In this document: positions 1 to 34,955 of the stretch, piece after piece | Numbering within the stretch: the stretch's first letter is position 1 | Layout of the letters: the number at the start of each line of letters is the position of its first letter | Source: Myxococcaceae bacterium | GTDB taxonomy: Bacteria; Myxococcota; Myxococcia; Myxococcales; Myxococcaceae | NCBI GenBank assembly: GCA_019694575.1 | Contig: JAIBBR010000048.1 | Location: forward strand, 1-34,955 | Direction: 5' to 3' | Length of the DNA stretch: 34,955 bases | Position numbers and translations under genes: made by a program | Notes under the pieces: model-generated | The model's database searches: none | What the model was told of the DNA's origin: nothing | The model's input: the letters and a program-made list of their open reading frames with translations, nothing else

Positions 1-63
1 AGCAAGTGCTACCTGGGCTTAGCCGGATGCTGAGCGAAAAAAGTGACGCGCCTTTCCCCATGT

Positions 64-81
64 AGGTGATGCGCCCCACCT
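64..81. promoter_or_regulatory. Short inverted repeat upstream of the ternary-system operon
   Basis: AGGTG (64-68) and CACCT (77-81) form 5-bp arms separated by 8 bp, about 23 bp before the ATG at 104. It is the only dyad I see in the leader and could be an operator, but arms this short arise by chance. No convincing -35/-10 pair is visible; a TACGAT hexamer at 92-97 is a weak -10 candidate. The rest of 1-103 shows no supported gene. Confidence 0.2.
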
Positions 82-103
82 CATTCGCGCGTACGATTGC
101 GCC

Positions 104-670
104 ATGAGCCGCGCCTACCGCGTGAGTGTTTCTGAATCGTTATCAAAAGAAGTGCACGTCGAAGACGGGCTGTGTTCGCGCTTGGAATTACTGCCCATTT
201 TGCCCAAAGAGCGGCTCGGTGAATTACTGGCGCAAGAGCTCGAAAAAGACGGCTTCCTACGCAAGGGCAACACCGTGGTGCGTCGTGAAAAAAACGGCAT
301 CGACGTCACGGTCGACCTGGGCACCGGCGAATTGAAAGTCACCGCAAAAGGGCACGCTGAATTGGCGCTCAAGACCAAGCGCGAGGGCATCGTCGCCAAC
401 CCCGGTGCGGTCGAAAGTGCTGAAGAAACCCTGCGCGGCAAAGCCAAAGAATCGCTCGAGCGCGAAGCCCAGGCCGAAGAAGAAGCCTTGCGACAAAAAG
501 TCACCCGTCAACTCGAAGACCGGCTGAAAAGCTTGCGCAGCGAGCTCGACGGCGTCACCCACCGCGTCACCGCCGCGGCGCTCAAAGAAAAGGCAGCCGA
601 AATGGGAACGGTAGAAGAAATTTCAGAAGACAAAAAGACGGGCGCGCTCACCATCAAAGTGCGCGTCTAA
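104..670 (+). CDS. Small accessory protein of an FtsH-MoxR-vWA ternary system
   Basis: A 188-aa soluble protein with no signal peptide or membrane segment. The first ~85 residues look like an alpha/beta domain. Residues ~95-160 are Glu/Lys/Arg-rich and probably form a long helix or coiled coil, followed by a short C-terminal strand pair. I do not recognise a named enzyme family. Its place as first gene of the operon, 13 bp before the FtsH-like protease gene, fits the small 'X' domain proteins reported with FtsH-vWA-MoxR systems; that assignment is inference from context. It may be an adaptor that presents substrate to the protease or links the ATPases. The ATG at 104 is the first in frame. 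No Shine-Dalgarno precedes it, so the mRNA could be leaderless. Confidence 0.75.
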   Translation: MSRAYRVSVSESLSKEVHVEDGLCSRLELLPILPKERLGELLAQELEKDGFLRKGNTVVRREKNGIDVTVDLGTGELKVTAKGHAELALKTKREGIVANPGAVESAEETLRGKAKESLEREAQAEEEALRQKVTRQLEDRLKSLRSELDGVTHRVTAAALKEKAAEMGTVEEISEDKKTGALTIKVRV

Positions 671-683
671 GAAAGAGTCACCG

Positions 684-2786
684 TTGCCCGCGCTGATACC
701 CGAAGAGCAGTTGCCGCTCGAGCTCACGCCGTTTCAGGCGGTCGAAGCGGCGTACCCCGGCGAGCTGGCGCGCATTTTCGACGCCTTGAGCAGCGGCCTG
801 TCAGTGCTGGTCGAAGCCGAAAAAGAGCTCACCCCGTACATTTACAAATGCCTCCGTGATCGGCTGAAAAAAGAAGGTCGGCAGTTTTTGTACCTCGACG
901 GGCGGCCGATTTCAGACTTGCCTGCCATTCCCATGGGCAGCAGCTTGGTGCAGACCATCGTCTTTCTCTTGCGCGAAGCGGTGCGCGGGGCAGTGGCTGA
1001 AAAAGTGGTGGTGTTGCCGCACCTCGATTTGCTCACCACGTCGGTGGGCGGGTTGACCAGCGAAGCGCGCGAAGTCATTCCCCTCATGTATGAGAACCCG
1101 GAGCTTAAGTTCCTCGCCTTCAAAGACCCGTCGTTTCCGCTGCCCAAAGTCATCGAGAACGTTTTTCCCCGCCGTGAAGTGTTGATGGGGGTGCCCCGCG
1201 ACCGCTTGGGCCAACTGGTGACGCAACGCGAATCGCGCAAGCTCTCGGCTGACAAAGGCCTGAAGCCGTACGCGCTCTACAAACAAATTTCGGGTGCCAA
1301 CGCGGTGCGGTTGCGGCGGCTGCTCTCGACATTGACGGGTGAAGACTACCCGCTCGACCCCAAGCCCGCATATTCGCTTTTGCGCGCGGGAACCTTGGTG
1401 GGAGCCTTGCAAGTGCCCGAAGTCGACTTGCAAAAAGACATTGGTGGCTATGCGCGGGTGAAAGACCGCATTCAGAAAGAAATTCTCGACGTGCTGCAGG
1501 TGAAAGACGGCCTCGTCGACGACGCGCAAATCAAACGGGTAGAAGGGCTGATTCCCCGCGGCATGATTTTCTGGGGGCCTCCCGGCACCGGCAAGACGTT
1601 GTTCGCCAAGGCCATGGCGCACGCGTTGGGCGCGGCGGTGACGGTGGTGAGCGGCCCCGAATTGAAAAGCAAGTGGGTGGGCGAGAGCGAAGACAATTTG
1701 CGGCAAGTGTTCATGCGCGCGCGGCAGGCGGCCCCCGCCATCATCGTCTTCGACGAGCTCGACTCGTTCGCCACCTCGCGCGGCACCTACACCGGCTCGG
1801 GCGTAGAGCACTCGATGGTGAACCAGCTGCTCACCGAGATGGACGGCTTTCGCAAAGACGAGCTGGTCTTCGTGGTGGGCACCACCAACTTCGTCGAATC
1901 GCTCGACGCGGCGCTGCTCCGCCCCGGCCGTTTCGAATTTCACCTGCACATTCCTTACCCGGGCGAAGACGACCGGCGCGCGATTTTGAAAATTTACGCC
2001 GAGCGGTTGGGGCTGAATTTTAGCGAGCGCGCGTTGGAATATGCCGTGCGCCGCACCGGTGACCCGGTCGAAGGGCAGAACGTTCGCTTCTCGGGCGACC
2101 ACTTGCAGGCGCTCTGCCGCACCTTGGCGCGCATGCGTTTGCGCGAGAAACGCACCGACGTCACCGACTTGGTCGATGTCGAACGGGCGCTGACCGAATT
2201 CGTCGACCGCGCGACGCTGACGCCCGCCGAAGAGCACGTGGTGGCGACCCACGAGGCGGGGCACGCGGTGGTGGCGCTTTTCTGCGCGCATGCTCCAGCC
2301 ATCGAGCGCATTTCGATTCGCGGCGATTTGTCGGGCTCTTTGGGCTTCGTGCGTTATTCAGACCCGGTGAACCGCTATGTCACCACCCGGGCGCAGCTGC
2401 TCGACAATATTTGCACCCTGTACGGTGGGCGCGAAGCAGAGCTGTTGCTCCTCGAAGACTTGTCGATTGGCAGCTCGGCTGACGTGCAGCGCGCCACCGA
2501 TGTTGCCCGGGCATTGGTAGAGCAATTCGGCATGGGCGGTGAAAATGTGGGCGTGCGGCACATTGAGATTTCACGGCAAGCGCCGGCCCCCAGTGAAACA
2601 TTGAAGGCGCGCATCGAAACCGCCGCGCTCGACATTTTGGAACGCGAACGCCGCCGCGCGAAAGACATTCTCGCCACCCACAAGGGGCTGGTGGAAACCC
2701 TGCGTGACTTGCTGCTCGAGAAAAAAGTGCTCGACCGCGAAGCGCTGCAGCACTTGCTCCCTCAAACTGAAAATAAGAAACGGTGA
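684..2786 (+). CDS. Soluble FtsH-like AAA+ ATPase / M41 zinc metalloprotease
   Basis: A 700-aa protein combining an AAA+ unfoldase with an M41 peptidase. Walker A GPPGTGKT is at residues 298-305. Walker B ends in D357-E358, and the second-region-of-homology arginines lie in RPGRFEF. The peptidase motif HEAGH is at 523-527, with the third zinc ligand D600 in SADVQRAT. The 77-residue spacing from first His to this Asp matches FtsH, so protease activity is expected. Unlike classical FtsH (~640 aa, two N-terminal membrane helices) it has no transmembrane segment. Residues 1-250 instead look like a degenerate P-loop-type domain without a Walker A. The start is TTG at 684, 13 bp after the preceding stop. 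It is probably the degradation engine of the cytosolic complex encoded by this operon. Confidence 0.93.
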   Translation: MPALIPEEQLPLELTPFQAVEAAYPGELARIFDALSSGLSVLVEAEKELTPYIYKCLRDRLKKEGRQFLYLDGRPISDLPAIPMGSSLVQTIVFLLREAVRGAVAEKVVVLPHLDLLTTSVGGLTSEAREVIPLMYENPELKFLAFKDPSFPLPKVIENVFPRREVLMGVPRDRLGQLVTQRESRKLSADKGLKPYALYKQISGANAVRLRRLLSTLTGEDYPLDPKPAYSLLRAGTLVGALQVPEVDLQKDIGGYARVKDRIQKEILDVLQVKDGLVDDAQIKRVEGLIPRGMIFWGPPGTGKTLFAKAMAHALGAAVTVVSGPELKSKWVGESEDNLRQVFMRARQAAPAIIVFDELDSFATSRGTYTGSGVEHSMVNQLLTEMDGFRKDELVFVVGTTNFVESLDAALLRPGRFEFHLHIPYPGEDDRRAILKIYAERLGLNFSERALEYAVRRTGDPVEGQNVRFSGDHLQALCRTLARMRLREKRTDVTDLVDVERALTEFVDRATLTPAEEHVVATHEAGHAVVALFCAHAPAIERISIRGDLSGSLGFVRYSDPVNRYVTTRAQLLDNICTLYGGREAELLLLEDLSIGSSADVQRATDVARALVEQFGMGGENVGVRHIEISRQAPAPSETLKARIETAALDILERERRRAKDILATHKGLVETLRDLLLEKKVLDREALQHLLPQTENKKR

Positions 2787-2789
2787 AAC

Positions 2790-3062
2790 ATGGCCACCGT
2801 CATTTTGCGCCTCGAAGTTGACCCCAGCACTCAGAAGAAGAACGTCATCATCAAGTACGAGAGTGACTCTGATGCGCTGCCGATGGAGCACGAAGAGACC
2901 CACAAGGAGCTGCTCGAGCAATTGATTGCCGGCGGCGCGTTGAAAGCGTCTGAATTGGGCCACATCGTCATCGAGCGTGAAGGCGGCGCGGCGCCGTTGC
3001 GGCCTGAAGCGAAAGAACAACCCACCCCTGAGCGCACCGCGGTGACTGAGAAGGGCAAATGA
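2790..3062 (+). CDS. Small accessory protein of the FtsH-MoxR-vWA system
   Basis: A 90-aa protein of unknown function. It has an N-terminal beta-rich stretch (MATVILRLEVDP and following), a helical middle with many acidic residues and a disordered Pro/Glu/Lys tail. No catalytic motif is visible. The ATG lies 3 bp after the protease stop. Its own TGA overlaps the next ATG by 4 bp (ATGA at 3059-3062), which points to translational coupling with the large scaffold gene. Its size and position fit another small 'X' component of the ternary system, perhaps an adaptor; no function can be read from the sequence alone. Confidence 0.75.
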   Translation: MATVILRLEVDPSTQKKNVIIKYESDSDALPMEHEETHKELLEQLIAGGALKASELGHIVIEREGGAAPLRPEAKEQPTPERTAVTEKGK

Positions 3063-6000
3063 AGTCGAAGGCGTTGCTCTTTCCCACTCGCGAGGCGCTG
3101 ACGGTCGCTTTGCGCTCGCACGTGATTCCCCCCGAGCTGCAGCGCGAGCCGGTCGACTTCGCTGATATTGAACAAGGCGTTGCGGTGTGGCCTTTGGGGG
3201 CGTTGCCTGGCGAACGTCGCAGCGCGCTCAAAGAGTTGGGCGTGGGTGAAAAAGACGTCAGCGCCACGCGGCGCCGGGCTGATTGTTGGGCGGCGGTGCT
3301 GCCTCCGGTGCCGACTGATTTACCGGCCGGCAGGTTGCCGCAGGCACTGCTCGCGGTGCGCACGCCAGAGGCCATGTTGAAAGTGTGTGGAGAGCTGCTG
3401 CGGCTGGGTTGTGAGCGGCAAAGCTTTCAGCGCATTGGCGCCGAAGCGCTCTTCGCCTTGGTGAAAGTCGAAGAGCCGTCTTGGTACGTGCTTGGCCAAG
3501 CGCTCGAAAATTCTGGCGGCTTCACGGCGTACCTGCCGTCACCGGCTGGCCAGCAAACCGTGTGGACTCAGCTCGGCTATCGGCATCCGTTTGAGACGAG
3601 TTTGCAGGCTCCCTCGAGCGGCTTTGTGCTCATCGATGGTGACGGCCACTGGCGGGCGTACGACAAGGGCGAGTGGGAAGACGTGGGGCAATGGGTTGAA
3701 CCTTCGTTGCCGCATGCGGTGACGCGGTTGTCTTCGGTAGACCTGCCCCGGTTGCGCGTGCCCATGCAACTTAGGCGTGCGCTCAGGCCTGACGCGCCGT
3801 CGCTGTGGGTGAATGAGGCGGGCGTCGAGACGGTAGAGCGCTGGGTGGCGAACGCGCCCGAGACAGTGCTCGACGACGTGCTCTTCGCGGTGAGCGGCAC
3901 CACGGTGGTGTTGGCGGCGCGGCCGGGGCGCGAACGGGCCGTGGGTGAATTGCCCGGCACCGCTTACGCGCGGCTGTTAGAGCTGCCCAACCTTTACGCG
4001 CCGTACGGCATGACGCTCGAGCCTCCGCTGCGCCGTGACCGCGTGCGTGCCTGGCTCGCGCCTGATTCAGACACCGTTTATTGGCTGACTGAAAAACTGG
4101 CGCCCACCGCGTTGCCGCTCAATGCGTTTCGCCCGTTGTCAGAATGGGTCGACTACGTCATCGACACGGCGCACACCGCGCTGCAGCCGTGGGTGAAGAG
4201 CGCAGCTTTCGAGTTTGGCGTATTCGAAGCCCATGCCGACGAAGTGTTTTCGGCGGTGACTGGCGCTGTTGCCCCCGAGGGCAAACCGGCCGCCCCTTCT
4301 TTTGAGAGCAAGCCTGCGCTCACTGTCGGCAAATCGCGCAGCGCGAAGTCACGCTCGTTGAAAGACGCGGCGAAAGAAGTGCCACCGCCCGCGCGTTCAG
4401 CCCCCACCGTGCGGCTCACCCAAGCCAGCGGGGCCGGGCCAAGCGAAACCGAGCAGGCGCTCGATGCCGAAGAAGCTGCTTTCAAAAAAAGCGACGCCGC
4501 GTGGGACGCGCCCGAGCGCTTGCAGGCATGGGCGAAGTTGGCGCCGCTCTATGCTTCGACGCAGCAGTGGCGTGAAGCGGGTTTGGCGTGGGTGCACGCG
4601 CTGTGGGAATCACCGGGCGATGCGGCGGCGGTGTTGGCGGCGCAGTGGGCGCAGACGGCTCCTATGCCGTTGGGTGAGTTGCTCAAGCTCACCGCGCCGA
4701 CGCAAGACCAGTCGCGCTGGGTGGTGAGCCAGCTATTGGCCGCATGCGCTGGCAAGCAAGGGCTCGCGTCGAACGTCAATTTGGCGCAAGTGTCGGCGTG
4801 GTTAGAGCAGCACGACGCCAACCTCGACGTGCGCTCGTTCTGGCTGGCGCGCTGGGCGTTGGCGCAACTAAGCCAAGGCGACGCGTTGGGGCTGGCGCGC
4901 GCGAGAGACCGCATGCTGGCGCGGCTGCAGCGGGGCCTTTCGCTCGAGCGCGACGTGCCGCGGTTTTTACGGCTCACGGGAACCACCCTGCAGGGCCGCG
5001 AAGGCGAGCGTGCTCAACGCGTCAACGCGCAGCTCGAAGGTTTGCTCAAGGCGTTCGAAGACACCCCGCGCAAACGCTCGGCCATCGAGGCGCCGCTGCC
5101 GTTGACCATGGCGTACGTCGGCTTAGAATTCGCCTGGGGTTTCGCGCGCCTCGGCCGGGTAGACCGCGCCGCGACGCTGCGAGAGAAAGCCCTCAAAGCG
5201 CTCGACACCCACGACGGGGTACACCACTTTTTGAGCAGCGCTTACCGGCAGCGCATTGCCCAGGCGTTAGAAGGGCTTTCGCCCGAAACGCCGCTGCCCG
5301 CTGAGCTGCTGGCGACGCTGACCACGCTGCCCACGTTCGCGCGCTACACCGTCGACCGGCTGCGCCAGTCTTCTTCGGTGCTCGAGCCGCAAGAGCGCCT
5401 CAATGCCACCGAAGACTTGGGCCGGCGCTACGGCAGCGAAAAAGGTGAAGAGCCCGCGGCGTTGCGTTCAATCACCGACACGATGGAATTGGTGCGTGCC
5501 TTAGAAAAGCGCGCCCAAGCGGCGGCCGACCCCAAATATGCCCCCGAAGAGCGTGCCCGCCTGCTCGACACCCTGATGGACTTTTTGCCCCGGGTGCCCG
5601 AGAGCTCGGCGCTGCCGCTGCTCAATCAATTCGTGGCCACCTCGGCCAACCTTCCCGCGCGGCTGCGCATCGTGGTGCTTGAAGACGGGCTCAAAGTGGC
5701 AGGCCACTTCGGCCGCTCGTCGTTGGTGAAGCAATTGCTCCTCACGCTGATGGGCTTGATTTCTGAGTTGGGCGCTGAGGGCGTGGCAGAGCTGGGCAGC
5801 GCGCTGGCAGCGGGGGTGCGCTCGCTGCGGCGGGTGGGCCTGAAAGACGAAGCAGTCGAATTGCTTGGCCGCGCGCAGAAGGTGCTCAAAGCGAACGACT
5901 TGGCGACCGCGATGACCCGCTTGAGCCTGGCGAGCGGCTTTGCGTACCTGGGCCAACTCGACCGTGCGCTCCCCGTCTTCGAAGACGCGCAAGCTCGCTT

Positions 6001-6307
6001 GGCGCAAGAGCGCGACTTGCACGTCATCGACCGCTTGAAGCTGGCCCGTTCGGCGGCGCGGGCGTTCGGCAACGCTCCCACTGAAGTGGCGCTCCCGTTG
6101 TTGGGGCGGTTGGCGGGTCAGCTGCCTTTTCTCACTGACAGTTTGAACACCAATAAGTACTTCTGCCTATCGTTGGTCGATTTTGCCGATACCTTGGTGT
6201 TGGGCCATGTAGGCGACGATTTGACGTTGAATGAGGCGACGCGGCACTTCTTGGAAGAAGATGAGTACCGGGTGCGCTATCGGGTTCACCGTGATGCTGG
6301 AGGCTAG
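3059..6307 (+). CDS. Large helical scaffold protein of the FtsH-MoxR-vWA system
   Basis: A 1082-aa protein without signal peptide or membrane helices. Residues ~1-400 form a mixed alpha/beta region of no family I recognise. Residues ~405-465 are a Pro/Ser/Lys/Ala-rich linker. From ~470 to the end the sequence is a run of amphipathic Leu/Ala/Arg helices resembling a TPR/HEAT-like solenoid (repeated LARARDRMLARL-type and LLDTLMDFL-type helices). I infer a scaffold or substrate-recognition subunit. The start ATG overlaps the preceding stop (ATGA), and GGAG near 6299-6302 just inside its 3' end probably serves the next gene. Repeat number and family membership need profile comparison. Confidence 0.8.
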   Translation: MKSKALLFPTREALTVALRSHVIPPELQREPVDFADIEQGVAVWPLGALPGERRSALKELGVGEKDVSATRRRADCWAAVLPPVPTDLPAGRLPQALLAVRTPEAMLKVCGELLRLGCERQSFQRIGAEALFALVKVEEPSWYVLGQALENSGGFTAYLPSPAGQQTVWTQLGYRHPFETSLQAPSSGFVLIDGDGHWRAYDKGEWEDVGQWVEPSLPHAVTRLSSVDLPRLRVPMQLRRALRPDAPSLWVNEAGVETVERWVANAPETVLDDVLFAVSGTTVVLAARPGRERAVGELPGTAYARLLELPNLYAPYGMTLEPPLRRDRVRAWLAPDSDTVYWLTEKLAPTALPLNAFRPLSEWVDYVIDTAHTALQPWVKSAAFEFGVFEAHADEVFSAVTGAVAPEGKPAAPSFESKPALTVGKSRSAKSRSLKDAAKEVPPPARSAPTVRLTQASGAGPSETEQALDAEEAAFKKSDAAWDAPERLQAWAKLAPLYASTQQWREAGLAWVHALWESPGDAAAVLAAQWAQTAPMPLGELLKLTAPTQDQSRWVVSQLLAACAGKQGLASNVNLAQVSAWLEQHDANLDVRSFWLARWALAQLSQGDALGLARARDRMLARLQRGLSLERDVPRFLRLTGTTLQGREGERAQRVNAQLEGLLKAFEDTPRKRSAIEAPLPLTMAYVGLEFAWGFARLGRVDRAATLREKALKALDTHDGVHHFLSSAYRQRIAQALEGLSPETPLPAELLATLTTLPTFARYTVDRLRQSSSVLEPQERLNATEDLGRRYGSEKGEEPAALRSITDTMELVRALEKRAQAAADPKYAPEERARLLDTLMDFLPRVPESSALPLLNQFVATSANLPARLRIVVLEDGLKVAGHFGRSSLVKQLLLTLMGLISELGAEGVAELGSALAAGVRSLRRVGLKDEAVELLGRAQKVLKANDLATAMTRLSLASGFAYLGQLDRALPVFEDAQARLAQERDLHVIDRLKLARSAARAFGNAPTEVALPLLGRLAGQLPFLTDSLNTNKYFCLSLVDFADTLVLGHVGDDLTLNEATRHFLEEDEYRVRYRVHRDAGG

Positions 6308-6315
6308 ACGTTAAA

Positions 6316-7335
6316 GTGACTGGAAGACCTTCTCGCGACGCCCAAGAAGCCATTGCTGAAGCGACGATGGAACAGCTCTCGTCGCAAGCGCAGGCTTTGC
6401 GCGAGCGCATCAACCGTTTTCGTCTCGCGCTCGGCCGCCACTTCGTCGAGAAACAGACGTTGGTCGACTTAATGACCGTGGCCGCGGTGGCGCAAGAGCC
6501 ACTGCTGCTCGTCGGTGCTCCCGGCACGGCGAAGAGTGACTTGGTGCTGAAGTTCAAAGACGCGTTGGCCCTGCCGCAGAACGATTATTTTGAATATTTG
6601 CTCACCCGCTTCACCGAGCCCTCTGAAGTGTTGGGCCCCATCGACATCAACGAGCTGCGGGCTGGCCGGTACATTCGCCGTGAGCGGGGCAAGCTGCCCA
6701 CGGCGCGCCTGGTGTTTCTCGATGAAATCTTCAAAGCCAGCTCGGCGATTTTGAATGCGCTGCTCACGGTCATCAACGAGCGCAAGTTTTACCAAGACGG
6801 CCTCGCGGTGCCGGTAAACCTGAAGATTCTCTTCGCGGCTACCAACGAAATTCCCGAGAGCGCCGAGCTCGCCGCGTTGAAAGACCGGTTTTGTCTCAAA
6901 GCGGCCTGCCGCTCGGTGCAAGAGACCCACTTCGTCGAATTGCTCGACGCGGGCATCGAGTCGACCACCGCGCGCGATTTGAACAACCGGCCGTGGGCCG
7001 AAGGGCACGCCTCGCTCGATGATTTTTTGAAGGCACACCGTTACCTGACGCTGCTCTTCGCCAAGAAAGAGCCAAAAGACCGCGAAGTGTTTTTTCGCGA
7101 CGAGGTGATGCGCGAGTTTCGCCGGGTGGTGCGCACGCTGGTGCGTGAAGACGAAGTCTTCATTTCAGACCGCAAGCTGGTGAAGCTGTACCGGCTCTTG
7201 CGCACCCGCGCGTGGGTTTTTCACGGTGGCGCGGTAGAGCGTGAAGACCTGCAGCTCTTGTCGTACTTGGGCGAGACGAAAGAAGAAGTCGACCTGTTGG
7301 AAGAGAAAGTTCCTCGGCTGTTGGGCTTTTCGTGA
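6316..7335 (+). CDS. MoxR-family AAA+ ATPase
   Basis: A 339-aa MoxR/RavA-type AAA+ protein. Walker A GAPGTAKS is at residues 67-74, Walker B ends in D136-E137 within LVFLDEIFK, sensor-1 is the Asn of AATNE, and a KDRF motif supplies the likely arginine finger. The TRFTEPSEVLGPIDI stretch is typical of MoxR proteins. MoxR ATPases usually act as remodelling chaperones with a vWA partner, and here the vWA-like gene follows with a 4-bp overlap (GTGA at 7332-7335). The GTG start at 6316 has GGAGG about 10 bp upstream. An internal ATG at residue 18 is an alternative start. Confidence 0.93.
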   Translation: MTGRPSRDAQEAIAEATMEQLSSQAQALRERINRFRLALGRHFVEKQTLVDLMTVAAVAQEPLLLVGAPGTAKSDLVLKFKDALALPQNDYFEYLLTRFTEPSEVLGPIDINELRAGRYIRRERGKLPTARLVFLDEIFKASSAILNALLTVINERKFYQDGLAVPVNLKILFAATNEIPESAELAALKDRFCLKAACRSVQETHFVELLDAGIESTTARDLNNRPWAEGHASLDDFLKAHRYLTLLFAKKEPKDREVFFRDEVMREFRRVVRTLVREDEVFISDRKLVKLYRLLRTRAWVFHGGAVEREDLQLLSYLGETKEEVDLLEEKVPRLLGFS

Positions 7336-8759
7336 AGCCTGCTTTCGACGCCAATGACTGGGCGTGCGCGGGGTTCGCCATTGCGCACGGGGGAGCGCAC
7401 CGTGCCCCCGCGTTCGAAGAAACGTGGGGCTTTCTGTTGGCGTCGCTGGTGGAGCGGCCGACGTTGGGTTTGCCCACCGCCGCTTTTGACTTTGGCAGCC
7501 TGCTGGCGGGGCAGCCGCTCTTGCCGTTTCGACTCGACGTACCGGGGCTGCTGCGCGACGCGGTGCGCGAATGGGAAGACCACGTGCTGGCGCGGTTGCT
7601 CGGTGACCGCCGCTTCGTGCTGCTTCAAGAAGCGTACACGGCGCAACCGCACGGGTTGAAAGGCACGGTGGCGGGGCTCTTGGTGGCGACGTGGGCCGAG
7701 CGCTTGTCGCTTGCGGCGCCAGTGACTTTGAGCGTGGGTAAGCTGCGCGCGTTGGGCAAGCGGGGCATGGCCGACGTGATGGCGCAGGGGCTCGCCAAGG
7801 TGAGCCAAGAAGGGCCGCTGGTGACAGAACTGGCGGCTTCATTGCGCCGCGCCTGCGCGCAAGCCCGAAAGCAGCGCGAATGGGTGACTGACGCCGAAGT
7901 TTTTCTCGCTGAAAACGTGGCATCGCTCAAAGGTTTGGCGTCGCGGGTGGCGCTGGCGCAGGCGGCTTCGGCCACGCAGGCATTGCTCGAGAGCGCTCCT
8001 GGCCGGCTCAAAGCGCGGCGTGACCATGACGCTGACATACCCGTACAGTCAGGCGACGACGACGCGTACCCGATGGGTGGTTTTACGTCACTCACCACCC
8101 GGGGCTCGCTCGAAAATTTGGCCACCACCGAGCTGGCGTACATGGAGCAGGGTGACGAGCGCCCTGATTTCTTCGATGTGCGCTTCGTCGACGATTCACT
8201 GCTTTATTACGCGCGCGACGAGAGCATGGCGTTTCGTCAGAAGCGCGTGGTGGCGTTCGTCTTCGAGGCTTCTCTCAAGCGGGCGCGGGTGGTGGACGAA
8301 GGCGAGAAATACCAAAGGCTGCTCTGGGTGCAGGCTTTGTGCGCGGCGTTGGTGCGAAGGTTGGGGCAATGGCTCGACGGCGAAGGCCTCGTCTTTCAGT
8401 TGTGGTTTGTGAAAGAAGGCGGTGAAGCGCCGCTGTCTGAAGAAGCGGGCGTGCTTTGGTTGCTGCTGCGCGAGTTTCGGCAAAGTGGGCGCGTTACTTT
8501 TCATGAAGCCGCGTCGATAGAAGAGGTGTGGTCAGCGTTGCAGGCGGTGCAGGCGCAGCGGGTAGAAGTGGTGGTGGCTTCGGCCGCAGCGGGGTTACCG
8601 AAAAGCAAGAGCCCGTCGGCACTGACGTTGGCGCTCTCGGTCGACCGGCCGACCCCCACGTTGCAATGGCGCACCGCGGGTAAAAAGTCAGCCGTACAGC
8701 TCGAAGAGAACCTCAGTTGGCGGGCGGCTTTTCACCAAATGTTGCGCGTGTTGCCGTGA
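7332..8759 (+). CDS. vWA-like protein with degenerate MIDAS, partner of MoxR
   Basis: A 475-aa protein. The N-terminal ~230 residues are helical, followed by an acidic linker (SGDDDAYPMGG). From ~300 to ~460 a Rossmann-like series of strands resembles a von Willebrand A domain: RVVAFVFEASLKR, then EGLVFQLWFVK, then RVEVVVASAAAG. In an intact vWA the first strand ends DxSxS; here it reads E312-A-S-L-K, so the metal-ion site appears lost. The assignment rests on the MoxR neighbour, strand pattern and operon type more than on a conserved motif. The GTG start overlaps the MoxR stop. It likely bridges the MoxR ring to substrate or to the scaffold. Confidence 0.75.
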   Translation: MKPAFDANDWACAGFAIAHGGAHRAPAFEETWGFLLASLVERPTLGLPTAAFDFGSLLAGQPLLPFRLDVPGLLRDAVREWEDHVLARLLGDRRFVLLQEAYTAQPHGLKGTVAGLLVATWAERLSLAAPVTLSVGKLRALGKRGMADVMAQGLAKVSQEGPLVTELAASLRRACAQARKQREWVTDAEVFLAENVASLKGLASRVALAQAASATQALLESAPGRLKARRDHDADIPVQSGDDDAYPMGGFTSLTTRGSLENLATTELAYMEQGDERPDFFDVRFVDDSLLYYARDESMAFRQKRVVAFVFEASLKRARVVDEGEKYQRLLWVQALCAALVRRLGQWLDGEGLVFQLWFVKEGGEAPLSEEAGVLWLLLREFRQSGRVTFHEAASIEEVWSALQAVQAQRVEVVVASAAAGLPKSKSPSALTLALSVDRPTPTLQWRTAGKKSAVQLEENLSWRAAFHQMLRVLP

Positions 8760-8803
8760 GCCTTTTGCATGGCTCAACTTGACGGCTATACGTCGTAGCG
8801 CAC

Positions 8804-11050
8804 GTGATTCGCTACAGCTTCCCCAGCGCTTTGGCTTTGTTGTTGCTCGCTGCTTCAGCGCAGGCCGGCTCGTTGCTCGAAGGCAAGGCGCCGAGCCGTG
8901 CGGTGGGCATCAAAAACCCGCTGCGCGCTTCTGACGGGCTGGCGGTCTTCGACGGCGACGGCTGGCGCACCACCCGCACCTCGGTCATCGAAGGGCCGCA
9001 GTCTTTGCTGGAATGGGACCTGGGGGCTCCCACTGACTTGCGCGCCGCGGTGGTGCAGGGCGACAACAACGACAACTACCACTTGTGGGCTTCGCTCGAC
9101 GGGCAGCAATTCGAGCAAGTGTGGACCGCCGAGCCCGCCAGCGAGCCAGGCATGCGCACCCGCACCACCCTGACGCTCTCGGTGACGGCGCGTTATGTGC
9201 GGTTGACGGCGTCGGGCGGCGACAACAAATTTTCCATCAGTGAGTTGGCGCTTTTTTCAGCGCCGGCAGAGCTCAACAATTACGCGCCTGCCAAGTTGCG
9301 TGGAGAAGACCCTGACGAAGCCTCAGACAACGGCTGGTCGCACGTGTTGTGGGCGGGGCTGCTTTTCGTGCTGCTCGGCGCGCGCGCGGCCCCGTCGTGG
9401 CTGAAATGGGTGCTGGGCGGCGTGTGGGCGGTGGCGGTTCTCGAAGCGGTCTCAACCACCTGGGGCGTGTGGCCGGTGGGAGACCGTCAAGTGCCTTTCG
9501 TGCGCGCGGTGGCGGCGGGGTTGACGCTGGCGGCGGTGGTGCGCAGCCGCTGGCCGAAAGAAGGTGGCTGGTCGATAGACCCGTGGACACAGCGCGTCAC
9601 CTTGACGTTGTGCGCGGGCCTCGCCCTTTTTGCGTTTGGCAACGTGGGGCAACCCCAGTTCTTCGACGCCGGGCAGGGTCGACCGACGTTTTTGCACCAC
9701 TACGACATGCGGGTGTACTTTCCCATCGCCAAGTATTTTCCCGAGCTGCGCTTCGACGGGGTGTACGCGGCGAGCGTGGCGGCGTACGCCGATGACATGG
9801 TGGACGGTCAGTTGGAGCGTTTACCGCTCACCCAGTTTCGAGACTTGCGCACGCACGAGACCACCACCGTGGGAGCGTCGCTCGACTTCATTCGCAGCGT
9901 GAAAGCGCGCTTTGCGCCCCAGCGTTGGGAAGCGTTTAAAAAAGACATGCGCTACTTTCGCGAGGGCATGGGGCCCGGTGGGTATTTGGGCAGCATGATG
10001 GACCACGGAGGCAACGCCACGCCCGTGTGGTTCTTGGGGGCGCGGGGGCTCTTTGCCTGGCTCGACGCCAGCGACGCGGTGTTGTGGGCGGGCGTGGGCA
10101 TCGACTTGTTTTTGCTGCTGCTCGCGTTCGTTTCTATCGCCTGGGCTTTTGGTTGGCGCACCGCGTGTTTGAGCGCAGTGGTGTTCGGCGCGATGGATTT
10201 TTACATGTTCGGCACCAACTGGTTTGGCGCCACGCTGCGGCACGACTGGTTGTCATTGTGGGCGATAGGGCTTTCGGCGTTGAAAAAAGAGCGCTACCGG
10301 TTGGCGGGAGCGGCCTTGGTGTGGGCGGCGCTGATTCGCGCTTTTCCCGCGGTCACCTTCGTGACGTTGCTGGGGCCCGCGCTGGGCAGTGCGGCGCGGT
10401 TTTACGCACAAGAAAAGAAGCTGCCGAAGCTTCAGCAGTGGCGTGAGTGGTTGGGGCCGGTATTCAAAGTGGCGCAAGGCGCGGCCTTGTGGGGCGGCTT
10501 GCTCTTCATCAAGTCGCTGGTGTTTTTTGGTGCTGACGCATGGCTTGAATGGCTGCGCAAAGTGTCGCTGCTCAACCGCGACGGGCACGTGAATAACTTG
10601 TCGATGAAGACCTGGCTGCTCACCGAGACCGGGCCCTGGTGGGTGGCGGCCGCGGGGTGGACGCTCTGGGTCATGTGGGCTGCCGCACGGCGTGACTGGG
10701 CGCGCGCGGCAGCGTGGGGCGTGGCGTTGGTGCCGGTGTGGTTCAACCCGGCCAATTACTATTTGCACAGCGTTTTTTTGTTGTGCCTGCTGGCTGACGA
10801 GCCGCGCCGTGATGACGAGCCTTTGGAGCTGCGCAGCGTGTGGGTGTGGGCCGCGCTGACCACCATGTGCGTGGTTTCTTTCTCAACCACTTTCGCCAAC
10901 GACGTGGGCACCCACTTTCGGTGGGAAACGTACGTGCTCTTCTGGACATTGGGGGCACTGGGCGTCGTCGCGCTGTGGGACCACCGCTATACCGAGTGGG
11001 TGAAAGCCCGGTGGGACGCGATGCGCCTGGGCTCGAGCGAGACGTCGTGA
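8804..11050 (+). CDS. Discoidin (F5/8C)-domain membrane protein with GT-C-like core
   Basis: A 748-aa predicted inner-membrane protein. A signal peptide (residues 1-21, cleavage after AQA) precedes a discoidin-like beta-sandwich (~30-155; GWRTTRTSV, ARYVRLTASGGDNKFSISEL). About ten hydrophobic segments follow from ~180 to ~735. The loop after the early helices contains HHYDMRVYFPIAKYFPEL, and a later helix has IRAFPAV. These resemble GT-C-fold glycosyltransferases that use lipid-linked sugar donors. The exported sandwich may bind glycan. The donor and the family (GT87-like?) are uncertain. The GTG start at 8804 lies 44 bp after the ternary operon; a separate promoter is possible but none is convincing. 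Confidence 0.75.
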   Translation: MIRYSFPSALALLLLAASAQAGSLLEGKAPSRAVGIKNPLRASDGLAVFDGDGWRTTRTSVIEGPQSLLEWDLGAPTDLRAAVVQGDNNDNYHLWASLDGQQFEQVWTAEPASEPGMRTRTTLTLSVTARYVRLTASGGDNKFSISELALFSAPAELNNYAPAKLRGEDPDEASDNGWSHVLWAGLLFVLLGARAAPSWLKWVLGGVWAVAVLEAVSTTWGVWPVGDRQVPFVRAVAAGLTLAAVVRSRWPKEGGWSIDPWTQRVTLTLCAGLALFAFGNVGQPQFFDAGQGRPTFLHHYDMRVYFPIAKYFPELRFDGVYAASVAAYADDMVDGQLERLPLTQFRDLRTHETTTVGASLDFIRSVKARFAPQRWEAFKKDMRYFREGMGPGGYLGSMMDHGGNATPVWFLGARGLFAWLDASDAVLWAGVGIDLFLLLLAFVSIAWAFGWRTACLSAVVFGAMDFYMFGTNWFGATLRHDWLSLWAIGLSALKKERYRLAGAALVWAALIRAFPAVTFVTLLGPALGSAARFYAQEKKLPKLQQWREWLGPVFKVAQGAALWGGLLFIKSLVFFGADAWLEWLRKVSLLNRDGHVNNLSMKTWLLTETGPWWVAAAGWTLWVMWAAARRDWARAAAWGVALVPVWFNPANYYLHSVFLLCLLADEPRRDDEPLELRSVWVWAALTTMCVVSFSTTFANDVGTHFRWETYVLFWTLGALGVVALWDHRYTEWVKARWDAMRLGSSETS

Positions 11051-11135
11051 CTTAAAGAGTGTTGAATGCGGGTTGGCTGCAAAAGGACGGGCCGGCGACC
11101 AAGCGTGCCACAGGTTGCCGTATTGGAAACCAGCG

Positions 11136-11891
11136 CTATTCCAAGAAAAACTTGTAGCTGTACGTGATTTGCGTGGCCACCGCGACGCCGTCTTTCGTCG
11201 CCGGCTTGAAGCGGCAACGGCGAATGGCGCGCACCGCAGCTTCATTGAGCCCGTACCCTGGCCCGCCTTGAATGCGCACGTTGCTGACGCGGCCCTGCTC
11301 ATCAATATCGAGCCGCAATGTCACCTCCCCTTCGACGTCGGCGGCCCGTGCTTCTTCGGGGTAGTCACCCTTGCACTCGCCTTCCATTGACGGGTCGGTG
11401 TCAGTCGTACCGGGAGCGGCATATTTCGGCGCCGCGTAGGCTTTCACCGCGTTGGGGTCGGTCGCGGTCTTGTCTGTTTTTCCGTACGCCGTGTTGCCCA
11501 CCGGCGCGGCGAAGTTTCCCGCGGTGCTGGTAGAAGCTCCCGAAATACCCGCGATGACCAGCGGCTTCACTGGTTCAGGTGGCGGCGGCTCATTGGGGGG
11601 AGGCGGCTCTGGCGGCGGAGGCTTCACCTTCTCGGCCGTTTTCATCGGCGGTGGCTTGAGCGGCTTGGGCTCTTCTTTGGGAGGTGGGGGCTCTTCAGGT
11701 GGGGGAGGTGGCGGCGGCTTTACCTCGACAATTTCAACCACAATCGGTTTCTGCGGCGGTTTTAATTCTAACGCGCGCCCGTCGAGCCACCACAGGCCAA
11801 TGAAGTGCCCACCCAGCGACAGCAACACGAAGCCCACCAGCCAAAGCCCGCTGGCTTCGTGACGGCGTTGCGCGGTTGACGCTGACGGCAT
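11136..11891 (-). CDS. tonB: TonB family energy transducer
   Basis: A 251-aa TonB-like protein. A single N-terminal membrane anchor (residues ~18-36, LVGFVLLSLGGHFIGLWWL) is followed by a long periplasmic Pro/Glu/Lys-rich spacer (~45-112), a Gly/Ala-rich region, and a C-terminal TonB domain with YPEEARAADVEGEVTLRL and RRCRFKPATKDG. TonB transmits proton-motive force from ExbB/ExbD to outer-membrane receptors. It is last in exbB-exbD-tonB, with 15 bp after exbD. No TonB-dependent receptor is encoded in the window, so the client is unknown. It converges with the membrane protein gene; the 85-bp interval holds no clear terminator. Confidence 0.93.
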   Translation of the reverse strand: MPSASTAQRRHEASGLWLVGFVLLSLGGHFIGLWWLDGRALELKPPQKPIVVEIVEVKPPPPPPPEEPPPPKEEPKPLKPPPMKTAEKVKPPPPEPPPPNEPPPPEPVKPLVIAGISGASTSTAGNFAAPVGNTAYGKTDKTATDPNAVKAYAAPKYAAPGTTDTDPSMEGECKGDYPEEARAADVEGEVTLRLDIDEQGRVSNVRIQGGPGYGLNEAAVRAIRRCRFKPATKDGVAVATQITYSYKFFLE

Positions 11892-11906
11892 ACGGCTCTC
11901 TCTACG

Positions 11907-12341
11907 CTACGGAGACGGGGCAGGCGCGGGCGCGGCGTCTTTTTGAATATTGAGCGCGAACTTGGCGATGCCTTGGCCCTTCACCGTGTCGATGAGCGAC
12001 ATCACCCGGCCGTAGTTAATCGACTGGTCGGCGCTGATGATGGCGCGGGTTTCTTTGTCTTTGGCGAGCGCTTCGTCGATGCGCGACTTCAGCGCGGGTT
12101 CTTGAATTTCTGCCCCGTCGAAGAAAATCTTGCCCTCTTTGTCGAGCACGATGTTCACCAGCCCTTGCACGGTTTCGCCGCCATTCGCCGCGCGGGGCAG
12201 GTCGACTTCGACCGTTTCGCGCACGATGAAGTTCGCCGTCACCATGAAAATAATGAGCAACACCAAAACGATGTCCACCAGAGGCGTAACGTTGATGCCG
12301 ACGATTTCGTCATCACCGTCGGTCGGTGCGCTGCCTGCCAT
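11907..12341 (-). CDS. exbD: ExbD/TolR family biopolymer transport protein
   Basis: A 144-aa protein with a short cytoplasmic N-terminus, one membrane helix (~18-40) and a periplasmic domain. The helix carries the conserved Asp in VTPLVDIVLVLL, the proton-path residue of the ExbD/TolR family. The C-terminus ends in an Ala/Pro-rich tail. The ATG abuts the exbB stop with no gap. It works with ExbB as the proton-driven motor for TonB. TolR is an alternative name, but the adjacent TonB gene favours ExbD. Confidence 0.95.
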   Translation of the reverse strand: MAGSAPTDGDDEIVGINVTPLVDIVLVLLIIFMVTANFIVRETVEVDLPRAANGGETVQGLVNIVLDKEGKIFFDGAEIQEPALKSRIDEALAKDKETRAIISADQSINYGRVMSLIDTVKGQGIAKFALNIQKDAAPAPAPSP

Positions 12342-13019
12342 TTAGCGCTCTCCTGCCGCTTTGAGCCGGCCCACCAGCGCGTGCCCCAAGGCATTGGTGC
12401 GCGCGGTGGTGTTCTTCAATTGGCGAATGAACCAGTTGTAAGCAGTGAGCGCGGGAATCGCCACCGCCAAACCCACGGCCGTCGCCACCAGGGCCTCAGA
12501 AATGCCGGCCATCACCGTCTGTTGAATCGCCCCACCCTTGGCTACCGACTGGCCCAAGTCATGAAACGCTTTGATGATGCCGAGCACGGTGCCGAAGAGC
12601 CCAATGAAAGGCGCGTTGGAGCCCAGCGTGCCCAAAAACGACATGAAGCGCTCGTAACGTAACTTTTCGCGGGCAATGGTGGAGGCGATGACTTCTTCGA
12701 CCGACGCCGAACCTTGCGCGCGGGCAGCGTACGCTTCACGCACCACGTTTGCTTCCATACCGTTGGCGTTCTTCAGCGACGCATGGGCGCCTTCTAAGTC
12801 GCCTTTCTCGAGCTTCAACAGCACGTCGGTCGAATTGGGCAGCTGGTGCGACGCGAAATAGAGCGCCCGCTCGAGCATGATGGCCACCGAAATAACCGAG
12901 AGCACGCACAACACCCATAGCACCCATTCGGCGCTCATCAGCGTGACGCCGAGCAATTTACGCGTTAGCCAACCTTGCCCATCAGTCACCAACTGCGCCC
13001 AAAGATAAAAAGAAGTCAT
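12342..13019 (-). CDS. exbB: ExbB/TolQ/MotA family proton channel protein
   Basis: A 225-aa inner-membrane protein with three hydrophobic helices: ~31-52 (WVLWVLCVLSVISVAIML), ~128-150 (NAPFIGLFGTVLGIIKAF) and ~172-192 (GISEALVATAVGLAVAIPAL). This spacing and the GLFGTVLGI motif are typical of MotA/TolQ/ExbB proton channels. The ATG overlaps the stop of the upstream ceramidase-like gene by 4 bp (13016-13019), so the motor genes are coupled to that gene. Confidence 0.95.
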   Translation of the reverse strand: MTSFYLWAQLVTDGQGWLTRKLLGVTLMSAEWVLWVLCVLSVISVAIMLERALYFASHQLPNSTDVLLKLEKGDLEGAHASLKNANGMEANVVREAYAARAQGSASVEEVIASTIAREKLRYERFMSFLGTLGSNAPFIGLFGTVLGIIKAFHDLGQSVAKGGAIQQTVMAGISEALVATAVGLAVAIPALTAYNWFIRQLKNTTARTNALGHALVGRLKAAGER

Positions 13020-14926
13020 GGTGTCGACATTTCCTTGTACGGCTGCCAGCCGAAGAGTTTTTCGTAATCAGCCAGCAGACCCGGTGTAACGCCCGGGCCC
13101 ACCGAGTTGGTTTCTTCGTAATGGTCGCCGGGTGCTTCTTCGTAATACGGCGTTTCGTCGTGCAGCTCGTAGTTGAACGAGGGAATCAGATAGCCCACGT
13201 GGTCATTGGCGAGGCCGATGATGGCGGGGTAGGCGCCTCCCACCAATTCTTTCAGGTAAGGCCCCGGGGGCGCTTGGTCCATCTTGGGGGGGTTGGGGTT
13301 GTCTTCGCGCACCATTGGTCTTCCAAAAGACCAGCGGGCGTCATAGCCGATTCCCAATTCGGGAAAAGGCTCGCCCGGCATGCCCAAGAAATGCACGGGG
13401 CCGATGTACACCTTTGAAATTTCACTCAACACACTGGGAATGTTGGTGGCCGTAAATGGCCTGTTGCGGTCGTAGTCGTAAATGCGGCGCTTCAAAATTT
13501 GCGCTTGAAAGGCGAGGTGAAACACCTCGTTCTCGATTTTGATTTTCACCGTCTGCGCGCCGAAAGCGATTTGCGGCGTCTTCACCTCGACCGCGTCGTT
13601 GAGCAAGCCCAAGGCCACTTTCGCCACCTGCTCGCCGACGGCTTTGGCCTTGTCGAAGCTGCGCGGCGCAGGCTCGGTGCCGTCGAGCGACTTGGGGTGT
13701 GCGCGCAACGTCGTCATCATGCCGCCTAAGGGGCCATTGAAAAACAACGTGGTGCCGCCAATGCCGTCAGCGACTTTGGTGCCGTCGGGCAAGGTAAGCC
13801 CTTTCTCGATGCCTTCACGCAGTTGATAGGGGTAGTCGGCGGAAATGAGCGAATTGGTGTCGGCCAAGGTTTCGGGGTGATTGCCCCACTGAACGAGAGA
13901 GCCCATCACTTCATTGCTGACGGCGTCGACGAATTTCATCACCGTCACCGCGTCGTCGATGATGACGGGGTCGCGATCGTCCTCCATGACTGAACGGGTC
14001 AATTCACCCAGGTGGCCTTGGTTGACGAAAAGCTTGGCCGCCCGGGCGGTTTTCGCGGCCTCGACGGCGGCCTGGGCGGTGCGTTCCATCACCACGCTGT
14101 TGAACCAGGTGTCGTCGACACCCCGAGAAGGTATGAGACCACCGCGCGCGGGCCCCCACTGGCCTTCGGTGTCGGGGCCTTCGTGCCCGTGTGTCGCCGC
14201 GACGAACAAATAGTCGATATCGACGCCTTCAGCCGCCGCCAGCTCTTTGGTGCGAGCGCGCAGGCGCACCACGTCATCATAGAAAATGCCCACCAAATCG
14301 AGGCTGGCCATCACGATGGTGGTGTCGCCGTTCTGAAAGGCGACCGCGCGGGTCCACAAGTCGTCGTTGATGTCCCAGGCGGGGCGGCTGGTGCCGAAGC
14401 CGGCCAACCACACGCCTTGAAACACGCCGTCGCCTTCGGTGCCGTCAGCGTCGGGGGCGGTGTACCCAGGGTCGCCCGGGCACAGCCGGTCGCGGCCACA
14501 GTCGAAGAAAAAGTCGTCTTTGCCGTCGCCTTCGGTGCCGTCGGCGTCGGGCCCTGCGTAACCGGTTTGCCCGGGGCAAATGGTGTCGAGGCCACAGTCT
14601 TGAAACGCGTTTTCGAGCAGCTTGCCGCAGCGGCGGTTGCCGTCTTTGTCGAGGGGAGACCCCACCGTGCAGTTGTCACCCACCACGCGCAAGAAGTGTG
14701 GCCGCGCGCGCTCGAAAGACCCCGGGGTGATTTTAGCCTTCGCGATGCCAATTTTAAGCTTGCCGTCTAAGCCTTTGTCGCAGCCCGGGCCTCCGGGACA
14801 GTAAAGCTCGGGTGGAGTACCACTCGAGGTGTTGGCGGGCCCGCAGGTGACGAGCAGCGTGACGGCGACCCATAACGACGGAGCCACCCAAAACAACTGG
14901 CGGCCAAGGCGGTTGACGAGGTGCAT
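13016..14926 (-). CDS. Neutral-ceramidase-like exported lipoprotein
   Basis: A protein of 636 aa if it starts at the ATG at 14926; the reading frame stays open upstream to 15010. The N-terminus (MHLVNRLGRQLFWVAPSL, then VTLLVTCGPAN) looks like a signal peptide with Cys as probable lipid anchor, although Thr at -1 is unusual. The body resembles the neutral/alkaline ceramidase N-terminal domain: GIAKAKITPG, VAATHGHEGPDTEG with candidate zinc histidines, WGNHPETL, and FNGPLGGMMT. The GDVSPN-type catalytic serine motif of classical ceramidases is not evident at the NGP site, so the substrate is uncertain. Two 32-residue Cys/Asp/Gly-rich repeats are inserted near residues ~105-170. It is coupled to exbB by a 4-bp overlap, suggesting a link to envelope lipid use. 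Confidence 0.8.
   Translation of the reverse strand: MHLVNRLGRQLFWVAPSLWVAVTLLVTCGPANTSSGTPPELYCPGGPGCDKGLDGKLKIGIAKAKITPGSFERARPHFLRVVGDNCTVGSPLDKDGNRRCGKLLENAFQDCGLDTICPGQTGYAGPDADGTEGDGKDDFFFDCGRDRLCPGDPGYTAPDADGTEGDGVFQGVWLAGFGTSRPAWDINDDLWTRAVAFQNGDTTIVMASLDLVGIFYDDVVRLRARTKELAAAEGVDIDYLFVAATHGHEGPDTEGQWGPARGGLIPSRGVDDTWFNSVVMERTAQAAVEAAKTARAAKLFVNQGHLGELTRSVMEDDRDPVIIDDAVTVMKFVDAVSNEVMGSLVQWGNHPETLADTNSLISADYPYQLREGIEKGLTLPDGTKVADGIGGTTLFFNGPLGGMMTTLRAHPKSLDGTEPAPRSFDKAKAVGEQVAKVALGLLNDAVEVKTPQIAFGAQTVKIKIENEVFHLAFQAQILKRRIYDYDRNRPFTATNIPSVLSEISKVYIGPVHFLGMPGEPFPELGIGYDARWSFGRPMVREDNPNPPKMDQAPPGPYLKELVGGAYPAIIGLANDHVGYLIPSFNYELHDETPYYEEAPGDHYEETNSVGPGVTPGLLADYEKLFGWQPYKEMSTP
14430..14503 (-). 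repeat. Intragenic repeat copy B (calcium-loop-like)
   Basis: This 74-bp block inside the ceramidase-like gene matches 14526-14599 at a 96-bp (32-codon) period. It encodes DCGRDRLCPGDPGYTAP followed by DADGTEGDG. The alternating Asp/Gly with paired Cys resembles thrombospondin-type-3 or EF-like calcium loops; calcium binding is inference. Confidence 0.8.
14526..14599 (-). repeat. Intragenic repeat copy A (calcium-loop-like)
   Basis: First copy in translation order, encoding DCGLDTICPGQTGYAGP then DADGTEGDG. DNA identity with the copy at 14430-14503 is high at both ends (the blocks coding for the Asp/Gly loop and for DCG) and lower in the centre, consistent with an in-frame tandem duplication that has since drifted. 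Confidence 0.8.
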
Positions 14927-15007
14927 TTTCAAGGTGGCGGACCATAGCCACAGCCGGCCCGCTGAGGCAAAGCGGTCAAGAGTCCGATTACACAGACGCG
15001 CCCGCCG

Positions 15008-15044
15008 CACCGGCCGGCGAAGGCACCCAGATTTAAGGCCGGTG
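15008..15044. other. 8-bp inverted repeat at the 3' end of the second bPH2 gene
   Basis: CACCGGCC (15008-15015) and GGCCGGTG (15037-15044) form a perfect 8-bp stem with a 21-nt loop that spans the bPH2 stop codon. No T-tract follows on the minus strand, so it is not a standard intrinsic terminator. It might stabilise or attenuate the transcript before the ceramidase-like gene. The surrounding 106-bp gap (14927-15032) shows no convincing promoter. Confidence 0.3.
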
Positions 15045-15746
15045 GCGAGTGTTGCGTGCAGCGGCCTCGAGCAGCTGCGCGGCTTGCAGCACTTCGCGCA
15101 ACGCGTCGATGGGCAGCGCCGCCGTTGGTTTCGCCGTAGGCCCGGCCAACCCGGTGTCGGTGTGCTTCTTCAACATCGACATCACCAAGGCGCGAATCTC
15201 GTCGGCTTGAGTCAGCCCTTCGAGGGTGACTTCGTGCGTCGAGCGCTCGCCCTCGTGCATGGGGGTGCCTCCGCCAGCGGTTGAGACGGTGAGCGATTTA
15301 AACCCCCAAATACGTTCCAACGGGCCTTGCCGCACTTCGATGTTCTGCACGTTGGCGTAGCTCAGCGTCACTTCACGTTGGTTCATGGCCCCCATGCGCA
15401 CCCGCAGGCTCTTGTCGCCCACCAGGTAATCGCGCAGCTCGAAGTCGAGCCGGGTGGCCACCAGCGCGAACCCGAGAATGGCGAACAGCGCGAGCCAAAT
15501 CGCCAGCGCGATGAAAATGCCTTCGGTGCCCCATTGGGTGAGTGCCGCGATTGAAACGCCTACGCCCACCACGAGGTTCCCCGCCATGCCCAGAAAGACG
15601 TGAATGTATTTGAGCGTCAGCCACGCCGGAGCAGGCTTCAACTGCCGCACCAAAGTCGAGCCTTCGGGCAAATGCGGCGCGTCCATTCGTAACTTAAGCA
15701 GCGGTACGAAGAGCGGGCGCAGGCTTTTGACGAGCAGCGACATCAT
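15033..15746 (-). CDS. bPH2 (bacterial PH) domain membrane protein, YdbT/YdbS-like
   Basis: A 237-aa protein. After a ~45-residue N-terminal region, two hydrophobic segments (~47-68 and ~75-97) are followed by a bacterial pleckstrin-homology-like domain (~98-180): TRLDFELRDYLVGDKSLRVRMGAMNQREVTLSYANVQNIEV and the GFKSLTVSTAGGG strand pair. Proteins of this type usually occur in pairs and have been linked to membrane stress tolerance; the exact role is unknown. Its ATG overlaps the upstream bPH2 stop by 4 bp. The C-terminal tail is Ala-rich and helical. Confidence 0.88.
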   Translation of the reverse strand: MMSLLVKSLRPLFVPLLKLRMDAPHLPEGSTLVRQLKPAPAWLTLKYIHVFLGMAGNLVVGVGVSIAALTQWGTEGIFIALAIWLALFAILGFALVATRLDFELRDYLVGDKSLRVRMGAMNQREVTLSYANVQNIEVRQGPLERIWGFKSLTVSTAGGGTPMHEGERSTHEVTLEGLTQADEIRALVMSMLKKHTDTGLAGPTAKPTAALPIDALREVLQAAQLLEAAARNTRHRP

Positions 15747-16264
15747 GCTGGGCCCTTCGCGTTCAGTGCTTGCGCGGCGCCTTGGAGCGCGTCGCGAATG
15801 TCACGCAACACGTGTTCTGATTCTGTAACGACGTGCGGGCTGCCTTCATCGTGTGCATCACGAATGCCGCGCATGCGCGCATAGAGGTAATCGCGAATGT
15901 CTTCGAATGCCTTCACGCCCACGATTTTCAAGTTGCCGGCCGCGCCCGAGCCCGCAGTTTGAATGGTGATGCTGCCAATGCCCAGCCACCGCTCGAGAAT
16001 GTTCTGCGAGAGGTGAATGTCTTGCATGCGGTCGTACGTGAGCTGCATTTCTTGCCGAAACAAAATGCCGTAGCTCATGAAAACGCCCTGCGCGTCGAAG
16101 CGGTAGCGCAGCGTTTCGTAGCGAAAAAAGAGCGGCACGATGACCAGGGGAAAAGCGACGCACGAGAGCGCCGCGGTGAGCACGTAAAGGGCAAGCAGCG
16201 CTTTTTCGGGCCGGTTGATTTGGTGCACCCGCCCCTGCAGGGCTTGAAAATCGACGTCATTCAT
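15743..16264 (-). CDS. bPH2 domain membrane protein, first of a pair
   Basis: A 173-aa protein starting at the ATG at 16264 (MNDVDFQALQ); the longer open frame upstream is a shadow of the divergent kinase gene. It has a two-helix hydrophobic segment (~24-48) and a bPH2 domain with RYRFDAQGVFMSYG, QEMQLTYDRMQDIHLSQNILERWLG and IGSITIQTAGSG, parallel to the sequence of its downstream partner. The tail is helical (~130-173). The pair overlap by 4 bp and very probably form a complex. Only 37 bp separate this start from the divergent kinase GTG, so both promoters must be packed there or lie within the genes. A TATTCA hexamer 8-13 bp before the ATG could be a -10 for a nearly leaderless mRNA. Confidence 0.88.
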   Translation of the reverse strand: MNDVDFQALQGRVHQINRPEKALLALYVLTAALSCVAFPLVIVPLFFRYETLRYRFDAQGVFMSYGILFRQEMQLTYDRMQDIHLSQNILERWLGIGSITIQTAGSGAAGNLKIVGVKAFEDIRDYLYARMRGIRDAHDEGSPHVVTESEHVLRDIRDALQGAAQALNAKGPA

Positions 16265-16301
16265 GGCGCTTTGAATAGGGCTGTTTAAGCTGCTGACGCC
16301 A

Positions 16302-17927
16302 GTGAATATCTCGAGTGCTCCCTGCCGCCGCTGCGCGGTTGAAGTGCCGTTCGACGCGATGGAATGCCCGAAGTGTGGCGAGCCGGCGCCGACGTTGAAG
16401 CACCTGAAAATCATCGACGGCCGCTGGGTGATTTTGCACGTGCTGGGCAAGGGCGGCATGGGCACGGTGTATAGAGCGCGCGACAGCCAGACGTCGCAAG
16501 AGGTGGCGCTCAAGCTGTTGTCGGCCGAGTTGCTGCTCGATGAAGAAGTGATGACCCGCTTCGAGCGCGAGGCCCGGCTGATGCAGAAAATGGAGCACCC
16601 CCATTTGGTGCGGGTGCTGCACGTGGGTACGCACGACAAGCTGCCCTACTTCGTAATGCAGTACGTCGAAGGCTCGACGCTCTCGACGTTGCTCACCGAG
16701 AAGCACCGTTTTTCGCTCGCCGAGGCGGTGCCGCTTCTGAAGCAAGTGGGCGCGGTGCTCACCTATGTGCACCAAAAAAGCATCGTTCACCGCGACGTGA
16801 AGCCCGCCAACATTTTGATTACGCAAAAAGGTGAGGTGACGCTGCTCGATTTCGGTGTGGCGAAAGAACGCTCCAGTGGCACCACCCGCACCGGGGCGTT
16901 GATTGGCACCCCGCGCTACATGGCACCCGAGCTGATTCTCGGCCAAAAGGCTGACTTCAGAGCTGACATTTATTCGTTGGCGCTGGTGGCGTACGAGATG
17001 CTCACGGGCAGCCACCCCTTCGCGGCCGATGCCGATGTGGCGGTGATGATGGCGCAGATAAACACGCCGGTGCCTGACCCGCGGTCGCTGGTGCCGGGGT
17101 TGCCGCCATACGTGGCCGAGTCGTTGATGCACGGCCTCACCAAAGAGCCGGCTGACCGTTTTGGCTCGGCAGAGGCCTTCATTCAGTCGCTCGAGAAATC
17201 GCCTTCGCAGGCGCGCACGGTGTTGGTGGGGGCGTTGCTTACGGCCGAGACGGCCACGCTGCCTCCGTCGAGCCACCACGCATCGTCGGCGCAAACGGTG
17301 GTGATGGCGGTGCCAACGGCTCCCGAAGCGAAAACGGTGGTGTCGCTGCCGTCGTCGACTGACACCGGGCGCGTTTACACCGGCGAGTTGCGCACGGTGG
17401 TTGACCACCCATTGCCTTACGCTGACGCCGCTGAAACGGTCATCGGTGACGTGTCGGGGCGGCATTCAAACGCGTCGTTGGTCGACACGCCGGTGCCCAC
17501 CGAGACCGACGGGCACATTCCCCGTTTTGTCACGCGCAGCCCGCGTGCGTACCCGCGTAACGCCGTGGTGACGTGGGTGGCGGCGGTGGTGTTGTTGGCG
17601 GCGCTGGCGGGTTTCGCGGCGTGGCGTTTCTTGCCGGTAGAAGAGCCCGTTGCCCTCGCACCGGTGCCACGGCCGTCGCCAGTCGCGGCTTCTGCGCCTG
17701 CGCCGTCGACGACACACGGCGAGTTGTTGGTGCAAGTGACATTGGGTGGAAAACCGGTGGTCGCGGTGCTCGAAGTCGACGGCGTGCGCCGTGGGCAAAC
17801 GCTGGGCCCGGTGAAGTTAGAGCCTGGTGCGCGGCAGGTGAAGGTGCTCTACAACCGGCTGAGCACCTCGCGCACCATCGAGATTACGGCGGGCCGGCTT
17901 ACCCAAGTGAAAATGGAGCTGCAGTAG
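16302..17927 (+). CDS. Membrane Ser/Thr protein kinase with zinc ribbon and PEGA-like tail
   Basis: A 541-aa Hanks-type kinase. An N-terminal zinc ribbon has C8/C11 and C22/C25. The kinase domain (~40-300) has the glycine loop GKGGMG at 50-55, ATP-binding K72, catalytic D165 in HRDVKPAN, D183 of DFG, and APE as MAPEL. All catalytic residues are present. A Thr/Ser/Val-rich linker with TV and TVV repeats (~300-415) may be an autophosphorylation platform. A single membrane helix lies at ~420-443. The periplasmic C-terminus (~470-541) resembles a PEGA domain (GELLVQVTLGGKPV, LEPGARQVKVLY). The start is GTG, chosen because it keeps the ribbon and stays out of the divergent gene. Substrates are unknown. 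Confidence 0.93.
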   Translation: MNISSAPCRRCAVEVPFDAMECPKCGEPAPTLKHLKIIDGRWVILHVLGKGGMGTVYRARDSQTSQEVALKLLSAELLLDEEVMTRFEREARLMQKMEHPHLVRVLHVGTHDKLPYFVMQYVEGSTLSTLLTEKHRFSLAEAVPLLKQVGAVLTYVHQKSIVHRDVKPANILITQKGEVTLLDFGVAKERSSGTTRTGALIGTPRYMAPELILGQKADFRADIYSLALVAYEMLTGSHPFAADADVAVMMAQINTPVPDPRSLVPGLPPYVAESLMHGLTKEPADRFGSAEAFIQSLEKSPSQARTVLVGALLTAETATLPPSSHHASSAQTVVMAVPTAPEAKTVVSLPSSTDTGRVYTGELRTVVDHPLPYADAAETVIGDVSGRHSNASLVDTPVPTETDGHIPRFVTRSPRAYPRNAVVTWVAAVVLLAALAGFAAWRFLPVEEPVALAPVPRPSPVAASAPAPSTTHGELLVQVTLGGKPVVAVLEVDGVRRGQTLGPVKLEPGARQVKVLYNRLSTSRTIEITAGRLTQVKMELQ

Positions 17928-17995
17928 CGGCAGGGGTGAAGCTGCGTGTAGATTTGTCGTCATATGGAGCGATAAGTCTTCACGCACTACGAATT

Positions 17996-19084
17996 TCAGC
18001 GGAAGGAAACCTTCTTTTTCTTCGCGGCGGGTTTTTTCATCTTCATTTTCTCAATCGCCTTCTCGAGTACGGCCACTTGCTGCTCACTCGCCTGCGCGGC
18101 GCGGGCACAGTTGGCAAGGTACGCCTGTGCGGTGCTGCGCCCCGTGGGAAAAACGAGGTACGCGGTGCGCAACGGGTTGAAGTCTTCAATCAGCGCCAGC
18201 CCGCGCTCGTTGCACTGGTTGAAGGCCTTCGCCGCGTCTTGGTGCGCGTCTTTTTTGTCTGCTAAGTCGGTCGCCTTCTTTGCCCGCTTTAGGTTCTCGC
18301 GGCCGGCGGCGTCTTTCTCGGGCACGCGCGACAAGAACTTCAGCCGCGCCACGTCGAGCAACACGCGCGGCAGCTGCTTGGCCAGCATCAGCCGGTGCTT
18401 CTGCGCATACGTGTGGTACTTGGGCACTTCACTTTCTAGGTGCTCGCCGTCTTCGAGCACGCCCTTCAGCTTGAGAGCCGCCTCGCGCGCGACCTCGACT
18501 TCTGCCTCGACCGGCAGTTCTTTGCCGACGGTCTCGAGCACGCTGTTTAGCTTGAGCAGCGCCGCATCGGCTTCGGCCCAGTGTTCGGCGGCCTTCACTT
18601 CAAATTGGTGTACGCGCGCGGCTTCACGTTGCTGGGGCAGCTTGGCGAACACCGCGTCGTACCGGGCAGAGATGGCGGCGTGCTCGGGGTAGTAAGTGAA
18701 GTCGGCGTCATCGATGGCGCGCTTCGCCTCTTCGAGCGCGTCTTCGGCGTCGCCCGGTTCGAACTTTTGGTAAGCGGCCTCGGCTTCATCGAGCGCTTTC
18801 TCGGCGCGATTCGCTTTCGATTCAGCGTTGAGCAGTTGCTGGCTCAAGGTGCGTGGAGCGCAAGACCAACAAACCATCGCGATGAAAAGGGCAAGAGCAC
18901 CAAACAGTTGACCCGATCTACTGCGGCTGCCGATCCTCTCGCTGCGGCGTGCGGCCTCGTTAGTCCGCTCCTCGACGTGCCCACCGGCACGCCTCCGGTG
19001 CTCCTTCCTCGGGCGCCCGCCTCGCTTCGGTCTCGTCACCCTCGCGACGATTGGGTCAACTGCTTGGTGCTCTAGGCGTTGCAT
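17996..19084 (-). CDS. Helical lipoprotein whose signal peptide is interrupted in frame by a mobile repeat
   Basis: A 362-aa open frame of unknown family. From residue ~75 it is almost all charged helix (Ala/Glu/Lys-rich; coiled-coil-like to ~340), ending in a strongly basic tail (KKPAAKKKKVSFR). Residues 61-75, FGALALFIAMVCWSC, form a hydrophobic stretch ending in a lipobox-like Cys. The 60 codons before this are supplied by the inverted-repeat element at 18894-19073. If that element is removed, the ATG at 19084 joins directly to give MQRLALFIAMVCWSC, a normal lipoprotein signal peptide. That ATG lies 3 bp after the DUF4256 stop, as in an operon. Whether the extended protein is still exported is uncertain. 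Confidence 0.7.
   Translation of the reverse strand: MQRLEHQAVDPIVARVTRPKRGGRPRKEHRRRAGGHVEERTNEAARRSERIGSRSRSGQLFGALALFIAMVCWSCAPRTLSQQLLNAESKANRAEKALDEAEAAYQKFEPGDAEDALEEAKRAIDDADFTYYPEHAAISARYDAVFAKLPQQREAARVHQFEVKAAEHWAEADAALLKLNSVLETVGKELPVEAEVEVAREAALKLKGVLEDGEHLESEVPKYHTYAQKHRLMLAKQLPRVLLDVARLKFLSRVPEKDAAGRENLKRAKKATDLADKKDAHQDAAKAFNQCNERGLALIEDFNPLRTAYLVFPTGRSTAQAYLANCARAAQASEQQVAVLEKAIEKMKMKKPAAKKKKVSFR
18894..19073. repeat. 180-bp element with 25-bp terminal inverted repeats (MITE-like)
   Basis: The left end (18894-18918) and right end (19049-19073) are inverted copies matching 23 of 25 bp: AGAGCACCAA, one variable base, CAGTTGACCC, one variable base, ATC. Length 180 bp is exactly 60 codons, and it sits in frame and free of stops within a lipoprotein gene on the minus strand. 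The interior is GC-rich with its own hairpin (GTGCC 18977-18981 / GGCAC 18986-18990) and encodes an Arg-rich peptide (RGGRPRKEHRRRAGGH). There is no transposase and no clear target duplication. It looks like a non-autonomous palindromic element; its family is not known to me. Confidence 0.75.
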
Positions 19085-19087
19085 GGG

Positions 19088-19660
19088 TCAAACCGTGAGC
19101 GACGCGCGAAACCCGCGGGCGGCGTAATAAGACTCGGCGCCGTTGTGGTAGCGAAAGACGGTGTCGTACCGGCGGTCGCAAAAGAGAGCGCCGCCGAGCT
19201 TGCGAATGTCAGCGGGGGTTTGCACCCAGCTCGAGGTCTTGAGGTCAAATTCGCCGAGTGCTTGCAATTGGCGGTACTGGTCTTCGGTAAGCATCTCGAC
19301 GCCCATTTCTTCGGCCATGCCCATGGCGCTGCCGGCTGGCTTGTTCTCTTTGCGAGAGGCGAGGGCGGCGGCGTCGAAACAAATGCTGCGCCGGCCCTTG
19401 GGGCTTTCTTCGGAGCAGTCGAAGAAGGTGAATTCGCCGTGCTTCTTGTCGACAGCAACCACGTCGGGCTCGCCGCCGGTCTTTTCCATTTCAGCAAGAG
19501 ACCAGAGTTTGTCGACGTTGGCTTCGAGCTTGGTTTGCACCTCGGCCCATTTGAGGCCCTGGTGGCGGTTCATGTTTTTTTCGAAGCGGGCTTGGAGTGT
19601 TTGAAGCAAGTCAGCTTGTTGGCTCGTAGAGAGTTTTCGTGTGTTTTTGGCGTTACGCAT
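19088..19660 (-). CDS. DUF4256 family protein
   Basis: A 190-aa cytosolic protein closely fitting DUF4256: RFEKNMNRHQGLKW, LWSLAEMEKTGGEPDVV, DCSEESPKGRRSICFD, MGVEMLTEDQYRQLQALG, FDLKTSSWVQTPADIRKLGG, and CDRRYDTVFRYHNGAESYY. Members are ~180-190 aa and widespread, but no biochemical role is known to me. The ATG at 19660 is preferred over an in-frame GTG 33 bp upstream because family members start near here. It is followed after 3 bp by the lipoprotein ATG. It diverges from the HprK-like gene across 66 bp with no clear promoter. Confidence 0.93.
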   Translation of the reverse strand: MRNAKNTRKLSTSQQADLLQTLQARFEKNMNRHQGLKWAEVQTKLEANVDKLWSLAEMEKTGGEPDVVAVDKKHGEFTFFDCSEESPKGRRSICFDAAALASRKENKPAGSAMGMAEEMGVEMLTEDQYRQLQALGEFDLKTSSWVQTPADIRKLGGALFCDRRYDTVFRYHNGAESYYAARGFRASLTV

Positions 19661-19726
19661 GGTTTTGCTCAGGCCTTTCGAGAGACGTCGCACCGGCGGG
19701 CAACGCTAGGCTAAGAGGCTCGGCCC

Positions 19727-20536
19727 GTGCAGACCTTGTCGTTCAAAATCGCCCAGTGCGTCTTTGGCCTCCACCTGCCGTCGCAGTCATTGCGCGATAT
19801 TTTTTCGAGCGCGTGGAACGCATTCGCCAGCACCGAAACGCCTGAGGTGAATGTGCACGTGCAGCTCACGCGAAGCAGCACGCAGGTGGGCCTGCGAGAA
19901 ATGCCGCAGGTTCGGGCTGAGAAAGACGGCAGCTTTGGCATTGAAACGGCTGATGTCACCGCGACGATTTCGGCCGACGGCACCCGCGCCGATGTCGACG
20001 GCAGTGGCGACCGTTTTCCCGTCGAGAGCGTGGTGAAGTTGCTTCTCGCGCGCCGGCTGCTCGCGCAAGGTGGCTTGCTGGTGCACGGGGTGGGCGTGGC
20101 GGCGAAAGAAAACGCGGCGCTCTTCGTGGCCGATTCAGGCGAAGGCAAGAGCACCTTGGGTGAACATTCTACGCGCGGAGGTCTCACGCGCTTGGCCGAT
20201 GAACTGGTGGCGGTGCTGCCTGATGCAGGGCAGGGCGTAAAGGTCATGGGCACTCCGTGGAACGTGGGTGTGCCGTTGAGCGCGCGGTTGTGTCTGTTGG
20301 GCACGCTGGGGTGGAGCGCGGCGCCGTACCTCGAGCCTGCACCTTCTGCGTTGCTCGCGCCCAAGCTGCTTTCCAATTCGTTGCTCTTCGACGCGTCGCC
20401 CGCGGGGCGTGCCCGGGTGTTTCAGGCCGCGAGTGAGCTGCTCAACGCGGTGACGTGCGTGAAGTTGTATTTTGCGCCCGATGCTTCAGTGGCCGCTACG
20501 TTGCGTGAGACATTGGCTTCGTTTTCGGCGGAGTAG
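19727..20536 (+). CDS. HPr-kinase-like P-loop protein
   Basis: A 269-aa protein with an HprK-type P-loop fold. Walker A ADSGEGKSTL has K141, preceded by the strand GGLLVHGVGVA that marks HprK-like serine kinases, and LADELVAVLP (D158, E159) resembles the HprK second acidic motif. The N-terminal ~100 residues are beta-rich and diverged. Bacterial HprK phosphorylates HPr; short homologues like this are often found in peptide-modification or polysaccharide loci, where their substrate is unknown. No HPr, PqqD or lasso-peptide gene is near. The start is GTG with no Shine-Dalgarno. It converges with the hydrolase gene with 3 bp between stops, so no terminator fits there. Confidence 0.8.
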   Translation: MQTLSFKIAQCVFGLHLPSQSLRDIFSSAWNAFASTETPEVNVHVQLTRSSTQVGLREMPQVRAEKDGSFGIETADVTATISADGTRADVDGSGDRFPVESVVKLLLARRLLAQGGLLVHGVGVAAKENAALFVADSGEGKSTLGEHSTRGGLTRLADELVAVLPDAGQGVKVMGTPWNVGVPLSARLCLLGTLGWSAAPYLEPAPSALLAPKLLSNSLLFDASPAGRARVFQAASELLNAVTCVKLYFAPDASVAATLRETLASFSAE

Positions 20537-20539
20537 GCG

Positions 20540-22126
20540 TTATTTCGCCAACATCCAGTCCAAGGCGCCCGCGATGACTTCGGGCAAATAGTCAGCCCCG
20601 TTTGAGTCGCGAAAATTGTGGTCTACACCGGCCAACTCGCGTCGGGTGAGCGCGTTGGCGCGACCGGCCTCGATGAAGCGCTGCTCGAGGTAACGTGACG
20701 TTTCAATCGGCGAATTGATGTCGGCATCGCCATGCACCGACAGCACTGGGCCCTTGAAGGCCACGGCATCATCAGCCGGCGTGTGCGTGAGATACGAGGC
20801 CCAGCGCCGATAGGTGAGCCCGAGTAGGTAGCGGTCTACAGAAGGTTTGGCGAGAATACGCATCGTCACGGTAAATACGTAGGCATCGATGAACCTTGCG
20901 TTGAGGGCGTCGATGGTTGCGCTGGGAGTCGAGAGCAGCTGCTTCAAGCCAATGCGCGCTTCGTCTGCCGGCCCTAAGCCACCGCCGCTCAAGACGGTGA
21001 GGGTGCGCAGGTCGCTTCGTGACGCTGCAAGACCGGCGGCGACATCTGCTCCTTCGCTATGACCGATGATGTGTATGCCGTCAAAGGAGCCGTACTCAGC
21101 GACGAGGACGTCTAAGAATCGAGAAGCGTTCTCGATGCGAGACGCGCGGGTGTCGTGCTTCTCGGCTTCTGCCGTCAATGTACTTTCGGCATTGGGTTCG
21201 ACGCCTACTTTGTCCAAAGTAGCGACGAATATTTTTCGGCTCATCGCGAATGGCACCACGCGCCGCTGAGTGAAACCGCGCGCCGATTGAAAACCGCTGC
21301 CGTGTAGGTAGAGCACCAGTGGGCGTGGGCCTTGCGCTCCGTTGGGGCTGAAGAAGTACGCGTTGAACGACTGCGCTCCGACGGTGATTCGGTAGCGCTG
21401 CTCAGACCAGCCATCACCCTTCGCACCCGCAGAGGCAGTCGATTCCGTGGCGTTACTCGCCTCCGTTGTTTGCTCCGGCATAGCTCGCGATGTGCCGGTG
21501 ACGTCGTACGCGAGCCAAAGCAAAAGCGATGCGGCGAGTGCGAACGCCGGCCAGCGCTTCGATGAAGCGATACTCACCTCGGTCAGCGCGAACGACGGCA
21601 ATGACAGCCAACCAAACACCAATGAAGGCACGAGAGCCGCAACAACATTTCGCAAAGCGAAAGCGGGAGGCGCAAAGGGGCCTGCCGGCGTCGAGAACGC
21701 TATCGGTGCCTCACCCACCCATGGCGCGGCGGCGATGAACAAACCCCACAGTGTGGCGTGTGCCAAGCTCATGCGCAAAACATGTTTGCGTGAAGCATCG
21801 CGTGTCGCTCCCAGCACCCAGGCTTGCGCCCACCCAGGGGGGATACCGGCCAATGCACCGAACAGAAAGCTCCACGCGGGTGCAGTGAGACGACCGGTGA
21901 GTTTTTCGACAGCCAGCACAAATACCAGCCCAGCCCAACCACCCAAGGCGGTGGTTGTAACCCACCCGGGGCGAAGTCCACGCGAGCGGCCGGTGACCCA
22001 CTGAGCAAAGCCGAGCAGAGGCGCTGCCAAAACGAGACCTGAAAAATGCTGAAAAGCCGCGGTGAGCGAGAGCGCGCTGATGAACGTCCACCCGAAAATC
22101 AAATGCCGCGCCCTTAGAGACCGCAC
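20540..22126 (-). CDS. Membrane-anchored alpha/beta hydrolase
   Basis: A 528-aa protein when started at the GTG at 22126, immediately after the VOC gene stop; the longer open frame overlaps that gene. Residues ~10-230 hold about six hydrophobic helices. From ~250 an alpha/beta-hydrolase domain begins (LVLYLHGSGFQSARGF), with nucleophile S357 in GHSEG, acid D467 in HGDADINSP and H503 in VDHNFRD, a complete triad. The catalytic domain probably faces the periplasm. Substrate unknown. Codon choice is looser than in neighbours, with fewer of the locally common NNC-GAN pairs, which could reflect transfer. It follows the VOC gene by one base. Confidence 0.82.
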   Translation of the reverse strand: MRSLRARHLIFGWTFISALSLTAAFQHFSGLVLAAPLLGFAQWVTGRSRGLRPGWVTTTALGGWAGLVFVLAVEKLTGRLTAPAWSFLFGALAGIPPGWAQAWVLGATRDASRKHVLRMSLAHATLWGLFIAAAPWVGEAPIAFSTPAGPFAPPAFALRNVVAALVPSLVFGWLSLPSFALTEVSIASSKRWPAFALAASLLLWLAYDVTGTSRAMPEQTTEASNATESTASAGAKGDGWSEQRYRITVGAQSFNAYFFSPNGAQGPRPLVLYLHGSGFQSARGFTQRRVVPFAMSRKIFVATLDKVGVEPNAESTLTAEAEKHDTRASRIENASRFLDVLVAEYGSFDGIHIIGHSEGADVAAGLAASRSDLRTLTVLSGGGLGPADEARIGLKQLLSTPSATIDALNARFIDAYVFTVTMRILAKPSVDRYLLGLTYRRWASYLTHTPADDAVAFKGPVLSVHGDADINSPIETSRYLEQRFIEAGRANALTRRELAGVDHNFRDSNGADYLPEVIAGALDWMLAK

Positions 22127-22127
22127 C

Positions 22128-22577
22128 TTACTTCGCGGGCGGTGGTTGCCACGGGTTGTACGAGCCGAAGCTCCACAAGTTGCCTTCGAGGTCGCGGCAC
22201 GCATAACCGCGGCCGCCGTAATCTTCAGTCTTCAACTCGAGCACGATTTTGGCCCCCGCAGCTTTGGCGCGGGCATAGTGCGCGTCAGGGTCGCCCGTCA
22301 CCACGTACGGGCTCTGTGTCACCAAGCCTCCCAGCGCATCGGGCGGCTTCATGTTGCGGCCGAACTCACGGTCATTCATCGAGCCGAGCATCACCATGCC
22401 ATTGCCATTACCGAGCACCAACTCAGCATGCTCGATGGTGTTGTCTTTACCCGGCACCACCAAGTGCTTCTCAAAACCGAAAGCGCGGCACAGCCATTCG
22501 ATGGCCGCGTGCGCGTCGCGGTACACCAAACAGGGAATGATGGAGGCGTGGCCGGTTTTTTGCGCAGGTGTATTCAT
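22128..22577 (-). CDS. VOC (glyoxalase/bleomycin-resistance) superfamily protein
   Basis: A 149-aa VOC-fold protein with two beta-alpha-beta-beta-beta modules. Typical features are IIPCLVYRDAHAAIEWLCRA at the start, AELVLGNGNGMVMLG, PYVVTGDPDAHYARAKAAGA, and the C-terminal GGRGYACRDLEGNLWSFG. It is closer to PhnB/YdcJ-like VOC proteins than to lactoylglutathione lyase. No metal-site assignment is certain and the substrate is unknown. GGAG at 22584-22587, 6 bp before the ATG at 22577, fixes this start over the longer frame. It lies between MerC-like and hydrolase genes on the same strand. Confidence 0.93.
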   Translation of the reverse strand: MNTPAQKTGHASIIPCLVYRDAHAAIEWLCRAFGFEKHLVVPGKDNTIEHAELVLGNGNGMVMLGSMNDREFGRNMKPPDALGGLVTQSPYVVTGDPDAHYARAKAAGAKIVLELKTEDYGGRGYACRDLEGNLWSFGSYNPWQPPPAK

Positions 22578-22632
22578 TGTCAGCTCCGTTGCACCCCAAG
22601 AGGTAACCCACCCTGCCAGGAATGCCAGCTGA

Positions 22633-23043
22633 TTAATGCGAGTGCCCGTGGTGCGCGTGGGCGTCATGTACGCAGCGCCGGTTCTTCCAATGCGCCCACA
22701 TCAACACCGCCGCACCGGGAATGGTGAGCGCCGACTCCATCAACACGTCACCTTCGAACAGCAGCGTCGCCAAGGTAAGCAGCGTCACGCCCACCAGCGC
22801 CGCGACGATAATCGACGGGCGGCGGTGGTGCTTGTACCCGGGAATGAACGCCCACAACGCGGTGCCCACCACGAAAACCAGCAGCACCGGGTGAAAGCCG
22901 CCCATGAAGTGAGACAGCGTGGGCATTGCCGCCAGCACGAAGGGCGCCGCCAGGCAGTGAATGATGCAAATGAGTGAGAGCGCTTGCCCCACCGAGTCGC
23001 CGACAACGTGGTTGTGAGGTGAAGAAACGCGCTCCGCCGCCAT
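22633..23043 (-). CDS. MerC family membrane protein
   Basis: A 136-aa protein with four hydrophobic segments. The first contains the Cys pair of SLICIIHCLAAPF, the MerC signature, and the C-terminus is His-rich (HDAHAHHGHSH). MerC proteins move mercuric ions across the inner membrane, but many chromosomal members lie outside mer operons and may handle other metals. No merR, merA or merP is in the window, so mercury transport is not established. The ATG at 23043 is preferred; the longer frame adds 19 residues without membrane character. It is 69 bp downstream of the large lipoprotein gene. Confidence 0.82.
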   Translation of the reverse strand: MAAERVSSPHNHVVGDSVGQALSLICIIHCLAAPFVLAAMPTLSHFMGGFHPVLLVFVVGTALWAFIPGYKHHRRPSIIVAALVGVTLLTLATLLFEGDVLMESALTIPGAAVLMWAHWKNRRCVHDAHAHHGHSH

Positions 23044-23112
23044 GAAGCCCCAAGGAGTAGCCCGGTTTGCAGCGTGTTCGCAAGCGCAAGCCAGTTGCAA
23101 TAACGAAACGCG

Positions 23113-26100
23113 CTATCGCTTTTCGATAAGCAGGTCGCGCTCTTGAATCAGGTCGACTGAGCCCGCGAAATCGCCGAACGCCAGGTAGCTCTTCGGCTCG
23201 ATGCGCGCCATTTTCACCACCAGCGTCTCTTCGATGGTCACCACGTTGCCTTGCTGGTTCTCTTTGCGGCTGTAGCGGCCGAACGGCACCGTCGTGTCGA
23301 GGTTGACCTTGTCTCCCGACAGGCTCCAACCCGCGGGCAGCGTCAGCTCGACTTTGGTGGTGGTGTGCTCGGTGCCGTCGATGAACAACGGCGTGCGGCG
23401 CTCGCTCAACGTCAGGTAGCGCTTACCCAACCAATTGGGAAAAGAAATGGCGCGCAGCACTTTGCGGTGCGGGCCCTCTTCTCGAGCAAAACGGGGCACC
23501 TTGAAGCGATAGGCCACCGTGACTTTGCCGCCCACTTTGCGCTGCACGTCGAGGTCGAGCTTTTCCATCTCGGCGCCGCCGAAGTAACGCGCCAGCGCAC
23601 CTTGCAGCGCTTGCTCGCGCTGGTCGACCGGCAGGCTTTCTAACGCTTCGCCCAACGCCGCCGCCGCGTAGCCTTCGTAAGTCTCTTTGCCCTCGCCCGA
23701 CAGCGTGCCGTCTTCACTCAACGCCAACGTCAGGCGGGTGTCGCGGCCTGGGCGCGGTGTCATCGGCGGGGTGGTGACTTTTTCTAACCCCTTGCCCGGC
23801 TCGGGCAGCACGTACGCCTCGCGGTTACCGAGCGCGACTTCAGGCAACTCTGCGAAAGGAGCAAACCGCACCAACGTGTCGAGCCACAGCGTCTCTTGCG
23901 GCAACACCACGCGCAGGCAAATGTAGGGCAGCGACTGCTCATTGGGAAAACGGTACGGCTGCGGGTCGGCTTGAAAGGTGCGCACCGCGACCAACCGCGC
24001 GTCAAACCCCAACGCCATCAGCGACGACTTGAGCAACCACAGCCGGCTGCCCCGGTCTTGCGCCACCGAAGCCGCGGCCGACATCGACAAGCCCACGTCG
24101 GGGCCCGAGAGTTTTTCCATCACTGCGCTGTACAGCGCTTCAACCGCTTCGCGCCCCGTCTTGCCTTTCGCGGCGCTCTGCGCGAACTGTTCGACTTCGA
24201 ATGTCGCTTGGCCGTTGTCGAGCGTGAGGTCGGCGTACGCATTCACCACGCCTTCGTTGCCCAACGCACCCGCGCCTACCGTGACGTACGGCAGCCACTC
24301 GTTGCCTGACGGAGGCCCCGACGGCTCGGGTACGAAGGGCGCCACCCGCCGCTCTTCATGAAAGAAGACTTCGTTGTTGCCCTCGGTGCGCACCGGCTGC
24401 ACGTCAACCCGCCGTGCGTCGACCGACATGCCCGCACCCTTTGGAGCGATGACTTTGTACGTCGACCAGTTGTTCGGCTGCCGGGCGATTTGAAAATAGA
24501 ACGAGGGCGCGGTGAAGCCGGGTTGTGCCGCTCCCCGCGACGGGTGCGCGAGCAAATATTCGTACTCGATGAAGTCACCCACCTGCACGCCCGGCAAACT
24601 GATGGTGTCTTTGCCTTCGAAATTTTCGGGCTCCAACACCGAGCCGTCGGCCTTCAGCGTGCGCAGCGACAAAATCTGCGCGCCTGGCGGCAAATTGACT
24701 TCGGCCACTTCAGCCACGCCGCTTTGGTCTAACGCCTTCTGAATAATGTGAATGCGGTCGACCATGCTCCCATCGGGAAAAGCCTGCACCGCCGCGGCGT
24801 CGAGAATGTACGCGCTGGGAGCGTCTTCAGCACCCGGCGCCGCCTGGTACGCTTTGAGCGCTTCTTGCGTCGAAATGGCGTGCTCCTCGAGCAGCTCTTT
24901 GCCCGTCAGCCTTCGCACCATGTTGCGGCGCAAGCTCAAGTCGCTGCCGTCGATGCTGAGCGCCAGCTGCTGTGTGGCGGTGGCGTCGTCGTCTTTTCGC
25001 GCTTGCAATTGCACCTCGGCGAGCAACTTCATGCTCGTCAAGTGGCGGGGCCAGTGGCTCAGCTGGTCGCGCAATACTTTTATCGCCGCGTCATATTTTT
25101 TTTGCGAGACGAAGGCTTGCGCCAACGCCACCGACACTTGCGTTTGCACGTCGTCAGTGGCCACCGCGCGCTCCCACAGCGGTATGGCGGCGCTCACGTT
25201 GCCGCTCGACTTGTCGTGCTCGGCCTCGCGCATCAACGCGCCAGGGCACGAAGCGAGCGTGGCGACGAGCTTGTTTTTACTTTCGATGGCGTCGTACCGC
25301 TTCGCCAAGTCGTAACGCAGCTGCAGCGACTCACACAGGCCCGGCCACGCCTTCTCGGCTTCTTGTGCGCTCAAGTCGGCCTGGGCTTCGCTGCCCAACG
25401 CCAGCTCAATGCGGGCGCGCAACTGCCACAGCGGGCCCGAGGCTTGCTTGGCGCGCTTCACCCATTCTAACGCGTCGGCCAGGCGGGCGTCTTCGAGCGC
25501 CAGCGTGGCGCTGAGCGCCAGGGCCTGCAGAGTGTGCGGGTCTTTTTCGAGCGTGACTTCGAGCTCGCGGCTGGCGCGGCCGGTGGCCACTTTCGCCGGT
25601 ACCGTGCGGTCTTGAGCCGTCACCAGTGTGCCGAGCAAATGGTAGGCGGCCGAATTTTGAGCGTCGGCGGGCAGGCTGTGCCACAAGCGCTTCGCGCCGT
25701 CATGGTCGCGCGAGAGGCCATCGTAGGCGGCGAGAAAAGCGGCCAACCCTTCGCCGGTCTCGTCGGTCAGCGCGGCGGCGAAATCGGCTGCGGCAGAATA
25801 GAAGCCTTGGTCAGCCGCGGGTGAAACGGTGACGCCGTTCCACTGCGGAGCGGCGCCGTGCGCGGCCTTGAAGGTGAGGCCCGAGGGCTGCCCGTCGACG
25901 CGCGCGATAGATGCGTAGAAGGCGCTCGCTTGCTCTTCACGAATCAGCTTGAAGAGCAGCCGGTGCGTGCCCGCGGGCAACCGCACCACTGCGGCGGTGA
26001 GGGTTGAGGCGGGGTGGGTGCTCGTCTCACGGCGAAAAAGCGGCGTACCGTCGAGAATGGCCGCGTGGTCCATGCCGGTGACGGTGCGCACCACGTAGTC

Positions 26101-26892
26101 TGCCTCGACGGGCACTTCGAGGTCGGTGGCGCCGAGGTAAACGTCTCCCAGCGGCTCAGCGGCCAGTGAGAAGCGGCCCTCGTCGAAGCGCAGCACCCGC
26201 GGCGCGAGCGAGCCATAGGGCCCGGTTTCGGTGTCAGCGGGCAAGGTGCCTGTCTTTTCCATCGGCAACAGGGTGTCGAAAGCCAGACGGCGATAAGGCG
26301 AGAACGGCCCCGTCAGCGTGAGGGTGGTGAGCGTGCCCAACTGCGAGAGCATTTGCTGGTGTTTTTCGCTTTCGTGGCGGTTTTGAAAAACCGAAGCCAA
26401 GGCGCTGCGCATCAACACGGCGGCGTCGGCGCGCAGGCCGGCGTTGAGAGCGCGCTCCCCGCGTGCGGCAATGAGCGCGTCGGTCGAAAGTGAAAGGCCG
26501 GCAGATTCGAACACCACGCGTGCAGCGGCGGCGGCCAGCGGGTGGCGCGGCGCGTTCTCGCAGACATCGAGCGCCGCGAGCACGGCTTTGTGCGGCTCTG
26601 TGTTGCGTTGGGCAAGCAGCCATTGCCCAGCCAATGCATAGGGTTCAGCCGCGTCGGCTTGCAGCGATTGCTCGAAGAGCTCCTTGGCTTTGACCGCGTC
26701 GTTGCCGGCCAGCAGCACATAAAAAGCAGCGAGCGCCGAATCACGCGCGCTGCCGCTGCCTTGGGTGAGCCGGGCTTGGGCCTCGCGCAAGGTGTCGAGC
26801 GGTGAAGCGGCCCGGTGGGCGCACCCGGCGCTGATGAAAAAAAGGGCCCCCAACCAGCTGCCCGCAGAGAGAAAAGAGCGTGAGCGCGTCAT
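23113..26892 (-). CDS. Large TPR / DUF3857 / transglutaminase-like lipoprotein
   Basis: A 1259-aa protein. The N-terminus is a lipoprotein signal (LGALFFISAGC, Cys at 24). Residues ~30-620 are TPR-like helical repeats interrupted by a beta-rich block near ~205-330. A DUF3857-like beta domain (~660-830; VDRIHIIQKALDQSG, LPPGAQILSLRTLKADGSVL) precedes a transglutaminase-like core (~900-1040). At the usual GxC site the sequence is RGSRLW with S949 in place of Cys, and the expected His is also absent (LPYICLRVVL), although WLDT keeps the Asp. The domain is probably not catalytic. A C-terminal beta region (~1080-1259) follows. Such proteins are common in Bacteroidota and Myxococcota; their role in the envelope is unknown. 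Confidence 0.9.
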   Translation of the reverse strand: MTRSRSFLSAGSWLGALFFISAGCAHRAASPLDTLREAQARLTQGSGSARDSALAAFYVLLAGNDAVKAKELFEQSLQADAAEPYALAGQWLLAQRNTEPHKAVLAALDVCENAPRHPLAAAAARVVFESAGLSLSTDALIAARGERALNAGLRADAAVLMRSALASVFQNRHESEKHQQMLSQLGTLTTLTLTGPFSPYRRLAFDTLLPMEKTGTLPADTETGPYGSLAPRVLRFDEGRFSLAAEPLGDVYLGATDLEVPVEADYVVRTVTGMDHAAILDGTPLFRRETSTHPASTLTAAVVRLPAGTHRLLFKLIREEQASAFYASIARVDGQPSGLTFKAAHGAAPQWNGVTVSPAADQGFYSAAADFAAALTDETGEGLAAFLAAYDGLSRDHDGAKRLWHSLPADAQNSAAYHLLGTLVTAQDRTVPAKVATGRASRELEVTLEKDPHTLQALALSATLALEDARLADALEWVKRAKQASGPLWQLRARIELALGSEAQADLSAQEAEKAWPGLCESLQLRYDLAKRYDAIESKNKLVATLASCPGALMREAEHDKSSGNVSAAIPLWERAVATDDVQTQVSVALAQAFVSQKKYDAAIKVLRDQLSHWPRHLTSMKLLAEVQLQARKDDDATATQQLALSIDGSDLSLRRNMVRRLTGKELLEEHAISTQEALKAYQAAPGAEDAPSAYILDAAAVQAFPDGSMVDRIHIIQKALDQSGVAEVAEVNLPPGAQILSLRTLKADGSVLEPENFEGKDTISLPGVQVGDFIEYEYLLAHPSRGAAQPGFTAPSFYFQIARQPNNWSTYKVIAPKGAGMSVDARRVDVQPVRTEGNNEVFFHEERRVAPFVPEPSGPPSGNEWLPYVTVGAGALGNEGVVNAYADLTLDNGQATFEVEQFAQSAAKGKTGREAVEALYSAVMEKLSGPDVGLSMSAAASVAQDRGSRLWLLKSSLMALGFDARLVAVRTFQADPQPYRFPNEQSLPYICLRVVLPQETLWLDTLVRFAPFAELPEVALGNREAYVLPEPGKGLEKVTTPPMTPRPGRDTRLTLALSEDGTLSGEGKETYEGYAAAALGEALESLPVDQREQALQGALARYFGGAEMEKLDLDVQRKVGGKVTVAYRFKVPRFAREEGPHRKVLRAISFPNWLGKRYLTLSERRTPLFIDGTEHTTTKVELTLPAGWSLSGDKVNLDTTVPFGRYSRKENQQGNVVTIEETLVVKMARIEPKSYLAFGDFAGSVDLIQERDLLIEKR

Positions 26893-26939
26893 CGTGGTGG
26901 CGTGAGTTGTTAGCGCAAAATGCAGCGGGGCATGTGGTT

Positions 26940-26980
26940 TTCACGTGCTCCGTGAAGGTGCGGGCGCATTTCGGGCGCAT
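26940..26980. promoter_or_regulatory. Repeats between the large lipoprotein gene and comF
   Basis: In the 109-bp divergent interval, TTCACG (26940-26945) and CGTGAA (26951-26956) form a 6-bp dyad, and CGGGCGCAT occurs twice (26961-26969 and 26972-26980) with an 11-bp period, about one helical turn. Paired sites on one helix face could bind a regulator of comF. No clear -35/-10 boxes were found. Confidence 0.3.
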
Positions 26981-27001
26981 GTCTTGCAGCGGTGTTGTCA
27001 G

Positions 27002-27724
27002 ATGTCGACCCGAACCCGTTCAAAGCTCGCTGACGTGCTGCAGGTGTTTTTTCCTCCGCGGTGCATGGCGTGCGATGACGTGCTCGAAGCAGACACGTAT
27101 TTCTGCGGGCATTGCGAGCTGGGCGTCGAGGCGATTGGGCCTTGTGCCTGTGCCAGCTGTGGAGAGCCTGGAGTCTTCGACACGAGACGGTGCCCGTCTT
27201 GCACGAAGACGCCCTGGCGGTTGGCGCGGGCGCGGTCGCCCTATTTGCACCACGGGGCGGTGGCGAAGGCGGTGCATCGCTTCAAATATGAAGACCACCC
27301 TGAATTGGGTTGGCGGCTGGCCCGGTGGGCGTTTGCCGAGCTGGGGCAGCAAGCGTTTGCCGGGTTCGACGCGGTGTGTGCCATTCCGCTCCATGCCGAG
27401 CGTTTTGGGGCCCGAAGGTATGACCAAGCCACGCTGCTGGCGGCGCAATGGGCCAAGTGTGCCGGCTTGCCGCTGCGCCATTGGTTGTGTCGTCGCAAGG
27501 CCACCGCACGGCAAGTGGGGTTGTCTGACGTACAGCGGGCGCTCAATGTGCGGGGTGCGTTCGAAGCAGTCGCCGACGTGACAGGCCAAACGATTTTACT
27601 CGTTGATGACGTGCTCACCACCGGAGCGACGGGCAATGCCGCCGCCCAGGCGCTTTATCAATCGGGTGCGCGTCGGGTTGAGCTGCTCACTTTGGCGCGG
27701 GCACAAAAGAATGCGTGGGGGTGA
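27002..27724 (+). CDS. comF: ComF family phosphoribosyltransferase-like protein
   Basis: A 240-aa ComF protein. Cys-rich zinc motifs occupy the N-terminus (C21/C24, C35/C38, C50/C53, C64/C67). The type-I phosphoribosyltransferase domain ends in the PRPP loop VDDVLTTGAT (~200-209). ComF proteins contribute to DNA uptake and recombination in naturally competent bacteria, in the cytosol, but many species carry one without known competence. A GTG-initiated form 57 bp upstream is possible; the ATG at 27002 matches the family start. Its stop lies 14 bp from the convergent ABC ATPase stop. Confidence 0.93.
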   Translation: MSTRTRSKLADVLQVFFPPRCMACDDVLEADTYFCGHCELGVEAIGPCACASCGEPGVFDTRRCPSCTKTPWRLARARSPYLHHGAVAKAVHRFKYEDHPELGWRLARWAFAELGQQAFAGFDAVCAIPLHAERFGARRYDQATLLAAQWAKCAGLPLRHWLCRRKATARQVGLSDVQRALNVRGAFEAVADVTGQTILLVDDVLTTGATGNAAAQALYQSGARRVELLTLARAQKNAWG

Positions 27725-27738
27725 CGTTGTCGAAACAC

Positions 27739-28416
27739 TCAAGGCACCATCACCCCGTCGCGAATTTCGAGCGCGCGCTTGGCATGCTTCACCACCCGCG
27801 CGTCGTGCGTCGAAAAGAGAAACGTCACGCCCTGTTCTCGGTTCAGCGCGAGCATCAAGTCGATGATTTGCTCGCTGGTGGCTGAATCTAAATTGGCGGT
27901 CGGCTCGTCGGCCAACACCAATGCTGGGCCGGTAATCAACGCCCGCGCAATTGCCACGCGTTGCCGTTGACCGCCTGAGAGCTCGTCAGGCTTGTGGTGC
28001 AAATAGGGCTTCAACCCCACCGCTTCGGCCAGCCGCTCGACTTTTTGCCGCAGCACTTCGGGCTTTTCGGCGTCTTTGCGCACCGCGCAGGGAAACTCGA
28101 TGTTCTCGGCCACGTCGAGCACGGGAATGAGATTGAAGTTTTGAAAGATGAAACCGATTTTCTGGTTTCGTACCCCCGCCAAGTCATCGAAGTCGCGGTT
28201 CGACACGTCTTGCCCGTCGAGTTGGTAGCGGCCTGCGCTCGCACGGTCTAAACAGCCGATGATGTTGAGCAACGTCGTCTTGCCCGAGCCTGAAGGGCCG
28301 GTGATGACGGTGAACTCACCTTTGGCGATGCTCAAGTCGACTCCGCGCAGCGCGGTGACGGTGGTCTTCCCCAACTCGTACGACTTTTGAATGCCTTTGA
28401 GCTCAATCAGGTTCAC
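27739..28416 (-). CDS. LolD/MacB-type ABC transporter ATPase
   Basis: A 225-aa ABC ATPase of the LolD/MacB/FtsE group. Walker A GPSGSGKT is at 40-47, the FQNFNLIPVLDVAEN Q-loop region is typical of this subfamily, the signature LSGGQ is at 146-150, Walker B ends D170-E171 and the switch His is H204. All catalytic residues are intact. The GTG at 28416 follows GGGAG ~10 bp upstream and lies 16 bp after the beta-barrel gene; the frame further upstream overlaps that gene. It should power the two FtsX-like permeases encoded earlier in the operon. Confidence 0.93.
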   Translation of the reverse strand: MNLIELKGIQKSYELGKTTVTALRGVDLSIAKGEFTVITGPSGSGKTTLLNIIGCLDRASAGRYQLDGQDVSNRDFDDLAGVRNQKIGFIFQNFNLIPVLDVAENIEFPCAVRKDAEKPEVLRQKVERLAEAVGLKPYLHHKPDELSGGQRQRVAIARALITGPALVLADEPTANLDSATSEQIIDLMLALNREQGVTFLFSTHDARVVKHAKRALEIRDGVMVP

Positions 28417-28432
28417 GGCGGTGTTGCTCCCT

Positions 28433-29893
28433 TCAGTAAAAAAGTCTCGCTTCGAACATCGCGCGAAACCGAAATGGCACGTTGGCGTACTCGGTGATGA
28501 ACTCGCCGGGTGTCGCGGTCTTTGCGCCGAAAGCATTCAGCCCCGGCGCGGGTAAAAAACCGAGCAGCGACAAAGTGAGCCACTCGGTGGCGCTCCATTG
28601 CACCGAGGGAGACCACAGCGTCGACAAGTCTTCGAGGTTGGCAATCAACACCAGTTGCGCGGTGAAGTCGTTTTTGATGCGGGGTTTTTGAAAAGTGGCG
28701 AACAGGTAATGCCGGCGCTGCGGCTCGAAAGAAAAACGCGCCGGGTTGCCGTCTTGCGAGGTGCCACCCAAAAACGCCGACGCCCCGGGTATGCGGTTGA
28801 CCGGCAAACCCTCGCGACGGGCTTGGCGCAGCAAGTCGAGCCCGTTCACCAAGGTCTGGTACTGCTCGGCGTTGTAGCCGTCTTGCTGAAAGAGGTATTC
28901 GATTGAGAGCATCGACTCGTCAGCGAACTGCCGCCGCATGCCCACCAGCACCTTGCTGTAAATTTCGCTGCTGTTGAGGTGGCGCTTTTCGAGCGGTGAG
29001 CGCTGCTCTTGCGCGCAGCCCAACGCGGCCAAGCCCGAAGACACGCAGCTTGCGTCGACATAATCGCGCGCAGTGCCCGTATGAAAAAGCGCTTCGAGGT
29101 GCACTTCGTAGTCAGTGAAGAAGTTGCGGCTGAATGAAAGGCCGTAGCGAAACTTGCTCTCGAAGGCGTCGTTGTAGCGGTTGCCGAAGAAGAGCATCAG
29201 GTTGAGGTCGGCGTCGGCCACCAGCGCATAGAAGCGCAGCACTGCTTGGTAATGCGCTTGGTCGTCTTGCTTGTCCCAGTCGGGCCAGAGCACGTACTGG
29301 TAGGGCAAGCCCGCCACTTGCTTCAGCACCGAAGGGGCGAAGACGGCGGTAAGCGTGTACTTTTCTAAGGGCACTTCGACGCGCGTCATCCAAGCGCCGG
29401 CCCGTTGAAACGTGGGGTCGGTCGGGTCTTTGCGCACATTGAGCAGGTCGGTTGGGTTGTACGAAAAACCGCTGCCCCAGGTGAGCCGCTTCTTGCCGAT
29501 GAGAAAGTTGAGCCACGGTGCGTATTCGTGCAGCAAATAGAGCTCGTTGATTGAAACCGCGGGCTGGGTGATTTTGAAGTCGCGCGCGTTGAGCGAGACT
29601 TCTTGGCCTTCGGCGTCGAGCCCGTGCGCGTCGATGCCTCCTTGAAGAATGGCCGAGACGTCGGCGTAGACGAAGGAGCCTTTGCTGCCGTACGGCACTT
29701 TGAGTTGTGCGTTCAGCTCGAGCAGCTCGGTCCACTGCGGTAAGTCTTCGGTGGGCAATAACCCGGTGACTTTGGCGCGGGTAAACGAAGTGCGACTCGA
29801 GACGTAGCCATTCACCTCGGGCGACGCGGCATGCGCCACGGCCAAGGTGCCCCACAGCCCGCTGAAGACGCCAATGAAAAGCAAGCACCGCAT
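28433..29893 (-). CDS. Outer-membrane beta-barrel protein of the export cluster
   Basis: A 486-aa protein with a signal peptide (residues ~1-22, cleavage near AHA) and long alternating aromatic/hydrophobic strands ending in a terminal Tyr (FRAMFEARLFY), the usual beta-signal of an outer-membrane barrel. The YLLHEYAPWLNFLIGKKRL and GSGFSYNPTDLLN segments resemble DUF1302-like or porin-like barrels. Family placement is uncertain. It lies 12 bp after the LolA-like gene and 16 bp before the ATPase, so it is likely the outer-membrane exit point or acceptor of this transport system. Confidence 0.75.
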   Translation of the reverse strand: MRCLLFIGVFSGLWGTLAVAHAASPEVNGYVSSRTSFTRAKVTGLLPTEDLPQWTELLELNAQLKVPYGSKGSFVYADVSAILQGGIDAHGLDAEGQEVSLNARDFKITQPAVSINELYLLHEYAPWLNFLIGKKRLTWGSGFSYNPTDLLNVRKDPTDPTFQRAGAWMTRVEVPLEKYTLTAVFAPSVLKQVAGLPYQYVLWPDWDKQDDQAHYQAVLRFYALVADADLNLMLFFGNRYNDAFESKFRYGLSFSRNFFTDYEVHLEALFHTGTARDYVDASCVSSGLAALGCAQEQRSPLEKRHLNSSEIYSKVLVGMRRQFADESMLSIEYLFQQDGYNAEQYQTLVNGLDLLRQARREGLPVNRIPGASAFLGGTSQDGNPARFSFEPQRRHYLFATFQKPRIKNDFTAQLVLIANLEDLSTLWSPSVQWSATEWLTLSLLGFLPAPGLNAFGAKTATPGEFITEYANVPFRFRAMFEARLFY

Positions 29894-29905
29894 CGAAGTC
29901 TCTGG

Positions 29906-30625
29906 TTACTTGCCCAAGTCAGACTGCGTAAAGCGCTGCACCGGCACGTCGACTTTGAGGGTAATGCTCTTGGTGATGAGCTCGGTCTTGCGCGCTTTCA
30001 CCTGCTCGTTCTGCATCACCACTTTGGCGGGGCGGGTGTAACCCTTTTCAAATTCTTGGTAGTCGCTGAACGCGGCGCTGCGAATCATTTGCCCGCTGGT
30101 GCCGAAGTACTGGCCCTTGACTGGCATCAGGTCGCTCTTGCGTATGTAGAGCTTGATGCTGTCGTACGCGGTGTCGGGGTTCTTCGCTTTCAGCTCGACA
30201 CAGTACGTGTCTTCGCTGTCGCTGGGTATCAGCGTGCCGTGGTAGTCGATTTGATAATTCACCCGCAGCACGTCGGCGTTGTTGAAGTCGCCGCCTTGAA
30301 AGCTGTCGCGGTTGGCGATGCGCGTCGAGCGCTTCAAGTTGGGAATGTAGACCCACAGGTTGTCGCCATTGCGCAGCACCTCTTGGCCTTTCACCGAAGA
30401 AGGCTCGGCGAAGTAAATGCGAAACTTGTCGTTGTCTTTCTTCAGCATTTTCATCACGTAAGTGCGTGAGGTGCCGTCTTCGCGGGTGGCGGTCATTTGG
30501 GTCTGCGCCTCGAAAGAAAGCGGCCCCATGATGCTGTCGTACTTGGCGAGCAGTTGGTTCACCGTGGGCTCGGCGGCCAGCGCGGGCAGGGCCAACAGCG
30601 TGAGTAAGTGTATTACCTTTTTCAT
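29906..30625 (-). CDS. LolA-like outer-membrane lipoprotein-sorting protein
   Basis: A 239-aa periplasmic protein with a signal peptide (MKKVIHLLTLLALPALA, cleavage before AEP). The body is the half-open beta-barrel fold of LolA/LolB-like proteins: SFEAQTQMTATREDG, YFAEPSSVKGQEVLRNGDNLWVYIPNLKRSTRI, and the C-terminal GYTRPAKVVMQNEQ. It corresponds to the longer LolA-like group (annotated as outer membrane lipoprotein-sorting protein) rather than to LolA itself. AAGGAG 5 bp before the ATG (30631-30636) fixes this start. It probably ferries a lipid or lipidated cargo between the FtsX permeases and the barrel protein. Confidence 0.9.
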   Translation of the reverse strand: MKKVIHLLTLLALPALAAEPTVNQLLAKYDSIMGPLSFEAQTQMTATREDGTSRTYVMKMLKKDNDKFRIYFAEPSSVKGQEVLRNGDNLWVYIPNLKRSTRIANRDSFQGGDFNNADVLRVNYQIDYHGTLIPSDSEDTYCVELKAKNPDTAYDSIKLYIRKSDLMPVKGQYFGTSGQMIRSAAFSDYQEFEKGYTRPAKVVMQNEQVKARKTELITKSITLKVDVPVQRFTQSDLGK

Positions 30626-30638
30626 GACGGCTCCTTGT

Positions 30639-31859
30639 TCAACCATTGCGTAAGGCATCGACAGGGTTTAGGCGTGAAGCGCGAAAAGAAGGCCAGCTGG
30701 CGGCCAGCACGGCGCCCAGCGTCGCCACCACCACCGCACCGACAATGTAGCCAGGCGTGACGTGCGGCACGAGCAGCGCGCGGGTTGAAGTGCCTGGCAT
30801 TTCGAATTCAATGCCTTTGAGCGTCATGCCGAGCAGCGCCAAGCGGCCGGCGATGACCCCGGCCACGCCTCCCAAAAGCCCCAGCACCGCGGCTTCAATG
30901 ATGAACAGCTGCAGCACTTGCAGGCGCTTCACGCCCACCGCGAGCAAGGTGCCAATTTCACGTACCCGCTCGAAGACCGACATCAGCATGGTGTTGGCAA
31001 TAACGGTGAGCGCGATGACGAACAGCACCAGTGAAATCATGCCCATCACCAACGATTGCCGGTTGATGATGTCGCGCACGAAGGTTTGCAGCTCGGCCCA
31101 GGTGTGCACTTCGAATTCGGGGCCCAGGGCAGCCGCCAGCGCCGCGCGCGTTTCATCAATGCGGTTCAAGTCGTCGATGGCCACCGCATATTCGGTGACG
31201 CGCCCGTCGAGCCCGAGCAGCTCTTGCGCCGTTTTGAGGGGCACCGTCAGCACCCGCTTGTTCTCGAAGGGGAAGCTCGAGCTGGTGAGCGCCTTCACCT
31301 TGACGTCGAGCGAGTTCTGCCGGCCTTCGGGGCTGCTCACCAACAGGTTGACGGTGCCACCGGGTGCGAGCTGAAAACTGTTGGCCAATTCAAAGCCCAC
31401 CAGTGCCGCGCGCTCTAAGGGTACCAGCGGTTGGCCGCCCGGTTTGAGCACCGCGTCAGCGCGAGGGCAGGCCTCTTTTTCAGTGGCCACGTCGATGGCT
31501 TTGCCGATGAACATCGTCTGCGCGCGGCCGTTAGAAACCAGCCCGTTGAACTGCAGCCGGCCGGTGACGCCTTTGACTCCCGGCACCGCTTTGATTTTGG
31601 CAATCAACGCGGGGGTGTACGGCAGGTTCATGCGGGTAGGCACCGCTTCGATGTTGTCGACGTAGCCTTTCTGGTGAATCTGCAGTGCGCCGGTGCGGCC
31701 TTCGACCACGTCGGCGAGCATCAAGTCTTGCGCGCCGGTGATGAAGCCCTTGAGCACGATGACCAAAGTGACGCACACGAAAATCGCGGCGCCGGTAATC
31801 AGCGTGCGCCGACGGTTGCGGCCGACGTTGCGTACGGCGAGTCTGGGTAAGCGGCTCAT
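30639..31859 (-). CDS. FtsX/MacB-like ABC permease, second copy
   Basis: A 406-aa permease. One membrane helix lies near the N-terminus (~20-40), followed by a MacB-type periplasmic domain (~45-270) and three C-terminal helices with the FtsX motif VFERVREIGTLLAVGVKRLQ. The ATG overlaps the upstream permease stop by 4 bp. It is clearly paralogous to that permease (shared LAVRNxxRNRRR start and ERVREIGTxLAVG block), so the pair is likely a LolC/LolE-like heterodimer with the downstream ATPase. Confidence 0.93.
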   Translation of the reverse strand: MSRLPRLAVRNVGRNRRRTLITGAAIFVCVTLVIVLKGFITGAQDLMLADVVEGRTGALQIHQKGYVDNIEAVPTRMNLPYTPALIAKIKAVPGVKGVTGRLQFNGLVSNGRAQTMFIGKAIDVATEKEACPRADAVLKPGGQPLVPLERAALVGFELANSFQLAPGGTVNLLVSSPEGRQNSLDVKVKALTSSSFPFENKRVLTVPLKTAQELLGLDGRVTEYAVAIDDLNRIDETRAALAAALGPEFEVHTWAELQTFVRDIINRQSLVMGMISLVLFVIALTVIANTMLMSVFERVREIGTLLAVGVKRLQVLQLFIIEAAVLGLLGGVAGVIAGRLALLGMTLKGIEFEMPGTSTRALLVPHVTPGYIVGAVVVATLGAVLAASWPSFRASRLNPVDALRNG

Positions 31860-33151
31860 GCGGTTTGCAATGCCTCCACGGGGCGCAGGCGGCTTGCCCG
31901 CCAGGCGGGCCACAGACAAGCAAGCGAGGCTCCCACCGGCACGCCGACCAGCGCCGACACCAAGTAGAGAGGCGTGATGAAGGGCTTCACCACCGAAGGC
32001 ACCGCGGCGCCCGGCGCTGGCAAGGGTATGCCTATGTGCCCGGCCAAGGTGACGATGAGGTAGCCCAAGGCAATGCCCAGCAAGCCTCCGACAATGCCGA
32101 TGACCAACCCTTCCATCACGAAGAGCTGAATGATTTGCACCCGCCGCATGCCCACCGCGAGCATGGTGCCGATTTCACGCACCCGCTCGAGCACCGTCAT
32201 CAACATGGCGTTGACGATGCCCAGGAGCACCACCGCGAGAAACACGCCGCTGATGACGCTGAAGATGAAGTCTTGGGTGTTGGTGAGCGTGCCGATGAAG
32301 GGCATCAACTCGCTCCAGGTGTGCACTTCAAAGTCGGGGCCGAGCGCCGCCTGGGCGGCATCGCGCACGCGGGGTGCGGCGTCGAACGGGCTCACGGCCA
32401 AGCTGTATTCAGTTACCCGACCTTCCATGCGTAAAATGCGTTGCGCGGTGCCCAGGGGTACCAAGCCGATGCGGCGGTCTCCGGGCGAGAAAGACGGGAG
32501 CGCCGCGCCCATCACCACGTTTTCTCCATTGAGCGCGCCGTCGCGGTCGGGAGCGAGCAACGCGAGTTGCTGCTCTACCTTGGGCAGCGGCGTGCCTTCT
32601 GGGTGCACGGCTACTTCGAGCCCGCGAGCGAAGTCGTCGTTGAGCACGATGTCGTGCGCATCGACTGAAGCGAAGAGCTTGCCGCCGCGAATGAACGAGT
32701 TGCGCAGTGGGGTGACCAGCGCTTCGGCCTGCGGGTCAATAGCGGTGGCCATGATGAATGACGTTTTGCCTTGGTCAGCCGGGGGCAACAGCGAACCATC
32801 GTCGGGCTGAGGTTTTTTGTCGGGAGTCGAAAGCATCGCCCCGAATTCGATGCGGGGCGCCACGGCGACGACTCCGGGTATCTTCGCGAGCTTCTGCCTC
32901 AGCTCGGGTGTGTCGGCCATGTCGAGCGCCAACGGCGACGTCAGCACGTTGGCGATGTAGCCCCTTTTGTGCACTTGCACCGCGCCCATGCGGCCTTCGA
33001 CTTGGTTGTCAATGATGACGCGTTGCTGCCCGTTGATGAAGCCGCGCAGGCAGGTCATCGCCACCGTGCCGATGATCATCGCTGCCAAGGTGATGGTCGA
33101 GCGCCGGCGGTTGCGGCGCAGGTTGCGTACAGCCAGCTTCAAAAGAGCCAT
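31856..33151 (-). CDS. FtsX/MacB-like ABC permease, first copy
   Basis: A 431-aa permease with the same layout as its neighbour: N-terminal helix (~18-36), periplasmic domain (~40-295) and three C-terminal helices including VLERVREIGTMLAVGMRRVQ and a Gly-rich GIVGGLLGIALGYL. It extracts or moves a substrate from the inner membrane by ATP-driven periplasmic motion, by analogy with LolCDE and MacB. It lies 60 bp downstream of tetR. No Shine-Dalgarno precedes the ATG, and a palindrome at 33203-33210 lies in the interval. Confidence 0.93.
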   Translation of the reverse strand: MALLKLAVRNLRRNRRRSTITLAAMIIGTVAMTCLRGFINGQQRVIIDNQVEGRMGAVQVHKRGYIANVLTSPLALDMADTPELRQKLAKIPGVVAVAPRIEFGAMLSTPDKKPQPDDGSLLPPADQGKTSFIMATAIDPQAEALVTPLRNSFIRGGKLFASVDAHDIVLNDDFARGLEVAVHPEGTPLPKVEQQLALLAPDRDGALNGENVVMGAALPSFSPGDRRIGLVPLGTAQRILRMEGRVTEYSLAVSPFDAAPRVRDAAQAALGPDFEVHTWSELMPFIGTLTNTQDFIFSVISGVFLAVVLLGIVNAMLMTVLERVREIGTMLAVGMRRVQIIQLFVMEGLVIGIVGGLLGIALGYLIVTLAGHIGIPLPAPGAAVPSVVKPFITPLYLVSALVGVPVGASLACLWPAWRASRLRPVEALQTA

Positions 33152-33202
33152 GGGTGCGTTGAATCAAAGCGCGCGCTGCAGTGAAGAGCCATAAAACAGG
33201 GT

Positions 33203-33210
33203 GAACGTTC
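33203..33210. promoter_or_regulatory. Candidate TetR operator before the permease genes
   Basis: GAACGTTC is a perfect 8-bp palindrome just past the tetR stop, 52 bp before the first permease ATG. Read on the minus strand the context TTAACGAACGTTCACC resembles the site inside the tetR promoter. It is placed where it could block a promoter for the permease operon. Binding is inferred. Confidence 0.45.
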
Positions 33211-33211
33211 G

Positions 33212-33835
33212 TTAAGTTTTTTTAAGGGTTTCCCAAAGCAGTGTGAAATGCGCGTCGGCTTCTTTCTTTAATTTTGGCAGCTGCGGTACCGGCGACATGA
33301 CCAGGTAAATCATGCGCAGCATGAAGAGCGGGCCGATGAAGGCGATGGTCGCGGCCTGCGGGTCAACGGGCCGAATCAGCTTCAGGCGAATCAACTCGGT
33401 GAAGAGGTGCCCCAACATTTCGCGCGCCTGAAAAATGCGGGTGACCGGTGAAAAGACACCGTCGACCGAGAGCCGCGGCCCTTCGGCGAGCATCAGCTTG
33501 GCAATTTTGTGCTCTTGCGGAGTGGCCCATGCTTCGAGGAGCCGGTGCATCAAGGTGCGCAGCAGCTTACGGGCCCCCCACTTCTTGGCCATCGCGGGAA
33601 TGTCGAGCGTGAGCAGCTCGCGGGCTTGGCCGGGCCCCAGTGTGTCGAGCAGCGCAGCGAGAATGGCGTCTTTGGAAGCGAAGTGATGGTACAGCGCGCT
33701 CTCGCGCACCCCGACCGCCCGGGCGATCTGCCGCATCGAGGTGGCGTAGTAGCCGTGCGTCGAAAACAGGTCTAACGCCGCGTCGAGAACGAGGCGGCGG
33801 GTATCGCGCGCATCTTCTTTTCGGGGGCGGGCCAT
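33212..33835 (-). CDS. TetR family transcriptional regulator
   Basis: A 207-aa TetR repressor. The N-terminal helix-turn-helix is clear (RRLVLDAALDLFSTHGYYATSMRQIARAVGV and RESALYHHFASKDAIL, ~10-60). The C-terminal ligand/dimer domain is helical and diverged, so the inducer is unknown. The ATG at 33835 is chosen over an in-frame TTG three codons upstream because it matches the MARPRK family start. It heads the export operon in the same orientation. Its promoter contains a palindrome, which suggests autoregulation, and a related site precedes the first permease. Confidence 0.93.
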   Translation of the reverse strand: MARPRKEDARDTRRLVLDAALDLFSTHGYYATSMRQIARAVGVRESALYHHFASKDAILAALLDTLGPGQARELLTLDIPAMAKKWGARKLLRTLMHRLLEAWATPQEHKIAKLMLAEGPRLSVDGVFSPVTRIFQAREMLGHLFTELIRLKLIRPVDPQAATIAFIGPLFMLRMIYLVMSPVPQLPKLKKEADAHFTLLWETLKKT

Positions 33836-33844
33836 TGGTTGCAA

Positions 33845-33873
33845 TTAATAGAACGGTTGTTCAATTAGGTCAA
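33845..33873 (-). promoter_or_regulatory. Sigma70-like promoter of tetR with embedded operator
   Basis: On the minus strand TTGACC (33868-33873) and TATTAA (33845-33850) are separated by exactly 17 bp. The spacer carries the dyad GAACGGTTGTTC (33851-33862). The -10 box lies 9 bp before the ATG at 33835, so the mRNA would be leaderless or nearly so. A repressor bound here would occlude RNA polymerase, as in many self-regulated tetR genes. Confidence 0.6.
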
Positions 33874-33953
33874 AGAAGAATGGCTTGGGTGGGGCGCGCG
33901 GACGACATCAACCTGGACACCCGCACGCACCTCGCGACGTCCAGCCCCAACAA

Positions 33954-33983
33954 TTGATATCGCTAGGGCTAGAACTTGATACT
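33954..33983 (+). promoter_or_regulatory. Candidate promoter for the propeller-like gene
   Basis: TTGATA (33954-33959) and GATACT (33978-33983) are separated by 18 bp and match consensus at 5 of 6 and 4 of 6 positions. It lies about 60 bp before the ATG at 34043, on the opposite strand to the tetR promoter. The rest of 33874-34042 holds nothing else I can support. Confidence 0.4.
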
Positions 33984-34042
33984 GGAGGAACGAAACTGCT
34001 GAAGAGAGCCGGGAAGGCGCGAAGCACGAGAGGTTCATTTCA

Positions 34043-34852
34043 ATGTCAACCGAGGTCCCCCATAGCTGGTTCCGCCGAACCCGCATCGAAAAAGGAAGGA
34101 ACTCCGCCAGTTCCCTTTGTTGGCGAGACAATGAACTTGTTGACTGGGTCAATGGAGGAGACGTCTGGAGAATGGACGGTCAGTTCGTCTCAGCGAGTCG
34201 CCGCTGGGGTTATGACCGCCTGAATGCTGCAACCTCAGACACGAGTGGGCGCTGGGCGGTGGTTCACGAACGAACGGGTACAGCCGGAATACTTCTGCGC
34301 GACGGCAAGATCGTCAGGGAAATCCATCGGTCTCCCTACCACGCCGACGCCTTCGAGTACCCGGTGTGCCTATTCGAGCGAGAGGGGCGAATGCTTTTGG
34401 CGCACTGCCCAACGAGCTATGGGCGCATCGAGATTGACGACGCGGAGAACGGCAAGCGGCTCACCGAAGGCCCATCCCGGAAGGACCCCGACTTCTTCCA
34501 CTCTCGCCTTGAAGTATCTCCGGGCGGTAAGCGGCTGCTCAGCGCCGGTTGGGTCTGGCATCCGTGGGACGCCGTAGTGTGTTTCGAGGTCGCAGCAGTA
34601 TTGACGAATTCGACAACGCTGGACGGTCTCGTCGGCACAGAACTTTCGCGCAACGTCTGCCTCTCTGAGGAGAGTTCGGCAGCTTGGCTTGATGACGACC
34701 GGGTCGTCATTGGTGGGTCTCGCGAGCAAGAGGACGCCGATGAAGCAGCGGAAGCGGATCGACAACACGGCCTACGCCTGAAACCGAACTCTCTCGCGGT
34801 ATTCGACCTTCGCACGAGCAAGTACACCACTGGGCTTGCCCCGCTTTCGTAG
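34043..34852 (+). pseudogene. Beta-propeller-like hypothetical protein, 3' end replaced by an IS
   Basis: A 269-aa open frame with repeated strand-turn units like WD40/YVTN propellers: GGDVWRMDGQFVSASRRW, SDTSGRWAVVHERTGTAGIL, LEVSPGGKRLLSAGWVWHPW, and SLAVFDLRTSKY. There is no signal peptide. GAGAGG ~10 bp before the ATG is a plausible ribosome site. The last six residues (GLAPLS) and the stop are encoded by the left end of the IS beginning at 34831, so the native C-terminus is missing. Base and codon texture differs from the rest of the window, suggesting an acquired segment. Function unknown; a truncated product may still be made. Confidence 0.65.
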
Positions 34853-34955
34853 ACACCTTCTGAAGCAGTACGGAGGAGTCTATGGAGAAGCGAAATCGCT
34901 ACACGAAGGAGTTCAAGGCCGGTGCAGTCCAGCTGGTGCTTGACCGGGGCCGCAG
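34831..34955 (+). mobile_element. IS3-family insertion sequence, left end (cut by window edge)
   Basis: The left end begins TGGGCTTGCCCCGCTTTCGT followed by AGACACC, which matches the TG-initiated terminal repeat style of IS3-family elements. An orfA start follows 51 bp further in. The right end, orfB and target duplication lie beyond the window, so subgroup and completeness cannot be judged. Confidence 0.75.
34882..34955 (+). CDS. IS3-family transposase OrfA, N-terminal fragment
   Basis: The frame begins MEKRNRYTKEFKAGAVQLVL and continues to the window end. YTxEFKxxAVxLV is the characteristic start of the IS3/IS911 OrfA helix-turn-helix protein, which binds the IS ends and, fused by frameshift to OrfB, forms the transposase. 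GGAGG at 34872-34876 is a good ribosome site 5 bp before the ATG. Only 24 full codons are visible. Confidence 0.88.
   Translation, partial: MEKRNRYTKEFKAGAVQLVLDRGR

Follow-up and report, generated by a model that had tools for sequence, protein, structure and literature searches.

What is encoded by six tightly packed genes that bring together a soluble FtsH-type protease, a MoxR-type ATPase, a vWA-like protein, two small proteins and a 1082-aa scaffold, and do they serve in biological conflict or in the regular running of the cell? The genes form a series of co-directional ORFs at 104-8759 on the + strand of contig C93, the whole of which (34,955 bp) constitutes the window and which belongs to a 5.3-Mb draft genome from the family that includes Myxococcus and Pyxidicoccus. 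Intergenic distances are, in order, 13, 3, -4, 8, and -4 bp; the FtsH ORF starts with TTG, and those of MoxR and the vWA-like protein (ivWA) with GTG. The tightly packed genes listed in the preliminary description are real and correctly read, and each of the six ORFs reaches the curated cut-off in a Pfam model specific to its family, with E values from 1e-28 to 1e-59. No transmembrane-like segment was detected by hydropathy in any of the six products. Since all six match family-specific models and their order is kept in dozens of relatives, the arrangement, judged by these matches, is not due to chance. A downstream gene encoding a 748-aa membrane protein was considered as a seventh member and rejected, as no homologue of it adjoins the operon in the compared loci. 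Elsewhere in the window (23113-26892), a 1259-aa minus-strand ORF contains repeat-like and transglutaminase-like stretches recognizable by eye.

The Pfam families matched here are those curated for FtsH ternary systems, whose simple type (MoxR-vWA subsystem 3) was named from genome comparison by Kaur, Burroughs, Iyer, and Aravind (2020; PMC7159879). According to these authors, the systems combine an inactive N-terminal and an active FtsH-type AAA domain, a MoxR protein with the P-loop GXXXTAKS, a divergent vWA that may lack the metal-binding aspartates, and fvmX domains. In the simple type, the vWA protein carries a large all-alpha domain at its N terminus, with a radical SAM protein and/or a NEFF1 effector plus peptide encoded adjacently; the complex type has a beta-propeller-vWA plus Ubl/E1/E2/JAB (Kaur et al., 2020; PMC7159879). 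The operon shares with this class an FtsH with a P-loop-free but conserved N-terminal half and an intact active AAA domain, a MoxR P-loop (GAPGTAKS) that fits the consensus, a divergent vWA devoid of the MIDAS aspartates (PF19997), and fvmX5, fvmX3-analog and fvmX7, with fvmX6 and a radical SAM protein encoded elsewhere in the genome. By its family content, the operon thus belongs to the simple type of FtsH ternary systems, and profile searches that placed the small proteins and the scaffold in the fvmX5, fvmX3-analog and fvmX7 families bear out the earlier assignment to ternary systems. It differs from the described simple type in that the radical SAM and fvmX6 genes are unlinked from it and no NEFF1, caspase, Ubl or peptide effector was recognized with it, and from the complex type in that Pfam models detected no beta-propeller-vWA, Ubl, E1, E2 or JAB domain in the six proteins. 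Some likeness also exists to the beta-propeller MoxR-vWA ternary systems (bpX/bpMoxR), as the MoxR protein matches bpMoxR and the scaffold weakly matches bpX2; however, the vWA protein of the operon carries no beta-propeller, and FtsH is present. In a text search of the literature library, the paper of Kaur et al. (2020) alone used the term "FtsH ternary system", and biochemical work on the class did not turn up.

The FtsH-type protein (684-2786; 700 aa; AAA, 3.4e-40; Peptidase_M41, 1.1e-31) comprises a putative inactive N-terminal AAA copy (residues ~1-245), an active AAA domain (~250-500) and an M41 zinc protease domain (~512-691). Walker A (GPPGTGKT, 298-305), Walker B (D357-E358), the arginine fingers R413 and R416, the pore-loop motif W331-V332-G333, and the zinc ligands H523, H527 and D600 together with E524 (HExxH...D) are all invariant in 19 homologues ranging from Myxococcota to Gemmataceae. 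The N-terminal 245 residues have no P-loop, yet they are strongly conserved, and this half matches what would be a dead AAA copy, with the AAA fold taken from the published description of the class (Kaur et al., 2020; PMC7159879). A Ycf46-like identity for this region was not supported (profile-profile probability of 0.3%). Like a housekeeping FtsH, the protein has AAA and M41 domains with all catalytic residues, but it lacks a membrane anchor, so that the epithet "soluble" holds, and it possesses the extra inactive N-terminal AAA copy and accessory partners.

The second motor is the MoxR-type AAA+ ATPase (6316-7335; 339 aa; bpMoxR PF20030, E 1.7e-59), for which RavA was the only sequence match in the PDB (3nbx, 2e-42). 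GxPGTAKS was found in 9/9 aligned sequences, and both the P-loop and Walker B are invariant apart from one P-loop position. The ivWA protein (7332-8759; 475 aa; PF19997, E 2.5e-35) has a C-terminal vWA domain (residues 247-425) preceded by ~240 N-terminal residues. The first strand of this domain, which reads FVFEASL in the window, lacks the MIDAS motif DxSxS, as do all 10 aligned homologues; because of this loss, Mg2+-dependent peptide binding by ivWA appears unlikely. The label "vWA-like" therefore stands as far as the family is concerned, but not in the sense of an active vWA. The operon resembles the RavA-ViaA pair of Escherichia coli in that its MoxR aligns to RavA and has a vWA protein as a partner, whereas the loss of the MIDAS motif and the company of a soluble FtsH and fvmX7 set it apart. 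The ivWA proteins of genomes G184-G186 score above that of the window and possibly belong to the other ternary subtype.

The AlphaFold2 model of fvmX5 (104-670; 188 aa; PF20003, E 5.3e-50) has a pLDDT of 89.7 and predicts a long-stranded beta-sheet and a helix of 68 residues, with no fold match in the PDB at E<=0.001. A relationship of fvmX5 to DUF1257/Ycf35 was not supported either (profile-profile probability of only 2.5%). In sister families that belong to the same order but do not encode fvmX5 (loci L201-L214), DUF1257 is encoded beside a Ycf46-type AAA protein and an FHA or radical-SAM protein, a module that resembles the fvmX5 loci although profile comparison does not support homology to fvmX5. 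The fvmX3-analog (2790-3062; 90 aa; PF20002, E 9.8e-29) was modeled with low confidence (pLDDT 64) as beta-beta-alpha-beta with a disordered tail, and its assignment to a ubiquitin-like or another known fold was discarded in view of that low confidence and the lack of a PDB match. In Archangium-type bins and their relatives (L140, L142, L146-L150), the gene for this protein is followed on its 3' side by one encoding an 85-aa protein with no Pfam match, and often then by one for an FHA protein, neither of which is present in the window. The scaffold fvmX7 (3059-6307; 1082 aa; PF20005, E 8e-39) also shows a weak match to bpX2 (PF19918, 2.3e-05) and, in its C-terminal half, to TPR-like repeats (TPR_12, 0.02). 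Weak fvmX7 homologues were detected in other Myxococcota families (L107, L108, L110; genomes G185 and G182), where fvmX6 is at most borderline; these, too, may represent the other ternary subtype.

The preliminary description had taken the operon as complete, and this proved wrong. In the loci of the Myxococcus/Pyxidicoccus genus that were read in detail, genes for an NrdG-like radical SAM protein and for fvmX6 (PF20004, 7e-58) stand directly upstream of fvmX5, with 4-bp overlaps. In the source genome, the same two genes, overlapping each other, are located on contig C56 (2364-4063 of 8893), at least 4.8 kb from the operon if this contig and C93 adjoin at all. As C93 starts 103 bp before fvmX5, the window does not show where the operon ends on its 5' side. 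Because the radical SAM and fvmX6 genes stand upstream in relatives and elsewhere here, the system has at least eight parts, and the window operon contributes six.

The radical SAM protein is NrdG/PFL-activase-like, and this, together with RavA being the nearest solved structure to MoxR, fits a factory that matures a metallo- or radical enzyme or a complex, in which a RavA/ViaA-like MoxR-vWA pair would assemble the client, the NrdG-like protein would activate it, and FtsH would remove failed products. A further point in its favor comes from the genes following ivWA. In the Myxococcus/Pyxidicoccus genus (L076:1830-10556; L162), ivWA is succeeded by an STM4015-like WGR/LRR protein and by STM4014, components of another radical-SAM cluster, with STM4011, STM4012 and STM4013 just beyond in L076; STM4015 and STM4014 likewise follow ivWA in a distant locus (L180, 18032-20511). 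However, STM4014 is absent above cut-off from the source genome and present in genera without the FtsH system, the NrdG similarity does not go beyond the superfamily and stays under the NCBIfam cut-off, and the operon encodes no client enzyme. We therefore regard such a factory as improbable.

Conservation of gene order, which the preliminary description had proposed as a check, was found in dozens of relatives and extends across families and phyla. Indeed, the eight-gene order radical SAM-fvmX6-fvmX5-FtsH-fvmX3-analog-fvmX7-MoxR-ivWA also occurs in Kofleriaceae (L170) and in a Myxococcales bin without closer placement (L180), while L168, L174 and L176 show the greater part of it; in L169, L171, L173, L174 and L177, MoxR and ivWA were not seen inside the fetched flank, and the full set is not claimed there. 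Two loci with Myxococcota-type operons are titled Comamonas sp. KCTC 72670 (L166, BNCN01000003.1) and Bifidobacterium breve (L172, CALQBK020000006.1); L166 matches genome G107 of the Myxococcus-containing genus, and the two records appear to be either mislabeled or drawn from contaminated assemblies. Within the family, the pairs radical SAM-fvmX6, fvmX5-FtsH and fvmX7-MoxR mostly remain together, and the fvmX3-analog neighbors FtsH, its neighbor in some distant loci being fvmX7. Two junctions of the operon, fvmX3-analog|fvmX7 and MoxR|ivWA, are interrupted in relatives by genes that include those for an FAD oxidoreductase, a PI-PLC, an iron ABC transporter, a pectin acetylesterase, a LysM protein, a carbonic anhydrase, PGI, a thiolase and a beta-oxidation enzyme. 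The idea that these slots act as effector cargo bays was dismissed, as their contents are ordinary genes, with no recognized effector among them in the examined relatives.

In a survey of ~96 genomes of the family, fvmX5 was detected in 49, fvmX6 in 48, fvmX7 in 48 and ivWA in 47, these being the same genomes, and the few lone absences of fvmX6, fvmX7 or ivWA correspond to fragmented or incomplete bins. In none of the ~96 genomes does a part occur with most of the others missing. These families are thus all-or-none in 49 of the ~96 genomes, a pattern reported here for the first time, and the independent occurrence of the genes, which the preliminary description had named as grounds for rejecting the system, was not encountered. 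Copy number is one for each, save additional short fragments in G050, G073 and G054. Both the conserved order and this co-occurrence refute the view that an unrelated housekeeping FtsH merely happens to adjoin a RavA/ViaA-like pair. Both FtsH and MoxR represent widespread families, and the bpMoxR model matches in 12/14 control genomes as well, but a separate, ordinary FtsH is encoded on contig C156 of the source genome, and chance vicinity is hardly credible.

Presence of the system goes by genus: fvmX5 was found in 27/27 species genomes of the Myxococcus/Pyxidicoccus genus and in 0/16 and 0/6 of others, with two exceptions, 3/4 and 6/7. When the tree of five concatenated components was compared with that of rpoB in 25 genomes, a Mantel r of 0.956 was obtained (0/2000 permutations as high), and 16/22 splits were common to both. 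From this congruence it follows that the system is inherited by vertical descent with occasional loss and is not a mobile island; losses in several genera do occur despite the agreement of the trees. Median dN/dS values of close pairs, estimated by a simple Nei-Gojobori method on few pairs, were 0.06 for MoxR, 0.08 for FtsH, 0.08 for rpoB, 0.14 for ivWA, 0.16 for fvmX5, 0.18 for fvmX7, 0.27 for fvmX6 and 0.29 for the fvmX3-analog. All parts are under purifying selection, with no sign of a hypervariable effector or sensor among them.

These data bear on the conflict role entertained for the operon in the preliminary description and proposed for the whole class on grounds of architecture and enrichment in multicellular bacteria (63/79 organisms; Kaur et al., 2020; PMC7159879). 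In an anti-phage or suicide system of this kind, MoxR-vWA and FtsH would keep an effector in check as long as no invader is sensed, and the radical SAM protein, which the source genome does encode, would modify a peptide effector. Nevertheless, neither the six genes nor the C56 pair nor the insertions of the examined relatives showed an effector domain, no precursor-peptide gene was identified, and PADLOC returned only generic AAA-type matches. Single copy number, vertical inheritance without a patchy or mobile distribution, and the lack of any fast-evolving component likewise speak against it. Vertical inheritance and purifying selection are by themselves compatible with an immune role, since stable immune genes exist; on the whole, however, a conflict function did not find support and we consider it unlikely, though less so than the maturation factory.

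The reading that we favor, with somewhat more confidence than doubt, is that the operon encodes most of an ancient soluble, cytosolic two-motor machine for unfolding and degradation, because the parts list and the intact active sites support it. The RavA-like MoxR, its inactive-vWA partner and the fvmX7 scaffold would grip and remodel a specific substrate or complex, which the soluble FtsH, with its dead N-terminal AAA ring, active AAA domain and zinc protease, would then unfold and degrade; fvmX5 and the fvmX3-analog would be dedicated partners of FtsH, and the radical SAM/fvmX6 pair encoded elsewhere in the genome may modify the substrate or a component. The coupling of a MoxR unfoldase to an FtsH unfoldase-protease suggested earlier is compatible with the conserved, intact ATPase and zinc protease sites, whereas the single complex also proposed there goes a step further: we infer that the parts form one complex in which MoxR/ivWA feeds FtsH. 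The role of this machine would be a stable cellular one, in regulated turnover or complex maturation, rather than defense. Against a core function in proteostasis stands the dispensability of the system, which several genera of the family lack.

The present analysis weakens the conflict label, and an anti-phage role is not favored. More tentatively, simple FtsH ternary systems may have been misfiled as conflict systems. In Myxococcota they may instead constitute a machine of eight parts for proteostasis or maturation, ancient and inherited vertically, whose RavA-like motor and inactive vWA would feed a soluble FtsH with two rings, and which would include a modification step by a dedicated radical SAM protein. 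The pairing of a soluble FtsH with a MoxR and a vWA protein would combine two AAA+ motors in an unusual way. The genetically tractable Myxococcus xanthus has the system (strain AM003 record, locus L162), and the constant set of eight parts, their vertical descent and the purifying selection acting on them provide a concrete reason to examine a role other than conflict.
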